Notes under the pieces: model-generated | What the model saw: the letters and a program-made list of their open reading frames with translations, nothing else | The model's database searches: none | Told to the model about the DNA's origin: nothing | DNA from: Halorubrum saccharovorum DSM 1137 | GTDB lineage: Archaea; Halobacteriota; Halobacteria; Halobacteriales; Haloferacaceae | Direction: 5' to 3' | DNA length: 64,000 bases | Assembly: GCF_000337915.1 (NCBI RefSeq) | Contig: NZ_AOJE01000010.1 | Location: forward strand, 97,653-161,652 | Program-made: the position numbers and the translations under genes | Shown: in pieces, positions 1-64,000 of the stretch | Layout: every line of letters starts with the position of its first letter | Numbering within the stretch: position 1 is the first letter of the stretch

Positions 1-615
1 TTTCAGACGAACCCTTGTGGGGTTGAAGCTACCATGGCGAAGAATACGACTCGCGACCGTCTGCTTTCAGACGAACCCTTGTGGGGTTGAAGCAGCCTTG
101 ATCTGGAACTGGAAGGCGAAGCGGGCGACTTTCAGACGAGCCCTTGTGGGGTTGAAGCTTGTTGATGCTGAAGGAGGATCATATACCTACTCATCTTTCA
201 GACGAACCCTTGTGGGGTTGAAGCGGCGAGGAGGACGGCCCGATGCTCACCGTCACCGTGCTTTCAGACGAACCCTTGTGGGGTTGAAGCAGGGGCTCGG
301 GGTGTCGAACTACCCGCCAGCCGGGACTTTCAGACGAACCCTTGTGGGGTTGAAGCGACCAGTCGATTTCTACGCTCGACTCGACAGAGACCTTTCAGAC
401 GAACCCTTGTGGGGTTGAAGCGACGTCCGCGGGCCGCGCCCGCGTCACCTCGCGTCTTTCAGACGAACCCTTGTGGGGCTGAAGCCTCGAAGACATCAAG
501 TCCGAGCTGACGACCACCGTCTTTCAGACGAACCCTTGTGGGGTTGAAGCATCGGGGTCGGCGATGTCCACCTCTCGGGGGCTCGCTTTCAGACGAACCC
601 TTGTGGGGCTGAAGC
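1..615 (+). CRISPR. CRISPR array, trailer-proximal end (10 repeats, 9 spacers)
   Basis: Ten 30-base repeats occur at 1 (first base cut off by the window edge), 64, 129, 195, 261, 327, 392, 456, 521 and 586, separated by nine unique spacers of 34-36 bases. Each repeat starts CTTTCAGACGAACCC and ends GTTGAAGC, the usual haloarchaeal subtype I-B type. The last eight bases match the expected 5' handle of mature crRNAs, so transcription runs left to right and the leader lies outside the window to the left. Repeat 3 has one substitution (ACGAG for ACGAA). Repeats 8 and 10 have T to C inside the handle, and such decay is typical of the distal end. No cas gene is visible in the window, so Cas proteins must come from elsewhere. 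Confidence 0.97.
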
Positions 616-770
616 TTCCGGTTGGGGTTCACCACCTTAATAAGCACATCCAAGACCGCATCGACGCCGGGGAGCTCCTCCTCGCAGGTATCCGGGCCCT
701 CAAACGCGCCGACAGGGCCGTGGAAACGGTGGAGGACGTTCGGTAGACGTTGGTGGCATAGAGAAGTACC
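616..770. other. CRISPR trailer / intergenic stretch with a possible gene remnant
   Basis: After the last repeat an open frame on the + strand runs to the stop at 744-746. Its final ~35 residues (NKHIQDRID...VETVEDVR) look like an ordinary acidic/basic helical protein end, but it has no start codon of its own because the frame enters the array. It may be the tail of a gene cut by the array, or chance. No recognisable family. Confidence 0.25.
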
Positions 771-1259
771 TCACCCCCGACAGAGACACTCGTGTGACAC
801 TCGAGTCATATCGACGAGATGCCGGTGGATGTCGTCGGCGAGCCGGTACATCGCCTCGGCCTGTTCCTTCGTCGCGATCCCAAGCCTGTAGTAGGTCTTC
901 GTTCGGTTCCGGTTCCACAGCTCGGCAAGGTCCTCCCCAAACGCGTCGTCGTAGAGGCCAATCTCGGCACCACGTTGGTAGAGTCGTCGGTGGCTGCTGA
1001 TGACCTCTGCGGCGGACATGGCCCCATCATGGATCAACCGGAACTGGATAGTGCGCTCGATGGCGACGAACGCCGACTCGATCACGACCGTGTAGTACCC
1101 TTGGTCGAGGAGGTTCGAGCCGACCTCCAACAGCCGGCAGGCACGGCGAAGTTGGACCAACTCTGCGTCGTCGACGTCGAGTCCCTCCTCGATCGTTCCA
1201 GGGCTGCCCTCGAAGGTCCGCTCAGCCTCCATCAATTGATCTCGAATATTATCATTCAT
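771..1259 (-). CDS. HEPN-domain protein, putative toxin of an MNT-HEPN pair
   Basis: A 162-residue, mostly helical protein. The ATG at 1259 overlaps the end of the upstream nucleotidyltransferase gene by 8 bases, so the two are translationally coupled. HEPN proteins paired with minimal nucleotidyltransferases (MNT) are ribonuclease toxins, and the MNT partner silences them by adding AMP to a tyrosine of the Rx4HxY motif. Here the corresponding stretch is R117-N-R-T-K-T-Y-Y124. The arginine-asparagine start and the terminal tyrosines are present, but the histidine position is threonine. The protein may therefore be a weak or inactive nuclease, or may use another residue. Pairing and domain look are clear; toxin activity is inferred. 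Confidence 0.75.
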   Translation of the reverse strand: MNDNIRDQLMEAERTFEGSPGTIEEGLDVDDAELVQLRRACRLLEVGSNLLDQGYYTVVIESAFVAIERTIQFRLIHDGAMSAAEVISSHRRLYQRGAEIGLYDDAFGEDLAELWNRNRTKTYYRLGIATKEQAEAMYRLADDIHRHLVDMTRVSHECLCRG

Positions 1260-1917
1260 CGGCGTACACCTCCGTCCGAAGCTCGGAGAGTTGGTCGGAG
1301 CCCACCAAGGTAATCCCATCGTCGAACTGCGGGCGGAGTTGGTCACCAATTCGTTGGACGCTGTCCGTCGATTCGACGAGCGGCTGGTACGTGTACCGGT
1401 TCCCCTCGAACCGTTGGTCTTCGAGATCACTAACGACTGACTGAACAGCTCGGCGAGCTGCCGTCCTGTCTTCGTCAACGATCACCAAGAGGTCGATGTC
1501 GCTGGTCCTATCTGCTTCCCCCCGAGCGACGCTTCCGAACAGGACCACTCCGACTAACCCGTCCAACTCGTCCTGAATTTGTTCCAGGAATGCCCGGGCT
1601 GGTTGGTGGAACTCGGCCTGCGGAATCGAGAGAATCGGGTCCGGTTTTGTGAGCCGGTCTCGGTTGATCCGGACCTGCTGGGTCCGTCCGTTCTGTGCAG
1701 TCTCGATGACGTCGAGATCGGAAAGCAGCCTGACCGCCTTCGAAATCGTTCCTTGGTTTGCCCCCGTGAGGTTCGCGAGCTCGCTCATCGAGTACGTCGC
1801 ATACGGTTGATCGATGAGAACGTCGAGAACGTCCTGCATCGCTTGGTATCGGAATACCCGCTCCTCCGGAAACGGATATTGCAACGCTATCGAGATAGAA
1901 TCTTTCCTATTAGGCAT
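1252..1917 (-). CDS. Winged-helix + minimal nucleotidyltransferase (MNT) antitoxin-type protein
   Basis: A 221-residue protein with two parts. Residues ~25-90 form a MarR/ArsR-like winged helix (SMSELANLTGANQGTISKAV). Residues ~108-220 form a Pol-beta-type nucleotidyltransferase with the signature GS-x10-D-x-D (G128-S129, D140, D142), which is the metal and nucleotide site. It is the first gene of the pair with the HEPN protein. In known systems the MNT protein AMPylates the HEPN toxin. The fused DNA-binding domain suggests this antitoxin also represses its own promoter, and a palindromic repeat pair lies exactly over its start codon. The ATG at 1917 is chosen because the TATA-proximal palindrome ends just before it. 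Confidence 0.85.
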   Translation of the reverse strand: MPNRKDSISIALQYPFPEERVFRYQAMQDVLDVLIDQPYATYSMSELANLTGANQGTISKAVRLLSDLDVIETAQNGRTQQVRINRDRLTKPDPILSIPQAEFHQPARAFLEQIQDELDGLVGVVLFGSVARGEADRTSDIDLLVIVDEDRTAARRAVQSVVSDLEDQRFEGNRYTYQPLVESTDSVQRIGDQLRPQFDDGITLVGSDQLSELRTEVYADE

Positions 1918-1935
1918 ACAATTCCTATTAGGAAA
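1903..1935. promoter_or_regulatory. Two palindromic operator copies over the MNT start codon
   Basis: TTCCTATTAGGAA at 1922-1934 is a perfect 13-base palindrome. A second copy, TTCCTATTAGG, sits 18 bases away at 1904-1914 and covers codons 2-5 of the MNT gene. The ATG lies between the two copies. The arrangement fits autorepression by the winged-helix domain of that protein. Confidence 0.6.
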
Positions 1936-2008
1936 CTATCTGAAAACTCTGACGGTGAGCTGATCCAACGACGGCGTGCTGGCCTTGGGCCGTGTTAATG
2001 TCGTTCCG

Positions 2009-2149
2009 CTATGTCCGCATCGTCTCTCCGATGCGGGCCTCGGTCGGCTCTGCAAGGTATGGCTCGATAGCAGAGTAGTCAGACCATCCACCAACGCTCA
2101 TCGTAGTCTGGAAATCGACTTGGCGCTCGACGAGAGGAGCGAACTTGTG
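2009..2149 (-). pseudogene. C-terminal remnant of a tyrosine recombinase (integrase)
   Basis: Read on the minus strand, ~47 residues starting at HKFA carry the typical end of haloarchaeal XerC/D-like integrases: FQTTMSVGGWSDYSAIEPYL, including the catalytic tyrosine, then the stop TAG at 2009-2011. The R-H-x-x-R box and everything upstream are missing, and the segment HKFAPLVERQVDF looks shortened relative to the family. It is a decay product of an integrated element, distinct from the intact integrase at 3221-4465. Confidence 0.65.
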
Positions 2150-2332
2150 TTGACCGCCGCAGTCTACAACCCCGAGCAGGATTCCATACAGTGATCCCAC
2201 GCCGTCATCGGATTCACAAAGCAGACTGGAGTGAGTCGGTCGAAATATCGGATCTCACTCACTACAACCCAGATGACCCTAACTACCAACGTTTCACCAA
2301 CTCCCATTATCTCCGTATCCGTTTGTTGACGC

Positions 2333-2569
2333 GTGAAGTCGAACGTCTCATGTCGGTTGCCGGAATCGCTTAGTGAACAAGTCGATGCGGTCGTAGAACA
2401 GAGTGGTACCCTCCGCTCGGAGGTGATCCGTCGGGCGATCCAATGCTACGTGAAGCGGAATCCGGACGAACTACCAGCACTCGAAGGCTCGGAAACACCT
2501 AATCAAGACCGCAAAAAGACGAGAGGCCAGACGGATACGTCCATATACGACCCCTCACAGGAATTCTAG
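2333..2569 (+). CDS. Ribbon-helix-helix (CopG/Arc-type) transcriptional regulator
   Basis: A 78-residue protein. Residues 4-46 form a ribbon-helix-helix fold: a beta strand (NVSCRLPESL), then two helices with the turn SGTLRSEVIRRAIQCYV. These proteins bind operators as dimers and often act as antitoxins or element regulators. The C-terminal half (residues ~47-78) is polar and probably disordered. The start is the GTG at 2333; no ATG precedes the strand. No toxin gene is adjacent, so it is either a solitary regulator of the element or a surviving half of a lost pair. Its lower GC and the neighbouring integrase fragments fit acquired DNA. Confidence 0.7.
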   Translation: MKSNVSCRLPESLSEQVDAVVEQSGTLRSEVIRRAIQCYVKRNPDELPALEGSETPNQDRKKTRGQTDTSIYDPSQEF

Positions 2570-2940
2570 TGGTTGTCGTAACCGGAAGGGCTACCCGGCG
2601 AGATTTTTATAAATGAATTCTTCTAATTTAGTCCTGAATAGTAACAAACACCTGGCTCTCTTGGTGCGGTTTCGGCAAGAAGATCCGGCACCACTAAGAA
2701 GCTTATTTTTATAATACTACGGCATCCAGGTACATCCACGGTAATCGAAGCACACGGGTACACATGACAGCACGACACGGCGGCAGTTTCGCCGTGGAGG
2801 CTGTCCGATGTGCTCCCCACGGCTCCCTCAGCCGGTAATTGAGAATGCCCGACACACCATGTCAAAAAAAGCCACCAGTGTCAACCATCGCAATCGTATC
2901 GCCACTAAAACACATCAGTCCAGTACGACGGGGGTCCGTC
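2570..2940. other. AT-rich intergenic stretch, no gene recognised
   Basis: Contains two strongly AT-rich patches (around 2600-2632 and 2701-2722) with TATA-like TTTATAA and TTTATAAT. They could be promoters for the small gene at 2941 or for lost genes. No convincing coding frame. Confidence 0.4.
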
Positions 2941-3132
2941 ATGCCTAGAGAAGGATCTGACAGTCTAACCGAGTATGCGAGTAGAAACACCGAGTTCATT
3001 TCACGCGTTCTCGCCCACGGTGACGAGGAGGCGAGAGCTTACGCACTCGCGCTACTCGCCAACAGCGGCTCCGTCGAGGCAATAGACGAGGTCCAAGCGC
3101 AGTTGGACGAGATCCGCAGAGAGATCCGGTAA
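2941..3132 (+). CDS. Small conserved-type hypothetical protein
   Basis: A 63-residue acidic helical protein. The ATG at 2941 is chosen because the upstream part of the frame is basic and cysteine-containing, unlike the rest. The middle (FISRVLAHGDEEARAYALAL) reads like a single HEAT-like helix pair, followed by a charged helix ending DEIRREIR. Codon use is haloarchaeal. It sits between the regulator and the integrase of the accessory segment. I do not recognise a named family, and the function is unknown. Confidence 0.5.
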   Translation: MPREGSDSLTEYASRNTEFISRVLAHGDEEARAYALALLANSGSVEAIDEVQAQLDEIRREIR

Positions 3133-3220
3133 CAGACCGTTTTCACGTCAGCACCACACCACTGTGAAGCAAGCCGCTTTGTCTGCCGAAACTCGCCGAT
3201 GGAGAGGTATCGTTCGACCG

Positions 3221-4465
3221 CTATTCCTCCGAGAGCGCCTCCGCGAACTCGTGAGCGTCTTCGACAAGCTCGGGATGATCGTCGACGAGCTCGGAGAACG
3301 CTCGGGACTGTTCGAGGTCGTCGAGAAGATCGTTGTTGTCTTTGACAAATCTGAACACGGCCTGCCGGACTTCTCGCTCCTCCTCCTCGATCGAGCCGAG
3401 AGCTCCGTATTCGAGCGGCTGATTACACCAGACACACGTCGCATGCTCCCGGGGGGTCTGTTCGTGACAGCGCGGACACTCCACCGGCCCGATGGGGTCG
3501 GGTTCCTCTTCTTCGACCTCCATTCCGTGTATCCGCGCGTATTCGGAGTCAGCCTCCCCTCCGAACCGGGCGATGTAGTGGGCCGTCGCGTCACTCCCCC
3601 GTTTCCGTCCCTGTCGATCCTCGATACGGGCCTGACTCATCCCCTGACGGGCGAGGTAGGTTGCGTTCGACTTCCGGAAGTTGGTCGGGGTGACGGTCTT
3701 CTTGACCCCTGCACGGTCAGCAGAGTCCTCAAAACAGTTTTTGAACTGCCGATAGCTGATCCCCTCCGGCTCCGACAGCTTCGACCAGAGGGGAGCGCCG
3801 GGATCATCCGGTGCCGGATGGTCGGTCATCCACCGCTGGACGTACGGCACGCTCGGCACGAGGGTGACGGAGCGCTGTCCGGTTTTCCCGTCGACCCGGA
3901 TCATGAGCCCGTGGTCGTGGTCGCTCACGTCGCCGACCGTGAGATCCCGGAGTTCGCCACTTCGAGCCCCGGAGTCAAACGCCATCGCGATGAGCGCGGC
4001 GTCACGGGTGTTACGCGTTTCCTCGATCATTGGGACGACGTCTTCGTTCCAATCAAGCATCTCCGACGGATCAGGGACGGGGTTGTAGCTGTTGGAGGTC
4101 CCAGACGGGATCCATTCGATGCTTGGGGGATACCCATTGTCATCGGTGACACGCTTCCCCATAACACGGAGAGCGGTTCGGTAGTCCGAGTTGGTGTTTT
4201 CGTTATCGTAATTGCGGTTGATCCACCGAACGAGATCTTCCGTCGTGGACCGATCCTCAAGCGCTTCGGCGAGTCCACCAACTTCCTCGGCCATGATGGT
4301 GCAATGTCTGAGGAGTTTGTTGTGCCGTGCATCACTATACTCCGATTTCAGGAGGTCAAGACGATCACTGAAGGCAAGCAACAGATCCTTATCTTCCTTT
4401 TTGATGTCACTACTCGTCTCGATCTTGTCATGGAGATTTCTGATTTGCTTCCTATGATCTGGCAT
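3221..4465 (-). CDS. Tyrosine recombinase (integrase) with C-terminal zinc ribbon
   Basis: A 414-residue site-specific recombinase. Visible catalytic parts are Arg168 in FDSGARSGELRDL, Arg264 in TPTNFRKSNATYL and the nucleophile Tyr297 in ATAHYIARFG. The histidine of the HxxR box is threonine (Thr261), a variation I associate with a haloarchaeal integrase subgroup. A zinc ribbon follows (C330, C333, C344, C347), then a helical acidic tail. It should integrate or excise the element to which the flanking remnants belong. Upstream of the ATG at 4465 is an AT-rich promoter (TTATTAAAG) with an inverted repeat. No attachment duplicate was found. It could be active, but the matching boundary is not evident in the window. 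Confidence 0.88.
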   Translation of the reverse strand: MPDHRKQIRNLHDKIETSSDIKKEDKDLLLAFSDRLDLLKSEYSDARHNKLLRHCTIMAEEVGGLAEALEDRSTTEDLVRWINRNYDNENTNSDYRTALRVMGKRVTDDNGYPPSIEWIPSGTSNSYNPVPDPSEMLDWNEDVVPMIEETRNTRDAALIAMAFDSGARSGELRDLTVGDVSDHDHGLMIRVDGKTGQRSVTLVPSVPYVQRWMTDHPAPDDPGAPLWSKLSEPEGISYRQFKNCFEDSADRAGVKKTVTPTNFRKSNATYLARQGMSQARIEDRQGRKRGSDATAHYIARFGGEADSEYARIHGMEVEEEEPDPIGPVECPRCHEQTPREHATCVWCNQPLEYGALGSIEEEEREVRQAVFRFVKDNNDLLDDLEQSRAFSELVDDHPELVEDAHEFAEALSEE

Positions 4466-4476
4466 TTTGGGGATAC

Positions 4477-4491
4477 CTTATCTTTAATAAG
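4477..4491. promoter_or_regulatory. Inverted repeat over the integrase TATA region
   Basis: CTTAT-CTTTA-ATAAG is a 5-base inverted repeat with a 5-base centre, 12-26 bases upstream of the integrase ATG (minus strand), overlapping the likely TATA element. It is a candidate autoregulatory or repressor site. Confidence 0.35.
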
Positions 4492-4602
4492 TTGGACTTT
4501 GAACCTTCCGGTCGTGTCCCTGCCCTGGCTCTGACCCCTCCCTGTTCCGTCGTTCCCGTTCCGCGGAGATCCGTTTATATGCGTCCCCCGCGGATCCGGC
4601 GT

Positions 4603-4806
4603 ATGGACCGGATCGACGCCGTGCTCCTCGGCGTTTCCGGCGTCGTCGCCGCACTCGTGCTCGCGGGCGTGCTGTCGGCGGGGGCGCTGTTCGGCTTCGA
4701 CGAGTCCGCGGCCCGACCGATTCGGCTGCTCGCCGCCGAGCCGCTCGCGTGGATCGTCGTCGCCGCGCTGCTCGTCGCCGTCGTCGGGCACGCGTACATC
4801 GAGTGA
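4603..4806 (+). CDS. Small membrane protein, unknown function
   Basis: A 67-residue protein made almost entirely of two hydrophobic helices (residues ~5-28 and ~46-64) with a short polar loop (FDESAARP). The start at 4603 is supported by a TTTATAT box at 4574-4580, giving a leaderless transcript. It is the first core-genome gene after the accessory segment. No family recognised. Confidence 0.6.
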   Translation: MDRIDAVLLGVSGVVAALVLAGVLSAGALFGFDESAARPIRLLAAEPLAWIVVAALLVAVVGHAYIE

Positions 4807-4848
4807 GCGGGCGACGCGGCCTGCCGGATGGTGTGTCGGCTCGGCCTC

Positions 4849-5376
4849 TCACTCCTCGCCGTCGACCTCGCGGACCGTCCGAACGAGCGCCGCGAGCGCG
4901 GTGTCGACCGCCTTCCGTTTCACCGTCCCGCGGTCGCCGTCGAGGACGGCCCGCTCCGTGCGGACGAACGACTCCTCGGTCCCCCACGGCGCGGCGTAGG
5001 CCACTCCGACGTAGACGAGCCCTACCGGCTTGTCCTCGGTGCCGCCGTCCGGACCGGCGATTCCGGTCGTGGCGACCGCCCACGTCGTGTCGGCGCGGTC
5101 GCGCGCGCCCGCCGCCATCTGCTCGGCGACCGGCGCGCTCACGGCGCCCTCGGCGTCGAGCGACTCGCGGGACACCCCGAGCACCTCGCGTTTGGCGTCG
5201 TACGCGTAGGTCACGAACCCGCGGTCGAAGTAGGCGCTCGCGCCCGGCACGTCGGTCACCCGTGACCCGACGAGCCCGCCCGTCAGCGACTCGGCGGTCG
5301 CGAGGGTCTCACCGCGGTCGGTCAGCAGGTCGCCGAGCGTCTCCTCGATCGGCGCCGACTCGTCGCGTTCGTCCAT
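4849..5376 (-). CDS. cinA: CinA family protein (nicotinamide-nucleotide amidohydrolase-type domain)
   Basis: A 175-residue protein matching the C-terminal CinA domain alone. Signatures are TLATAESLTGG near residue 30, FVTYAYDAKREVLGV, and ATTGIAGPDGG. In bacteria this domain deamidates NMN to NaMN in pyridine nucleotide recycling. Stand-alone versions are common in archaea, and their activity is usually presumed. The ATG at 5376 is preferred over an upstream in-frame ATG because the residues before it are basic and not family-like. It is divergent from the methyltransferase at 5436. Confidence 0.88.
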   Translation of the reverse strand: MDERDESAPIEETLGDLLTDRGETLATAESLTGGLVGSRVTDVPGASAYFDRGFVTYAYDAKREVLGVSRESLDAEGAVSAPVAEQMAAGARDRADTTWAVATTGIAGPDGGTEDKPVGLVYVGVAYAAPWGTEESFVRTERAVLDGDRGTVKRKAVDTALAALVRTVREVDGEE

Positions 5377-5435
5377 GCCCTCGCTGTGGCCCCCACGCCC
5401 GTGGGGTTTACGCTCGCCGCGACGCAAGCGCCGCC

Positions 5436-6104
5436 ATGACCGACTGGGACGACCGCTTCGCGTCCGGCGAGTATCCGCGAGCGCCGGAGCCGTCCGCCGT
5501 GTTGCGCTCGTACGAGCCCGCGATCCCCGACGGCCGCGCGCTCGACGTGGCCGCCGGCACCGGCCGCAACGCCGTCTACCTCGCGGAGGCGGGCTACGCG
5601 GTCGACGCCCTTGACGCCTCCCGCGAGGGGCTTTCCATCGTCCGCGAGCGCGCCGCGGAGCGCGGGGTCGCCGACCGGATCGAGACGATTCAGGCCGACG
5701 TCTCGACGCACGGCTTCCCGGCGGCGACGTACGAGCTGATCACGATGAGCTTCTTCCACGCGCTCGACCGGTTCGCCGATCTGACTGAGGCGCTCGCGCC
5801 CGGCGGCTACCTGTTCGTCGAGGGACACCTGCGGTCGGCCGACGCGACCCCGTCCGGGCCGAGCACCGACCGCTATCGATTCGCTGCCAACGAGCTGCTC
5901 CGCGCCGGGCTCGGCCTGACGGTGCTGTACTACGACGAGACGGCCGAGGAGCGCCCCGACGACCGCCGACGCGCGACCGCCCGGCTGCTCGCGCGACGGT
6001 CGACCGGCGGGCGGCAGACGTACCCGCCCCGTCCCGGCGAGGGGAGTACGGAGGACGAAGTCGACGGACGGGGCGAGACGGGTGCGGAGCGAACGGATGG
6101 CTGA
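5436..6104 (+). CDS. Class I SAM-dependent methyltransferase
   Basis: A 222-residue protein. Motif I for S-adenosylmethionine is ALDVAAGTGRNAVYLA (residues ~35-50), the acidic loop after strand 2 is DALDAS, and motif IV is ITMSFFHALDRF. It resembles the TehB/UbiE-like group of small-molecule methyltransferases. The substrate cannot be told. The last ~45 residues are a polar, probably disordered tail. Its stop overlaps the next gene's start (ATGGCTGA), so the two genes form a coupled pair. Confidence 0.85.
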   Translation: MTDWDDRFASGEYPRAPEPSAVLRSYEPAIPDGRALDVAAGTGRNAVYLAEAGYAVDALDASREGLSIVRERAAERGVADRIETIQADVSTHGFPAATYELITMSFFHALDRFADLTEALAPGGYLFVEGHLRSADATPSGPSTDRYRFAANELLRAGLGLTVLYYDETAEERPDDRRRATARLLARRSTGGRQTYPPRPGEGSTEDEVDGRGETGAERTDG

Positions 6105-6612
6105 CGGCGACACGGCCGGAACGGTCCTCCGGAGACTGGTCGCCGAGGCGGTCGGCGTCGAGGAGACCGACCGGGGGGCGCTCGCCGCCGACCTCGCCGA
6201 ACGCGGCGACGACCCGGGGCCGGCGGCTCGGCTCTCCGCGCTCGTCGGCCCGGGCGACTCCCTCGTCGGAGTCGTGCCTCGCGTCGATCCCGCCCTCGCA
6301 CGGCGGCTGCTGGGGAACGCCGACGGCAGGAGCGGCGGGACGATCCGGCTCGCCTTCACCGGGCAGGCCGCAAATCGGCTGACCAGCGCGTCGGGGACCC
6401 TGGTACAGCCGATCCTCGCCGAGTACGGGGTCGACGCGTACCGTCACGACGGCGACTCCCCGATCGGGGTGCTTCTCGTCGACGACCGCGCCGTCGTCGG
6501 GCTGTTCGACGAGGGAGGGCTCGCAGCGCTGCTGTGGTCGGACGCCCCCGAAGTCCGTGAGTGGGCCGCCGAGACCTGCCGACGGTACCTCTCGGCGGCA
6601 GACCCCGTGTGA
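6097..6612 (+). CDS. Conserved haloarchaeal protein, possibly TbsP/DUF5821-like regulator
   Basis: A 171-residue protein coupled to the upstream methyltransferase by an 8-base overlap; start at ATG 6097. The C-terminal two thirds (SLVGVVPRVDPALARRLLG... to ...REWAAETCRRYLSA) resembles the effector half of TrmB/FilR1-type or TbsP (DUF5821) haloarchaeal regulators, with alternating strands and helices (VLLVDDRAVVGLFDEGGLAAL). An N-terminal DNA-binding helix-turn-helix is not obvious. I recognise the general style rather than a confirmed family. Confidence 0.5.
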   Translation: MADGDTAGTVLRRLVAEAVGVEETDRGALAADLAERGDDPGPAARLSALVGPGDSLVGVVPRVDPALARRLLGNADGRSGGTIRLAFTGQAANRLTSASGTLVQPILAEYGVDAYRHDGDSPIGVLLVDDRAVVGLFDEGGLAALLWSDAPEVREWAAETCRRYLSAADPV

Positions 6613-6688
6613 CGGGCTCGTGGTTCGAGACGACGCGAGCGTGACCGGGCGCCGCATCGCTTTTGCACTCACCCCGCGAAAGGGGGGT

Positions 6689-6973
6689 ATGAAGGCGTTA
6701 CTGCTGTTGGTCGCCGGGATCGGCGGACTGATCGAGACGCTCGTTCCCCGGGCCGTCGTGCGCGCCTGGACGAAGGCGCTGTACCGGAACGCGGGCGACG
6801 CGGAGCCCCGCGAGTGGGTGTACGCCGCCGCACGCGCCGAGGGTGCGGTCGTCGTCCTCGCCGCGCTCGTTGGGCTGTACGGCGTTGCGACGGCCGAGGA
6901 CGACGAGCCGGCCGACGAGGGTGACGGCGCCGACGAGACATCGGTCGCGGCCGATCCGAGAAACACCGCCTGA
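6689..6973 (+). CDS. Small membrane protein, unknown function
   Basis: A 94-residue protein. Two hydrophobic segments (residues 1-22 and ~49-68) flank a loop with the pattern WTKALYRNAGDAEPREWVY, and the tail is strongly acidic. The ATG at 6689 directly follows a G-run. The pattern of an N-terminal helix, short conserved loop and second helix is frequent in haloarchaeal small membrane proteins, but I cannot name a family. Confidence 0.6.
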   Translation: MKALLLLVAGIGGLIETLVPRAVVRAWTKALYRNAGDAEPREWVYAAARAEGAVVVLAALVGLYGVATAEDDEPADEGDGADETSVAADPRNTA

Positions 6974-7043
6974 CTGACGGATTGATCCCACGGAACGCGG
7001 TCCACCCGAACGTATTTCTGCGGCGTCGTGGTAGGGTCTGGCA

Positions 7044-8225
7044 ATGTCGGACCGGGCCCTTCGTCCACACGGCGATCGCGGATCGGTCGTCCGGGTGTTG
7101 CACGTCGACGACGAGCCGGCGTTTCTCGATCTGGTGGCGACGTACCTCGAACGGATGGACGACGCGTTCGAAGTCCGGTCGGAGACGGACGTGGACGCCG
7201 CGCTTGAGGCCGTCGAGTCCGGGTCGATCGACTGCGTAGTCAGCGACTACGAGATGCCCGAAACCGACGGGCTGGCGTTTCTCGAACGCGTCCGAGAGCG
7301 TGAGCCGACAGTGCCGTTCGTCCTCTTCACCGGGAAGGGAAGCGAAGAGATCGCGAGCGAGGCGATCTCCGCGGGCGTCACCGACTACATCCAGAAGCGA
7401 TCGGGGACCGACCAGTACACGGTGCTCGCGAACCGGGTCCGAAACGCGGTCGATCAGGCCCGCTCGCGGGCGGCGCTGGCGGCGAGTCAGGAACGGCTCT
7501 CGCGGTTCATCGAGCAGTCGCCGCTCGGGACGATCGAGTACGACGAGGCGTTCCGGATCGTCCGGGTGAACCCGGCCGCGGAGGATATCCTCGGCTACTC
7601 GGAGTCGGAGCTGGTCGACGGGACGTGGACGCGCTTCGTCCCAGAGGAGCTCCACCGCCACGTCGCGGAGGTCGAACGGCGGCTCCTCTCGGATAAAGGC
7701 GGCTACCAGAGCGTCAACGAGAACGTGCGCGCGGACGGCGAGCGGATCCGCTGTGTGTGGCACAATCAGGTGGTGACCGGCCACGACGGTGAGGTGATCC
7801 GCGTCTTCTCGCAGTTCGAGGACGTCACCGAACGGACGGACCGCAAGCGGGAACTGGAACGCACGAACGCCGTCCTGTCGACGGTGCTCGACACGCTCCC
7901 GGTCGGAGTGCTCGCCGAGGACGCGGACAGGCGGGTCCTCCGCGTCAACCGTCACCTGTACGACCTCTTCGATCTCGATGGAGATCCGGCTGCGGCGATC
8001 GGTCGCGACTGCGCGCGGTTCGCCGTCGAGATGAGCGAGCTGTTCGACGACTCCGGGTCGTTCGTCGACCGGATCGAAGCGATCGTCGACGCGCGGCGGC
8101 CAGTCGACGACGAGCGGATCGCCCTCGCGGACGGCCGCGTCTTCCTGCGGACGTACCGCCCGGTCGACCTCCCGGACGGGCACGGACACCTGTGGGCCTA
8201 CCGCGACGCGCCCGACGGCGGGTAG
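7044..8225 (+). CDS. Receiver + two PAS domains, no kinase domain
   Basis: A 393-residue protein. Residues ~17-135 form a CheY-like receiver (HVDDEP acid pocket, phosphoacceptor Asp68 in VVSDYEMPETDG, FTGKGSEEIASEAISAG). A PAS domain follows at ~145-265 (FIEQSPLGTIEYDEAF, ending in DVTERTDRK), and a second PAS-like domain lies at ~275-388. The reading frame stops right after the second PAS, where related haloarchaeal proteins continue into a histidine kinase. It is either a kinase-less relay or a truncated kinase. The receiver closely resembles that of the kinase at 45339, so the two may be paralogues. Confidence 0.85.
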   Translation: MSDRALRPHGDRGSVVRVLHVDDEPAFLDLVATYLERMDDAFEVRSETDVDAALEAVESGSIDCVVSDYEMPETDGLAFLERVREREPTVPFVLFTGKGSEEIASEAISAGVTDYIQKRSGTDQYTVLANRVRNAVDQARSRAALAASQERLSRFIEQSPLGTIEYDEAFRIVRVNPAAEDILGYSESELVDGTWTRFVPEELHRHVAEVERRLLSDKGGYQSVNENVRADGERIRCVWHNQVVTGHDGEVIRVFSQFEDVTERTDRKRELERTNAVLSTVLDTLPVGVLAEDADRRVLRVNRHLYDLFDLDGDPAAAIGRDCARFAVEMSELFDDSGSFVDRIEAIVDARRPVDDERIALADGRVFLRTYRPVDLPDGHGHLWAYRDAPDGG

Positions 8226-8289
8226 GCGGGCGGTCGCTGGCGGAGCGGCGACGCGCGGGCGCGACACGCCGCCGAGACCCCCGACCCCG

Positions 8290-8916
8290 TCAGTCGTCGG
8301 TCAAGTACGCCCGGTCCGCCTCCGAGCGCTCTCCCGTCCGCAACACGTGGCAGTCGCGACACCGCGCCTCGTAGGACTCCTCGGCGCCGACGAGGATGGT
8401 CGGATCGTCGACGTGGGCGGGTTCGCCTTCGATGAGGCGCTGGTTCCGAGAGGCGGGCTCGCCGCACTGCGAGCAGATCGCCTGCAGCTTGTCGACGTAC
8501 TCGGCGGTCGCCATCAGCTCCGGGAGGGGCTCGAAGGGCTCGCCGCGGAACGTCTGATCGGTGCCGGAGACGATCACGCGGGTCCCGTTATCCGCCAACG
8601 CGTTACACACTTTCACGAGCGCGTCGGAGAAGAAGTTCGCCTCGTCGATCGCGACGACCTCGGGGTACGGGTCGTCGTCGAGGATCGCGAGCGGGCCGTC
8701 GCCCTCGTTGTCGACGACGGTCGCGTCCCACTGCCGGCCGTTGTGGCTCCCGATCGTCGTCTCGCCGTAGCGGTCGTCGACGGCGGGCTTGTACACCGCG
8801 ACGGACTGCCCGGCGATCTCCGAACGACGGAGCCGGCGGAGAAGTTCCTCCGTCTTCCCCGAGAACATCGATCCCGAGATGACCTCGATCCAGCCGGATC
8901 GAGTGATCGCGTGCAT
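8290..8916 (-). CDS. tdk: Thymidine kinase
   Basis: A 208-residue protein of the usual TK1-type length. It phosphorylates thymidine with ATP in the salvage pathway. Signatures are the P-loop SGSMFSGKTEELLRRL (residues ~14-29), VVAIDEANFF (Walker B and base), and two zinc-binding pairs near the C-terminus (CSQCGEP and CRDCH), with the lasso-region sequence EYVDKLQAICSQCG between. Convergent with the receiver-PAS gene on one side. Start at 8916. Confidence 0.95.
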   Translation of the reverse strand: MHAITRSGWIEVISGSMFSGKTEELLRRLRRSEIAGQSVAVYKPAVDDRYGETTIGSHNGRQWDATVVDNEGDGPLAILDDDPYPEVVAIDEANFFSDALVKVCNALADNGTRVIVSGTDQTFRGEPFEPLPELMATAEYVDKLQAICSQCGEPASRNQRLIEGEPAHVDDPTILVGAEESYEARCRDCHVLRTGERSEADRAYLTDD

Positions 8917-8940
8917 GCCCTGACGGGAACGAGCCAGCGA

Positions 8941-10005
8941 CTAAACCGTTTCTCTCCCGGCCGGCTCGCCGCCGATCACGACCCGCGAAACGTCGGCCGC
9001 GCCGGCGCGCCTGACGATCGCGCGGACGAGGTCGTGTGCGCCCGCGAGGTTGTCGGAGTCGCGGTCGAGGGCGAGCAGGTCGGCGTCCGAGCCGGGCTCG
9101 ATAACGCCGCGGTTCAGCCCCGCGATCTCCGCTCCGTTCACCGTCGCCATCCGCAGGATCTCTCTGGCCGGGAGATCGGAGAGCTTCGCGGCGAACTCCA
9201 TCTCGCGGAACATCGACGGCGAGTCGAGCATGACGTTGTCGGTGCCGAGCGCGACCGTCGTCCGCTCGGCGAGGTCGCGGATCGGCGGGACGCCGACGTT
9301 CGTCACGAGGTTCGAGCGCGGGCAGACGACCACGGGCGTCTCGCGGTCTTCGAGCCGTTCGAGGTGAATCCTCTCGGCGTGGACCATGTGGACGAGGAAG
9401 TCCGGGTCCAGATCCATCGCGGGGTTGATGTCGTCGGCGTCGCGCTCGCCGGCGTGGATCCCGAACAGCTTCCCGGCGTCGCGGGCCTCCGAGCGCACCG
9501 CGTCGAAGTCGGCGTCGCGGGCGCCGGAGGCGCCGTACCCCTCGGCGACCGAGAGCACGTCCGGGTCGTCGCGGCCGAACACGACCGGATCGATCGCGCG
9601 CTCGCCGAACTCGACCCCCTCGCCCGCGACCGCGTCACGGAGCGCGCCGACGCCCTCGACGCCGCCCTCGCGGAATTCGAGGAACGTGCCGGTCCCGGTC
9701 GACTCCATGTATCGGAGGCTGCGCGCCATCGCGGCGACCTTCGCCTCGCGGCTCGCCTCGCGTAAGAGCCGGTGTTTGAGGCCGTCCGGCGGTGCGACCA
9801 ACTCGTCGAGCGAGAGGCCCTCTCCGGCCTCCTTGGCGATGGAGTCGCCGATGTGGGTGTGGGCGTTGACGAACGCCGGGAGGACCACGTCGTCGCTCTC
9901 GACCGACTCCTCCTCGATCCGAACGATCTCACCGTCGGCGACGACGACCCGTCCCTCGACCGGCTCGAACTCCGGACCGACCAGAACGGTCCCTTCTAGG
10001 TGCAT
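8941..10005 (-). CDS. Amidohydrolase-family metal-dependent hydrolase
   Basis: A 354-residue protein. The metal motif is VNAHTHIGDS (His49, His51). Further metal/catalytic positions are visible in FGIHAGER, HMVHAERI and LGTDNVMLDSPS. A C-terminal beta domain with PGSDADLLALD is typical of cytosine-deaminase / chlorohydrolase-like amidohydrolases. The substrate is probably a heterocyclic amine or amide, but this cannot be told from sequence alone. The gene ends 24 bases downstream of the tdk start codon on the same strand, so the two may be co-transcribed and the pairing hints at nucleobase salvage (inference). Confidence 0.85.
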   Translation of the reverse strand: MHLEGTVLVGPEFEPVEGRVVVADGEIVRIEEESVESDDVVLPAFVNAHTHIGDSIAKEAGEGLSLDELVAPPDGLKHRLLREASREAKVAAMARSLRYMESTGTGTFLEFREGGVEGVGALRDAVAGEGVEFGERAIDPVVFGRDDPDVLSVAEGYGASGARDADFDAVRSEARDAGKLFGIHAGERDADDINPAMDLDPDFLVHMVHAERIHLERLEDRETPVVVCPRSNLVTNVGVPPIRDLAERTTVALGTDNVMLDSPSMFREMEFAAKLSDLPAREILRMATVNGAEIAGLNRGVIEPGSDADLLALDRDSDNLAGAHDLVRAIVRRAGAADVSRVVIGGEPAGRETV

Positions 10006-10092
10006 ACCCGAGAATCGCCAGCGGCGGGGTAAAAGGTCACGACAGGGGCTCGCCCCGTTCGGTCACGGCTCGCGGGGTCACGCCGCGACCGG

Positions 10093-11337
10093 TCACGTCC
10101 CCCCTCGGAACTCGTCGAGCGTCGTCGGCATCGCGCCGCGCACCTCCGCGACGAGCCCGTCGGGGTCAAGCCCGAGCACGTCCGCGGCGGCGCGACCGAC
10201 GCGATCGGTCGCGGGTCGGGGGGCGTAGACGCCGAGGCGCCACTGGTTGCGCTGGGCGGTCCGGAGCGCGGAGACCAGCGGGGACTGCCGCTCCAGCCGG
10301 CGCACCTCGCCGTTGACGGTGACCCGCGCGGTCGACTCCCGCATCGACGGCTCCGGTGGTACGTCGAGGATCACGTGCTGGCGTGCCACGCCAGCCTCCT
10401 CGGCGATCTCGCGTTCCAGCGCGGTCTCGGCGTCGTGGCCGGCCTCGTGGACGCGCTCTGGCACGTCGTCGTACTCGGCCCACACCGCCAGCTTGTACAG
10501 GTCGCGCTCGTCGTAACGCCGGGAGAGCTCGGCCGTCTCCGGGCAGCACCGGATCGCCGCGAGGAAGTCGTGATCGTCCATCCGGCGGAGCTCGGCCGCG
10601 GTCGTCGGGGTCGCGTCGAGCAGGTCCGTGGCGGCCCGGCGCAACATCGCCTTCGAGATGCGCGCGACGTGGTGGGTGTAGACGACCGGATTCATCAGCG
10701 CGCGGGCGAGCAGGAGGCTCTCGGCCGTCTGGACGTTCCCCTCGTCCAAGACGAGGGTGTCGTCGCCCGTGCCGTCGTCGACGAAGGTCAGCTCCCGGAC
10801 GAACCGCTCGGTGTCGATGGTGCCGTACGGGACGCCGGTGTGGTAGGCGTCGCGCACGAGGTAGTCCATCCGGTCCACGTCGAGTTCGCCCGAGACGAGT
10901 CCGCCGTACGGTCCCTCGCCGGCGACGAGCCCGGCGATCCGGTCGGGGTCGAGGTCGTGGTCGCGAAGCACCGCTCCGACCGCGCCGGTCGCGAGCAGCT
11001 CGTCGACGTCGTCGTGGTACTTCCCCGTGCGGCGGTGAGTGAGCGGCTCCAGGTTGTGGCTGAAGGGGCCGTGTCCCACGTCGTGAAGCATCGCCGCCGC
11101 CTCGATCCGGTCCGCGCGCGCTCCCTCGATCCCGAGATGGTCGAGCGCTCGGCTGGCCAGGTGGTAGACGCCGAGCGAGTGCTCGAACCGGGTGTGGTTC
11201 GCGGAGGGGTAGACGAGCTGGACCGTCCCCAGCTGTTTGACGTGTCGGAGGCGCTGGACGGCGGGGGTGTCGAGGAGGTCCGCCGCGACACCGTCGATCT
11301 CGATGTGGTCGTGGACGGTGTCCTTGACCGTGATCAT
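10093..11337 (-). CDS. HD-domain phosphohydrolase (dGTPase-like)
   Basis: A 414-residue protein. HD superfamily metal ligands are seen in HTRFEHSLGVYHLA, AAMLHDVGHGPFSHNLEP and DVDRMDYLVRDAYHTGV, the order found in SAMHD1/YwfO-like dNTP triphosphohydrolases. It probably hydrolyses dNTPs or another nucleotide. Start at ATG 11337, although the frame is open well upstream; the protein begins MITVKDTVHDHIEI, as expected for the family, and an archaeal promoter lies between it and the divergent stress protein. The C-terminal ~130 residues are family-specific. Confidence 0.88.
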   Translation of the reverse strand: MITVKDTVHDHIEIDGVAADLLDTPAVQRLRHVKQLGTVQLVYPSANHTRFEHSLGVYHLASRALDHLGIEGARADRIEAAAMLHDVGHGPFSHNLEPLTHRRTGKYHDDVDELLATGAVGAVLRDHDLDPDRIAGLVAGEGPYGGLVSGELDVDRMDYLVRDAYHTGVPYGTIDTERFVRELTFVDDGTGDDTLVLDEGNVQTAESLLLARALMNPVVYTHHVARISKAMLRRAATDLLDATPTTAAELRRMDDHDFLAAIRCCPETAELSRRYDERDLYKLAVWAEYDDVPERVHEAGHDAETALEREIAEEAGVARQHVILDVPPEPSMRESTARVTVNGEVRRLERQSPLVSALRTAQRNQWRLGVYAPRPATDRVGRAAADVLGLDPDGLVAEVRGAMPTTLDEFRGGT

Positions 11338-11442
11338 GCGTCGACGTTCGGCGGCCCGGGATAAAAGCGACGGGAGTGGTAGCGGTCGAGACCGAATTCT
11401 CCGGGATCGGCTCGCGGCTGAAAATTGGAACGGCCGGCACGA

Positions 11443-11449
11443 TTTATAT
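11443..11449 (+). promoter_or_regulatory. TATA box of the universal stress protein gene
   Basis: TTTATAT, 24 bases before the ATG at 11473, the spacing of a leaderless or near-leaderless haloarchaeal promoter. Confidence 0.6.
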
Positions 11450-11472
11450 GTGAGGTGCTCGAACGGTGGCCC

Positions 11473-11877
11473 ATGTACGACGTACTCATCGGGATCGACA
11501 ACGCGGAGGACAGCCGTGCGGTCGCACAGGCGGAAGCGATCGTGGACCTCCCGGCGGAAGAGGGCGCGGTGACCGCCCATCTGTGTCACGTGTTCCAGGA
11601 GAACCCGGAGGGCGCCTCCGTCCATCAGGTCTCGGCGGTGCGACGCGCCCGTGAGATCCTCGAAGACTCCGGCATCAACTGCGTCCACTACGAGGCGAGC
11701 GGCGACCCCTCGGACGAGTTGCTCGCGGCCGCGACCGACATCGACGCGGACGCGATCTGCGTCTCCGGACGCAAGCGACGCCCGACCGGGAAGGCCGTCT
11801 TCGGAAGCGTGATCCAAGATATCATCCTTGGGGCCGATCGCCCGGTTTTCACCGTCCCGGCACCCCGAGACGACTGA
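11473..11877 (+). CDS. Universal stress protein (UspA family)
   Basis: A 134-residue single Usp domain. It begins MYDVLIGIDNAEDSRAV and ends with a short strand FTVPA. The ATP-binding loop of ATP-type Usps (G-x2-G-x9-G-S/T) is represented by SGRKRRPTGKAVFGSV, a basic and altered form, so nucleotide binding is uncertain. Start at 11473 is fixed by the TATA box. Divergent from the HD phosphohydrolase. Role: stress tolerance, details unknown. Confidence 0.85.
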   Translation: MYDVLIGIDNAEDSRAVAQAEAIVDLPAEEGAVTAHLCHVFQENPEGASVHQVSAVRRAREILEDSGINCVHYEASGDPSDELLAAATDIDADAICVSGRKRRPTGKAVFGSVIQDIILGADRPVFTVPAPRDD

Positions 11878-12021
11878 CCTCCGACTCGCGCCCCGTCGCC
11901 GCGGAGTCCGAACACCTCGCTCGCAGCCGCGCGGACGTGGGCGGAATCGTCGATGGTCGAGACCCAGCCCGTCCATCCGGATAGCGGATCGGCGACTCCC
12001 GCCGAGCGATCCGGGACTCGG

Positions 12022-12594
12022 CTACTCGTCGACGATCTCGACGCCGAGCCGCTCTTCGAGCGCGCGGACGACGGACCCGCCGACGCCGGCTGTCGCGGCG
12101 CGCCCGTCCTCGACCGCGAACAGGTCGTCTTCGTCGACGTCGAGCTCTTCGGCCAGTTCCTCGACGGTGAGCCCGGCCTCTTGTCGGGCCGCCGCCACGT
12201 CGTCGCCGTAGCCGGAAACAAGGTACGGGAGCCGGTCCGACTCGTAGTTGGTTCCGCCCTCCTCCCAGTGTTTGGAGTCGCCGGTCGCGGAGTCGTACAT
12301 CTTCGCCTGCTTGCGGGCGAGCTCCTTCTTCCGGCTCTCCGGGCCGCTCGATTCGGCGCTGGCGCCGCCGGGACTGCTGCCGGAACTCCCGCCCTGGCTC
12401 CCGCCCGATCTGTCCGACTCGCCGTGCCCGCTGGGCGCGTTGCCGGCGTCGTCGTGAGGACGACAGTCGGAGCAGACGAGGAGCTTCGCGCCGGCGACCG
12501 TGGCCCGCTGGAGCTCCGCTGTCTCGCGTCCGCAGAGCTCGCAGGCGTCGCCGTCGTCGCCGCCACCGCCACCGCCGGTCGAGTACTTCGCCAT
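12022..12594 (-). CDS. Archaeal MBF1-type multiprotein bridging factor (zinc ribbon + HTH)
   Basis: A 190-residue protein. The N-terminal zinc ribbon has C18-x2-C21 and C41-x2-C44. A Ser/Gly/Glu-rich linker follows (~50-85), and then a Cro/XRE-type helix-turn-helix at ~130-185 (AARQEAGLTVEELAEELDVDEDDLFAVEDG). This is the layout of archaeal MBF1, which contacts the basal transcription and translation machinery. Single gene with its own promoter; start at 12594 (MAKYSTGG). Confidence 0.9.
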   Translation of the reverse strand: MAKYSTGGGGGGDDGDACELCGRETAELQRATVAGAKLLVCSDCRPHDDAGNAPSGHGESDRSGGSQGGSSGSSPGGASAESSGPESRKKELARKQAKMYDSATGDSKHWEEGGTNYESDRLPYLVSGYGDDVAAARQEAGLTVEELAEELDVDEDDLFAVEDGRAATAGVGGSVVRALEERLGVEIVDE

Positions 12595-12694
12595 ACCGCG
12601 AGTGGTAGACCCGGACGGTTAAAAAGTCGTGGAGGAGCGCGCAGCGATCAGGGAGCGTCGACCGCGTTTCTCCCGCCCGCTCCCCGCCCTCGGT

Positions 12695-14005
12695 CTACGG
12701 TCCGAGGTACCCCCACGCCTGCAGTCGGTCGCCGTCACCGTCGACCCAGCGCTCGCCGATGTCGTCGCGGTAGTACATGTTGGGCATCACGATGTCGTCG
12801 ATCCGGTCGTACGCCTGCTCGCGCGCGGTCTGCATCGTGTCGCCCTTACCGGTCACGACGATGGGCATTCCGTTGTCGCCCGCCGCGCGCCACTGACCAT
12901 CAACCTTCTTCGCATCTTCGAGATGGATCCCGTCGCGGCTATCCGTTTCAAACACCACAGCTGCATTCCGAGAGTTCTCATCGTACGTCTTCTCGTCGTC
13001 GAACGGGAACGGCGGAAGGACGACTCGCACGGCGATCTGATACCCGTTGTGAACGTCCACGTCGGGCTCGTTGCCGTGCGCGAGATCGGAGAAGAACGCT
13101 CCGGTCGACGACTCGATCGACTCCTCCTGTAAGGCGATCGTCGGGTACCCGAACCGGGGCGTGAACTCCAGCGGGTAGATCCCGTTTTCGTTCACGATGC
13201 AGTTGATGTCGATGCTCCCGACGTATCCTTCGTTGGCGAGCCAGTCTTCCAGTTTGCCGAAGGTCTCTTTGAATAATTTGTTCTGGCCGCCCCAGAACAT
13301 CGACGTCCCCATTTCGCCGGTCTGAGGACCGATGTTGCCCGGGAATAGTTTCTTATGCTCAAAATTAAAATTGACCTGGTCAATGAACTCGTTCCCGTTG
13401 AAGAACCCGCAGATGGCGATCTCAACACCCTCGACTTTCCGCTGTAGTTGGAAGCCCTTCATCCGGTGTCCCCACGCCTTCTTGTAGGCGCGAAGCACCT
13501 CTACAACGTCGCTGCCATCATCTTCATTCCCTACGTACAGCAGTCGTTTAACGTTCTGAACTTCCCCAAGTGGCTTGATGACGTACGGGGCTGGATTCTC
13601 CTGCACGTGCTGGATGCCCGCGTCGAAGTCGTGGAAGATGTGGTGTTCGACGGTGTTGACGCCGTGGTCTTCGAGGACCTCCATCGCGTAGCCGCGATCC
13701 TCCTCGAGGTGGTCGGTGTTCGGCGTCCCGCCGACGACGGCCTTCCCCCGCTCGCGGAGTTCCTGTGCGATCTCGCCCGTGCCGATGTCGGAGCCGACCC
13801 AGATGTCGTCGAAGACGATCACGTCGGCCCACTCGACCTCCGCGCGCCAGTCGTCGACCTTGGGGACGAAGCCGTCGCCGATCTCCCGGTCGCTTTCGGC
13901 CTCGATGTGGTACTTCACGTCGTGGCCCTCGCGGTGAACCTGCCACGCGAGATCGGTGATCAGCGCGGCGTCCGCGGAGACGAACAGGAAGCGCTCGGTG
14001 TCCAT
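12695..14005 (-). CDS. PurD-like ATP-grasp ligase (phosphoribosylamine-glycine ligase family)
   Basis: A 436-residue protein. The ATP-grasp core (residues ~100-330) carries APYVIKPLGE, EGVEIAICGFFNG and IYPLEFTPRFGYPTIALQ, all typical of the PurD/GARS group. The C-terminal ~90 residues match the extra domain. The first ~90 residues (MDTERFLFVSADAALITDLA...) differ from the glycine-rich start of classical PurD, so substrate assignment to GAR synthesis is uncertain. The central part is AT-rich compared with its ends (see findings). The start at 14005 is preceded by a short AT-poor leader. Confidence 0.72.
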   Translation of the reverse strand: MDTERFLFVSADAALITDLAWQVHREGHDVKYHIEAESDREIGDGFVPKVDDWRAEVEWADVIVFDDIWVGSDIGTGEIAQELRERGKAVVGGTPNTDHLEEDRGYAMEVLEDHGVNTVEHHIFHDFDAGIQHVQENPAPYVIKPLGEVQNVKRLLYVGNEDDGSDVVEVLRAYKKAWGHRMKGFQLQRKVEGVEIAICGFFNGNEFIDQVNFNFEHKKLFPGNIGPQTGEMGTSMFWGGQNKLFKETFGKLEDWLANEGYVGSIDINCIVNENGIYPLEFTPRFGYPTIALQEESIESSTGAFFSDLAHGNEPDVDVHNGYQIAVRVVLPPFPFDDEKTYDENSRNAAVVFETDSRDGIHLEDAKKVDGQWRAAGDNGMPIVVTGKGDTMQTAREQAYDRIDDIVMPNMYYRDDIGERWVDGDGDRLQAWGYLGP

Positions 14006-14114
14006 GGAGGCACGTCCCGCGGCGGGAACTTGAGTGTGTCTGCCGGTCTCGATGAGTGTGTCTGCCGGTCCCGATCGACGTGGGGCGGGGACCGACGGAC
14101 CGACTCCGGTCGAA

Positions 14115-14480
14115 TTACTGCCCGACCACGTCGGGTTCGAGCGCGCCGACCTCTTTGAGGATCGCCTCGACGTTCCCCTCGGCGACGCCGTTCTCGCTGA
14201 GCGCCTCCCCGAGGTAAGTCGCGACGCGCCCGAACGCCTCCTCGGTGATCCCCATTCCCTCGTGGGCCGCTCGCATGTCCGCGCCCTCGTAGGAGACCGG
14301 GCCGCCGGCGACCGCGCTGATGAACTGGACCTGATGGGCGTACAGCGCCTCGCGGTCGACGCCCTCGAAGTACGGTTCGAGGACGGGATCGTCGAAGACG
14401 CGGTCGTAGAAGTCCGAGACGACGGCCTCGACTGCCTCTCGGCCGCCGATGTCGGCGTAGATTGACTTGGAGTCAGGCAT
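14115..14480 (-). CDS. Truncated hemoglobin (group I-like)
   Basis: A 121-residue protein with the 2-on-2 globin pattern: B/E helix region FYDRVFDDPVLEPYF, then HQVQFISAVAGGPVSYEG, then the proximal histidine in RAAHEGMGI, then a G/H helix FGRVATYLGEAL. Group I truncated hemoglobins scavenge nitric oxide or bind O2. The ATG at 14480 is used because the residues upstream are not globin-like and a regulatory palindrome lies 41 bases before it. It sits beside DUF2249 and cupin genes that share the same motif, which suggests expression under low oxygen or NO. Heme binding is inferred from the family. Confidence 0.9.
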   Translation of the reverse strand: MPDSKSIYADIGGREAVEAVVSDFYDRVFDDPVLEPYFEGVDREALYAHQVQFISAVAGGPVSYEGADMRAAHEGMGITEEAFGRVATYLGEALSENGVAEGNVEAILKEVGALEPDVVGQ

Positions 14481-14520
14481 CACGTCGATCGACTTCGTTC
14501 CGACTGAAGACGCCTCCGAA

Positions 14521-14533
14521 AGAACATGTTCGG
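14521..14533 (-). promoter_or_regulatory. CGAA-N4-TTCG-like site for the hemoglobin gene
   Basis: AGAA-CATG-TTCGG, centred about 46 bases upstream of the hemoglobin ATG. The right half is perfect and the left half has one mismatch. The motif type (CGAA-4 bp-TTCG) is, as I recall, that reported for the oxygen/denitrification regulator NarO in Haloferax. Confidence 0.5.
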
Positions 14534-14559
14534 GGGTTGTCCGTGTCGCCCGGTCAGAC

Positions 14560-14573
14560 CCGAATACGTTCGG
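14560..14573 (+). promoter_or_regulatory. CGAA-N4-TTCG site for the HemA-dimerisation-like gene
   Basis: CCGAA-TACG-TTCGG has perfect five-base half-sites and is centred ~43.5 bases before the ATG at 14610, where an activator just upstream of the TATA region would sit. It lies between the divergent hemoglobin and 14610 genes. Confidence 0.6.
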
Positions 14574-14609
14574 GGGAACACACACCCCGGCGACGGCCGA
14601 CGCTCGGAC

Positions 14610-14948
14610 ATGAGCACTGACCGGTCCGACGGAAACGCCGCCCGATCCGAGGGGGATCACGACGAACTCGGAGCGCCGCCCGATCCGGAGCGGCTCCGGA
14701 GGCGGCTCCGCCGCCGAACCGACGCGATCGAACGGCGAGAGGTCGCGGAGGCCGTCTCGGTGCTCGACGCCCGCGGCGACCTCACCGACGATCAGCGCGA
14801 GACCGTCCGAGAGTTCGGATCAGCGCTCGTCGAGGCGCTGACCGCCGCCCCGGAGCAGGCGCTGGAGCGGGCGGCTCGGACCGAGGGGGCGAGGGAGCGG
14901 GGACGAGCGCGGGCGGTCCGCCGGCTCTTCGACCTCGACGAGGTGTAG
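14610..14948 (+). CDS. Stand-alone glutamyl-tRNA reductase dimerisation-domain-like protein
   Basis: A 112-residue, highly charged helical protein. From residue ~26 on, LRRRLRRRTDAIERREVAEA, then a loop ARGDLTDDQRETV, then FGSALVEALTAAPEQALERA, reads like the C-terminal helical dimerisation domain of HemA (glutamyl-tRNA reductase), the first enzyme of heme synthesis. There is no catalytic or NADPH-binding domain. It may bind HemA and tune heme supply, but no such function is established for it. Divergent from the hemoglobin, with its own CGAA-N4-TTCG site. Start at ATG 14610. Confidence 0.6.
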   Translation: MSTDRSDGNAARSEGDHDELGAPPDPERLRRRLRRRTDAIERREVAEAVSVLDARGDLTDDQRETVREFGSALVEALTAAPEQALERAARTEGARERGRARAVRRLFDLDEV

Positions 14949-14990
14949 CCTCGACCCCGACACGGTGTCGCCGCCGTTCCATCGGGGCAC

Positions 14991-15224
14991 TCAGTCCTCG
15001 GTCTTCGGGAACTCCGCGACGAACTCGTCGGGCGCGTTCTGGCGGACCTCGTACGCCTCCTCGTCGAACGCGGGGACCTCGGCCGCCATCTCGTAGTACA
15101 GCGGCTTCGGTTCGTGGTCGTTGACGATGGTGAGCGTCTCGCCCGGGTCCATCCCGTCGAACTCCTCGTGTATCTTGTCGTGGCGGTTCACCGGCGGGAT
15201 CTCGCGGACGTCGAGTCTCGGCAT
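14991..15224 (-). CDS. DUF2249 domain protein
   Basis: A 77-residue protein with the DUF2249 pattern LDVREIPPVNRHDKIHEEFD, then DPGETLTIVNDHEPKPLYYE. In haloarchaea this family is repeatedly found beside nitrite/NO metabolism genes; the biochemical role is unknown. Start ATG 15224 (MPRLDVREI). A CCGAA-CACG-TTCGG palindrome lies 40 bases upstream, followed by the TATA-like CTTAACA. It shares this palindrome with the divergent micro-ORF/cupin unit. Confidence 0.85.
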   Translation of the reverse strand: MPRLDVREIPPVNRHDKIHEEFDGMDPGETLTIVNDHEPKPLYYEMAAEVPAFDEEAYEVRQNAPDEFVAEFPKTED

Positions 15225-15263
15225 GCGATCGAAGAGTGGAGCCCCGTCCGATTCCGTGTTAAG

Positions 15264-15277
15264 CCGAACACGTTCGG
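15264..15277. promoter_or_regulatory. CGAA-N4-TTCG site shared by DUF2249 and the cupin unit
   Basis: CCGAA-CACG-TTCGG has perfect half-sites. Its centre is 46.5 bases from the DUF2249 ATG (minus strand) and 44.5 bases from the GTG at 15315 (plus strand), so one site can serve both divergent promoters. Confidence 0.65.
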
Positions 15278-15314
15278 GAACACTCACTCGCCGACGGGCC
15301 ACGAACGCCCGATC

Positions 15315-15392
15315 GTGACAGACACGACTGCCAATACGTCGACCGGCACCGACAGAGAGCGGCGCGCGCCGTCCGCCCGGAGGGGTGAGTGA
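15315..15392 (+). CDS. Micro-ORF preceding the cupin gene
   Basis: A 25-residue frame from GTG 15315 to TGA 15392, polar and arginine-rich at its end. Its start lies at the same distance from the shared palindrome as the starts of the other regulated genes, so it may be the first codon of a leaderless transcript. The cupin GTG at 15394 follows one base after its stop, and GGAGGGG at 15379-15385 lies inside its last codons. That is the layout of a translationally coupled leader peptide. No family. Confidence 0.35.
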   Translation: MTDTTANTSTGTDRERRAPSARRGE

Positions 15393-15393
15393 C

Positions 15394-15780
15394 GTGCCGG
15401 CGACCGACTTCGACGCCGAGCGGAGCTACGTCGACGAGCGGTTCTCGACCAGCGAGGTGTTCCGGAGCGACCGGATGAAGGTCGTCTGCGGTTACTTCGA
15501 GCCGGGACAGTTCATCCCGGTCCACGCGCCCGACAGCGACGTGGCGATCACGGTTCGATCCGGTTCCGGCGTCGTCCGGGAGGGCGAGACCGACCGACCG
15601 GTCGAACCCGGCGATGTCGTCGTCGTGGAGGGCGGCACCGCGCGCGGCGTGAAGGCGAACGGTGGGGAGCGATTGGAGGCGACGCTCGTCACCGCGCCGC
15701 CGCCGACCGACACTGAACACGACCCCGTCAGAGAGGGACTTCGACGCGGAGAGTTCGATCCGCGGGGCGACGGGGAGTAG
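15394..15780 (+). CDS. Cupin-fold protein
   Basis: A 128-residue protein. One double-stranded beta-helix domain (residues ~22-105) contains FEPGQFIPVHAPDSDVAITVRSG (cupin motif 1 with its single histidine) and VEPGDVVVVEGGTARGVKA (motif 2, no histidine). The usual H-x-H-x-E metal set is thus incomplete, and it may be a ligand sensor rather than a dioxygenase. The GTG at 15394 is preferred to GTG 15385 because GGAGGGG sits ~9 bases before it. It lies in the block sharing CGAA-N4-TTCG sites, and small cupins are frequent next to haloarchaeal denitrification genes. Confidence 0.75.
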   Translation: MPATDFDAERSYVDERFSTSEVFRSDRMKVVCGYFEPGQFIPVHAPDSDVAITVRSGSGVVREGETDRPVEPGDVVVVEGGTARGVKANGGERLEATLVTAPPPTDTEHDPVREGLRRGEFDPRGDGE

Positions 15781-15824
15781 CGGGACCGGAAGTCGCGACC
15801 GCCGATCGCCTCGGCGAGGGGTTT

Positions 15825-15937
15825 TGTCTCTTGAAAATATTATTTATGAAGCCGAAACTAATATTCCGGCTAATAAATGGCACGGCGGACAGTAGCCAGA
15901 CTTTTATTCGAGGTCGATGAAGAAACGGTGACGCCGA
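15825..15937 (+). promoter_or_regulatory. AT-rich control region of the micro-ORF/katG operon
   Basis: Very AT-rich around 15832-15888 in otherwise GC-rich DNA. Includes AGCCG...CGGCT (15850-15854 / 15867-15871, 12-base centre) and several TATA-like stretches. Candidate site for a peroxide- or metal-responsive regulator of katG. Confidence 0.4.
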
Positions 15938-18243
<2,306 letters not shown>

Positions 18244-18253
18244 AAGTCGACGC

Positions 18254-18281
18254 GTTTTCGGTTTTTGCGGGTGGCGTTTTT
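18254..18281 (+). terminator. T-tract terminator after katG
   Basis: Three successive T runs (4, 5 and 5) within 28 bases start 11 bases after the katG stop. This is the oligo-T style of archaeal termination. Confidence 0.5.
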
Positions 18282-18375
18282 GAACCGTTATTCACCGACT
18301 GTCGAGGGCACGGTCTGTAGGTTCCCGATTTTCGCACACCGGTTCCGTTTCTTGCTGGTCGTCTGCGGGGTGACT

Positions 18376-18820
18376 CGACGGTGGACACCTCCAAAGCCTC
18401 AGTCGCTCGGTAGTACGAGATTGACGACGCTGCGGTGGACACCTCCAAAGCCCCAGCCGGGGGGGTCGGTGCGCTCGTTGTGGTCCTCAGTCGCTCGCGG
18501 TGCTCGCTCCTTGCGGTCCTTACGTCGCGCGCCGTCGCCCTCCCGGCAGCGAGGCACTTCGCGCCTCTGGCAGCCGGCGGCAACGCCGCCGGCGACTGCC
18601 CCTTTGAGTCCCATCCCGCACAGCACCACCGGAAGACGGTCCTGCTCGCTCACTACGTTCGCTGCGCGGGCTGCGACTTCCGAGCTCCCGCTCGCTCCGC
18701 TCGCGGGAACGCACCCGCACCTCACGCCTCCCCAGCCTCGCCGCTCACGCCCTGCGGGCGTTCGCGGCGTCCCTCGCGCGGTGCTGCTCGGCCGCGAGGC
18801 GGCCTCGCAGGCACGCGCCG
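18376..18820. repeat. Dispersed non-coding repeat element, copy 1 (~445 bp)
   Basis: Starts with two copies of GGTGGACACCTCCAAAGCC (18380 and 18434) and contains in order CTGCCCCTTTGAGTCCCA (~18596), CCTCCCCAGCCTCGC (~18726), GGCGTCCCTCGCGCG (~18766) and CTCGCAGGCACGCGCC (~18804). The same blocks in the same order recur at 26750-27005. No credible coding frame; the open frames are Arg/Ser-rich artefacts. See findings. Confidence 0.65.
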
Positions 18821-18830
18821 ACAGCATCCC

Positions 18831-19814
18831 TCACCACACCGGCGCGAGTAACAGCGCGACCGTGAACGAGATGAAGACGAGCTTCAGGCCGGTGTTGACG
18901 GCGATCACCTTCGTGCCGAACTCGGCGCCCCAGACCCCGTACTGGAAGGGGATCGAGCGTCGGAACGTGGAGACGGCGAACGAGAGGATGCCACCGATGA
19001 GCAGGCTCGCGACCGCGGTCCGGACGGTGAAGATGCCGTCGGCGGTACCGGCCAGCGTCACCGCGCCGGCGGTCGTGTCGAGCGTGTAGACGGCGATCAC
19101 GGGGACGGCGGCGCCGGGGAGCCCTAACAGGCCGGTGATCGGCTCGGCGACGCTCGTCAGGGCTTCCACGTCGGTGTTGTTCACGAGCGCGATCACGAGG
19201 GTGTAGACCACCGCGAGCCGCGGGACGATCCGGCGGAGGGTGGCCCACGACTTCTCGCCGGCCTCGCGGACGCGTTCGCGGCTCGTGCGGTCGTCGGCGT
19301 CGGGACCGGTCGCATCGACCTCGCTGAGCGCGCCACGGTCGACGTTGCGCTCGGAGAGCAGGACGCCGCCCGCGAGCACGCCGGTGACCGTGATCGCCAG
19401 GGCGATCCCGGCGCGCGCGGAGACGTAGACGGCCCCGGTTTTCGCTCCCAAGATCGGGATCAACACCGGGATGTAGTAGGTGAACACGTGCTGGACGAAC
19501 CCGAAGAACGTGTTGATGGTCACGGCGACCAGCGTCGCCCGGTCGTCGAGCAGGCCCGACTCGCGGTACTCGGCGAGCGTGGCGTACCCGGCCGTCGTCG
19601 ACGCCGCGGTCGTGAGGATCGCGGTGCCGACCTCGTCGGGGAGGTTCGCGGGCCGGGTGAGCCACCCGGCGAGCCCGGCGACGTACCGGATCAGTCCGAA
19701 CGCGACCGCGACGTTGGCGGCGAAGACGCCGACCGCGATGAACGCCGCGATGCGCGCGATCCGCGGGGCCACCTCGGCGAGCAGGGCGACGAGTTCGGCG
19801 GCGACCGATTGCAC
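18831..19814 (-). CDS. Nucleoside-recognition (Gate) domain membrane protein
   Basis: A 327-residue polytopic membrane protein with about 8 hydrophobic helices. Paired Gate-type segments contain LPDEVGTAILTTAASTTAGY and VYTLDTTAGAVTLAGTADG. Gate-domain proteins include nucleoside transporters and sporulation proteins; haloarchaeal members are uncharacterised. A polar insert (~residues 160-195) separates the two halves. Start at 19814, while the frame is open upstream into the divergent promoter. The gene ends just next to the repeat element at 18376-18820. Confidence 0.78.
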   Translation of the reverse strand: MQSVAAELVALLAEVAPRIARIAAFIAVGVFAANVAVAFGLIRYVAGLAGWLTRPANLPDEVGTAILTTAASTTAGYATLAEYRESGLLDDRATLVAVTINTFFGFVQHVFTYYIPVLIPILGAKTGAVYVSARAGIALAITVTGVLAGGVLLSERNVDRGALSEVDATGPDADDRTSRERVREAGEKSWATLRRIVPRLAVVYTLVIALVNNTDVEALTSVAEPITGLLGLPGAAVPVIAVYTLDTTAGAVTLAGTADGIFTVRTAVASLLIGGILSFAVSTFRRSIPFQYGVWGAEFGTKVIAVNTGLKLVFISFTVALLLAPVW

Positions 19815-19935
19815 CCTCGACCGTACGCCCTCGGCGACCTAATGGGCATCGGAAGGAGTGAACCGGATCGGCTCCCTGCCGTCCCCGTCGCCGCCCCGCG
19901 CGGGGCTTATGAGACCCCCGGCCGAACTCCCGGCA

Positions 19936-20874
19936 ATGGCACCCGCCGAAGACGACATCTCGATCGAGGAGAAGCGCGTGTACGCCGGGACGGCGGGCCG
20001 TACCGACGCGTACGTCGCTACCGAGAGCGGCGTCGTCCGGGTGGCGCTCTCGGCCGACAAGATCGGCGCGTTCGACATGGTCGCTCGCGGCCCCGCCCGC
20101 GACGCGGCGGTCCTCGTCCGCGCCGGTGACCCCGACCTCGTCGGGATCGCGACCCCCGACGGGCTTCAGGTCGCGCCCGTCGGCGACGATCCCGAGTTCG
20201 AACCCGTCACGGACGACCCGGACGAGGCGAAGTCGATCGTCGCCGTCGGCGTCCACGACGGCGCGTTCCTCGTCGCGAGCGAGGGCGGGGAGATCGGCCG
20301 TATCGAGGTCGGTGACGCGAGTTCCGATCCGACGGCGACGTCGATCGCCTCGGTCGGATCCGCGTCGGATCCGCGCGCGATCGACGGCCCCCTCGTCGCC
20401 GCCGGCGACGGGGTCCACCGGGTCACCGATCCCGGAGTCACCGAGGGCGACGGCGCGGGTGCGAACGCCGCCCGCGCGCTCACCGCGGTCGGGCTCGACG
20501 ACGCCCGCGACGTGGCGGGGGTCGGAACGCCCCTCGCCGCGACCGGAGCGGGGGTCTACTGGCTGGGCAACGGCTGGATGTCGGCGCTGGAGGGCGACGC
20601 GACGGCGGTCGCCGCCGACGGCGACGGCCACGCGATGGCGGCCGCCGACGGGGACCTGTTCGTCCACGCGAGCGACGACGAGTGGGGCGCCGGGACGTGG
20701 ACCGCGACCGATCTCCCGGTCGACGAGGAGCCGGTCGCGCTCGGCTACGGTCCAGGCGTGTCGGTCGCCGTCACCGACGCCGGCACGCTCTGCGTCGACG
20801 CCGGCGACGGCTGGCGTCACCAGGTCGTCGGCGTGCGGGGGGTCGCGGGCGTCGCGCTCGGGGCGGTGGAGTGA
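19936..20874 (+). CDS. HVO_0234-like beta-propeller protein
   Basis: A 312-residue acidic protein made of repeated short strands with Asp/Gly turns (VYAGTAGRTDAYVATESG, VLVRAGDPDLVGIATPDG, VGVHDGAFLVASEGGEIG, and so on), the look of a six-bladed propeller. I associate it with the HVO_0234 family of haloarchaeal beta-propellers, whose function is unknown. Start ATG 19936; earlier in-frame ATGs add a proline-rich segment. Divergent from the Gate protein. Confidence 0.72.
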   Translation: MAPAEDDISIEEKRVYAGTAGRTDAYVATESGVVRVALSADKIGAFDMVARGPARDAAVLVRAGDPDLVGIATPDGLQVAPVGDDPEFEPVTDDPDEAKSIVAVGVHDGAFLVASEGGEIGRIEVGDASSDPTATSIASVGSASDPRAIDGPLVAAGDGVHRVTDPGVTEGDGAGANAARALTAVGLDDARDVAGVGTPLAATGAGVYWLGNGWMSALEGDATAVAADGDGHAMAAADGDLFVHASDDEWGAGTWTATDLPVDEEPVALGYGPGVSVAVTDAGTLCVDAGDGWRHQVVGVRGVAGVALGAVE

Positions 20875-20908
20875 GTCGGGAGCGGTACCGATCCGGCGGG
20901 CCGCGCCC

Positions 20909-21859
20909 CTACGCGCTCGGCAGGTCGATCTCGTCGCCGTCGGCGTAGACGGCCGGGTTCCGGAGGATGCCGTCGAGGTGGACGGGGGCGTCCGTCTCGC
21001 CCCCGATCCCGGCGTTGTCGCCGATCGCGATATGGACCGTGCCGCCGGCCTTCTCGTCTAAGAGGACGGAGCCGACCAGCTCGTCGACGCCCACGTTGGT
21101 CCCGATCCCCAGCTCGGCGAGGTTGTAGGCGGCGTCGCCGACCGACTCCGCGGCGGTCTCGAGCTCCTCGCGCACCGCGTCGTCGCTCACGGACGTGACG
21201 AGCCCGTCCTCGACCTCGAAGACCAACTCACGCCCCTTCCCGAGCAGGCCGTGGGGCATCATCGTCCCGTCGACGACGTAGGTGCCGGTCGCGGTCTCGG
21301 GCGCGACGAACACCTCGCCGGCCGGCAGGTTCGAGAAGTCGCCCGGCTCGTGGACCATCCCGGTGTCGGCGAGCCACTCTCGGTCGCCGACGCCGAAGGT
21401 GATGTCGGTGCCCGCCGGCGAGGTCACCCGTATCTCGTCGGCGTCGGCGACCCGCGCGAGCACGTCGTCGCAGGCGGCGTCGATCGCGGCGTAGTCGGCG
21501 TCGAGTCCGGTGGTGAACACGGGCTCCGTGATCCCCGGAAGGGTCGCGCCGCGCGCCCCGGCCTCGCAGGCGCTCCCGCGGGCGCGAGTGTGACTCAGGC
21601 TCTTCGTCGTCGGCGCGAGGAAGGCGTCGCTCTCGGCCATCGCGGCCGCGACCGGGGCCGGTGGCTCGGTGCCGTGCTGGTCGGCCGGCGGGTACCGGAG
21701 GATCGTCGCGTCGTCGGTGACGGCGGTCGCGGCCTCGTAGAGCGCCTCGCCGATACGCTCGCGCTTGTCGTCGGTGACGACGACGACGGACTCGTCCGGC
21801 GTCACGCGCAGGCACTGCTCGACGGCGGTCTCGGCGGCGTCCGCAAGATCGCTCGACAT
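20909..21859 (-). CDS. Aminopeptidase-type metalloprotease (M29/thermophilic aminopeptidase-like)
   Basis: A 316-residue protein. The C-terminal half holds the likely metal ligands: ELGIGTNVG, VLLDEKAGGTVHIAIGDN and PVHLDGIL. This is the arrangement seen in AmpS/M29-like aminopeptidases (E...E...H...H...D). The N-terminal half is a flavodoxin-like alpha/beta domain (SVVVVTDDKRERIGEALYEA). Predicted cytoplasmic peptide degradation. Start ATG 21859 (MSSDLADAA), with 13 upstream in-frame residues ignored. Confidence 0.8.
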   Translation of the reverse strand: MSSDLADAAETAVEQCLRVTPDESVVVVTDDKRERIGEALYEAATAVTDDATILRYPPADQHGTEPPAPVAAAMAESDAFLAPTTKSLSHTRARGSACEAGARGATLPGITEPVFTTGLDADYAAIDAACDDVLARVADADEIRVTSPAGTDITFGVGDREWLADTGMVHEPGDFSNLPAGEVFVAPETATGTYVVDGTMMPHGLLGKGRELVFEVEDGLVTSVSDDAVREELETAAESVGDAAYNLAELGIGTNVGVDELVGSVLLDEKAGGTVHIAIGDNAGIGGETDAPVHLDGILRNPAVYADGDEIDLPSA

Positions 21860-21963
21860 GCTCGCCGATCCGGGGCGCCGGGCGTTAGTCCTTCCCATCG
21901 ATAGTTCGTTTACTCCGTTTCGAAATCCAGTTTCATCCTCCTAGTGCGCGAATTAACCGACGG

Positions 21964-21984
21964 ATTACTCTCCGCGTAGTTAAT
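21964..21984. promoter_or_regulatory. Imperfect palindrome in the GAPDH promoter
   Basis: ATTACT-CTCCGCGT-AGTTAAT is an inverted repeat with one bulge, just upstream of an AT-rich TATA-like stretch (AATTTCTTA) and 54-74 bases before the GAPDH ATG. The TACT...AGTA-like look recalls sugar-responsive TrmB sites of haloarchaea, but the match is partial. Confidence 0.35.
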
Positions 21985-22037
21985 TTCTTATTGCGCCACT
22001 CGAAAACATTATGCAGGTCGCCGAGCGAGCGGTATCC

Positions 22038-23102
22038 ATGATACGCGTGGGCGTCAACGGGTACGGGACGATCGGGAAACGCGTCGCGGACGCGGTCGCG
22101 GTTCAGGCCGACATGGAACTCGTCGGCGTAACGAAGACGAGCCCGGACTACGGCGCCGAGGCCGCGCTCCGTCGCGGCTACGACCTGTACGTCGCGATCG
22201 ACGACCGAGCGGACGAGTTCGAGGACGCCGGCCTCGGGATCGCGGGTACCCTCGACGATCTCCTCGACGCCGTCGACGTGATCGTCGACTGCGCGCCCGG
22301 CGGGGTCGGCGAGCGCAACCGACCGACCTACGAGGCTCACGACACCCCCGCGATCTACCAGGGCGGCGAGGACGCCGCGATCGCGGACGCCTCCTTCAAC
22401 GCCCGCGCCAGCGGCGAGATCGGCGACGTCGGCTCGCTCCGCGTCGTCTCCTGTAACACGACGGGGCTCTCGCGGCTGCTCGCGCCGCTCGACGAGGCGT
22501 ACGGCGTCGAGAAGGCGCGCGTGACCCTCGTGCGGCGGGGCGGCGACCCGAGCGAGACCGACCGCGGCCCGATAAACGACGTGGTGCCGGACCCGGCGAC
22601 GGTCCCCTCCCACCACGGCCCCGACGTGAACACGATCCTCCCGGACGTCGACGTCGACACGGCCGCGCTGAAGGCGCCGGTCACCGGAATGCACACCCAC
22701 AGCGTCAACGTCACGCTCGGCGGAGAGCCGACCACGGACGAGGTCCGGGAGCTGCTCCGCGACGAGACGCGGCTGTTCCTGATCCCCGAACGCGCCGGCA
22801 TCGACGGCGCCGGGACTCTGAAGGACTACGCGGCCGACATCGGCCGAGACCGCGGCGACCTCTGGGAGAACTGCGTCTGGGAGGAGTCGATAAGCGTCGA
22901 GGGGAAGGACCTGTACCTGTTCCAGAACGTCCACCAAGAGGCGGACGTGGTGCCCGAAAACGTCGACGCGGTCCGCACGCTGGCGACCGATATCTCCCGG
23001 GAGGAGTCGACGGCGCGGACCAACGAGGCGCTCGGCGTCGGCCTCGACAGCCTGCTGTCCGACGGCGGAGCCGGCCGCAACCAGATCGCCGCGGGCGACT
23101 GA
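22038..23102 (+). CDS. gap: Archaeal (type II) glyceraldehyde-3-phosphate dehydrogenase
   Basis: A 354-residue protein that interconverts GAP and 1,3-bisphosphoglycerate; in haloarchaea the type II form is the gluconeogenic one. The nucleotide-binding loop is [17 protein letters not shown] (residues 4-20), the catalytic Cys139 is in VSCNTTGL, and [10 protein letters not shown] is a family marker. Start ATG 22038 gives the usual [10 protein letters not shown]. An in-frame ATG at 22011 lies at the right distance from the TATA-like box to be a leaderless start and would add nine residues. Single gene. Confidence 0.95.
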
Positions 23103-23142
23103 TCGGGGAGGCCGACGTCTGTCCCCGCCGTCTGTTCTCGCC

Positions 23143-23319
23143 TCACTCCGCGGGGGTGGTCACGAGGAAGGTGCGCCCGCCCCGGCGTTCGAGGTGGACC
23201 TCGCTGCCCCGCACGCGGTTCATCCGCGCGCGGTCGGCGATCCGATCGGTCCGGCACTCGGTCACGTCGACGCGGGTCGGCGTCGCGTATCGGGGCTGAT
23301 CGTGGCTCGTCGCGCTCAT
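23143..23319 (-). CDS. Small hypothetical protein
   Basis: A 58-residue protein from ATG 23319. Its pattern is YATPTRVDVTECRTDRIADR, then RVRGSEVHLERRGGRTFLVTTPAE, whose last part is like two beta strands. A TTATA box at ~23345-23350 gives a leaderless start. It looks like a conserved haloarchaeal small protein, but I cannot name it. Its promoter is bordered by a hexanucleotide tandem repeat. Confidence 0.55.
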   Translation of the reverse strand: MSATSHDQPRYATPTRVDVTECRTDRIADRARMNRVRGSEVHLERRGGRTFLVTTPAE

Positions 23320-23366
23320 ACCGTCAACGAGGGTCGGAACGCCCGTATAAGCGAGCCATCCGCGGA

Positions 23367-23414
23367 GTGAAAGTGAAAGTGAATGTGAAAGTGAATGTGA
23401 AAGTGAAGGTGAAA
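23367..23414. repeat. Hexanucleotide tandem repeat, 8 units of GTGAAN
   Basis: Units read GTGAAA, GTGAAA, GTGAAT, GTGAAA, GTGAAT, GTGAAA, GTGAAG, GTGAAA. The block lies 48-95 bases upstream of the start codon of the minus-strand gene 23143-23319, just beyond its TATA box. Confidence 0.95.
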
Positions 23415-23468
23415 GGAATCCGTTGACGGTGTGAACGTTGGGGAGACAACGAGCGGCGCCCTCGCTGC

Positions 23469-23768
23469 CTACCGCCGGAGCCCCGCCTCCTCGTCGCCTT
23501 CGACGAACCGCACGGTGAAGTAGTCGTAGCCGCCGTAGGCGGCGTCGAGCGCGCCCAGCCACCAGTTCCAGCGCTCGACGAGCGAGGAGCCGTCGGGCGC
23601 GTCTTCGAGGTGGTCGATCACGCCCGGCACGGTGAGGGCGTGCCCGCGGTCTCGGGAGGGCCGCCCCGAGTCGGCGAGGTCGCGAGCCGCCCGAGCGACC
23701 GCTCGCCGCTCGGCCTCGGTCCCGCCGAACTTCGAATCGAGGGCCTTCTCCAGACGCTGTCGGTCCAT
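23469..23768 (-). CDS. Conserved-type hypothetical protein
   Basis: A 99-residue mixed alpha/beta protein from ATG 23768. Distinctive stretches are LDSKFGGTEAERRAVARAA, SLVERWNWWLGALDAAYGG and DYFTVRFVEGDEEA, the first helical and the others rich in aromatics. No catalytic motif seen. It stands alone, followed by the hexanucleotide repeat region. I do not recognise the family. Confidence 0.6.
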   Translation of the reverse strand: MDRQRLEKALDSKFGGTEAERRAVARAARDLADSGRPSRDRGHALTVPGVIDHLEDAPDGSSLVERWNWWLGALDAAYGGYDYFTVRFVEGDEEAGLRR

Positions 23769-23872
23769 GGACGGACCTACGAGGCCCGAGTATATGAGTC
23801 GCGTGGTAGGGGGTGGCACGTCCGGTGTCGGAGGTGTGGTTCGGCGGGGGTCCGTGCGGGGCCGCCGCCGCG

Positions 23873-24904
23873 TCACAGCCGAGCCGCGAGCGCGAGAAAG
23901 AGGAAGCTGAACGGCGCCGTCAGGAGCGCCAACAGCGCCCCGGCCGCCGGTTCCCCGGCCGCGACGGCCATCGCGAGGCCGACGACGAGCGAGGCGGAGC
24001 CCACGATCGCGAGGATGACGCGCTCCGGGACGCTGGCCCGATCCGGTCCGCCGCTCCGCGCGAGCGCCGCGTCCAGCCGCCGCTCGACCTCGTCGGCGCG
24101 GTCGGTCGGGACGAACAGCCACGGCGTCGATCGGTACCAGGCGTTCCCGCGGTACGCGAGCAGGAACACGGTCGTCCACGGGAGGTCGATCCGACGGGTC
24201 CGGATCACGGACCCGAGGTCGTCCGAGCGCGTCCGGTCGTGGCTCCGGGAGGTCCGCTCGATAGTCTCGGCGGCCGGGTCGAGGCGCACGTCGGTCCCGC
24301 GCGACCCGGCGAGCGTCGGGAGGAACACGAAGATCGAAACGAGAAGCGGGGCGAAGCCGGAGAAAAGCGACGGCGCGGCCGAGAACGGGCCGGGCCCGAT
24401 CGCCGCCACCACGCCCACGAGCACGGCGCCCGCGCCGGCGAGCGTCCAGCCGATCCGAAACCGCGAGGGGTCAAAGTCGTAGTCGCCGAACTGCGACAGG
24501 AGCTCTCGGCGCCGTTCCGGTGAGGTCTGATCGTACGCCACGAGCCAGTACAGTAGCGACATCGGACCGCCGACGAAGAGGAGGACGAGCAACGCCCACG
24601 TCGACGCCGGCGGTCCGTCGCCTCCAAACGGCGAGGCGCTCCCCCCGAGCACCGAGGCGGCGACGCCGACGGCGGCGAACAGCAGCGCGGCGAAGATGAG
24701 TCCCGCCGTGGTCACGCTCGCGCCGAACGCCAGCGACCGCAGGCGCTCGAAACGGACCGGTCCCCACTCAACGGGAGTCATCTCGGGATCGGTGTCGGTC
24801 TCGGACCCGGGGGACGCGGCGGGATCGACCTCTGGATCCGCGCCGGGGTCCCGGTCTGTCGGCGACCGTATCCCGTCGATCGATACGCCGGACTCGGAGG
24901 GCAT
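23873..24904 (-). CDS. Polytopic membrane protein, unknown function
   Basis: A 343-residue protein. An acidic N-terminal tail of ~45 residues is followed by about six hydrophobic segments in three pairs (residues ~60-85 and ~102-122, ~152-170 and ~182-200, ~298-320 and ~322-342). A cytoplasmic-type domain of ~90 residues (WTTVFLLAYRGNAWYRSTPW, then VPTDRADEVERRLDAAL) has the look of a PH-like/YcxB-type domain. No catalytic residues. Function unknown. Confidence 0.6.
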   Translation of the reverse strand: MPSESGVSIDGIRSPTDRDPGADPEVDPAASPGSETDTDPEMTPVEWGPVRFERLRSLAFGASVTTAGLIFAALLFAAVGVAASVLGGSASPFGGDGPPASTWALLVLLFVGGPMSLLYWLVAYDQTSPERRRELLSQFGDYDFDPSRFRIGWTLAGAGAVLVGVVAAIGPGPFSAAPSLFSGFAPLLVSIFVFLPTLAGSRGTDVRLDPAAETIERTSRSHDRTRSDDLGSVIRTRRIDLPWTTVFLLAYRGNAWYRSTPWLFVPTDRADEVERRLDAALARSGGPDRASVPERVILAIVGSASLVVGLAMAVAAGEPAAGALLALLTAPFSFLFLALAARL

Positions 24905-25055
24905 GGCGGGTCGTTGGGGCGCTGACGGCTTAAATTCCGGCCGTCGCGCTGGCTGACGGACGAGAGTCGGTCGGCCGGACGGTGTCGCGTCGGGGCGTTG
25001 GAAACCCGGACGGACGCGGCAGCGAGTATTTATCCGGGGGACGGGTAGGGGGCGT

Positions 25056-25418
25056 ATGACCGACTGGCGCGCCGTCGGCTACGGGTTCGTGGTGATGGTG
25101 ATCGCCGGGCTCCTCGCGACGTTCGCCCCGGTGGTCGGGCACATCGGCGCGGGGCTGATCGGGGGGTTCGTCGCCGGCTACGTCGCCGGCGGCGGGCTGC
25201 TCTCCGGGACGTGGCACGGCCTGCTCGCGGGGTCGGTGAGCGGGATCGCCGTTACCCTCCTCTTGGCCGCGTTCGGCGGCCTCGTGGGGCTCCTCGGCGG
25301 CCCCGTCGGCGGCCTGCTCAGCGGCGCCGGCGTGCTCGTCGTGGGGCTGTTCGTGACGTTCCTGTTCGCTGTCGACTCGGCGCTCGCGGGCGCGATCGGC
25401 GGCGTGATCGGGGACTGA
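25056..25418 (+). CDS. DUF5518 membrane protein
   Basis: A 120-residue protein with four glycine-rich transmembrane helices (e.g. GHIGAGLIGGFVAGYVAGGG and VGLLGGPVGGLLSGAG). The repeated GG pattern and length match the haloarchaeal DUF5518 family of unknown function. ATG 25056 is preceded by a TATTTAT box at ~25026-25032. Confidence 0.75.
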   Translation: MTDWRAVGYGFVVMVIAGLLATFAPVVGHIGAGLIGGFVAGYVAGGGLLSGTWHGLLAGSVSGIAVTLLLAAFGGLVGLLGGPVGGLLSGAGVLVVGLFVTFLFAVDSALAGAIGGVIGD

Positions 25419-25533
25419 GTCGGTTTCGTCGCGGTCGGTTTCGTCGCGGCCGTGCAGATTTGCGGAATCAATGGACGAGAGTCTGCTGGCAGATCGAGAC
25501 CGACCACCGATAGAGAGTACCGGCCGAGTACGC

Positions 25534-26007
25534 CTACGCGCTCTCGACGGCGTCGAGGACGGCGTCGTAGTCCGGCTCGTTGGTCGGGTCGTCGGCGATC
25601 CAGTCGTAGACGACCTCGCCCCCGTCGTCGAGCACGAACACCGCCCGGTTGGCGATCCCGTGAAGGCCCAGGTCGGCGATGTCGATCTCCAGCCCGTACG
25701 CTCGGATCGCGTCGCCGGCCATGTCGCTCACGAGGTCGAACTCGATCCCGTGCTCCTCGCGGAACGCGCCCTGCGAGAACGGGGAGTCGGCGCTGATTCC
25801 GAACAGCGTCGCGCCCGCGTCGTCGAACTCGGCGACGCGCTCCTGGAACGCTACCATCTCGTTCGTGCACGGGGGCGTGAACGCGCCCGGGAAGAAGGCG
25901 AGCACGACCGGCCCGTCGCCGATGTGGTCGTCGAGGTCGAACGGTTCGTGATCGCTCGTGCCGACCGTCGCGGTGAACGTGGGTGCGGCGTCGCCTGTGG
26001 ATACCAT
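25534..26007 (-). CDS. Peroxiredoxin (AhpC/TSA family, 1-Cys)
   Basis: A 157-residue thioredoxin-fold peroxidase. The peroxidatic cysteine is in FFPGAFTPPCTNEM, the signature of the Prx5/AhpE/BCP neighbourhood. There is no second cysteine in the whole sequence, so it must be regenerated by an external thiol. It removes H2O2 and organic hydroperoxides. Start ATG 26007 (MVSTGDAAPTF); a further eight upstream residues are possible but unlike the family. Confidence 0.92.
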   Translation of the reverse strand: MVSTGDAAPTFTATVGTSDHEPFDLDDHIGDGPVVLAFFPGAFTPPCTNEMVAFQERVAEFDDAGATLFGISADSPFSQGAFREEHGIEFDLVSDMAGDAIRAYGLEIDIADLGLHGIANRAVFVLDDGGEVVYDWIADDPTNEPDYDAVLDAVESA

Positions 26008-26084
26008 CGCTGCGTAGTAGGGTCGATTCACGCAAAAGGCTTGTCGCGCTCACGTTCGGTGCCGGCACCGGTCTCCCGCCGGTC

Positions 26085-26148
26085 GGGACGCGTGAGAGCC
26101 GGGACGCGTGAGAGCCGGGGCGCGTGAGAGCCGGGGCGCGTGAGAGCC
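26085..26148. repeat. 16-bp tandem repeat, 4 units
   Basis: GGGRCGCGTGAGAGCC occurs four times head to tail (units 1-2 with A, units 3-4 with G), with no spacer. It lies between the peroxiredoxin start and the Tsr3 stop, three bases after the latter on its strand. Possibly a replication-slippage product with a transcript-end role. Confidence 0.95.
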
Positions 26149-26151
26149 GGG

Positions 26152-26655
26152 CTACTCCCGGTCGATGTACTCCTGTTGGATCGCGACGACCTCGGCGGAG
26201 TCCTCGCAGGCGGCGTATCGCCGGAGCGGCTCCTCGTTGAGTTCGAGGAACGTCTCGCCCCACGTGAACTTCGCCATGATTCGCTCGGCGTGGTCGCGCT
26301 CGCCGAGGATCGCCAAGGCGGCCGCGAACGCCTCGACCGTGGTGAGTCGCATCGGGCGCCCGAAGTTCACGGGGTTGCCGGCGACGAGGTAGGGGAGCGC
26401 GCGGTGCTCGCCCGGGAGGCTGAACATCTTCTCCCCCGCCGACTCCCACGAGCAGTCGAGCGCGACGAGCGCGTTCTCGGCGGCGAGACCGGCGTCCGCT
26501 GGCGAGAGCGCACGCTCGGCGTGGGGGTTTAACACGACGCCGTAGGGCGTGGCGCGGTCGGAGCGGTGCAGCTCGGCGAGGTCGAACCGCGCGAGTTTCC
26601 GCGCCGTGCACTTGTCGGGGTCGTCGTCGCCCTCGTACCGGACGTGCAGGTCCAC
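26152..26655 (-). CDS. tsr3: rRNA aminocarboxypropyltransferase Tsr3 (DUF367)
   Basis: A 167-residue SPOUT-like enzyme that adds the 3-amino-3-carboxypropyl group from SAM to a hypermodified small-subunit rRNA base. Family stretches are [63 protein letters not shown] and [10 protein letters not shown]. The GTG at 26655 ([11 protein letters not shown]) is chosen because a TTATAAA box lies ~26 bases before it and it gives the family-typical start. Frames extending further upstream run into the repeat element at 26750. Confidence 0.9.
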
Positions 26656-26749
26656 GAGTACGAAGTCGTGTGAGTCGTTTATAAGGTGTGCGGAGCGGAA
26701 GGGAATGCCGGCATCACGGGCGATCGACGATAGATGATCAGTGACTCTG

Positions 26750-27005
26750 CAGTGAACACTTCCAAAGCCCCAGCCGCGAGGACTCGCGCGCCTCGCTGCG
26801 CTCCTCACTCGGTCGCGTTGCTCCCTCGTTGCGGTGCTTGCGTCGTCGAGCGTCGTCCTCGCGGCTGCCCCTTTGTGTCCCACCCCGCTCGGCGCAGCAC
26901 CGCAGCCTCACACCTCCCCAGCCTCGCGGCTCCCTTCGGTCGCCGCGTCCCTCGCGCGTGCTGACTCGCGGCCTGCCGGCCGCTCGCAGGCACGCGCCAC
27001 CGCAA
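26750..27005. repeat. Dispersed non-coding repeat element, copy 2 (~255 bp)
   Basis: Shares with 18376-18820, in the same order: CACTTCCAAAGCCCCAGCC (~26757), GCTGCCCCTTTGTGTCCCA (~26864), CACCTCCCCAGCCTCGC (~26911), CGCGTCCCTCGCGCGTGCTG (~26943) and GCTCGCAGGCACGCGCC (~26983). Between blocks the sequences diverge and the length differs. No coding frame is credible. Confidence 0.65.
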
Positions 27006-27130
27006 TCCGGTTTATAAGCGATCGTCGCCGCCCACTGTGCCGAACCCCCTTCCCCCATTCCGACAGCCCGATACCGTCAAACCGGCCCGGTACCGGCGGG
27101 GTTTTTCCTCATCGCCACGCAGGTGCGTGT

Positions 27131-27886
27131 ATGGAGCTGTTCGCCGTTCCGGACCTCCCGGAGATCCGGGAAGGAGACGATCTGGCGGCCATGATCGGCG
27201 ATCGCGTCGACCTCCGTGACGACGACGTGGTCGTCGTCGCCAGCACCGTCGTCTCCAAGGCGGAGGGCCGCGTCTTCGACCTCTCGGAGTTCCCGGCGAG
27301 CCCGCGCGCCGAGAAGGTCGCCGACCGGCTCGCGGCGATCGCCGGCGAGGAGAAGGACCCGCGCTTCGCGCAGGCCGTCATCGAGGAGTCGACGGAGCTG
27401 ATCATGGAGGCGCCTTTCCTGTTGACGGCGACCCGCTTCGGTCACATCGGCGTCAACGCCGGGATCGACCGGTCGAACGTCCCCGGCGGCGACCTGCTGT
27501 TGCTCCCGGAGCGCCCCTCCGAGAGCGCGGAGCGAATCCGCGAGGGGCTCGCCGCCGACCGCGTCGTCGTCAGCGACACCTGCGGGCGCCCGTTCCGACA
27601 CGGCCAGCGCGGGGTCGCGATCGGCTGGGCCGGGATGCCCGCCAGCCGCGACTGGCGCGGCGAGCGCGACCGCGACGGCCGCGAGATGGGCGTCACCGTC
27701 CAGAACGTGATCGACGAGCTCGCGTCGGCCGCCAACCTCGTCGCCGGCGAGGGCGCGGGCGGCACCCCCGTCGTCGTCGTCCGCGACTGGGAGTTCGGCG
27801 ACCACGACGGCTCGGACAACCACTTCCGCGAGGTCGAGGGCGACTTCGTCCGGCAGGCGTTGCGCGAGTGGACCTTTCAGGAGTAA
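27131..27886 (+). CDS. cofE: Coenzyme F420-0:L-glutamate ligase
   Basis: A 251-residue enzyme that adds glutamates to F420-0 using GTP. Family features are [74 protein letters not shown] and [13 protein letters not shown]. It completes coenzyme F420, which haloarchaea use in several oxidoreductases. The next gene starts two bases after the stop and encodes an F420-dependent enzyme, so the two form a functional operon. Start ATG 27131. Confidence 0.95.
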
Positions 27887-27888
27887 CC

Positions 27889-28872
27889 ATGCTCGGCATC
27901 GAACTCACCCCCGAACACGACCTGCACCGCCTCGTCGACCTCGGCGTCCGCGCCGAGGAGGCCGGCTACGACGCCGTCTACTCGACGTGTCACTACAACA
28001 ACCGCGACCCGTGGGCGTTCCTCTCGCAGCTCGCGACCGCCACGGACTCGGTCCGGCTCGGCCCGGGGGTCGCCAACCCCTACGAGACCCATCCCGTGAC
28101 GCTCGCCTCGAAGGTCGCCACCCTCGACGAGCTGTCGGCGGGCCGCGCCGTCTTCGGGCTCGGCCCCGGCGACCCCTCGACGCTCCGGAACCTCGGGCTC
28201 GAAGACGAGCGCGGGCTCCGGCCCGTGCTGGAGGCGTTCAAGACCGCCCAGAGGCTCTGGGCCGGCGAGCGCGTCGATCACGAGGGGACCTTCGACGCCG
28301 CGGGCGCCGGGCTCAACTACGAGCCGCCACAGGGGGCGTCGATCCCGGTCCACGTCGGCGGCGAGGGGCCGCACATGTGTCGGATGGCCGCGAAACACGC
28401 CGACGGGCTGCTGTACAACGGGTCGCATCCGAGGGACCTCGCGTGGGCCCGCGAACAGGTCGACGACGGGCTCGGAGAGCGTCCCGACGGCCGCGGCGAC
28501 TTCGATCTGATCGCGTACGCCGCGGTCTCGGTCGCCGAGGACGCCGACGCCGCCCGCGAGGCCGCCCGCCCCCCGGTCGCGTTCATCGCGGGAGGTGCGG
28601 CGCCGCCGGTCCTGAAGCGCCACGGTATCGACCCCGACGCGGCCGCGGAGATCGGCGAGCGCGTCTCGGCCGGCGAGTTCTCCGCGGCCTTCGAGCGCGT
28701 GACCCCCGGGATGATCGACGCGTTCTGCATGGCGGGCGACCCCGAGACGGTCCGCGAGCGCGCCGCCGCCGTCGCCGAGCACGCCGACGGGCTCGTGGTC
28801 GGCTCGCCCCTCGGCCCGGATCTGGAGAGTGCGGTCGACCTCGCGGCCGAGGCCGTGGACGGCGCCTTTTAA
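27889..28872 (+). CDS. mer: F420-dependent methylenetetrahydromethanopterin reductase-like protein (Mer-like)
   Basis: A 327-residue luciferase-like TIM-barrel protein. Typical stretches are [54 protein letters not shown] and [22 protein letters not shown]. Mer reduces methylene-H4MPT with F420H2 in methanogens. Haloarchaea lack methanogenesis, so this homologue most likely acts on a folate-type C1 carrier (inference). Immediately downstream of cofE, which makes its cofactor. Confidence 0.88.
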
Positions 28873-28964
28873 ATCACCGCGGCGTTTCCGCGGCCCGAGA
28901 ATCGGGAATCGCGCCTGATAACTCCGGGGTGAGCTTCATAACCCGCTTCCGCCGAGTTCCCTGC

Positions 28965-30713
28965 ATGTCGACGACACGAAAGCGACGCCCGGGGCTCCGG
29001 GGGCGGTACGAAACCCTCCTGTGGGGAACGATGGACCGCCTGGGGATCTCCGAGTCGATAGAGCGCAAGGTCGTCACCGCCGTCGGGATCCAGTTTCTCG
29101 TCACCGTCGGGATCTTTCTCGTGCCGTTTCTGGTCTCCGGGAGGCTCTCGTACGTGCTCTCCGGCGCCCTGTTTCTCGGAGCCGTGCTCGCGATCTACAA
29201 CACCCTTCTCATCGTGCGCAGCGACTTCGTGGCCCCGCTCCGACAGTTGGAGTCCGGCGCCGATGCGATCGCCGCGGGCGAGATCGACGCCGTCAGCGGG
29301 ACGGGAGCGACGGACGCCTCCGGTCCGGCCCTCTCCGAGAGCGATCAACCCGACGAGATCGGGAGCCTCGTGAACTCGTTCGTCGCGGTCGAACGCTACC
29401 TCGGGACCGTTTCGGCGCAGGCGGAGGCGCTCGCGGCCCAGGAGTTCGACGACCCCGCGCTCGACGAGGACGTGCCGGGGACGTTCGGCGACTCGCTCGA
29501 CGAGATGGCCGCGAACCTCGAAGCGTACACCGCCGAGCTCGAATCGCTCGTCGACGCCTTCGGCGACGCGGCCGGCCGAGCGCGGGACGGCGACCTGACC
29601 GCGACGATCGACGGCGACGCGCTGGCCACCGACGAGGACCGGTACACCGAGCTGGTCGAGAACTACAACCGTCTCGTGACCACGCTCGGCGGGACGGTCG
29701 GCGAGGTCGCGTCGTTCACGGGCGAGGTCGCGGACGCGAGCGGCGACGTGCGCGCGAGCATGGACGAGGTTGACGGCGCCAGCGAGGAGGTCGCGCGCTC
29801 GGTCCAGGAGATAAGCGACGGGGCCGCCGAACAGACCGAGGCGCTGGAGTCGGTCTCCGGCGAGATGAGCACGCTCTCGGCGACCGTCGAGGAGATCGCG
29901 GCGTCGGCCGACGACGCGGCGGCGACCGCCCGGAGCGCGGCGGACCGCGGGCGGGCGGGCCGCGAGGAGGCGACCGCGGCGATCGCGGAGCTGGAGGCGC
30001 TGGAAGCCGGCATCGCCGAGACGGCGACCGCCGTGGAGGACCTCGTCGACCGGATCGACGAGATCGACGAGATCGCCTCCGTGATCGACGGGATCGCCGA
30101 GGAGACGAACCTGCTCGCGCTCAACGCCTCCATCGAGGCGGCTCGGGCCGACGGCTCCGGCGACGGGTTCGCGGTCGTCGCCGACGAGGTGAAGGCGCTC
30201 GCCGAGGAGACCCGCGAGGAGGCCGCGGCGATCTCGGGGCGCATCGACGAGGTGCAGGCGGCGTCGGCGGAGACCGCCGAGGACGTGGACGAGATGGAGT
30301 CGCAGGTGTCGGACGGCGTCGCCACGATCGAGTCGACGCTCAGGGAGTTCGAGGAGGTCGTCGAGGACGTGACGACGGTCGACGAGACGGTCCAGGAGAT
30401 AAGCGAGGCGACCGACGACCAGGCGCGGACGACCCAGGAAGTCGTCGACATGGTCGACGACATCGCCTCGGTCAGCCGGCAGACGGCGACGGAGGCGGAG
30501 ACCGCGGCCGCCGCGGCCGAAGAGCAGACCGCGACGGTCTCGGAGGTCACCCGTCGGGTCCACGCGCTCTCGGACCAGTCCGACGAGCTGCTCGCCACGC
30601 TCGGCGAGTTCGAGGTTCCCGAGGGCGACGCCGACCGAGCCACCGCGTCCGGCACCGAAAGTCCCGAACCGGAGCGCTCGGGAGCATCGATCGCAGGCGC
30701 GGGCGACGACTGA
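28965..30713 (+). CDS. Halobacterial transducer (methyl-accepting taxis protein)
   Basis: A 582-residue protein. Two transmembrane helices (residues ~36-57 and ~61-84) are separated by only a few residues, so there is no external sensor domain. A HAMP-like stretch follows (~85-160), then a long signalling coiled coil. The conserved hairpin tip reads [19 protein letters not shown] followed by [16 protein letters not shown]. The flanking Glu/Ala-rich helices provide methylation sites. It likely senses cytoplasmic or membrane state, or works with a separate partner, and signals to CheA. The C-terminal ~30 residues are disordered. Start ATG 28965. Confidence 0.92.
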
Positions 30714-30745
30714 GCAGGGAGCCGCTGCCGTGAACCGGTGAAACG

Positions 30746-30985
30746 CTACTCCGCCGGGCCGCGACCGCCGAGCGAGGGGAGCGTCACGCCGATCTCCTGT
30801 AAGAGGGCGCCGACCGCCGCGTATCCGAGCACGGCCACCGCGCCGACGAGCAGGACCTGCCCGACGACGACGAGGAGCGCCGAAATCGGATCGCCGGCGC
30901 CGAGGATCAGGTCGTTCACGAACAGGTCCACGAACCGTCCCACGTCCCCGACGAGTCGAGAGACGACGTCGATGAGCGCCATCAT
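30746..30985 (-). CDS. Small membrane protein, unknown function
   Basis: A 79-residue protein. The N-terminal half is an amphipathic helix (IDVVSRLVGDVGRFVDLFVN), then comes one clear transmembrane helix (ALLVVVGQVLLVGAVAVLGYAA) and a short polar end (LPSLGGRGPAE). Two consecutive ATGs (30985, 30982) can serve as start. Convergent with the transducer gene. No family recognised. Confidence 0.55.
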   Translation of the reverse strand: MMALIDVVSRLVGDVGRFVDLFVNDLILGAGDPISALLVVVGQVLLVGAVAVLGYAAVGALLQEIGVTLPSLGGRGPAE

Positions 30986-31125
30986 GGCCGGCAGTTGGAC
31001 CGGGGGGTACTTGGGTGTTGAGTTCGCGGCCCTCCTTCCCGGGCGACCGAGAGGCGACTCGCGATCGGCGGCCCCCGTCCTGACAACCGAACGGCTTACA
31101 CCCGACCGACACGGACCTGTTCGTC

Positions 31126-32997
31126 ATGAACGCCCTGACGGAACTGTTCGCCGAGAACACGCTGTTGTGGGTCCTCACGGGGGTCCTCGCGTACTCCGCG
31201 GCCGCGATATGGCTCCGGAACCGAGGGGTCCTCCCCGAGTCCGTCCGCGTCTCCGGACCGGTACTGACACTCAGAACCCTCCGCGGCCGCGTCTTCCTCA
31301 ACCGGCTCGCCGCGCCGAAGCGGCTCTGGCGGGCCGTCGCGAACCTCGGGCTCGGCGGCGCCTTGGTCGCGATGATTGGCTCGTTCGTCCTCATCCTCTC
31401 GTCGGCGCTGTCCGCGCTCCGAACCGCCCAGCCCTCGGCGATACAGCAGCCGCAGAACTTCCTCATCATCCCCGGGGTGAACGACTTCCTCCCCCTCTCG
31501 GTCGCGCCCGAGATCGTCGCCGGCCTCGCGATCGCGATGGTCGTCCACGAGGGCGCGCACGGCCTGCTGTGCCGCGTCGAGGGGATCGACATCGAGTCGA
31601 TGGGGCTCGTCTTCTTCACGCTCCTCCCGGTCGGCGCCTTCGTCGAGCCGAACGAGGAGGCGACCCAGGAGGCCTCCCGCGGCGCCCGCGCCCGGATGTT
31701 CGCCGCGGGCGTCACCGCGAACACGGTCCTCACGGTCCTCGTCTTCGCGCTCCTCTTCGGTCCCGTCGTCGGCGCGATCGCGCCCGCCCCCGGCTACGCC
31801 GTCGGCGAGGTGACCCCCGAGTCGCCGGCCGCGGCCGCCGACATCGCTCACGGAGACCGCCTCGTCGCGGTCGGCGGCGCGCCCGTCGAAACCGCCGACG
31901 AGTTCGAGGCAGCGCTCGCCGACGCCGGGGAGACGGTCAGCGTCACGGCCGACGACGGCGACGGGGAGCGAACCGTCGAGGTCGACCGCGAGCTCCACGT
32001 GATCGGCACCGCCGGCGGGAACCCGCTCGGCGTGACGATCGAGTCGGAGCCGGTGGCGATCACCGAGGTCAACGGCGAATCCGTGGCGACCGAGCGGGAG
32101 TTCCTCGCCGCCGTCGGCGACGCGGAGCGCGCGACGGTGACCGTCGACGCCGACGGCGCGGCCAACGCCACCGTCGACACCGAGACCGCCGAGATCCCGA
32201 TCGGCGCGTACGCCCTCGGCGTGCAGGAGGACGGCCCCCTCCACGCGGCGGGCGCCCCACTCGGGGAGCCGATGACGGTCGTTTCGATCGACGGCGAGCG
32301 CGTCCGGAACAACGACGAGCTCTCGGGGGCGCTCGGCGATCGCGACCCCGGCGCGACCGTCGAGGTCGTCGCGTACGGTCCCGACGACGAGCGCGTGCCC
32401 TACGACGTGGAGCTCGATCCCCATCCGAACCGCGACGGCGGGTTCATCGGCGTGAGCGTCTTCCCGGGTTCCAGCGGGCTCGCGCTCGACGACTTCGGCG
32501 TCTCGGAGTACCCGGCCGGCGCGTACCTCGAACTGCTCGGCGGCGACGGCGGCGAGGGCGCGACCGACGGGCTCGCGCTCGGGGGACTCACGGGCTCCCC
32601 GCTCGGGCTCGTGTTCGCCTCGCTCATCCTCCCGCTCGGCAGCCTGTTCGGGCTCCCGTTCAACTTCGCGGGCTTCACCGGTGAGATGACCAATTTCTTC
32701 GTGGTCGAGGGCGCGTTCGCCGCGCTCGGCGGCGGGACGTTCCTCCTCGCGAACCTCCTCTTCTGGACCGGATGGATCAACATCCAGCTCGCGCTGTTCA
32801 ACTGCCTGCCGGCGTTTCCGCTCGACGGCGGTCGCATCCTCCGGATGGTCGCCGAGGCGGTGGTCAGCCGGGTCCCGATTTCCGACCGCCACGCCGCGGT
32901 CCGGACGATCACGGTCTCCTCCGGGCTCGTCATGCTCGCCGGACTGATCATGATGATCTTCGGCAATCAGATCCTCATGGCCCTCGGGCTGCTCTGA
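31126..32997 (+). CDS. Site-2 protease-like M50 membrane metalloprotease with PDZ-like domains
   Basis: A 623-residue protein. The zinc-binding motif is AMVVHEGAHGL (His141, Glu142, His145) in a transmembrane helix, and the third ligand is in LFNCLPAFPLDGGRIL near residue 570. In between are about two PDZ-like regions (GEVTPESPAAAADIAHGDRL and EDGPLHAAGAPLGEP). This layout fits intramembrane proteases that cut anti-sigma-like or membrane proteins. The substrate is unknown. Start ATG 31126; monocistronic. Confidence 0.92.
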   Translation: MNALTELFAENTLLWVLTGVLAYSAAAIWLRNRGVLPESVRVSGPVLTLRTLRGRVFLNRLAAPKRLWRAVANLGLGGALVAMIGSFVLILSSALSALRTAQPSAIQQPQNFLIIPGVNDFLPLSVAPEIVAGLAIAMVVHEGAHGLLCRVEGIDIESMGLVFFTLLPVGAFVEPNEEATQEASRGARARMFAAGVTANTVLTVLVFALLFGPVVGAIAPAPGYAVGEVTPESPAAAADIAHGDRLVAVGGAPVETADEFEAALADAGETVSVTADDGDGERTVEVDRELHVIGTAGGNPLGVTIESEPVAITEVNGESVATEREFLAAVGDAERATVTVDADGAANATVDTETAEIPIGAYALGVQEDGPLHAAGAPLGEPMTVVSIDGERVRNNDELSGALGDRDPGATVEVVAYGPDDERVPYDVELDPHPNRDGGFIGVSVFPGSSGLALDDFGVSEYPAGAYLELLGGDGGEGATDGLALGGLTGSPLGLVFASLILPLGSLFGLPFNFAGFTGEMTNFFVVEGAFAALGGGTFLLANLLFWTGWINIQLALFNCLPAFPLDGGRILRMVAEAVVSRVPISDRHAAVRTITVSSGLVMLAGLIMMIFGNQILMALGLL

Positions 32998-33097
32998 CCT
33001 GGCACGGTCACGACTGAGCGGTCGGGTCGGAGATCGAGCCCCCCGCGACGTTCGCCGAATGGGAAACCGGTTTCTCCGCGGGGCGAAACCGTGAGGT

Positions 33098-34393
33098 ATG
33101 AGCCACTCACGCACCGTCGAGATCGAGGGCCACATCATCGACAGCGGGACGATGCAGCGCTGCTTCGGCGCGGTGATGGACCTGGGCGGTTCCTTCGACG
33201 TCGAGCAGTTCGACGTGGGGACCCACGAGGAGGCGGAGTCGTACTGTCGGATGGCGGTCTCGGCCGAGAGCCCGGAGACGCTCCAGGCGATCCTCCACGA
33301 GCTCCACCAGAACGGCGCGGTGCTCGAGGATCCGAGCGACGTGGAGCTCGTGACGGCGCCCGCGGACAAGGTCGTCCCGCCGGACTTCTACTCGACCACG
33401 AACCACCCGACCGAGGTGCTGTACGACGGCGAGTGGATCGACGTCGAGCGGATCGAGATGGACTGCGCGCTGATCGTCGATCCCGAAGGCGGTCCGGACG
33501 GCGGTCCCCGAGCGTACACGAAGGTGCTCAACGCGGTCGAGGAGGGCGACCTCGTCGCGACCGACCAGTCCGGCATCCGCGTGAACCCCCCCGAGCGCCC
33601 GCGCAGCGGCGGCGGCGCGTTCGGCTTCATGCAGGGCGGCGTCTCCTCCGAGCGCCCCTCCGAGTCGACGATCCGCGAGGTCGCCGAGGAGCTCCGCGAG
33701 GTGACCGAGGCCGACGGGAACGTGATGGTCGTCGCCGGTCCCGCCGTGATCCACTCGGGGGCGGGCGACGCGCTCGCCGAACTGGTCGAGGCGGGCTACG
33801 TCGACTCGCTCTCGGCGGGCAACGGCTTCGCCACGCACGACCTGGAGCGCTCGCTGTACGGCACCTCGCTCGGGATGGACGTGGAGACGCTCGAACACCC
33901 GCGGAAGGGGCATAAACACCACATCTGGACCATCTCCGAGATCATCCGGGCGGGCGGGATCGAGGCCGCCGTCGAGGACGGGATCGTCACCGAGGGCGTG
34001 ATGTACCAGTGCGTGAAAAACGACGTCGACACCGTGCTCGCGGGCTCGATCCGCGACGACGGGCCGCTCCCGGACACGATCACCGACGCGGTCGAGGCGC
34101 AGGACGCGATCCGCGAGCAGGCCCACGACGCAGACATCGTGTTGATGCTCGCGACCCTGCTCCACTCGGTCGCCGTCGGGAACTGTCTCCCGTCGACGAC
34201 CAAGACCGTCTGCGTCGACATCAACCCCGCGACGGTCACCCAACTGCTCGACCGCGGCTCCGCGCAGGCGGTCGGGATGGTCACCGACATCGGGACGTTC
34301 GTCCCCACGCTCGCGGAGTTCGTGCTGGAAGGTGAGGACGGCGGAATCGCCGTCGCCGACGGCGACGGACACCCCCACGCCGAGGAGGAATGA
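33098..34393 (+). CDS. TIGR00300-family ornithine-cyclodeaminase-like protein
   Basis: A 431-residue protein. The N-terminal ~100 residues (VEIEGHIIDSGTMQRCFG) resemble the LOR/SDH N-terminal domain, and the rest contains MVVAGPAVIHSGAGDALA and KTVCVDINPATVTQLLDRG. This is the archaeal TIGR00300 group, annotated as ornithine cyclodeaminase (nickel-pincer nucleotide dependent in newer annotation), which would convert ornithine to proline and ammonia. The assignment rests on recollection of the family. The downstream acetyltransferase overlaps it by ATGA. Confidence 0.85.
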   Translation: MSHSRTVEIEGHIIDSGTMQRCFGAVMDLGGSFDVEQFDVGTHEEAESYCRMAVSAESPETLQAILHELHQNGAVLEDPSDVELVTAPADKVVPPDFYSTTNHPTEVLYDGEWIDVERIEMDCALIVDPEGGPDGGPRAYTKVLNAVEEGDLVATDQSGIRVNPPERPRSGGGAFGFMQGGVSSERPSESTIREVAEELREVTEADGNVMVVAGPAVIHSGAGDALAELVEAGYVDSLSAGNGFATHDLERSLYGTSLGMDVETLEHPRKGHKHHIWTISEIIRAGGIEAAVEDGIVTEGVMYQCVKNDVDTVLAGSIRDDGPLPDTITDAVEAQDAIREQAHDADIVLMLATLLHSVAVGNCLPSTTKTVCVDINPATVTQLLDRGSAQAVGMVTDIGTFVPTLAEFVLEGEDGGIAVADGDGHPHAEEE

Positions 34394-34920
34394 CCGCCGA
34401 GATTCGGCCGTACGACCCCGAGACCGACGCGGACGCGCTGTACGATCTGAAGGCGGCCTTCGAGCGCGGGCTCGGCGAGTCGACCGGGGGCGAGGGGAAG
34501 GCCGCCGCCTACGAGGGGAAGCTCACCGACGGCTACCGCGAGCGGTGGCTCGCGTGGGTCGATCGGTGCGTCGCCGACGACGAGCGGTGCGTGACGGTCG
34601 CGGTCGACGAGGGCGGCGAGGACTTCGACGAGAACGGCGACGACGACCTCGTCGGCTACGTCTTCGTCCTCCCGGAGCGCCTCGCGATGGTCTGGGACGC
34701 CGCCGTGGTCAACGAGCTCTACGTCGCCCCCGAGCACCGCGGCACCGGCGTCGCCGACGACCTGATGGCCGCCGCCGTCGCGCTCGCCGGCGATCAGGAC
34801 CTTCCGCTCGACCGCCTCGTGCTCGACGTCGACCCCGCGAACGAGCGCGCGAAGGCCTTCTACGACCGTCACGGCTTCGAATCGTGGGGCGAGATGGTGG
34901 CGCGCCCGCTCGACGGCTAA
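34390..34920 (+). CDS. GNAT family N-acetyltransferase
   Basis: A 176-residue protein. The acetyl-CoA binding pattern is VNELYVAPEHRGTGVADDLMAAA (motif A), followed by LVLDVDPANERAKAFYDRHGFESWGEM (motif B). The substrate is unknown. Start ATG 34390 overlaps the stop of the ornithine-cyclodeaminase-like gene by four bases, so the two are translationally coupled, which suggests an amino-acid or amine substrate (inference). Confidence 0.9.
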   Translation: MTAEIRPYDPETDADALYDLKAAFERGLGESTGGEGKAAAYEGKLTDGYRERWLAWVDRCVADDERCVTVAVDEGGEDFDENGDDDLVGYVFVLPERLAMVWDAAVVNELYVAPEHRGTGVADDLMAAAVALAGDQDLPLDRLVLDVDPANERAKAFYDRHGFESWGEMVARPLDG

Positions 34921-35001
34921 CGCTCCGAACCGGCGGGCGCCCCGCCTGCTCCGGATCGGTTCGCAGACACGTTCTTCTGTTTGGCCCTCGTTGCGTGCCG
35001 C

Positions 35002-35679
35002 ATGCGAAGCGTTCAGCGACTCTCCGTGGCGGCGGGGCTCGTGCTGATAGCGGCCGCGTTGAGCGCGTTCGCGGCGCCCTCGCTCCCCGAGCGCGTGGTC
35101 ACGAACTGGGACGCCGCCGGCCGGCCGGCCGGGACCCTCCCGCGGGCGACCGCCGTCTGGCTGTCTCCGGCGATCATGGCCGGACTGGTCCTGCTTCTGG
35201 CCGCCCTGCCGCGGATCGACCCGCTCCGCGAGAACGTCGCCGCCTTCCGCCCGACCTACGACTGGTTCGTCGTCGCGCTGACGGCGTTCCTGTTCGTCGT
35301 TCACGCGGGGATCCTCGCGTTCAACCTCGGCTACGAGTTCCCGTTCACCTCCCTGATCGTGGCCGGCGTCTCGCTGCTCGTCTACTACGTCGGCGCCGTG
35401 CTCCCTCGGACCGAGCGCAACTGGCTCATGGGGATCCGAACGCCGTGGACGCTCAGCAGCGACGCGGTGTGGGACCGGACCCACCGGCTCGGCGGACGGC
35501 TGTTCAAGCTCGCCGCGCTCGTCGGCCTCGCGGGCCTGGCGTTCGGCGAGTACGCGGTGGTCCTCCTCGTCGGACCGGTGGTGACGGCCGCGGTCGTCTC
35601 GGCGGCGTACTCGTACGTGGCGTATTCCCGCATGGAGCGCGGTGACGGCGGCTCGGTCGACCCGGGATCCGAGACGTAA
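35002..35679 (+). CDS. SdpI/DUF1648-type membrane protein
   Basis: A 225-residue protein with about six transmembrane helices. The N-terminal part has the DUF1648 signature VVTNWDAAGRPAGTLPRATAVW. The later segment AVLPRTERNWLMGIRTPWTL, followed by WDRTHRLGGRLFKLA, is the SdpI (YhfL) signature. Bacterial SdpI confers immunity to a secreted toxin; archaeal homologues are uncharacterised. Start ATG 35002. No toxin gene next to it. Confidence 0.85.
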   Translation: MRSVQRLSVAAGLVLIAAALSAFAAPSLPERVVTNWDAAGRPAGTLPRATAVWLSPAIMAGLVLLLAALPRIDPLRENVAAFRPTYDWFVVALTAFLFVVHAGILAFNLGYEFPFTSLIVAGVSLLVYYVGAVLPRTERNWLMGIRTPWTLSSDAVWDRTHRLGGRLFKLAALVGLAGLAFGEYAVVLLVGPVVTAAVVSAAYSYVAYSRMERGDGGSVDPGSET

Positions 35680-35775
35680 CGGCGAGCCGCCCGCGGAGCC
35701 GTCGCGTCACCCCGCGCCGTCAGGACCCGAGAACGCCGGACAGGAGTTATGTGGGTGCCCGTGCCATCTCCGAGT

Positions 35776-36201
35776 ATGAGCTACCTCGTTGCAACCGACG
35801 GATCGACGGAGGGCGACGAAGCGGTCCGCTACGCCGCGCGACAGGCGGTCGCGTTCTACGAGACGCTGGAGATTGCCCACGTGTTGACGCCGGACTCGGA
35901 GCTGGTCGACGGGACGATCATCCTCCCGGGCGAGGAGGCCGCCGTCGAGGCGGGCCAGGGCGTCCTGGAGAGCGCCCGCGACATCGCCGAGGAGGCGGTC
36001 GGCGACGAGCCGATCGACGTGGAGACCCAACTGCTCACCGGTCGTCCCGCCGATGCGATCACGGAGTACGCGGGCGAGGCGGCCGTCGACGCCATCTACG
36101 TCGGCCACCGGGGGCTCTCGGAGGAGCGCGAACAGGTCGTCGGCAGCGTCGCGAAGAGCGTCGTCGACAAGGCCGACGTGCCGGTGACGGTGATCCGGTA
36201 G
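35776..36201 (+). CDS. Universal stress protein (UspA family)
   Basis: A 141-residue single Usp domain beginning MSYLVATDGSTEGDEAV. The C-terminal nucleotide loop is IYVGHRGLSEEREQVVGSVA, close to the G-x2-G-x9-G-S consensus, and it ends in VPVTVIR. It is thus more likely to bind ATP than the paralogue at 11473. Start ATG 35776. Monocistronic. Confidence 0.9.
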   Translation: MSYLVATDGSTEGDEAVRYAARQAVAFYETLEIAHVLTPDSELVDGTIILPGEEAAVEAGQGVLESARDIAEEAVGDEPIDVETQLLTGRPADAITEYAGEAAVDAIYVGHRGLSEEREQVVGSVAKSVVDKADVPVTVIR

Positions 36202-36339
36202 CTGTCGGCCGGTAGATCCGACCGCGTCGGCCGCTCCGCCACGCTTTCGACGCCCAGACCGGGGACGCCGGCGTCACAGGCGCCGGAAAGAACCGCCATT
36301 ATCGGTCCTTAAAAGCCGTGTTGTGCCCTATTACGGTTG

Positions 36340-37212
36340 ATGCCTGAAGACTCACTCGTCACGGCGGACTGGGTGGAATCGAACCTCGAGAAGTTCGAGA
36401 GCGACGACCCGGCCTACCGGCTCGTCGAGATCAACAACCCGACCGTCACCGACGAGTCGGAGTACACGCCCTACGAGGAGGGCCACATCCCGGGCGCGCT
36501 GAACTTCGAGTGGGACGAGGTGTTCACCGACGAGACGGAGCGCGACATCGTCTCGAAGGAGGACTTCGCGGCCCGAAACGGCGAGGGGGGCATTCAGGCC
36601 GACACCACGGTGGTCGTGTACGGCGGCGGGCGCGTCCCGAACTGGTTCGCGCTGTTCGGCTACTGGATCTACAAGTACTACGGCCACGACGACGTGCGCG
36701 TCATCGACGGCGGGAAGGGGTACTGGGTCGAGAACGACTACCCGCTCACGACCGAGGAGCCCGACTTCACGCCCCGCGAGTACGAGGCCCGCGGTCCCTT
36801 CGAGAGCGTCCGCGCCTACAAGGACGACATCGACAAGGCGATCGAGGAGGGGATCCCCATGGTCGACGTGCGCTCTCCCGAGGAGTTCTCCGGCGAGGTC
36901 ATCGCTCCTGAGGGGCTCAACGAGACCGCTCAGCGCGGCGGCCACATTCCCGGCGCGAGCAGCGTCCCGATCGGCACCACGCTGAACGAGGACGGCACGT
37001 TCAAGAGCGCCGACGAGCTCCGCGAGCTGTACTCGGACGCCGGCGTCGACGGCGACGAGTCGACGATCACCTACTGCCGCGTCGGCGAGCGCTCGTCGAT
37101 CGAGTGGTTCCTCCTGCACGAGCTGCTCGGCTACGACGACGTCCGCAACTACGACGGCTCGTGGACCGAGTGGGGGAACCTCGTCGGCGCGCCGATCGAG
37201 ACGGGCGAGTAG
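36340..37212 (+). CDS. Thiosulfate sulfurtransferase (tandem rhodanese domains)
   Basis: A 290-residue protein with two rhodanese domains. The N-terminal domain is inactive in the usual sense. The C-terminal one has the active-site loop TYCRVGERSS with its cysteine, and DVRSPEEFSGE and GHIPGASSVPIG as standard CH2-type motifs. It transfers sulfane sulfur from thiosulfate to a thiophilic acceptor. Start ATG 36340, with a CTTAAAAG TATA-like box ~31 bases before. The sulfur context continues with a DUF2892 protein at 37537. Confidence 0.95.
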   Translation: MPEDSLVTADWVESNLEKFESDDPAYRLVEINNPTVTDESEYTPYEEGHIPGALNFEWDEVFTDETERDIVSKEDFAARNGEGGIQADTTVVVYGGGRVPNWFALFGYWIYKYYGHDDVRVIDGGKGYWVENDYPLTTEEPDFTPREYEARGPFESVRAYKDDIDKAIEEGIPMVDVRSPEEFSGEVIAPEGLNETAQRGGHIPGASSVPIGTTLNEDGTFKSADELRELYSDAGVDGDESTITYCRVGERSSIEWFLLHELLGYDDVRNYDGSWTEWGNLVGAPIETGE

Positions 37213-37259
37213 GGCGGTCCCGGCGCCAATTTTAGGACGTTATCGACCGATTTCCGGCT

Positions 37260-37463
37260 ATGAGCCTCCGATACGCCGTCGTCGGGTTCTGCGCCGCTCT
37301 TTTCGGCGTCGTGCTGATCGTCTGGCCGCGACGCGTCGCACGCGCGAGGAACAGCGGAGCGGCGAACCCCGAGCCGACCACCGGCCTGGTCCGACTGACG
37401 CGATACGTCGGCGGACCGTTGCTCGTCGGTCTTGGGCTGTTTCTGACCGCCTCGTCGCTCTGA
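37260..37463 (+). CDS. Small membrane protein, unknown function
   Basis: A 67-residue protein. Two transmembrane helices (YAVVGFCAALFGVVLIVWP and YVGGPLLVGLGLFLTASSL) are linked by a basic/polar loop. Start ATG 37260, 47 bases after the sulfurtransferase stop. No family recognised. Confidence 0.6.
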   Translation: MSLRYAVVGFCAALFGVVLIVWPRRVARARNSGAANPEPTTGLVRLTRYVGGPLLVGLGLFLTASSL

Positions 37464-37536
37464 CAGCCGGCCAGCCGACGTTTGACATTTTCCGGCCGTG
37501 CAAACCTATATATGGTTGTGTGTAGTATTGTGAGGT

Positions 37537-37770
37537 ATGCAACAAAATGTTGGTGCGACCGATAAGCGCGTCAGAACGGCTCTCGGAGCGGTCCTCGGGA
37601 TCACCTCGCTCGGAACTCTCGGCGGCGCGTTGCCGCTCCCGGAACTCGCCGCGCCCGTGCTCGGCGTCGCCGCGCTTCTGATGCTCGGAACCGCCGCGAC
37701 CGGTACCTGCGGGCTCTACGCCCTGCTCGGCGTCGACACGTGTCCGGCGTCGGTGGGCGAGTCGCGATAA
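37537..37770 (+). CDS. DUF2892 (YgaP-type) membrane protein
   Basis: A 77-residue protein. It begins NVGATDKRVRTALGAVLG and ends with GLYALLGVDTCP, the typical DUF2892 frame with two transmembrane helices between. In bacteria this domain is fused to rhodanese (YgaP), and the sulfurtransferase gene lies just upstream, consistent with a sulfur-transfer role. A TATATAT box at ~37507-37513 precedes the ATG by ~25 bases. Confidence 0.85.
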   Translation: MQQNVGATDKRVRTALGAVLGITSLGTLGGALPLPELAAPVLGVAALLMLGTAATGTCGLYALLGVDTCPASVGESR

Positions 37771-37976
37771 GACGAGGGACCGGCGCCGGCTGCAAGGCCC
37801 TGGCGCAGTTCGCGCTGTTCGGACTGGCCGCCGTCGTCCTCACCGTGACGACCGCCCCTTCGAGTCGCACCCGAGCGCACGGCACGGTTCGTTCGCACTG
37901 AGCGATCGCCGATACCGGGGCCGCGCTATCGCTCTCGGTATCGATCGAAACGCCGGAAAAAGCCGCAATCGGGCGC

Positions 37977-38564
37977 TTACTCGTCGTCGTCGATCAGGTC
38001 GCCGAACACCGAGGTCGCGGTGTCGGGCACGTCGAAGTCGTGGTAGTGCTCGCCCTTCTCGTTCGAGAGGATGTTGAGGGCCGCGGCGGCGCCGTCGCCG
38101 GCCGAGATTACCGCCTGCCACTCCTCGGCGCGAACCATGGCGCCGGTCGCGTACGCCCCCTCGACGCTCGTCTCCATCGAGACGCCGACGTCGACGAGGT
38201 CGCCGTCGAACTCGCAGCCGAGCGACTCGGCGAGGTCGCGGCTCGCGCCCGTCGCTAACACGAGGTAGTCGGCCTCGTACTCGCCCGCCTCGGTCGTCAC
38301 GGCGAAGCCGTCGCCGGCCGCCTCGACCGCGGTGACCTCCTCGCCCTGCTTCCGGTCGACGCCGAAGTCGTCGGCCTGCTGGCGGAGGGTCGCGAGGAAC
38401 TCGCTGCCGCCCACCGAGCCGATTCCGGGGTAGTTGAACAGGTGCGCCTTGTGCATCCAGGTCTTGTCGGTGTCGAACAGGACCGCGTCGAGCCCGTTCT
38501 TGCCCGCGAACAGTCCCGCGCTGAGCCCTGCCGGTCCGCCGCCGACGATTGCTACGTCTGCCAT
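37977..38564 (-). CDS. FAD-dependent oxidoreductase, thioredoxin-reductase-like, no CxxC
   Basis: A 195-residue protein. The FAD-binding start is DVAIVGGGPAGLSAGLFAGKNG, with a later YLVLATGAS and VEGAYATGAMVRAEEWQAVISAGDG. It corresponds to a short thioredoxin-reductase-like protein, but the redox CxxC centre and the inserted NAD(P) domain are absent; only one cysteine is seen. It is therefore not a standard thioredoxin reductase. Start ATG 38564 (MADVAIVGG). Confidence 0.8.
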   Translation of the reverse strand: MADVAIVGGGPAGLSAGLFAGKNGLDAVLFDTDKTWMHKAHLFNYPGIGSVGGSEFLATLRQQADDFGVDRKQGEEVTAVEAAGDGFAVTTEAGEYEADYLVLATGASRDLAESLGCEFDGDLVDVGVSMETSVEGAYATGAMVRAEEWQAVISAGDGAAAALNILSNEKGEHYHDFDVPDTATSVFGDLIDDDE

Positions 38565-38666
38565 ACGGATCGTAACGGGCGCACGCTGATAAGGGCTGGC
38601 GAAAGCGGTCATCGACACGGCACGTCGGACGATCGTAGCGAGATCGGAGGAGATCAGACCCCGTCG

Positions 38667-39593
38667 CTACTCGGAGAAGTCGGACAGCGAGCCGTGACGT
38701 TCCGATCCGGGGACATCGGCGTCGCCGTCGTCGGAACCGTTCCCGCCCGCGGTGTCGCGCTCGCTGAGAGGGTCGCTCTCGTGCTCGCTGAGAGGGTCGC
38801 TCTCGTCGTCCGAACCCTCGTCGTCCGGGGCGCCGTCGCCCCACGGATTCTCGGGATCAACCGGTTCGACCGCGCGGTCGAGGTCGTCGGCCGAGTAATC
38901 GGTCTCGTCGTCGAGGAGCATCGCGAGTCGCAGCCAGCGCGCGCTCTGGTCGTCTTCGCCCTCCGGCCCCACCCGACCGCCGTGGGTCTTGAAGAAGTGC
39001 GTGCCGCGGTCGCGCCGCGCGCCCTCGCCGGTGTGACCGTCGAAGACCGCGTCGAACTCACCTTCCGGTTCGAGGTCGCCGACCGGGAAGTCGTGGGCGG
39101 GCTCCTCGCCGCGCTCGCGCGCCTCGGCGCGGACCTCGGCGACGGCGGAGAAGTAGGCGTCGGCGTTCGAGGCCTCGCGGGTGGAGCGCGCGCGAGCGGC
39201 CGCCAGCGCGGCGTGGATCGCGCAGATCCGACCCTTCCACTCGGCGGGCTCCCAGCGCTCGGTGGCGAGCTCCTCGTAGCGCTCGATCGCGAGCGCCACG
39301 TCGCTGCCCGCGCGGAGGTCCTCGACGACGTAGAGGTTCAGGCGGTCCCAGAGGTTCCAGGCGTAGCCGGAGCGGGCCAACTCCCACGCGGCCCACGCGG
39401 CGACCTCCTCGTCGGAGCGGCGCACCGCCTTCTGGAGGAGGCTGGAGACGACGTACCGGCTGTACCCGCCGTCGGTCTCGTTGGCCTCTTTCTCCTCGCC
39501 GAAGTCGTTCTCGCCGGTCGCGTCCGGCGTCGTGTCGGTCTCCAAGCTCCCGTCCGACCCGAACGTCGCCTGTCGATCGTCGCCGTCGGCCAT
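38667..39593 (-). CDS. Conserved haloarchaeal protein resembling the MgsA/RarA C-terminal domain
   Basis: A 308-residue acidic protein. Residues ~42-215 are helical, and SRYVVSSLLQKAVRRSDEEV followed by AAWELARSGYAWNLWDRLNL resembles the C-terminal helical domain of MgsA/RarA-type AAA+ proteins. No AAA+ motor is present. The last ~85 residues are a disordered acidic tail with an in-frame duplication (SDPLSEHESDPLSERD). Function unknown; the resemblance suggests a link to replication or repair (inference). Confidence 0.6.
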   Translation of the reverse strand: MADGDDRQATFGSDGSLETDTTPDATGENDFGEEKEANETDGGYSRYVVSSLLQKAVRRSDEEVAAWAAWELARSGYAWNLWDRLNLYVVEDLRAGSDVALAIERYEELATERWEPAEWKGRICAIHAALAAARARSTREASNADAYFSAVAEVRAEARERGEEPAHDFPVGDLEPEGEFDAVFDGHTGEGARRDRGTHFFKTHGGRVGPEGEDDQSARWLRLAMLLDDETDYSADDLDRAVEPVDPENPWGDGAPDDEGSDDESDPLSEHESDPLSERDTAGGNGSDDGDADVPGSERHGSLSDFSE

Positions 39594-39734
39594 ACCCTCG
39601 CTCCCGCCCCGAGCGACTTAAAAACCGCGCGCGGCGGGTGGGGTGAGGAGTTCCAATCCCCCCCGCGGTACGGCGGATCACACCGGTTCTGAAAGGGAAC
39701 CCTTAAGTTGGATCCAGCGGGTAGAATACGGTAA

Positions 39735-39808
39735 CCGCCCTTAGCTCAGCCTGGTAGAGCAGTCGACTGTAGATCGACTTGTCCCCCGTTCAATTCGGGG
39801 AGGGCGGA
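39735..39808 (+). tRNA. tRNA-Tyr (GTA)
   Basis: A 74-base cloverleaf: acceptor CCGCCCT/AGGGCGG with discriminator A, D-arm TTAGCTCAGCCTGGTAGAGC, anticodon stem GTCGA/TCGAC around the loop CTGTAGA (anticodon GTA), and T-arm CCCCCGTTCAATTCGGGG. No intron, no encoded CCA. Possible integration site for the AT-rich islet that follows. Confidence 0.97.
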
Positions 39809-40274
39809 CTTCCTGCCTTTGCGCTCTGTTGCCGAAGAGATCCATGCTCCCAGGCGATTTTCGTTATCTCACTGGAATATAATTGGTCACAAACCGAGGG
39901 TGACTGTCGCACTGTCTTTACGTATATCTGGCTGCCCACAGTGGAGAACAGCATTGGCTTATGAGGGTCACGGGCGCACAGTCCTCCTTAGCTGAGGCAG
40001 GGCGATGCTTCAACGAGAGACGCCGTGCCGATCTCAGGATACCTTTACTCGACCGTGTTAACACGGGCGTGTGCAATTTCCCATCCCCGTCGACGGTTTT
40101 ACAATAGCCGCCCCCTTGATATCTTCATAATCATAGTACAACGCAGGGATTTCTCAAGTTTTGAATTTGCCTGTGACACAGCTTCATGGAGGAGTTGCTC
40201 TCACAGTGGTTGAATTTGCTTTGGTTCTGAGTACTAAGTGAAAGACATTTCAAGTATGTTGTATTTAATCAGGT
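39809..40274. other. AT-richer intergenic stretch after the tRNA, no gene recognised
   Basis: GC drops sharply right after the tRNA. Two short open frames exist but lack haloarchaeal acidic composition and look spurious. No duplicate of the tRNA 3' end was found here or further downstream by eye. Confidence 0.5.
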
Positions 40275-41369
40275 ATGGTAATAGACATACGTAATGCCCT
40301 GTTCTCCTCGCCCCGAAAGTGGGCTGTCTCGCTTATCCAGGTAGCGTTGGTGTCCCCAGTCTGTATTTGCATCTTCATTTTATTATATCGACAATATGAA
40401 TCACTAGGTACTGAACTAATCCAGACGTCTATCATTTTACTTTTTTTCTTACTATTTGGGAGGATGTACTTCGTAGAATATGAAGCTCGAAGCACTAGGA
40501 GCACGGTCATACACGGCGAATCGGAGCGCGATGTTCTCAGAATAGCACGTGAGACAGTTCTGGATAAGCCAGTCTCCTCTTTTGTTAGATTGGTTCTGTT
40601 CGTCGTTTTTTCAGGCTTTGTAATCCTTTACTCTCCTATCCCGCCAGATATTCTCTCAATGATTGTTCCCCTCTTTTTCTCTATATTCGTCGCATACTTA
40701 CCCGCTTATCTTCTTCGGGAATCCCTGACGGAGAACGCAATGAACATCATATACCTATTAACTAGTATCGTAGTCTTATTCTTTATAACAAAAGTTCTGC
40801 TTAGAACTCAAAATCTACACCGTCTAACTGCATATCTTGATTGTCTTCGTGTGCCTGCTCAGTGTCTGACAAATATACCTAATACAGAGAGCTCAGCATT
40901 TACTGCCGAAGTTTCTAAGGATAGTGTACTATTCAATGGTGTATATGCTCTTATGATCTTACTTATTGGGGGGTTCACTAAGAGTTGGACCGTTTTTTCA
41001 ACTTGGTTAACTAGTGATCATTCAGAAGAATATTCTATTGTTAAACACTACGTCAGACTCCTTTTACCCAACGCCATCCTGTATGGAGAGTATGACGGAG
41101 AGCACACATTATTCAGAGAAGTACGTTGGAGGACTGTAGACAATCTCCTTCTCTGGGCAAAGTGGACTGTAACTATCACTCTGCTATTACCACCTCTACT
41201 TTTGGTGGTTGATCTCGCGATCACTGGGTTTAGCCGAGAGTCGACTTTCTATGCGGAATTAACCATGGCGGCAGTGCTCTCACAGTCGGTTATCATTCTG
41301 GTTGTGGACATGCTGACTCCGTATAAATCACCACCATGGCTCACTTACACCATCTCGGAAGAAAATTAG
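40275..41369 (+). CDS. AT-rich orphan polytopic membrane protein
   Basis: A 364-residue protein with about eight hydrophobic helices (residues ~16-37, 48-62, 100-118, 121-145, 155-172, 222-240, 285-310 and 325-345) and soluble loops. It is far less acidic than its neighbours, and its DNA is only ~40% GC with codons ending in A/T. Start ATG 40275. No conserved motif recognised. The composition and the position behind tRNA-Tyr mark it as acquired DNA, possibly from a virus or plasmid of lower GC or a defence-type orphan. Confidence 0.75.
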   Translation: MVIDIRNALFSSPRKWAVSLIQVALVSPVCICIFILLYRQYESLGTELIQTSIILLFFLLFGRMYFVEYEARSTRSTVIHGESERDVLRIARETVLDKPVSSFVRLVLFVVFSGFVILYSPIPPDILSMIVPLFFSIFVAYLPAYLLRESLTENAMNIIYLLTSIVVLFFITKVLLRTQNLHRLTAYLDCLRVPAQCLTNIPNTESSAFTAEVSKDSVLFNGVYALMILLIGGFTKSWTVFSTWLTSDHSEEYSIVKHYVRLLLPNAILYGEYDGEHTLFREVRWRTVDNLLLWAKWTVTITLLLPPLLLVVDLAITGFSRESTFYAELTMAAVLSQSVIILVVDMLTPYKSPPWLTYTISEEN

Positions 41370-41563
41370 AACTATATACGTTATCAATATTTCTCGATGT
41401 AGAATTCGCGGAGATTTTTCTCAGATGTTATCCAGATTCTTCCGGAGAAACTGGGTTAATCTACTTCGACGGCAAGCGTGGGTTCCCTGGTAATTATCCA
41501 TCCCATATTTGAAAATAATTGGTAGATCCTCCAACTACGACTGCTCTGATGAAAGGACAGAAG

Positions 41564-41800
41564 TCACACAAACGCCCGCGTCCGCGCCTCCGTGTGTTCG
41601 CTCACGACTTCGTCGACGCCCTCTCGGTCGAGCATCGCTTTGTGGAGCGCCTCCGCGGTCGTCAGCAGTTCGCTCACGTCGTCGGCGTCGTCGATCCCCT
41701 CGTCCCACGCCTCGCGCTCGCCCGGTCGGAAGACCTCTCGATCGTCGAGGGCGGCGACTAGCTCTCGCAGATCAGTGCGATAAGCCTCCAGCAGGGACAT
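41564..41800 (-). CDS. Small acidic hypothetical protein
   Basis: A 78-residue helical protein (LLEAYRTDLRELVAALDDRE, then DDVSELLTTAEALHKAML). GC and codon use are again those of the core, so the AT-rich islet ends before it. No motif recognised. Divergent from the five-gene operon at 42045. Confidence 0.55.
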   Translation of the reverse strand: MSLLEAYRTDLRELVAALDDREVFRPGEREAWDEGIDDADDVSELLTTAEALHKAMLDREGVDEVVSEHTEARTRAFV

Positions 41801-42044
41801 GTGCCAGGGACACTCGGCGCGTCGGGCATACGTCTTTCTCCTCGACGGACCCGTGGAGCGTCAACGATCAGAGTACCGATCCGACCTTGACTCGCCGAAC
41901 CGGTACCCTCGATGGAAGTCCCCTACACCTGTTCCGGTCGGCTTCGGCGGTCGCCGGGAGACCACGACTCACCCATCAAACCAGCAACATACTCCCCAAC
42001 TTCTTACATACCTATTTAATATCTATTACGTTCATTATTTAAGA

Positions 42045-42575
42045 ATGTCCGTAGGACAGGAGCTACTCGACGTACCGTTCCCCGAGATGATCGCGAGCAT
42101 GGGTCAGGGGATCGCGGACGCACAGAACCAGTTAGACATGAACTCGGTCGAGGTCGCGAAGATCCTCGCCGACACGGAGATCGAGGTCATCCCGGCGATC
42201 ACGCGGACGATCGATACGGACGGCGACGTCACCTACTCCGAGGCGGACCCGATCGACGTCTCCCTGCTGCAGGCCGGGCTGTTCCCGACGTTCTACCAGT
42301 TCTCGGAGGCCGTCATCGAGGTCGAGATGGACATCAAGACGACCACCGAGCGCGAGACGAACATCGACGTGAGCGCCGAGGCGCACGCCGGGTTCGGCCT
42401 CTGGGGCGGGAGCATCCAGACCGACGTGAGCCACAACCGCAAGTTCGGCAAGGAGGTCCACGGCACGAGCAAGCTGAAGACCACGATGGTTCCGGTGCCG
42501 GAACCGCCGTACCTCTTCCCCGAGGTCGAGACGATCGACCAGCGAGAGCCCGAAGTCGAAGAAGAGACGGAGTGA
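42045..42575 (+). CDS. Unknown-function operon, gene A (DUF2589-like paralogue 1)
   Basis: A 176-residue protein. An N-terminal amphipathic helix region (residues ~6-42, FPEMIASMGQGIADAQNQLD) is followed by strands with IEVIPAITRTI, LLQAGLFPTFYQFSEAVIEVEMDI and a Ser/Gly-type middle (AHAGFGLWGGSIQTDVSHNRKF), and it ends with a proline turn VPVPEPPYL. The shape (helix, then long strands, then a conserved GFWG-like turn) recalls bacterial DUF2589 proteins, whose role is unknown. The ATG at 42045 follows an AT-rich promoter (TATTTAATA ~30 bases before). It is the first gene of a five-gene block and has two paralogues in it. Confidence 0.7.
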   Translation: MSVGQELLDVPFPEMIASMGQGIADAQNQLDMNSVEVAKILADTEIEVIPAITRTIDTDGDVTYSEADPIDVSLLQAGLFPTFYQFSEAVIEVEMDIKTTTERETNIDVSAEAHAGFGLWGGSIQTDVSHNRKFGKEVHGTSKLKTTMVPVPEPPYLFPEVETIDQREPEVEEETE

Positions 42576-42607
42576 CCGAATCCGAAAGAGACGGAGTGAC
42601 CGAACCC
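42561..42607. repeat. Tandem duplication across the stop codon of gene A
   Basis: Two ~23/24-base units, GAAGAGACGGAGTGACCGAA and GAAAGAGACGGAGTGACCGA (42561 and 42584), each continuing TCC or CCC. Each unit contains the TGA stop context, so the 3' end of the gene was duplicated. Confidence 0.85.
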
Positions 42608-42678
42608 GCCGCTCACTCCGCCCGTGCGCTTTCGCACGAGATCCGCATCGGCGGAGGAGAGCGGCATCGCTGAGACTC

Positions 42679-43248
42679 ATGCCATTACGAGCACATCACC
42701 TACCATCGCGCAGTATCGCCCCCGCTCGACCGTCCGACGCGGTCGCGGACGTCCCGTTCGACGACCTCGTCTACCTGCTGGCCGCCGGCGTCGCCGACGC
42801 CCAGACCGAGCTCGACGCACACGCCGTCGAGACGTTCACGACCCTCGCGGAGACGGAGGTCGAGGTCGTCCCGACGCTGACTCGCACCATCGAGTCGGAC
42901 GGGACGGTCACGACGGACGCCGCGGCGACGGAGCGTCGATCCCTGCTCGAACTCGGTCTCACGCCCGATCGATACCAGTTCAGCGATGCGACGATCGAAG
43001 TCGATGTCGACGTTAGCGTCGCCGAAAGCGACCGAACAGAGAGCGGGCGTTCGGATCGGGCGTTCGGTCTCCGGGCGGGCACCCAGTCCGTGATCGACCG
43101 GCGAACGTTCGACCGCGAGGCCGGCGCGAACGCCCGGCTCGAAGCGCGGCTCAAACCGACACCCATGCCGGCCGCGGCCGGAGCCAGCGAGACGGACGAG
43201 ACGAGCGACGGGCTCGCCGCCGGCGACGGAGGCGAGCGTGCCGACTGA
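42679..43248 (+). CDS. Unknown-function operon, gene B (paralogue 2)
   Basis: A 189-residue protein. From residue ~24 it aligns with gene A: DVPFDDLVYLLAAGVADAQTELD (A: DVPFPEMIASMGQGIADAQNQLD), TEVEVVPTLTRTIESDG, LELGLTPDRYQFSDATIEV, and a variable middle ending KPTPMP. The N-terminal ~23 residues and the acidic tail are unique. The hydrophobic surface helix and the strands are retained, which suggests it pairs or co-assembles with A. Start ATG 42679, 103 bases after A. Confidence 0.7.
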   Translation: MPLRAHHLPSRSIAPARPSDAVADVPFDDLVYLLAAGVADAQTELDAHAVETFTTLAETEVEVVPTLTRTIESDGTVTTDAAATERRSLLELGLTPDRYQFSDATIEVDVDVSVAESDRTESGRSDRAFGLRAGTQSVIDRRTFDREAGANARLEARLKPTPMPAAAGASETDETSDGLAAGDGGERAD

Positions 43249-43630
43249 CGAGTGGCTCGCGCGTCCGCTCAAGGAGTTCATCCGGACGGTCGCGTTCTCG
43301 GTCGCGGAGGGGCAGGAGGAGCTCGACCGGCGGTCGATGGAGGTCCAGCGCGCGATCGACCGCGATGTCGAGGACGGGACCCTCGCGTACGACCTCGACG
43401 CGTCGTGGCTCAGGTTCGCCGACGTCGAGGCGGACCTGGAGATGACGCTGTCGATCGAGGGACAGGAGATCCGCGATCCGGAGACCAACGAGGTCCGCGC
43501 CTACAAGCCGGTCGTGAGCGCCGTTCCGCTGAACCACCGCGTCACGAACGAGTACGATCTGGACGCCGAGATCGCCAGCGAAGTGCGGCTTCGCATCGCT
43601 CCCGTCCCGCCGGAGTCCCGCAACCCATGA
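43238..43630 (+). CDS. Unknown-function operon, gene C (paralogue 3)
   Basis: A 130-residue protein. It shares the helix pattern LKEFIRTVAFSVAEGQEELD and the strand LRFADVEADLEMTLSI with genes A and B and ends with LRIAPVPPE, like their proline turn. It is shorter and lacks the Ser/Gly middle. The GTG at 43238 overlaps the end of B by 11 bases, and its stop overlaps the next start (ATGA), so B, C and D must be one transcript. Confidence 0.7.
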   Translation: MPTDEWLARPLKEFIRTVAFSVAEGQEELDRRSMEVQRAIDRDVEDGTLAYDLDASWLRFADVEADLEMTLSIEGQEIRDPETNEVRAYKPVVSAVPLNHRVTNEYDLDAEIASEVRLRIAPVPPESRNP

Positions 43631-44973
43631 GCGACCGCGAGCGGTCCACCGTCGACGCCGGCGCGACGCGGTTCGCCGAGACGTTCCAGCTGGAGGAGAT
43701 CCCCCAGCTCGACGTCGGCAAGTTCGAGACCGTCGAGCGGGCGGCGGTCGAACGGCTGATCACCGAACAGCAGGAGTCGCTCGTTCGCCTGCAGACCGAC
43801 GTGCTCGACGTTCGAAGCGAGCGGACCGCCTTGGAACGCCAGCTCTCGAAGGTCGAGGCACAGCGCGAGGAGCTTCGGGAGCGGGTCGGTGAGCTGGAGG
43901 CCCAGCGGCCGGCGGTGGAGCCGAAGCAGGTCTTCTCGAACCTCGGCGCGGCGCTCGAAGAGGTCGACGACGACCTGGCGAGCGAGCGCTACCGCGTCGA
44001 CGACGTGGACTTCACGCTCAAGACGAACGTGATCCAGACGGACGACGGGATCCGGATGCACCTGCCGTCGCTGGACGAGTCGTCGGTGTCGGCGAATCTC
44101 AGCGAGGTCTCGTTCCGGCTGCGCGCTCCGCGCGGGGAGCCGGAAGACGCCGGATCGGGGTACACCGACGTGCCGGACCTGCGGGGCCAGCCGCACGAGG
44201 TCGCGGCGCGCCGGCTCGCCGCGGCCGACCTGACCGTCGGGGCGGTCGAGCGCGTCGCCGATCCGGAGATCGAACCGGGCGCCGTCATCGAGCAGTTCCC
44301 CGAGCCATACGCCGTCGCCGAGCCCGGGTCGCCCGTCGATCTGGTACTCTCCGAAGGGCCGGAGAGCCAGACGGACGCGGCGAGCCAGACGGACGCGGCG
44401 AGCCAGACGGACGCGGCGAGCCAGACGGACGCGGCGAGCCAGACGGACGCAGACCCGGCTCCGGAGTCTGACGGCGACACGGGAAGCGAGGACGACGGCG
44501 CCGGCCAGGCAGAGGAAGATGGCGCCGACCAGGCGGAGGGCGACGACGCCCCACCGGAGAAGCTCGACGGCGACACCGAGCGAGCGCGCATGGAGGCGTT
44601 CAGACGCGCGATAATCGGGGTGGATCCCGAGAACGGTCCCGCGGTCGTCGAACGGCTCCGCCGCGCCGGCGTCACCGACCTCGAATCGCTGGTCGAGCTG
44701 GACCCCGAGAAGATCGCCGCGGAGCTCTCTCTGCCGGTCGAGCAGATCGCCGCCCTCCAGAAGCGGCTCGGCGGCCGAGACGAACCGATCGCGCTCGAAG
44801 AAGTGACCGGGATCGGCCCGACGTACGCGGGTCGTCTCCGTGAGAAGGGCGTCCGGAACGTCTCACAGCTCGCGGCGCTCGACCCCGACACCGTCTCGGA
44901 GATAACCAAGGCGTCGACGAGTCGGGCCGAGGGCTGGATCAAGGAGGCGACGCGGATGGCGGCGGACCGATGA
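43627..44973 (+). CDS. Unknown-function operon, gene D: coiled-coil/PASTA/helix-hairpin-helix protein
   Basis: A 448-residue multidomain protein. Residues ~36-95 form a coiled coil (RTALERQLSKVEAQREELRE). Residues ~97-168 form a strand-rich domain whose YRVDDVDFTLKTNV resembles the Y-x-F strand of genes A-C. Residues ~179-243 form a PASTA-like domain (VPDLRGQPHEVAARRLAAAD, ending VDLVLSEGP). A perfect SQTDAA repeat (~247-275) and an acidic linker follow. Two C-terminal helix-hairpin-helix modules (~330-383 and 390-447, VTGIGPTYAGRLREKGVRNV) could bind DNA or proteins. Such a mix of a cell-wall-type PASTA domain and HhH modules is unusual. Probably the scaffold of a complex with A-C. Confidence 0.85.
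   Translation: MSDRERSTVDAGATRFAETFQLEEIPQLDVGKFETVERAAVERLITEQQESLVRLQTDVLDVRSERTALERQLSKVEAQREELRERVGELEAQRPAVEPKQVFSNLGAALEEVDDDLASERYRVDDVDFTLKTNVIQTDDGIRMHLPSLDESSVSANLSEVSFRLRAPRGEPEDAGSGYTDVPDLRGQPHEVAARRLAAADLTVGAVERVADPEIEPGAVIEQFPEPYAVAEPGSPVDLVLSEGPESQTDAASQTDAASQTDAASQTDAASQTDADPAPESDGDTGSEDDGAGQAEEDGADQAEGDDAPPEKLDGDTERARMEAFRRAIIGVDPENGPAVVERLRRAGVTDLESLVELDPEKIAAELSLPVEQIAALQKRLGGRDEPIALEEVTGIGPTYAGRLREKGVRNVSQLAALDPDTVSEITKASTSRAEGWIKEATRMAADR
44365..44454 (+). repeat. 18-bp tandem repeat encoding SQTDAA, 5 units
   Basis: AGCCAGACGGACGCGGCG repeats without change four times (44365-44436), with a fifth altered unit (44437-44454), in frame inside gene D. Identity at the DNA level points to recent expansion. 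Confidence 0.95.
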
Positions 44974-45272
44974 GCGTCGCGGAGCGGTTCGGCGCGTCCG
45001 TCGAGGTCGCCGGACCGGACCCCGAGGCGGAGGGGTTCTTCTTCGTGAAACGGCGGGACGCGGTCGACCACGATGCGTTCGTCACCGGTCTGCTCGGACT
45101 GGTGGGGACGGCCGGCCGCCTCGTGCTCCACCACCAGTCGGGGTTCGCGATCGTTCGCCTCTCCCACGGACGCGCTCAGCAGCTGGGACGACTCCCGTGG
45201 ATCGACACCGTCGGCGGAATCCGGTTCGATCCGGAGCAGTTCGCGGCGGTCGCGGGCGCTCCCGTCGCGTGA
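44970..45272 (+). CDS. Unknown-function operon, gene E: small I9-like protein
   Basis: A 100-residue protein. Two alpha/beta repeats are suggested: GFFFVKRRDAVDHDAFVTGL and FAIVRLSHGRAQQLGRLPWI, then DTVGGIRFDPEQFAAV. The strand-helix-strand pattern and the end 'I-x-x-V-G-G-I' look like a peptidase-inhibitor I9 / subtilisin-propeptide fold, although no protease is adjacent. The ATG at 44970 overlaps the D stop by four bases. Last gene of the block. Confidence 0.65.
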   Translation: MSVAERFGASVEVAGPDPEAEGFFFVKRRDAVDHDAFVTGLLGLVGTAGRLVLHHQSGFAIVRLSHGRAQQLGRLPWIDTVGGIRFDPEQFAAVAGAPVA

Positions 45273-45338
45273 AGGGCCGGCGCGGCCGGTTCCGTTTTCT
45301 GCAAGGAGTAATACGTCTGGAGAAACGAACGTCTCGGC

Positions 45339-47552
45339 ATGGTCCCGTCGTCGGAGCCGCTCTCGCTTCGCGAGCGGTTAGACACACTGACCCGCCAGCG
45401 GGGAGACATCACGGTGCTTCACGTCGATGACGAACCGGGGTTCGCGGAGCTCGTTTCCATCTATCTCGAACGCGAAGGGGAGGCGCTGGAAGTCGTCACC
45501 GAAACGAGCGTCGAGGACGGGCTCGATCGGCTCGAAACCGGCGGCGTCGACTGCGTCGTCAGCGATTACGACATGCCCGGAACCGACGGGCTGGAGTTCC
45601 TCGAAGCGGTTCGAGCGGAGCACCCGAACCTCCCGTTCATCCTGTTCACCGGCAAGGGAAGCGAGGAGATCGCGAGCGAGGCCATCTCGGCGGGCGTCAC
45701 CGACTACCTCCAGAAGCAGGGGGGAACGGACCAGTACACGCTCCTCGTCAACCGGATCGAGAACGCGGTCCAGCAGTACTACGCCACCAGAGAGGTCCAG
45801 CGAGGGTTCCACGCCATCGAAACCACGCGGGAGGGGATCGCGTTCCTCGACGAGGAGGGTCGGTTCCTCTACGCCAACCCGGCGTACGTCGACACGTACG
45901 GCTACGAGCGCGAGGAGATGATCGGAGAGCACTGGGAGATGCTGTATCCCGACGATCACGTGAGCAGGGTGTACGAGGAGATCCTCCCTTCTGTCCCCGT
46001 CGAGGGGGAATGGACCGGAGAAAGCGTTCACAAGCGCAAAGACGGGACGCGGCTGGTGGTCGACCACGCCCTCTCGTACTGCACCGAGGGGACGCTGCTC
46101 TGTTTCATTCAGGACATCACGGCACAGGAGGACGAGGAGCGGGCGCTCGAAGGCGGGCGACACCGCCTCTCCGAGTTCGTCGACGCGGTCGAGGAGTACG
46201 CGATCGTCGCGCTGGACCCCGAGGGGTTCGTCACCAGTTGGAACCGGGGAGCGGAGCGGCTGAAGGGGTACTGCCAGGAGGAGATCGTCGGCGAGCACGT
46301 CTCCGTGTTCTACCCGGACGAGAAATCCGAGGAGGGGTACGCCGACGAGCTGTTAGAGACCGCACGCGACGCCGGCTCGGCCACGGACACGGGACGGCGC
46401 GTTCGCAAGGACGGGTCCACGTTCAGGGCGGACGTCGCCATCACGGCCGTCTTCGACGACGACGGCGTCCATCAGGGGTTCCTCAAGGTCACCCGGGACG
46501 TGACTCGACAGCGAGAGGCGAGACGGGAACGCGAAGTCGAACAGGACTTCCTGGATAAGGCGCTCAACGTTCTCGACGACCTCTTCTACGCGATCGACGA
46601 CCACGGGAACATCGTTCGCGTGGCCGATCGCGCGACGGAGGTGACGGGCTACTCTCGGACGGAGCTCCTGTCGATGTCACCCGCTGACCTGTTCCCGCCC
46701 GAGGACCGACAGCGGATCCAAACGGATATCGACGAGGCGTTCGAAACCGGGTCGGCGACGACCGAAGCCGACCTGCTGACGAAAGACGGGCGCACGGTCC
46801 CGTACGAGTTCCGCAAGCGTCGGCTCACGGACACCGAGGGGAACCAGTTCGTGGTCGGTATCGGTCGCGACATCAGCGATCGCAGGCGCCGCGAGCGCCG
46901 GTTGCGGCGCCAGTTGGACCAGTTCGAACACTTCGGAAGCGTGCTCTCACACGACCTGCGGACGCCCCTGGAGACGGTTCGGGGCCGGCTGGAGCTGGCC
47001 CGAGAGACCGGCGACGAGGGGCACCTCGCGAAGGCCGACGCGGCGCTCGAACGGCTCGACGACATCATCGACGACCTGGCGGCCGTGATGCGAGAGGGCG
47101 AACTCGTGAGAGAGTTCACAGACGTGGAGCTACGGGAGTGTCTACGGGACGCCTGGAGCTCACTGGAGACCGCCGAGGCGACGCTGACGGTCGAGGGGAA
47201 CGGAACGATCCGAGCGGACGAGGACGCGTTCAGACGGCTGGCGGAGAACCTCTTCAAGAACAGCATAGAACACGGCGGCGACGACGTCCACGTGACCGTC
47301 GGAACCCTCCCTGACGGCTTCTACGTCGAAGACGACGGTCCGGGGATCCCCCCGGCTGACCGCGATCGCATCTTCGATGCCGGCCACTCCACGAAAGCGA
47401 CCGGCGGCGGATTCGGTCTGGCGAGCGTCCGGCAACTGGTGCTCGCACACGGCTGGGAGATCACGGCGACGGAGGGGGAGGGAGAGGGCGGGAGGGAGGC
47501 GGGCGGCGCCCGCTTCGAGATAACGGACGCCGACGTCGAGACCGGGAGCTGA
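45339..47552 (+). CDS. Hybrid receiver-PAS3-histidine kinase
   Basis: A 737-residue cytoplasmic sensor. The receiver is at residues ~24-140 (LHVDDEPGF, phosphoacceptor Asp76 in VVSDYDMPGTDG). Three PAS domains are at ~143-265 (GIAFLDEEGRFLYANPAYVD), ~270-395 (YAIVALDPEGFVTSWNRGAE) and ~400-520. The HisKA has the H-box SVLSHDLRTPLETV near residue 535, and the ATPase has NLFKNSIEHGG (N-box), VEDDGPGIPP (G1) and GGGFGLASVRQL (G2). No transmembrane helix. Its receiver is the closest relative in the window of the one at 7044. 66 bases after the unknown operon, and possibly its regulator. Confidence 0.93.
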   Translation: MVPSSEPLSLRERLDTLTRQRGDITVLHVDDEPGFAELVSIYLEREGEALEVVTETSVEDGLDRLETGGVDCVVSDYDMPGTDGLEFLEAVRAEHPNLPFILFTGKGSEEIASEAISAGVTDYLQKQGGTDQYTLLVNRIENAVQQYYATREVQRGFHAIETTREGIAFLDEEGRFLYANPAYVDTYGYEREEMIGEHWEMLYPDDHVSRVYEEILPSVPVEGEWTGESVHKRKDGTRLVVDHALSYCTEGTLLCFIQDITAQEDEERALEGGRHRLSEFVDAVEEYAIVALDPEGFVTSWNRGAERLKGYCQEEIVGEHVSVFYPDEKSEEGYADELLETARDAGSATDTGRRVRKDGSTFRADVAITAVFDDDGVHQGFLKVTRDVTRQREARREREVEQDFLDKALNVLDDLFYAIDDHGNIVRVADRATEVTGYSRTELLSMSPADLFPPEDRQRIQTDIDEAFETGSATTEADLLTKDGRTVPYEFRKRRLTDTEGNQFVVGIGRDISDRRRRERRLRRQLDQFEHFGSVLSHDLRTPLETVRGRLELARETGDEGHLAKADAALERLDDIIDDLAAVMREGELVREFTDVELRECLRDAWSSLETAEATLTVEGNGTIRADEDAFRRLAENLFKNSIEHGGDDVHVTVGTLPDGFYVEDDGPGIPPADRDRIFDAGHSTKATGGGFGLASVRQLVLAHGWEITATEGEGEGGREAGGARFEITDADVETGS

Positions 47553-47723
47553 GCCGGGCCCTCCGGGGTCGGCATCCATCGACGCGGGACACCGCCGGCG
47601 GGGGAGCAGGCGGTCCCGTCGCCGCTCGACGGTCTCGCGGACAAGTTGCCTGCAGCAGGCCGGTTCTCAGTTCGATTACTCGCACCGACAGCGTATTTAT
47701 CCCTCGCATGCAACCGTTCAGAC

Positions 47724-48203
47724 ATGACTCTTGTCGTGGTACCGGTCCGGTTCCCGCCGTCGTCCCACTCCGAGGCGACGCTGCGGGAGGCCGCTCGTGT
47801 CGCCGAGGAGCGCGACGCCGAACTCACGATCCTCCACGTGGACCTCTATCAGAACTCGGGCGGCGTCTCCCGCAGCGACCTGAAACGCGCCGTCGAGGAG
47901 CGGATCGGTCGGCTGGACCGCGCGCGGTACGTCGTCCGTCGGGGGTTCCTCGTCGAGGAGACGATCTTGGAGGAGGTCGTCGCCGAGGGCGCCGACGTGG
48001 TCGTCATCGGCTCGAAGCAGGCCGGGCGCTGGCGGCGCATGGTCCAGAAGCTCCTCTCTGACCCCGACATCGACGCGTTCCTGCGTACCGAGCTCGACTG
48101 CACCGTGATCACGGTCGACGCCGACGGCGACACCACGGTCAACGAGACCGGCGAGAGCGACGACGACGCCGCGCCGCTGCCCGGGGACGGCGCGGGAGAT
48201 TGA
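47724..48203 (+). CDS. Universal stress protein-like
   Basis: A 159-residue protein. A Usp-type start (MTLVVVPVRFPPSSHSEATL) is followed by ELTILHVDLY, ADVVVIGSKQAGRWRRMVQK and CTVITVDAD. The ATP loop is not conserved (GSKQAGRWRRM). The C-terminal ~25 residues are an acidic tail whose end, including the stop codon, is tandemly duplicated in the DNA. Start ATG 47724; TATTTAT lies ~28 bases before it. Confidence 0.82.
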   Translation: MTLVVVPVRFPPSSHSEATLREAARVAEERDAELTILHVDLYQNSGGVSRSDLKRAVEERIGRLDRARYVVRRGFLVEETILEEVVAEGADVVVIGSKQAGRWRRMVQKLLSDPDIDAFLRTELDCTVITVDADGDTTVNETGESDDDAAPLPGDGAGD

Positions 48204-48236
48204 TGCCGCTGCCCGGGGACGGCGCGGGGGATTGAT
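48173..48236. repeat. 32-bp tandem duplication across the stop codon of the Usp gene
   Basis: GCCGCTGCCCGGGGACGGCG continuing to CGGGAGATTGAT is repeated directly at 48173-48204 and 48205-48236, with a single A/G difference. Like the repeat at 42561 it contains the stop codon of the upstream gene. Confidence 0.9.
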
Positions 48237-48241
48237 CGAAC

Positions 48242-48928
48242 TCAGGCGCTCCCGCTGTCGCCCGCGACCTCGTATCGGCGCTCGTACTCGATGACGGTCG
48301 CGACGCGGTCGGCGATCTCCCGACCGAACTCCCGCTCGACGAGGTACAGCGCCAGGTCGATCCCGGAGGTCACGCCGCCAGCGGTGAGCAGGTCGCCGTC
48401 GTCGACGACGCGCGCGTCCACGACCGTCGCGCCCGACTCGCGGAGCTCGTCGACCGCGGAGGCGTGGGTGACCGCGCGCCGCCCGTCCGTGACGCCGGCC
48501 TCCGCGAGCAGCATCGCTCCGGTACAGACCGCGGCGGTCCGGACGCCGGCGGCGTGGTACTCGCCGAGCGCGCGCGGCACGTCGCCCTTCTGCGCCTCCG
48601 CCCACGCGCTCGCCTCCTCGTCTCGCGCGGTCCAGCCGCCGCCGGGGACGACGAGCAGGTCGGGGGCCTCGTCGCCGCCCGGGTCCGGGAGCACGCCGTC
48701 GACGCCGACGCGCGTCCCGTGGCTCGCGGTCACCCGCTCGCGCTCGTCGAGGGCGACGTACCGGACGCGCCCCGGTTCCTCGCCGGACTCGGCGCCGTCG
48801 CTCGATCCGGCGTCCGCTCCCTCGCTCGCCTCCGTCGCGGCGAAGCCGAGCGCGTAGTCGAACACCTCGTACGGGCCGACCCCGTCGAGCTCGTCGAACC
48901 CGTCGTACAGCAGAACGTCGACGTCCAT
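48242..48928 (-). CDS. DJ-1/PfpI family protein
   Basis: A 228-residue protein. The nucleophilic elbow is RTAAVCTGAMLLAEAGV (Cys ~137), with PDLLVVPGGGW before it and GGVTSGIDLALYLVEREFG after it, as in the AraC-linked DJ-1/PfpI group (isonitrile hydratase-like). An acidic insert of ~25 residues (~34-58) is unusual. The activity may be hydratase, glyoxalase or protease-like and cannot be decided from sequence. Start ATG 48928. Confidence 0.87.
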   Translation of the reverse strand: MDVDVLLYDGFDELDGVGPYEVFDYALGFAATEASEGADAGSSDGAESGEEPGRVRYVALDERERVTASHGTRVGVDGVLPDPGGDEAPDLLVVPGGGWTARDEEASAWAEAQKGDVPRALGEYHAAGVRTAAVCTGAMLLAEAGVTDGRRAVTHASAVDELRESGATVVDARVVDDGDLLTAGGVTSGIDLALYLVEREFGREIADRVATVIEYERRYEVAGDSGSA

Positions 48929-49154
48929 CGTCCAGACCGCACGCGTCCGACCGTCATGTGCGTTCCCTTCGCCGATGCACGCGCCGCCTCGCCGAGTCGC
49001 CGGCGCTCCCCCTCGACCTACTTCCTTTCGGCGGTCGATCGTCTCACGTCGAACCCGGCGGCCGGGCTGCGCAGACCCGGTCTGGTGCGGGCGTCGAACG
49101 CGAGAGCGCAGGCCGTGAGAGGCGGTAACGCAACAGGATTCTCCGCGGGCGCCC

Positions 49155-49658
49155 TCACTCGAACAGGCTGTCGACGGTCCGGACGAACCGGTCGACGATC
49201 CGGTCCGGGAGCGACGGCGACACCTCGTCGAGGAGCGCCGCGGTCCGCTCGGGGCGCGCGAGCGAGAGGCGCAGAGGCCGGTCGTCGGACTTCTCGACGA
49301 TTCCGCTCTCGACGAGGGTCGAGGCGTGCCACGAGACCGTGCTCCGCGCGATGCCGAGACCCTCAGCCAGCGTCGCCGGGCGGGTCGGGCCGTCGGCGTG
49401 GAGTCGAACGAGGATGCCGCGTGGGGTCTCCCGCCGGAGATAGGCGATCGCCCGTCGCTCCCACGGGTCGAACGCCGGGTCGAAGTAGTGGGCGCGGCCG
49501 CCGATCCGCTCGACCGCGATTTCGCCGTCGCGGACGAGCCGGCGGAGGTGGTACTGCGCCTGTCCGGTGGCGATGTCGAGGTCGCGGCCCACCCGGTTGA
49601 AGTGGACGCCCGGCGTCTCGCGGACGTGTCGACGGACCCGGGATCTGGTGTCCGGCAT
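49155..49658 (-). CDS. Tandem winged-helix transcriptional regulator
   Basis: A 167-residue protein with two winged helix domains. One at ~3-58 contains HFNRVGRDLDIATGQAQYHLRRL; the other at ~75-135 contains TRPATLAEGLGIARSTVSWHASTL. This is the common haloarchaeal MarR/ArsR-type tandem architecture. It is divergent from a DUF7471-like membrane protein, and a nos gene cluster follows beyond it, so it could regulate these (inference). Start ATG 49658 (MPDTRSRVRRHV). Confidence 0.85.
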   Translation of the reverse strand: MPDTRSRVRRHVRETPGVHFNRVGRDLDIATGQAQYHLRRLVRDGEIAVERIGGRAHYFDPAFDPWERRAIAYLRRETPRGILVRLHADGPTRPATLAEGLGIARSTVSWHASTLVESGIVEKSDDRPLRLSLARPERTAALLDEVSPSLPDRIVDRFVRTVDSLFE

Positions 49659-49770
49659 GGCTTCGTCGCGAGCTACCGGATCGGCACGTAAAACGCACTC
49701 GGGCGTTCCCTCCGCGCGGGACCGGTCGGCGGGTGTATTCTTGTGGCTCGCCGCAGTACGACTCGACAGC

Positions 49771-50118
49771 GTGACTCCGACTCCCGCGACCGCGGCCCTC
49801 GGCGGCTGGGGCGTAGAGGGCTCGCTGCCGATTTTGGCCGTCGTGTTCGTCGCCGGCGCCGGCACCGGGCTCCTCTTTCTCGTGAGTCTCGTCGCGTACC
49901 GCCGCCGCCGGGGCGCGCAGTACGGCCTGATAAGCGTCGCCGTCGGCGCCCTCTTCGCTCGCTCGCTCGTGGGGGCGGGCACCGTCTTCGGCGTCGTGCC
50001 GATGCCGGTCCATCACTTCCTCGAACACAGCCTCGATTTCCTGATCGCCGCGGTCGTCCTCTACGCGGTGTACGCGTACGCTCCGGGATCAGTGAGCGAC
50101 GACGCGGCGTCGGACTGA
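49771..50118 (+). CDS. Small three-helix membrane protein (DUF7471-like)
   Basis: A 115-residue protein with three transmembrane helices (LPILAVVFVAGAGTGLLFLV, YGLISVAVGALFARSLVGAG and DFLIAAVVLYAVYAYAP) and a conserved-looking VVPMPVHHFLEHSLDF. The histidines could bind metal or heme. The start GTG at 49771 is inferred; the upstream part of the frame is basic. I associate it with a haloarchaeal membrane family found next to this type of regulator, but only loosely. Confidence 0.6.
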   Translation: MTPTPATAALGGWGVEGSLPILAVVFVAGAGTGLLFLVSLVAYRRRRGAQYGLISVAVGALFARSLVGAGTVFGVVPMPVHHFLEHSLDFLIAAVVLYAVYAYAPGSVSDDAASD

Positions 50119-50142
50119 CCGAGGAGCGGATCGGTCACCGTC

Positions 50143-51006
50143 TCAGCCGCCGAACCCGCTGCGGATCTCCTCGATGACCGCGTCGACGCGACGGCCGTAC
50201 GCCAGCGCCGCGCCCGAGACGACGGCGCCGAGGAGGGACCAGACGACCAGCGCGGCGACCGCCCGTCCCGTCGCGACGAACTCCCCCTCCGGCGCGAACG
50301 CGACGCCGATCACGTGCTCGAAGACGAGCCCGCGGAACGCCCCGTTCGGCGTGAGCGCGAGCGCCTCCGGGATAGTCGTCGGCGACGCCCCGGCCGCGAG
50401 CGAGCGGAGCAACGCGAGGTCGCCGCCGAGCACCCCCGCCACGAGCGCGAGGACTCCGAGCGCGATCGCGCTGCGCCGGCTCGCGGCGAGCGCGGAGACG
50501 GCCGCCGCGAGCGACACGTACGCCGCGCCCAAGAGGAGGACGAGCGCGAGGAACCGGACGAACAGCACCGGCGAGTCGACGCCGGTGTGGGTCGCGAATA
50601 TCCCCGTGTCCGGCGCGGCGGTCAGCCAGACGACGCCGCCGACCAGCGCGTACGGGACGCCCACCACGGCGACCAGCGCGACCGTTCGCGCCAGCAGCAC
50701 CCCGACGACGTACTCGCCGACGCGCACCGGGTACGTCCGGATCACCGCCAGCTCGCCGCTTTCGGCGTCGGAAAGCAGCGCGCGATACCCCAACACCACC
50801 GCGACGAGCGGGACGAGCACCTCCGTCGGGAGGAGCAGATCGACGACCGCCGGCACGAACCCGGTCGCGCCGCCGCCGCCCGCCGCGAGGAGGCCGACGA
50901 CGACGAGGAGCAGTCCCGCCGCGAGCACGCCGTAGCCGGGCGTCCGGACCACCGTCGCGAGCTCGCGCCGGAACACGGTCGCGACCCCGGAGAGCGGACC
51001 GGTCAT
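50143..51006 (-). CDS. nosY: ABC transporter permease, NosY-type
   Basis: A 287-residue protein with six transmembrane helices. It opens with TVFRRELATVVRTPGYGVL, then SDAESGELAVIRTYPVRVGEYV, the signature of ABC-2 permeases of the NosY kind. With NosF and NosD it forms the complex that supplies sulfur for, or matures, the copper CuZ centre of nitrous oxide reductase. Overlaps the nosF stop by four bases (ATGA). The start at 51006 is that overlap. Confidence 0.85.
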   Translation of the reverse strand: MTGPLSGVATVFRRELATVVRTPGYGVLAAGLLLVVVGLLAAGGGGATGFVPAVVDLLLPTEVLVPLVAVVLGYRALLSDAESGELAVIRTYPVRVGEYVVGVLLARTVALVAVVGVPYALVGGVVWLTAAPDTGIFATHTGVDSPVLFVRFLALVLLLGAAYVSLAAAVSALAASRRSAIALGVLALVAGVLGGDLALLRSLAAGASPTTIPEALALTPNGAFRGLVFEHVIGVAFAPEGEFVATGRAVAALVVWSLLGAVVSGAALAYGRRVDAVIEEIRSGFGG

Positions 51007-51797
51007 CGGTCCGACACCCCCGTGACGTGGACCGCCGGCTCCGTTTCGTCGCCGTCGCTTCCGCTCCCGTCGCTCCCGTCGCCGTCGCCCTCGTCCCGAG
51101 CCGGCGCACTCGTTTCGCCGACCACGACGCGGTACAGCTCCCTCGCGTCGGCGGCGCCGTGCTCGTCGAGCAGTCGGTCCAGCGGGCCGGCGACGGCGAT
51201 CTCTCCGCGGCGGAGGAGCACGACGCGGTCGGCGTGCTCGTCGACGAGGTCGAGCGCGTGGGAACAGACGACGACCGCCGTGTCGGCGTCGGCTCGCTCG
51301 GCGGCCGCGCGGAACGCGCGCTCGCGCATTCCGGGGTCGAGGCCGCTCGCCGGCTCGTCTAAGGCGACGAGCGAGGGGTCGCCGAGGACCGACTGCGCGA
51401 TGCCGAGCAGTCGCCGCATCCCGCCCGAGAGCGCCTCGACCCGCCTGTCGCCCGCGTCGCCGAGGCCGACCCGTTTGAGCGCCGCGTCCGGGTCGTCCCC
51501 GACGAGCCGCGCGTAGAACGCGAGCGTCTCGCGAGCGGTGAACCCCTCGCGGAACGGCACCCGCTGCGGGAGGTACCCGAGCGGCTTCGGGCCGGTCGCC
51601 CCGGGGAGAGTCACCTCGCCCGCGGTCGGCTCCGTCGCGCCGACGAGGACCCTGAGCAGGGTCGACTTCCCGGAGCCGTTCGGGCCGACGACGGCGGTGA
51701 CGCCCGGCTCGAACCCGATCGACACCGATTCGAGCACCGGCACGCCGCCGTACGTCCGGGTCACCCCCGAGAGGGTCGCGACCGGCCCGTCAGGCAT
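51003..51797 (-). CDS. nosF: ABC transporter ATP-binding protein, NosF-type
   Basis: A 264-residue ATPase: Walker A VGPNGSGKSTLLRVL (residues ~38-52), Q-loop YLPQRVPF, signature LSGGMRRLLGIAQ, Walker B SLVALDEPASGLDP, H-loop VVCSHALDL. It powers NosY in maturation of nitrous oxide reductase. The last ~40 residues are a Ser/Asp/Gly-rich tail. The ATG at 51797 overlaps the nosD stop by 8 bases. Named by context: nosD, nosF and nosY are in the classical order. Confidence 0.9.
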   Translation of the reverse strand: MPDGPVATLSGVTRTYGGVPVLESVSIGFEPGVTAVVGPNGSGKSTLLRVLVGATEPTAGEVTLPGATGPKPLGYLPQRVPFREGFTARETLAFYARLVGDDPDAALKRVGLGDAGDRRVEALSGGMRRLLGIAQSVLGDPSLVALDEPASGLDPGMRERAFRAAAERADADTAVVVCSHALDLVDEHADRVVLLRRGEIAVAGPLDRLLDEHGAADARELYRVVVGETSAPARDEGDGDGSDGSGSDGDETEPAVHVTGVSDR

Positions 51798-53868
51798 CCG
51801 CGACACCTCCCGTCGGCGGTGCGGTCGTCGGACCGGCCGGTCGCGCTCCCGGATCGATACTCCCTCCCGTCGCGTTCCGATCGCGTGTGTCCATCGTCGT
51901 AGTCCCGGTATCACCGTTCAGTTCGGCGCGCCAGTCGGCGCCGACCGGTCCCGCGTCCGGATCGAGCGCGGCCGCCAGCCGGTCCGGCGAATACGGCGCC
52001 GCCGCCGGCGCCGGGTCGATGATGCTCCCCGAGCGCGCCCCGGGGACCGTCCCGCGGAGGCGGTCGAGGAGAGCGACCGCGGGCGACTCGCGCACGGCGA
52101 CCGCGGCGACTTCGCGGTGGAGCGCGGCGTCGACCGGCGATGTCGGGCGGTAGGCGCGCTCTCCGGGCTCGTGGGTCCCGACGTTCGCTCCCTCCCAGTA
52201 GTTCCCGCGGTCGCCGTCGGCCCAGATCCGGAGCGCGCCCGCCCCGGCGCCCGCGTGGTCCGCGTTGCCGACGAAGTCGTTCGCGACCACTCGACTCGAC
52301 GGGACGACCGTGGTCGCGCGCGCGCCCTCGTCGTTTCCCGCGACCACGTTGCGCTCGTACAGCGATCCCCGCGAGCTTGTCGAGAAGCCAAGCTCGTTGC
52401 CGACGAGGGTGTTGTACCCGACGTACGTCCGGGTGCCCGAGGCCTGGATCCCCGCGCTGGAGTTCCGCACGTCGTTGCCGACGATCGCGTTGCCCGAGGG
52501 ACGCGTCATCACGGTGACCCCGCCGAACAGCTCGTTTCGGAACGCGTTGTCGGCGATCAGCGCGTCGCCCGTGTACATGAGGTGCGCCCCGTACCGGTTG
52601 TCCGCGAACGTCGAGTTCCGGACGACCGAGCCGTCGGCGCGGTGGAGGTAGATCCCGTCGCGGCCGCCCTCGAAGACGCTGTCGGTCACCGTCACGCGCG
52701 ACTGCATGCCCGTGATCCCCATGAACCCGTCCCGCCACTCGTCCGTTCCGTTGACGCGGAGGTCCCGGGCCACCGCGTGGGACCCCTCTCGCAAGAGCAG
52801 CCCGCTCGCGTTCGCCTCGATCGTCACGTCGTCGACGACGAGACCCGGTGCGCCGATCGCGCGGATCCCCGCGTCGCCGTGGCCGTAGCCGAGCTGGATG
52901 TTGGTGTCCCACGTCCCGTCCCCACCGTCGCGCCCCTCGCGCGCCGCCTCCGGATCGCGGGTCTGTCCGCCGCTCCCGTCGATCGAGAGCCCGGTGAGCG
53001 CCACGTCCGGCGCCCGAACCGTGATCACCGACCCGTTGCCGTCGCCGCGGATCCGCGCGTCCTCGCCGGCGACCGTGACCGACTCGTTCACCGTCAGGGT
53101 CTCCTCGTACGTCCCCGGCGGGACGACGACGGTCGTGTTCGCCGGCGCGGCCGCGACCGCCGCCTCGACCGTCGGCGCGTCCTCGCTGACGACGACGGAG
53201 ACCGGCCGGTCGGCGCGGCGCTCGGCGGCCGCGATCCGCTCGTCGGCCGCGGTCCACCGGTCGGGGGCCGTCCCGCGCACCGCCGCCGCGGAGTCGGTGT
53301 CGAACGACCGGCTCCGGACCACCTCCCAGTCGACCGCCCGCCCGCCGTGGTCGGCGACGAACGCCTCGGCGGCGTCGCGTTCGCGGAACGGGACGACCGT
53401 CTCGCCGGCCGGGCTCCGGGCCTCGCTGCCGACGACGTACACCGCCTCTTCCGCCGGCGTCCACTCGCCGAGCCGCTCCGATCTGAACAGCCCGGTCTCG
53501 GTCGTCCCCGGCCGGGCGTCGTCAAACGTTTCGACGTAGACGGTGATCGGGTAGCCGAACTGGCGTTCGGTCCGCCCGTCGCCGACCGTCGCCACGAACG
53601 ACTCGACGCCGTTGTAGCCGACCACGTACTGGAGCTGCGAGTAGAACACCTCGGTCCGCGGCACCCTCGCCGACCCGGCCATCAGCGCGTCCGTCTCCGA
53701 GGAGAGCCCGAGCTCGACCACGTCGTCGTAGGCGACCGGCGACGGCGCGGCCGCCTCGGGGTCGGCCGCGAACGCCCCCGCGGTCGCCGCGGCGGCGACG
53801 AGGAGGAGCCCGGCGAGCGCGAGCCGGACCGCCAGCGACGGATCGGCGTAGGGATCGAAGCGCGCCAC
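51790..53868 (-). CDS. nosD: NosD periplasmic copper-maturation protein with NosL-like N-terminal domain
   Basis: A 692-residue secreted or membrane-anchored protein. A signal/anchor helix lies at ~14-34. The segment ~40-215 resembles NosL (FGYPITVYVETF, AVYVVGSEARSPAGETVVPF, DAAEAFVADHGGRAVDW). From ~220 on is the right-handed beta-helix of NosD with repeats such as VRNSTFADNRYGAHLMYTGD and GIYLHRADGSVV. NosD feeds the CuZ cluster of N2O reductase. The fusion of a NosL-like domain in front of NosD is notable. The tail is Ala/Pro-rich. Start ATG 53868; a GGATAAACC box lies ~26 bases before it. Confidence 0.9.
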   Translation of the reverse strand: MARFDPYADPSLAVRLALAGLLLVAAAATAGAFAADPEAAAPSPVAYDDVVELGLSSETDALMAGSARVPRTEVFYSQLQYVVGYNGVESFVATVGDGRTERQFGYPITVYVETFDDARPGTTETGLFRSERLGEWTPAEEAVYVVGSEARSPAGETVVPFRERDAAEAFVADHGGRAVDWEVVRSRSFDTDSAAAVRGTAPDRWTAADERIAAAERRADRPVSVVVSEDAPTVEAAVAAAPANTTVVVPPGTYEETLTVNESVTVAGEDARIRGDGNGSVITVRAPDVALTGLSIDGSGGQTRDPEAAREGRDGGDGTWDTNIQLGYGHGDAGIRAIGAPGLVVDDVTIEANASGLLLREGSHAVARDLRVNGTDEWRDGFMGITGMQSRVTVTDSVFEGGRDGIYLHRADGSVVRNSTFADNRYGAHLMYTGDALIADNAFRNELFGGVTVMTRPSGNAIVGNDVRNSSAGIQASGTRTYVGYNTLVGNELGFSTSSRGSLYERNVVAGNDEGARATTVVPSSRVVANDFVGNADHAGAGAGALRIWADGDRGNYWEGANVGTHEPGERAYRPTSPVDAALHREVAAVAVRESPAVALLDRLRGTVPGARSGSIIDPAPAAAPYSPDRLAAALDPDAGPVGADWRAELNGDTGTTTMDTRDRNATGGSIDPGARPAGPTTAPPTGGVADA

Positions 53869-53904
53869 GGGTCGATTTCTACCGCTCGGGGTTTATCCGA
53901 TCTG

Positions 53905-53919
53905 GTTCGTTCCTCGAAC
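53905..53919. promoter_or_regulatory. Perfect inverted repeat in the nosD-nosL promoter
   Basis: GTTCG-TTCCT-CGAAC, a 5-base inverted repeat just upstream of the nosD TATA-like box (about 37-51 bases before its start). It has the same half-site letters (CGAA/TTCG) as the hemoglobin/DUF2249 sites but in everted order. Candidate operator for divergent nosD and nosL. Confidence 0.4.
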
Positions 53920-53974
53920 GGGCGCCCGAATCGGTCCCGAGGGCCTAAGACGCTCGTATGCGAACTGTTAAACG

Positions 53975-54544
53975 ATGACCGAACGCGAACCGCGGTCGAC
54001 GGGGAGACGGCGCCTGTTGGTCGGCGTCGGTGCGGGACTCTCGCTCGCGGCCGCCGGCTGTCTGGGCGACGAGGGCGCGTCGATCACCCCGATCTCGCTC
54101 GACGGCGAGCGGGCCTGCGACCAGTGCGGCATGATAATCGAAGACCACCCCGGCCCGGTCGGACAGATCCACTTCGAGGACGACGAGCCCGAGGGCGGGC
54201 GGCCGGGGCAGTTCTGCAGCAGCGTCTGCATGTACACCTACCGGTTCGACGCCGAGGACGCGGGGCGGACCGTTCTGGCGGCGTTTCTCACCGACTACTC
54301 GCTCGTCGACCAGGAGGTGTTTCGGGAGGGGTCCGACACGATGTTCTCCTCGCACGTCGGGAGCGAGGCGTTTTCGCGGACGACCGACCTCACCGTCGTC
54401 GCGCGCAGCGAGGTCGTCGGAGCCATGGGACCCGAGCTGATCCCGTTCAGCGACGACGGGGACGTGGAGTCGTTCGTCGACGAGTACGGCGGCGAGCCGA
54501 TGCCCGCCGAGGACGTGGACCGGGGGACGCTGGAAGCCTTATAA
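53975..54544 (+). CDS. nosL: NosL-type copper lipoprotein
   Basis: A 189-residue Tat-exported lipoprotein. Twin-arginine-like GRRRLLVGVGAG precedes a lipobox LAAAGCLG (Cys29). The NosL signature ACDQCGMII (C48, C51, M53) is the Cu(I) site, with a further pair CSSVCMYTY. It delivers copper to nitrous oxide reductase. Divergent from nosD, with which it shares the inverted repeat at 53905. Ends four bases before carB (convergent). Confidence 0.9.
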   Translation: MTEREPRSTGRRRLLVGVGAGLSLAAAGCLGDEGASITPISLDGERACDQCGMIIEDHPGPVGQIHFEDDEPEGGRPGQFCSSVCMYTYRFDAEDAGRTVLAAFLTDYSLVDQEVFREGSDTMFSSHVGSEAFSRTTDLTVVARSEVVGAMGPELIPFSDDGDVESFVDEYGGEPMPAEDVDRGTLEAL

Positions 54545-54547
54545 GCG

Positions 54548-57775
<3,228 letters not shown>

Positions 57776-57837
57776 TATCGCGACGGAGTACGCTCATCGT
57801 AATAAGGTCGGCGATAGAATACGAATCTCGCAGCGAG

Positions 57838-57852
57838 TTTGCGATTTTCGCA
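57838..57852. promoter_or_regulatory. Perfect inverted repeat upstream of carB
   Basis: TTGCGA-TTT-TCGCAA, a perfect 6-base inverted repeat with a 3-base centre, ~63 bases upstream of the carB start on the minus strand. Candidate operator, unknown regulator; it could also serve the divergent lipoprotein gene (58051). Confidence 0.35.
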
Positions 57853-58050
57853 AGTCAGCGCGTACCACGGTGGTTGATAGTACTTGGCACGTTGGTTGGT
57901 AAAGTGCCACGCGGCGGTCGGTGAGACGCCCCGCGGTGGCCGGTGACGTGTCGCGCGATCGGCCAGTAGTGCCGCGCCGCATATCACGGATCGGCGGTTC
58001 GAGGGGTCACCACAAGGAATTTAGCAAAAAGCCGGGAATCTCGGGACGGA

Positions 58051-59061
58051 ATGACCCGTTCCCGCCGCCGCCTCCTCCAACTGCTCGGCGCCTCGGCCGC
58101 GACCGTCGCGACCGCCGGGTGTCTGAGTCCCGGAAGTCTCGACGCGTACGCGCTCCTCGGAGACGAACTGGACCTCTCGTCGATCGGCCGGCCGTACCTG
58201 TGGCCTGACCCGACGGCCATCGACGCCGTGACCCGCGTCGACTTCTCGACGGAGACGAAGACGGCCACGCTCGCGGAGCTGTTCGAGACGGGGAGCGCGA
58301 CCGTGAGACAGTGGCCGCTCGTCGGACGCGACTCGTGGGGGACCGAGACGCGGCCGCGGCCGACGTTCCTCCAACGAGACGGAACCTACTACGAAGTTCG
58401 TATCGCCGAGGAACGACACCTCGAACTGGAGCGGTGGCACTTCGCGGTCGAACGAGTCGGCGAGACGCCGCCCGACGACGCGACGGTCGCCCGACCCCCG
58501 TTCGACCTTTCGACGCAGGACGAGCGCGTGCTCGACGCGGCGCTCGACGCGGTGTACGCGGGCCACGACGGGTTCCTCGGCGACCCGGAGTTCGACGAGC
58601 TACAGACCGTCGAGTACCACCACGAACTCGACGCCGAGGCCAGCGCGCTCGTCCCGTCACCCCCGTTCGATTTCGTCGAGTACGAAGGCGAGCACTTCCG
58701 GCCCGTCGCGGAGCGGCGGACCGTCCGCGTTCCGGAGTGGACGTACACCGTCCACGAGATCGCGGACAGGCGTGCCAGATTCACCGAGCACGCGAGAGGG
58801 GTGATCGTCGAACGCGACCTGGACTCCGCCGGGCTTTCGGAGCCCGCCCGGGGAGTGATGGACGACGCCATCGCCGAGGACCCGCGCCGCTACGAGGAGG
58901 GCGCCCCGCCCTCGGACGCGCTCGCCGACGCCCTGGACACGCTCGGTATCGCGGACGACCTCCAACCGATAGACGGCTACGAGACCCGGGTCGACTTCCG
59001 GAACGTCGTCGTCGGGTATCGAGACGCGGTCTATCGGTTCGATCTGATCGTGACGCCGTAG
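58051..59061 (+). CDS. Tat-exported lipoprotein of unknown function
   Basis: A 336-residue secreted protein. Twin arginine RSRRRLLQLLGASAATVATAGCLS has its lipobox cysteine at residue 24. The rest is acidic with repeated alpha/beta units (DGTYYEVRIAEERHLELERW and VEYEGEHFRPVAERRTVRVP), suggesting a surface-bound beta-rich domain used twice. No enzymatic motif. Start ATG 58051. Confidence 0.8.
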   Translation: MTRSRRRLLQLLGASAATVATAGCLSPGSLDAYALLGDELDLSSIGRPYLWPDPTAIDAVTRVDFSTETKTATLAELFETGSATVRQWPLVGRDSWGTETRPRPTFLQRDGTYYEVRIAEERHLELERWHFAVERVGETPPDDATVARPPFDLSTQDERVLDAALDAVYAGHDGFLGDPEFDELQTVEYHHELDAEASALVPSPPFDFVEYEGEHFRPVAERRTVRVPEWTYTVHEIADRRARFTEHARGVIVERDLDSAGLSEPARGVMDDAIAEDPRRYEEGAPPSDALADALDTLGIADDLQPIDGYETRVDFRNVVVGYRDAVYRFDLIVTP

Positions 59062-59143
59062 CCACCCGCGAGCTGTCGCCGGACGACCGCGCACCCGACC
59101 CCGGCGGCAGCCGGAACGGCGGCTTCCGGTCCCGAGTCGACCC

Positions 59144-59359
59144 TCAGGGCACCAGCCGGTACCGGTAGGGGCGATCCGCGATGACCTCGACCTCGCCGCG
59201 CTCCGCCCACCGGCCCAACACGGTGGCGACGCGGTGGGGGCTGTCGATCTCCTCGCACTCCCCCGCCAGCGCGAGAATCTCCCGCGCCGTCAGCGGCTCG
59301 TCGGCCTCGGCGAGCACGCTGCGGATCCGGTCGTACCGGTCGTATTCGCCGGCGCTCAT
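59144..59359 (-). CDS. Small winged-helix-like protein
   Basis: A 71-residue protein that is essentially one winged helix: YDRIRSVLAEADEPLTAREI, then HRVATVLGRWAERGEVEVIA, ending RPYRYRLVP. Such single-domain helix-turn-helix proteins are common haloarchaeal regulators or parts of repair/modification systems. An AT-rich TATATA patch (~59380-59390) lies just upstream of the ATG at 59359. Confidence 0.65.
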   Translation of the reverse strand: MSAGEYDRYDRIRSVLAEADEPLTAREILALAGECEEIDSPHRVATVLGRWAERGEVEVIADRPYRYRLVP

Positions 59360-59499
59360 ACGTCTTACGTACGGTCCCCGAATATATAGGATTCAGTGAG
59401 ACGCGAGTCGGACAGCCGTCTGACACGAGGGCTGTATCGGTCGTTCTCGGTCGTTTGAGGCGTCGAGCGGAACGGGTTCGAACTGGGCGAGGACCGCGC

Positions 59500-60033
59500 C
59501 TATGCGTACGGGTCCTCGGCCTTGAGGTCGCGCTCGGCGCGGTACTGGTCGACGAACTCGGTCACGTCGAACTCGACCATCTCCTGCTCGAACGCCGAGA
59601 GCGCCTCGTCGTCGTCCGCGTGGCTCACGGCGTGTTCCATCAGTTCGACGACGAGTTCGACGACGATCTCGTGGAGGCGGCGGGAGTCGAACTCCGTCAC
59701 CCACGCCATCGCGTACCCCACGTCGGCGTTCTCGCTGGCGTCGTACGCGACGACGGCCTCGGGGAACTCCTCTAAGACGACCCCGAGCAGGTGCGGCGTG
59801 TCGAACTCCGGCATCTCCTCGCTCGTGGTCTCGATCGCCTCGCGAAGCACCTCGACCAGGAAGTCCGGGAGGAACCGCTCCGGGGGATGCACGTCCATCA
59901 CGACCGCGTGCGTCTCGCCACAGTCGCACTCGAACTCGCGCATCCCCAGGTCCAACTCGCCGGACGCGATCGTCTGCCCGCACGGCAGCTCCAGCGTGTT
60001 CTCGTCACCGCCGGGGACGCGCGGCTGGGACAT
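59500..60033 (-). CDS. DUF5815 family protein
   Basis: A 177-residue protein. A small cysteine-containing start (LELPCGQTI, then FECDCGETHAVVMDVHPPER) is followed by helices and by VVAYDASENADVGYAMAWVTEFDSRRLHE, matching what I recall of DUF5815, a conserved haloarchaeal family of unknown role. The CxC and single Cys could bind zinc. Start ATG 60033. Confidence 0.75.
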   Translation of the reverse strand: MSQPRVPGGDENTLELPCGQTIASGELDLGMREFECDCGETHAVVMDVHPPERFLPDFLVEVLREAIETTSEEMPEFDTPHLLGVVLEEFPEAVVAYDASENADVGYAMAWVTEFDSRRLHEIVVELVVELMEHAVSHADDDEALSAFEQEMVEFDVTEFVDQYRAERDLKAEDPYA

Positions 60034-60094
60034 ACCCGCCGTTGGGCGCTGTCGGGGTTAAAAGGCGCGGAACGGGACGGGTGACACGGGAGAG

Positions 60095-60361
60095 CTACTC
60101 GTCGCCCTCGTAGCCACCGTCATCCGAGACGCTTTCCGCCCCGTCTCCGTCGACGCTCTCGCCGTCGTAGTCCCCGGTTTCGTCGCCGTGATCCTCAGCG
60201 TCCGACTCCGCCTCCACTTCCACTTCCGCCTCAACTTCGATCTCGACCCCGTTCGCCTCGTAGGTGGCTTCGATCACCTCGGCGTCGTCGCGTTCAATCC
60301 GTAGCTCGTCGCTGTCGACCTCGACTTCCACTTCGACATCGACGGTGACATCGTCGGACAT
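60095..60361 (-). CDS. Small, very acidic protein
   Basis: An 88-residue protein of extreme acidity. The first ~60 residues alternate Val/Glu (VDVEVEVEVDSDELRIERDD, then IEVEAEVEVEAES) and suggest beta strands of an amphipathic sheet. The last 28 residues are almost all Asp/Glu/Gly/Ser. Start ATG 60361. Function unknown. Confidence 0.5.
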   Translation of the reverse strand: MSDDVTVDVEVEVEVDSDELRIERDDAEVIEATYEANGVEIEVEAEVEVEAESDAEDHGDETGDYDGESVDGDGAESVSDDGGYEGDE

Positions 60362-60463
60362 GGCCGGGCGTCGATACGCGCCCCGGACGCAAAAACGGTC
60401 GGCGGCGAACGGGGCTCTGCGGTGACGACCGCGAACGGGGCTCCGCGGTGACGACCGCGTCGC

Positions 60464-62686
60464 CTACTGGAACCCGATCCGCCCGCCGGTGTCGCGGATC
60501 GCGTTGCCGCTGCCGCCCTTGAACTGCTGTTCGACCTCCTCGTAGTACGCGAGGATGTCGTCGTTGATCGTGGGGCGCACCGACTCCATCGCGCGCCGGA
60601 AGTGCTTCATCTCCACTTCTTCGGCGTCGTCGTCGTCGCGAAGCGCCTCGATGGCCGCCTCGCGGGCGATCCCCTCCAGGTCGGATCCGACGTAGCCGTC
60701 CGTGATCTCCGCGATCTCGCGGAGGCTCACGTCGGGCGCGAGCGGCGTGTCCTGCGTGTGGATGTCGAGGATCTGCTCGCGGCCCTCCTGGTCGGGCTGG
60801 CCGATCATCACGAGCCGGTCGAACCGCCCCGAGCGCAGCAGCGCGGGGTCGATCATGTCGGGCCGGTTGGTGGCGCCGATCACCATCACGTCGCCCATCT
60901 CCTCTAATCCGTCGAGTTCGGTGAGGAGCTGGTTGACGACGCGTTCGGAGACATTGTTACCCATCTCCTGCCCGCGCGAGGGCGCGAGGCTGTCGAGCTC
61001 GTCGAAGAAGATGATCGTGGGGCTCACCTGCCGGGCCTTCCGGAACGTCTGCCGGATCGCCTTCTCCGACTCGCCGACCCACTTCGAGAGCAGCTGCGGC
61101 CCCCTGACCGAGATGAAGTTCGCGTTCGTCTCGTTGGCGACCGCCTTCGCCATCAGCGTCTTCCCGGTGCCGGGCGGGCCGTACAGCAGCACGCCCTTCG
61201 GCGCGTCGACGCCCATCCGGTCGAACTTCTCGGGAGAGGTGAGGGGCCACTCCACCGACTCCTGAACCTGCTCCTTGGCGCTGGAAAGCCCGCCCACGTC
61301 GTCCCACGAGATCTTCGGGAGCTCGACGAGCACCTCGCGCATCGCCGAGGGCTCCACCTCCGTGAGCGCGCCGGAGAAGTCGTCGCGCTTGACGATCATC
61401 CGGTCGATCAGGCTCGGCGGGACTTCCTCGTCGTCGAGGTCGATCTCGGGGAGGTAGCGCCGGAGCGCCTTCATCGCCGCCTCCTTCGTGAGGCTCTCGA
61501 TGTCGGCGCCGACGAACCCGTGGGTCTCGTCCGCGAGGTGGTCCAGGCTCACGTCGTCCGAGAGCGGCATCCCGCGGGTGTGGATCTGGAGGATCTCCTT
61601 GCGGCCGACCTCGTCGGGGACGCCGATCTCGATCTCGCGGTCGAAGCGCCCGGGGCGGCGGAGCGCGGGGTCGACGCTGTCGACGCGGTTCGTCGCGCCG
61701 ATGACGACCACCTGCCCGCGCGTTTCGAGCCCGTCCATCATCGTCAACAGCTGGGCGACGACGCGGCGCTCGACCTCGCCGGTCACGTCCTCGCGCTTGG
61801 GCGCGATCGAGTCGAGCTCGTCGATGAAGATGATCGAGGGCGACTCCTCCTTCGCGTCCTCGAAGATCTCCCGGAGCTGCTGTTCGGACTCGCCGTAGTA
61901 CTTCGAGATGATCTCCGGGCCGGCGATCGAGAAGAACGACGCCGAGGTCTCGTTGGCGACCGCCTTCGCGAGCAGGGTCTTCCCGGTGCCCGGCGGGCCG
62001 TGCAAGAGGACGCCCTGCGGCGGCTCGATCCCGAGCTTCGAGAAGATCTGCGGGTGTTTCATCGGCAGTTCGACCATCTCGCGGACGCGCTGGATCTCGT
62101 TTTGCAGGCCGCCGATGTCCTCGTAAGTGATCCCGCCGCCGGTCTTCTCGAACCCGGAGATCGGCTCCTCGCGGAGTTCGACCTCGGTGTCCTCGGTGAT
62201 GAGACAGACGCCGTCGGGCTCCGTCTCCACCGCGATCAGCGGGATCGCCTGGCCGGGCGACCGCATGAACGGGTGGTTCGTCGACGACATCACGGGGACG
62301 ATGTCGCGCTCGACGACCGGCCGCTTGAGGATCTGGCGTTTCACCATGCCGGCGGCGTCGGAGCCGAACTGGACCGACGCCTCCTCGGGCGGGGCCAAGA
62401 CGAGCTTCTCGGCCTTCTCGGCCTCCGCCTTCCGGATCGTCACGCGCTCGCCGATGCCGACGTCGGCGTTCTGGCGAGTGAAGCCGTCGACGCGGACCGT
62501 GTCGGTGTTCCAGTCCTGGCGGTCGGCGCGCCAGACCTTCGCGGCGGTGGTCTCCGCGCCCTCGATCTCGATGATGTCGCCGGGCGAGAGCTTGAGGTGC
62601 AACAGCGTGTCGGGGTCGAGTCGGGCGATGCCGCGCCCCGAGTCGTTCGGGTACGCCTTCGCCACTTCGAGTTGAACTTCGTTCAT
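60464..62686 (-). CDS. cdc48: Cdc48/VCP-type AAA+ ATPase
   Basis: A 740-residue protein. The N domain (residues 1-~180) carries the double-psi barrel ([21 protein letters not shown]). D1 and D2 AAA+ modules each have Walker [19 protein letters not shown] or [18 protein letters not shown], Walker [15 protein letters not shown] or [14 protein letters not shown], and arginine finger regions [11 protein letters not shown] and [11 protein letters not shown]. It unfolds substrates for the proteasome in archaea. Start ATG 62686; a likely promoter follows upstream. Confidence 0.98.
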
Positions 62687-62894
62687 GGTTCCTCGCGGGG
62701 GTTATCCGTAACTGCACCCGGTTCGGGAATAAGCCTGTTGCCCCTGTCGGCGCCGCCGGTTCCCCCGAGCGATCCGGGAGCTGCGGCGATCTGTGCCATC
62801 ATGTAGCACGGTATGAGATCCGCAGTTAAAACGCCGTCGCATGGGCGGGTTTTCGCCGTCTCCGCGGAGCGCCCGGCGGGTCGATCTCCCGGTC

Positions 62895-63995
62895 TCAGGC
62901 GATCTTCATCATCCGGGTCTCGAACTTGCCGACGCGAACGCGGACCCATCCCGCGAGCTCCGCGTCGAGTTCGGGGTCGTCGGTGTCGACCCGGAGCGCC
63001 CGCACGTCGTCGAGCTTCGTCCGCGATGCGACGATCTGAACGTCACACCGCCGGATCACCGCCGGCGACAGCTGCGGGTTCCCGCGCCCGAAGACGAACC
63101 CCTGCCCACCGATGGGCGAGACGACGATCACGTTCTCCTCGCCGAGCGCGTCGAGGATCTCCTGCTCGGTCCCGTCCCGGACCACCACCTCGCCGTCGCG
63201 CCACACGTCGACGCCGATCGGCGACGGCTCGAACCCGAGTTCCGCCTTGATCGCGCCGACCGTCGATCCCGGACCGAGCACGAAGGTGACCCCCTCTCCC
63301 TCTCGCTCCCGGATGTCGTCGGCGACGCCCTCGGCCAGCGATTCGACCGTCCCGCTCGCGGTCTGTTTCGACGACTGGAGGTCGTCGGCGACCGGGACGC
63401 GCGCGACCGCGCGGAGCTCCGGACGGACCTCCCCCTCCCGGTAGGCGTCCTCGTCGATGTCCATCACCTCGCGGCGCTCGGTGCGGGAGAAGGAGGCCGC
63501 GACCTCGGCGGCGTCCTCGGGCGAGACGGCGAACACGGACGAGTACACCTTCACGCCCGCCGGAACGCCCAGCATCGGTGTCTCGGTTCCGCTCCGTTCC
63601 AGCGCCGTCGCCACGTCGGTCGCCGTGCCGTCGCCGCCGACGAAGAGGACGAGGTCCACCGGGTCGTCGCCGCCGACGAACGCCTCGACGACGCGCGCGG
63701 TGTGTTCGGCCGTCGTCTCCGTGGGGTCGGGCGTCGCGCCGTCGAACGGGTCGACCACGCGAGCCGGCTCGAAGCCGGCGTCGCGGACCAGCCGCTCGCC
63801 CATGGGGTCGGCGGCGGTCGAGACGCGCGTCTCGGGGGCGACCGCCGCGAGCCGGTCCAACGCCCGTCGCGCCCGGTCCGGCGCCCGCGGCTCCGCGCCG
63901 CGCTCGACCGCCTCTTCCACCTTCCCGTCGGTGCCCTTGAGCCCGACGCGGCCCCCCATCCCGGCGACCGGGTTCACCGCGAATCCGACGTGCAT
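62895..63995 (-). CDS. ATP-NAD kinase-like protein
   Basis: A 366-residue protein. Diacylglycerol/NAD-kinase-fold motifs are visible: GFAVNPVAGMGG, VGGDGTATDVAT (residues 119-130), GVPAGVKVYSSVFA and VSPIGGQGFVFGRGNPQLSP. This is the archaeal/AcoX-type NAD-kinase-like group, which differs from the usual NADK. It probably phosphorylates NAD(+) or another small substrate. Start ATG 63995, six bases from the window end. Confidence 0.85.
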   Translation of the reverse strand: MHVGFAVNPVAGMGGRVGLKGTDGKVEEAVERGAEPRAPDRARRALDRLAAVAPETRVSTAADPMGERLVRDAGFEPARVVDPFDGATPDPTETTAEHTARVVEAFVGGDDPVDLVLFVGGDGTATDVATALERSGTETPMLGVPAGVKVYSSVFAVSPEDAAEVAASFSRTERREVMDIDEDAYREGEVRPELRAVARVPVADDLQSSKQTASGTVESLAEGVADDIREREGEGVTFVLGPGSTVGAIKAELGFEPSPIGVDVWRDGEVVVRDGTEQEILDALGEENVIVVSPIGGQGFVFGRGNPQLSPAVIRRCDVQIVASRTKLDDVRALRVDTDDPELDAELAGWVRVRVGKFETRMMKIA

Positions 63996-64000
63996 GTCGG

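Follow-up and report, generated by a model that had tools for sequence, protein, structure and literature searches.

Three palindromes in the window (that is, the whole 64,000-nucleotide stretch of Halorubrum saccharovorum DSM 1137 analysed here) are very probably operators of the known haloarchaeal denitrification regulon, whose dispersed targets would be activated by an HTH_10 protein, and the four genes that they precede are, judging from their sequences, part of this regulon and not a separate one. Palindrome 1 (AGAACATGTTCG, 14521..14532, centre 14526.5) lies 46.5 bp from the ATG of a hemoglobin gene (14480, reverse strand); on direct reading it holds a perfect 10-bp palindrome, GAACATGTTC, yet is one base off CGAA-N4-TTCG. 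The centre of palindrome 2 (CGAATACGTTCG, 14561..14572) is 43.5 bp from the ATG of a gene for an orphan glutamyl-tRNA reductase (GlutR) domain (14610, forward strand). Palindrome 3 (CGAACACGTTCG, 15265..15276) is common to two divergent units, with its centre 46.5 bp from the ATG of a DUF2249 gene (15224, reverse strand) and 44.5 bp from the GTG of a micro-ORF that precedes a cupin gene (15315, forward strand). Re-reading of these coordinates and distances bears out the constant spacing before four starts that the initial annotation had claimed. Given a refined form of the motif at all four DUF2249 genes of the genome and conservation in several genera, the palindromes and their spacing are far beyond what chance would be expected to produce.

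The element itself has been described in two forms, CGAA-X4-TTCG (PMC5746218) and CGAAYATDKTYG (PMC10062603, PMC11218638), as the haloarchaeal denitrification element; the genes of the window are preceded by semi-palindromes of the latter kind, and the initial annotation had correctly named the motif as one of denitrification. In Haloferax mediterranei, the nos and nor promoters are less active when the motif is mutated (PMC10062603), and motif-bearing cyanoglobin and DUF2249 genes are induced in denitrifying cells (PMC10062603, PMC11218638), among them cyanoglobin E6P09_11805, which has the motif in its promoter and a log2FC of 4.16 under denitrification (PMC11218638). The hemoglobin of the window is a protein of this kind and its promoter likewise contains the motif (the two are likened by kind and not by alignment), although here the gene is divergent from the orphan GlutR-domain gene. 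The palindrome is the same as at the nos, nor and nirK promoters of H. mediterranei (the Hattori 2016 element) and likewise lies upstream of denitrification-linked genes, but two differences stand out: the H. mediterranei nir, nor and nos elements lie 66–79 bases before the ATG, whereas the distance here is 43.5–46.5 bp, which fits leaderless transcripts, and nirK of this genome has no close site.

In its loose form the pattern is common and by itself proves nothing: CGAA-N4-TTCG occurs 5 times in the window against 2.57 expected (a count reached in 12 of 100 shuffles) and 162 times in the 3.42-Mb genome (72 contigs), and we dropped it as evidence for this reason. The refined form CGAAYAYGTTCG has only 10 exact sites in the same 3.42 Mb, of which 9 lie in promoter regions and the tenth within a gene (C6:87294). 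The promoter sites belong to the GlutR-domain gene and the DUF2249/cupin pair of the window, norB and a divergent MoaD/SAMP-like gene, an Htur_1727-family gene and a divergent ABC-type substrate-binding lipoprotein gene, ferredoxin/CheF, a DUF2249 gene at C26, a DUF2249–cupin fusion at C70, a DUF2249 gene adjoining the nos cluster and a TIGR04053 radical-SAM gene, so that each of the four DUF2249 genes in this genome carries the motif (at 46.5, 45.5, 44.5 and 43.5 bp). The MoaD/SAMP-like gene (L037:7795-8238) starts 44.5 bp from its palindrome, on the opposite side from norB, and the palindrome between the divergent ferredoxin (Fer) and CheF genes (C12:79146, L039:7147) lies near midway, at 84.5 and 85.5 bp, that is, outside the usual spacing.

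The proposal of a regulon in the initial annotation had been made to depend on enrichment of the motif at other denitrification loci of the same genome, and sites were found at the norB locus and at the DUF2249 gene adjoining nos; near the start of nirK (C13:18834, L044:11679-12779) there is no site even when 2 mismatches are allowed, and nosZ has no close site directly upstream. The upstream region of nirK is very AT-rich, and two relatives (G135, G140) have exact sites close to nirK. A narG-sized molybdoenzyme was not found in the genome, so that a complete denitrification pathway is not shown. As norB carries a site and orthologues of the window genes lie within nirK/nor/radical-SAM clusters elsewhere, we rejected the reading of the four genes as an NO-protective and heme-linked regulon apart from nirK/nor; its heme link survives, since an AhbD-like gene bears the motif and the orphan GlutR domain lies beside such genes. 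The AhbD-like gene in question is the TIGR04053 radical-SAM gene (C70:326019, L043:8020), with an exact palindrome at 50.5 bp, and the Htur_1727-family 'rSAM-partnered candidate RiPP' gene (TIGR04031; C11:163142, L038:7143) has one at 54.5 bp; the presence of the palindrome at both of these unlinked loci suggests a role for the pair in denitrification or heme metabolism.

The factor that binds the element is so far "undisclosed" (PMC11218638). We give about even chances to an HTH_10 protein that lacks the CXnCXCX7C cysteine motif, is encoded in nor/radical-SAM clusters (own copy C70:203559-204305) and might also control itself. Its gene adjoins nor, radical-SAM and DUF2249 genes in several haloarchaeal families (G019, G027, G063, G165, G175, G246, G297, G310), is itself preceded by a site (at about 51 bp from its start in 7 of 16 sequences, at 44.5 bp in one), and tracks DUF2249 within Halorubrum (32/37 versus 7/15, p 0.005, at an author-chosen E-value cut-off of 1e-60, with phylogeny ignored and closely related paralogues blurring the count). 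For H. mediterranei, too, the literature proposes a bacterio-opsin-activator-like gene, which belongs to the nirK/nor cluster (PMC11218638). Against this, the copy of the present genome has no good site upstream; NCBIfam holds no model for the protein. The other candidate, possible but more doubtful, is a protein of the NarO/DmsR type (C11:161174) that would act as an oxygen sensor, the only 1 of 16 HTH_10 proteins in the genome with CXnCXCX7C. In its favour, H. volcanii needs NarO in order to grow by denitrification, and at nirK the palindrome is indispensable (both as cited in PMC5746218). However, Pfam groups the C11:161174 protein with DmsR (a DmsR_N match), and its plasmid relatives in Haloferax and Halorubrum lie in glycan neighbourhoods or adjoin DMSO-reductase-type operons, with no nar operons seen there. 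Nor does its orthologue track DUF2249 in Halorubrum (29/37 versus 9/15, p 0.19, by the same cut-off and again without regard to phylogeny), and at E 1e-25, a cut-off below which more distant NarO types may fall, it was not found in genomes that keep the sites (for example, G038, G138 and G142); H. mediterranei, moreover, uses the motif yet is reported to be without narO (PMC10062603). CGAA-N4-TTCG is the published denitrification element, but NarO as the acting factor, as initially assigned, is put in doubt by the DmsR_N match and by the other HTH_10 protein that follows the targets.

Whichever HTH_10 protein is involved, the promoter architecture fits an activator. In 46 non-redundant promoters, selected for having the site and not for flanking signals, AA is enriched near −36/−35 and AT content rises at −29 to −27, the region in which clear TATA boxes occur in the Halomicrobium and Halovivax hemoglobin promoters; in several promoters of the set the TATA box is weak or absent. 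Given these flanking signals and TATA positions, the start codons most likely coincide with the transcription starts (that is, the transcripts would be leaderless), which would place the palindrome just upstream of BRE/TATA. The spacing is real, and the earlier suggestion of an activator bound just upstream of the TATA box fits such leaderless promoters. This location alone is no proof of activation, and the sites could be repressor operators; we consider this improbable, as the core promoters are weak and mutating this motif has been reported to make promoters less active (PMC10062603).

Site and spacing are conserved at orthologous promoters. Among 28 named haloarchaeal hemoglobin loci taken as orthologous (57% identity or more), palindrome 1 is kept at 44.5–46.5 bp in 26, from at least eight named genera, and 25 of these 26 sites have at most two mismatches; the start codon is also conserved, and a second set of 30 loci, partly overlapping the first, agrees. 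The site is not kept at the Halegenticoccus and Haladaptatus loci, which are among the least similar of the 28, and is lacking in six hemoglobin paralogues (<50% identity). Across gene families the distance has a sharp peak. The site stands at 46.5 bp in 20 of 22 members of the DUF2249 family (variants mostly at 43.5–46.5 bp), at 43.5 bp in 9/9 distinct upstream sequences of GlutR-domain genes and at 44.5 bp in 7/10 heme-copper-oxidase-like genes; none of 15 katG promoters, used as a control, has a site. That the palindromes are functionless matches of chance or coding composition, as the frequency of the loose pattern in this GC-rich genome might suggest, is thus extremely improbable in the face of the fixed spacing across genera, the sites at all four DUF2249 genes and their absence from paralogues and katG.

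The first target gene (14115..14480, reverse strand) encodes a group 1 truncated hemoglobin of the cyanoglobin type, with a Bac_globin domain (Pfam, 1.5e-21) and plasmid homologues annotated as group 1 truncated hemoglobin. The third (14991..15224, reverse strand) encodes a 77-aa DUF2249 protein (Pfam, 9.1e-24) and the fourth (15385..15780, forward strand, GTG at 15385 or 15394) a cupin protein (Cupin_2, 1.2e-7). The micro-ORF between palindrome 3 and the cupin gene (15315..15392, forward strand) has 25 codons and a putatively leaderless GTG start, and its stop overlaps GTGAGTGACGTG at the cupin start; a Shine–Dalgarno-like GGAGG (15379..15383, forward strand; GGAGGGGTGAGTGACGTG, conserved in 4/5 Halorubrum) precedes this start and may serve in its translation. 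In five Halorubrum genomes the distance between the micro-ORF GTG and the centre of the palindrome is exactly 44.5 bp, the length varies from 24 to 30 codons by changes that preserve the frame, and the RGE end and the overlapping stop recur, mostly with GGAGG just before. We infer that the micro-ORF is a leaderless leader peptide and that cupin translation would be coupled to it or driven by the Shine–Dalgarno sequence. The DUF2249–cupin fusion found elsewhere in the genome (L041:8477-9019, C70:127803 region) has its mirror image in the window, where DUF2249 and cupin are encoded by divergent genes.

The second target gene (14610..14948, forward strand) encodes a 112-aa protein that matches the GlutR dimerisation domain (Pfam GlutR_dimer, PF00745, 6.4e-7, above the Pfam cut-off). 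The protein is modelled as helical (mean pLDDT 84), and a PDB fold search gave weak matches only, the best natural one being Arabidopsis GluTR (weak by E-value, probability 0.94). In these respects it resembles the C-terminal domain of HemA; unlike HemA, it is an orphan in which the catalytic N-terminal and NADPH-binding domains are absent (GlutR_dimer is the only Pfam match), and a true HemA is encoded elsewhere in the genome (C12:27834). The orphan domain, for which NCBIfam has no model, recurs across many haloarchaeal families. At 20/20 orphan loci, versus 0/27 loci of full-length HemA, a gene of the DUF2249, nirK, radical-SAM, oxidase-like or hemoglobin kind is no more than 1.5 kb away, although these loci are not independent in phylogeny. 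One speculative and rather unlikely role would be that this free-standing dimerisation domain, made from the palindrome only under denitrifying or low-oxygen conditions, pairs with and tunes glutamyl-tRNA reductase.

From the observed sites, spacing, conservation, gene identities and genome-wide association, the following mechanism can be envisioned. A dimeric HTH_10 (bacterio-opsin-activator-like) regulator would bind CCGAAYAYGTTCGG, with its centre about 45 bp before a leaderless start, and, placed directly upstream of a weak BRE/TATA, would recruit the basal transcription machinery under low oxygen or in the presence of nitrogen oxides. Its targets in the window would be the truncated hemoglobin (presumably for NO scavenging), the orphan GlutR domain (probably heme-linked), DUF2249, and the leaderless micro-ORF with the cupin gene; elsewhere, the dispersed regulon would extend to norB, three more DUF2249 genes and the pair formed by the AhbD-like radical-SAM gene and the Htur_1727-family gene.

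Published work (PMC10062603, PMC11218638, PMC5746218) has already described the element and what it does at nos and nor, has found cyanoglobin and DUF2249 genes to be induced, and has made the ahbD link. What we regard as new, in that no mention was found in the cited papers (which is no proof of its being unpublished), is the positional rule, together with the placing of the orphan GlutR domain, the micro-ORF and the radical-SAM pair among the candidate members. The published motif thereby becomes a rule of position (centre 43.5–46.5 bp before leaderless starts) that can serve for regulon prediction in any haloarchaeon, while NarO is questioned as the general regulator and an alternative HTH_10 candidate is named. 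The orphan GlutR domain, as a candidate member, is tied to the gene neighbourhood of radical-SAM heme and denitrification genes, and if its proposed role is true, heme supply would follow the demand of anaerobic respiration by way of an orphan HemA dimerisation domain.

Follow-up and report, generated by a model that had tools for sequence, protein, structure and literature searches.

The five-gene locus in Halorubrum

The window, a 64,000-nucleotide stretch of Halorubrum saccharovorum DSM 1137, carries five adjacent genes, here A to E, that a first-pass annotation had singled out. Their features are as follows.

42004..42022, + strand: promoter element TTACATAC-NNN-TTTAATAT, upstream of A
42045..42575, + strand: gene A, 176 amino acids (aa), DUF2589-like, with a helix at aa 12-43 and a long beta-hairpin
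42345..42446, + strand: amphipathic beta-hairpin of A with a conserved aromatic tip, aa 101-134; the motif HNRKFG-xx-GTS comes next
42679..43248, + strand: gene B, 189 aa, a paralogue of A that lacks the long hairpin
43238..43630, + strand: gene C, 130 aa, GTG start, a short family member with a Trypco2-like core
43627..44973, + strand: gene D, 448 aa, coiled coil plus family core plus PASTA plus helix-hairpin-helix (HhH)
43738..43917, + strand: coiled coil of D, about aa 38-97, matching Pfam coiled-coil families and conserved in the alignment
43927..44130, + strand: core domain of D, about aa 101-168, homologous to the C terminus of bacterial D (HHalign)
44167..44352, + strand: PASTA domain of D, aa 181-242 (PF03793, E = 6.3e-10)
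44641..44949, + strand: HhH region of D, about aa 339-441 (PF14520, E = 6.7e-13)
44970..45272, + strand: gene E, 100 aa, with a beta-alpha-beta-beta-alpha-beta topology and a putative I9-like fold

All five genes have conserved homologues and GC-rich third codon positions (0.81 to 0.92); they are real genes and form one conserved unit. A and B lie 103 bases apart, and the overlaps reported earlier are correct: 11 bases for B/C, 4 for C/D and 4 for D/E. These had been said to demand a single transcript from B to E, which is very likely, although "demand" overstates the case. A Pfam scan agreed with the annotation in detecting no enzyme family in any of the five, and the coiled coil, PASTA and HhH modules ascribed to D were all recovered, as one PASTA domain and two HhH_5 stretches (the best at aa 390-441) beside the coiled coil.

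The TATA-like part of the promoter element begins about 30 bases 5' of the A start codon, a leaderless-type spacing. The element occurs once in the window, and none of 100 shuffles contained it with up to 2 mismatches. Across 52 genomes of the genus Halorubrum, the exact element was present in 9, as a single copy in each, and a reversed-pattern control returned 0. All 9 are cassette carriers, relatives likewise having the element upstream of A; 2 further carriers among the 52 lack an exact match, and no exact copy was found in Halorubrum non-carriers. Since none of the 52 genomes holds a second exact site, the element yields no co-regulated genes and a promoter-defined regulon was rejected. 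In Halorubrum, A to E are probably switched as one unit from this dedicated promoter.

Genes beside the cassette in the window encode a kinase and a stress protein, along with one DJ-1-like protein. Control by the hybrid kinase at 45339-47552 had been suggested, but this gene is absent from those Halorubrum relatives whose loci extend beyond E, where E is normally followed by a universal-stress-protein gene. The kinase therefore lies outside the unit and was rejected as a partner. Halorubrum non-carriers keep the stress-protein and DJ-1-like genes, but their other flank differs, so neither a clean empty site nor an insertion scar could be defined.

Relationships among the cassette proteins

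To relate the proteins, we used profile-profile comparisons with column-shuffled controls, in which 0 of 60 shuffles scored as high as any accepted link. A and B are 40% identical (profile E = 2e-50), and C joins both (E = 1e-15 with A, 3e-13 with B), which bears out the proposal that the three are paralogues. Haloarchaeal C matches bacterial C (E = 3e-6), bacterial C matches bacterial D (E = 1e-4), and two HHalign comparisons connect bacterial to haloarchaeal D (E = 1.8e-7 and 3.5e-8). Because the bacterial C and D proteins bridge the comparison, the central domain of D, already thought to resemble A to C, is assigned to the same family by sequence. The direct C-D link within haloarchaea (E = 0.013) was too weak alone to serve as sole proof and was dropped, and that between A and bacterial D is also weak (E = 0.4). 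The A-E and C-E profile comparisons were null, and E is judged unrelated to A to D.

The likeness to DUF2589 (PF11655) put forward by the first-pass annotation holds at the level of profile-profile homology but falls short of the Pfam cut-off. Against a profile of archaeal and bacterial DUF2589 proteins, A scored E = 1.8e-8 (95%) and B E = 4e-5, neither equaled by any shuffle. Against the Pfam model, A, B and C of the window gave no match at E<=1 and stayed below the cut-off of 23 bits; the best score of any cassette member scanned was 12.7 bits. Taken together, the profiles place A, B, C and DUF2589 in one superfamily.

A DUF2589 search of the same genome found the C8 pair alone. We compared the cassette with this pair and its third gene (G000:C8:32398-33466) and with AF0414-AF0417 of Archaeoglobus fulgidus. 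In A, the helix, the pair of strands, the P-x-Y-F-E-V/P-T-F-Y-Q-F strand and the amphipathic hairpin all align with these sets, whose third gene has the same core and, in some haloarchaea, HhH. Unlike the cassette, the DUF2589 sets seen comprise two or three genes, without E and without a coiled-coil D, and the two occur independently of each other.

These sets raise the question as to whether the cassette encodes a related envelope-associated apparatus, an assembly in contact with the cell wall or envelope that acts together with modules or enzymes of the wall. Bacterial DUF2589 pairs do lie near peptidoglycan-active genes, but in only four records with readable neighbors (L166 by eye from sequence), which is few. 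The PASTA domain of D and a Cryomorphaceae fusion of an OmpA domain with an A-type protein fit such a role, while haloarchaea lack peptidoglycan, no recurrent wall enzyme adjoins the five-gene set, and hydropathy reveals no apparent signal peptide or transmembrane segment. We regard an envelope apparatus as decidedly unlikely.

C also resembles Trypco2 (PF19631), an adaptor of peptidase-bearing vWA-MoxR-VMAP conflict systems (PMC7159879), in its core of helix, hairpin and last strand. The C protein of locus L094 exceeds the Pfam cut-off (27.6 versus 24.2 bits), which C of the window does not reach, and 4 of 23 bacterial C proteins match Trypco2 at E<1 (the best, among those scanned, at 8.9e-6). 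Trypco2 is an adaptor in conflict systems, whereas here four family members themselves make the system. No adjoining trypsin, VMAP, vWA or MoxR partner was seen, these being the proteins that mark a VMAP or MoxR-vWA ternary conflict system.

Distribution across archaea and bacteria

Relatives of A occur in archaea and bacteria and are mostly 51-95% identical, and the cassette itself extends beyond haloarchaea into bacteria. Haloarchaeal full sets are ordered A-B-C-D-E or C-D-E-A-B. The 22 bacterial full sets, from about ten phyla, are ordered E-A-B-C-D (20 loci) or A-E-B-C-D (2 loci); on a Sphaerotilus plasmid, RefSeq labels all five genes "hypothetical protein". The first-pass annotation had stated that the locus would not be a system were gene order not conserved in relatives; the order is conserved, and its proposal of a multi-gene system thereby survives its own refutation test and is supported. 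Clustering of 58 loci found no sixth gene family recurring over distant lineages, and the frequent non-cassette clusters (an ABC-type ATPase, an AMP-dependent ligase and an acyl-CoA-dehydrogenase-like protein) have unrelated positions. A to E are one self-contained five-gene system, for which we found no published description in the literature searched.

The spread of the cassette over distant phyla is sparse and patchy. Such a pattern, together with the kinship of C to a named conflict-system adaptor and the pattern of the A hairpin (described below), would suit a biological-conflict (defense or suicide) system in which an A-type pore former, once triggered, drives its amphipathic hairpin into the inner membrane, while B to D serve as sensor or adaptor parts and E as inhibitor. 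Against this, several Halorubrum species hold the cassette at one conserved site, unlike a fast-moving defense gene, and a peptidase, NTPase or nuclease is never recurrent beside it. PADLOC matches were confined to generic models, for PASTA (PD-T4-6) and coiled coils, and a known defense system was rejected. A conflict role thus appears unlikely.

Structure models and a putative assembly

Hydrophobicity alternates along the hairpin across 40 A proteins, the pattern at aa 103-131 being matched by 0.18% of shuffles, and bacterial DUF2589 carries equivalent hairpins. The structure model of A is moderately confident (pLDDT 70, pTM 0.49) and shows the hairpin as a low-confidence region between two long strands. 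Foldseek gave no significant match between this model and solved structures, and no relatives of A or C were found in the PDB. The model does match one uncharacterised viral protein (Foldseek E = 3.6e-6).

That match, and an Acidimicrobiaceae A-C-D set that comes after a gp19 tail-tube gene, could point to a remnant or relative of a phage tail, with a tube of hairpin-bearing subunits and a coiled-coil ruler. Relatives of this gp19, however, lay near no other locus collected at that stage, gp19 was absent from 8 of 10 carrier genomes tested (present in 2), and sequence searches of phage and viral collections recovered no relatives of A. The tube, sheath and baseplate genes of contractile or phage-tail-like systems were not seen together, and no sheath, baseplate or terminase was noticed. 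A phage or eCIS origin was rejected, and we give the tail-like reading only a slim chance.

The AlphaFold model of E is confident (pLDDT 86), and its best Foldseek match is a subtilisin propeptide (E = 0.022, probability 0.99), which does not reach 0.001; the sequence profile of E weakly matches the propeptide 1scj_B (E = 0.93). These results are compatible with an I9-like fold, as the earlier label of E implied, and are suggestive but, each taken alone, not significant. E appears to share its topology with I9 propeptides, but it is a separate gene with no adjoining subtilase, an extra C-terminal helix and no significant sequence match. Its fold, with the Trypco name and context, might indicate a peptidase-regulating complex in which E genuinely inhibits, in the I9 manner, a subtilase whose gene lies elsewhere, with A to D holding E in position. 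We consider this very unlikely: no protease recurs in the neighborhoods, and E runs past its last strand into a helix, whereas propeptides have a free C-terminal tail that enters the active site.

The reading we tentatively prefer, as the best explanation of the whole, is that A to D co-assemble through their shared helix-plus-beta-hairpin fold into a cytoplasmic hetero-oligomeric scaffold, ring or filament. The shell or tube proposed in the first-pass annotation is likewise an inference. D would supply a coiled-coil arm whose recruitment modules can be exchanged: PASTA and HhH in this locus, different ones or none at all in others. A's amphipathic hairpin, missing from B, may face a membrane or the assembly lumen, and E may act as an assembly chaperone or inhibitor. 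It is possible, though we are more doubtful here, that the cassette represents a widespread and undescribed class of assembly, in which four paralogous helix-plus-hairpin subunits and an I9-like accessory build a ring or tube that touches a membrane and bears exchangeable recruitment modules, and that DUF2589 and Trypco2 make up one superfamily.

It is rare for genes to remain together in both archaea and some ten bacterial phyla when their order is permuted and they have no relatives of known function. If A to D do form one assembly, it would be a structure for which nobody has searched; should A insert in membranes, Trypco2-bearing conflict systems would be linked to a pore or scaffold. The cassette provides a first system-level home for the uncharacterised families DUF2589 and Trypco2, and makes both testable in culturable Halorubrum, Natronomonas isolates, Rhodoferax, Sandarakinorhabdus and Sphaerotilus.

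Layout and distribution of the five-gene set

The first-pass annotation described genes A to E as a single undescribed unit, and this observation was confirmed. All five open reading frames are present as predicted, with a gap of 103 bases from A to B and overlaps of 11 bases between B and C, 4 between C and D, and 4 between D and E.

42045-45272, + strand: genes A to E (A, 42045-42575; E, 44970-45272)
44368-44445, + strand: linker of D, with SQTDAA in tandem repeat; absent or different in relatives
45339-47552: hybrid histidine kinase gene (receiver, three PAS, HisKA, ATPase)

Pfam matches above cut-off were restricted to D (PASTA and helix-hairpin-helix [HhH]); A, B, C, and E had none, even at an E value of ≤1. 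None of the five exceeded the NCBIfam cut-offs or had a specific match in PADLOC, and matches to PHROGs were weak. Family-name searches of open-access journal papers gave no description of the set. As a system, A-E matches no described kind among those tested, and its parts are relatives of known yet uncharacterised domains.

The set is single-copy in its own genome, where A as a query recovered only A and B. A search with A identified it in 12 of 293 genomes of the order, and a C profile picked out 26 among 391 from the class. Haloarchaeal loci keep the five genes side by side in one of two arrangements, A-B-C-D-E or, with the modules swapped, C-D-E followed by A-B. A scan of 84,980 prokaryote species, with one genome per species, yielded 58 loci, mostly bacterial; gene calling with family profiles assigned 20 bacterial loci to the order E-A-B-C-D and 2 to A-E-B-C-D. 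Many bacterial carriers are metagenome bins whose labels may be wrong, and the phyla represented are Pseudomonadota, Chlorobiota, Cyanobacteriota, Chloroflexota, Thermomicrobiota, Bacillota, Actinomycetota, Acidobacteriota, Gemmatimonadota, and Thermodesulfobacteriota. Isolates of Parerythrobacter, Sandarakinorhabdus, Rhodoferax, and Sphaerotilus also have the five-gene set, and on the Sphaerotilus plasmid NZ_CP035710 A-E are five successive "hypothetical protein" genes with metabolic genes on either side. Conservation of the unit is confirmed to reach well past the haloarchaea. Partial sets in close relatives mostly lie at contig ends; a more distant group carries either just A-C-D or multiple genes of the A type.

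Bacterial A proteins of the main group are 51 to 67% identical. In the A tree, bacterial phyla intermingle at short distances and deep forks are weak; such mixing would be expected from horizontal transfer or from misbinned contigs. In one relative (G073, locus L027), the B gene has an in-frame TAA around 6660-6720 where the sister locus L026 has a lysine codon, reflecting either a decayed gene or a sequencing error.

A superfamily of paralogous subunits and the predicted folds

Profile pairs were compared by HHalign, each against 60 column-shuffled controls. A-B (E value 2e-50), A-C (1e-15), B-C (3e-13), A-DUF2589 (1.8e-8), B-DUF2589 (4e-5), haloarchaeal C-bacterial C (3e-6), bacterial C-bacterial D (1e-4), and bacterial D-haloarchaeal D (3.5e-8) all aligned with 0/60 shuffles as good. 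Haloarchaeal C and D aligned at 0.013, which is weak alone, and A gave no match to bacterial D, so D is linked to the other members by way of bacterial C and then bacterial D. E proved unrelated to A or C. These comparisons support the earlier proposal of paralogous subunits.

Bacterial C proteins also matched Trypco2 (best E value 8.9e-6), which PMC7159879 and PMC10907252 name as an adaptor of conflict systems that contain peptidases. C of locus L094 exceeded the Pfam cut-off, and the open reading frames there show that the match belongs to the set itself. Another contig of the genome studied here (C8, 32398-33466; L001, L002, L035) encodes a canonical DUF2589 pair, and the gene after the pair has a similar core; in some relatives this third gene also has HhH. 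The DUF2589 set and the five-gene set occur independently of each other. In Archaeoglobus fulgidus, the DUF2589 genes AF0414-AF0417 are up on lactate (PMC3949148). Bacterial DUF2589 genes at L153, L154, L155, and L166 have genes active on peptidoglycan in their vicinity (SLT, N-acetylmuramidase, a muramidase-like open reading frame), and at L153, L155, and L166 a conserved protein of 91 to 93 aa is next.

The model of A, built from 58 sequences (pLDDT, 70; pTM, 0.49), shows a single long helix together with a pair of long strands that bracket low-confidence residues 101-134. Across 40 A proteins, hydrophobic residues alternate with polar ones along this stretch, its tip is aromatic or hydrophobic, and HNRKFG-xx-GTS comes after it; the beta moment of the stretch was matched by 0.18% of shuffles. 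A hairpin equivalent to this one, with a GWGP tip, is present in bacterial DUF2589 proteins; B lacks the hairpin. Being amphipathic, the hairpin may insert into a membrane or line a lumen. The model of A matched no solved structure significantly and one unnamed viral protein significantly. Hydropathy revealed no apparent transmembrane stretch or signal peptide.

E is modeled (pLDDT, 86) as beta-alpha-beta-beta-alpha-beta, with a subtilisin propeptide as the best Foldseek match (E value, 0.022; probability, 0.99). Its profile gave two weak matches to PDB sequences, one of them also a subtilisin propeptide. The predicted topology and best match are compatible with the proposed I9-like fold, and E may act as a chaperone or inhibitor.

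Four homologous small subunits are always co-encoded, and one of them bears a coiled coil plus end modules that can be exchanged; a hetero-oligomeric scaffold, ring, or filament would be the simplest reading. PASTA and HhH end D in haloarchaea and Acidimicrobia; in Pontiellaceae, a PASTA-like and HhH-like extension read from sequence sits on C. These modules are mostly missing in bacterial D, with other domains elsewhere.

Promoter element and neighboring genes

An element, TTACATAC-N3-TTTAATAT, lies upstream of A and is kept in relatives, its TATA-like part beginning about 30 bases before the ATG. Across 52 genomes of the genus, the exact element occurs once in each of 9, all carriers by C profile, and at no other site. 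Two further carriers among the 52 do not have it, one of which has a single-base variant. Judging from this distribution, it is a putative dedicated promoter element, not a sign of a wider regulon.

The same genes flank the set on both sides in several Halorubrum species; over distant lineages, no sixth gene family recurs beside A-E. In relatives whose loci run past E, a universal-stress-protein gene normally lies 3' of E, with one intervening gene in a single case. The hybrid kinase stands between E and the stress-protein gene in this lineage only. The first-pass interpretation is partly supported, for the paralogous subunits and the I9-like fold, and fails for control by the kinase, an extra of this lineage.

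One Acidimicrobiaceae bin has a gp19-type tail-tube gene (L108, 510-938) just ahead of its A-C-D set. In three Comamonadaceae sets (L091, L092, L098), E comes after genes for PEP-CTERM-like and TPR-like proteins. Two Cryomorphaceae loci (L120, L122) hold an expanded version, with several A-type genes and a coiled-coil PASTA D, in which an OmpA domain is fused to one A-type protein.
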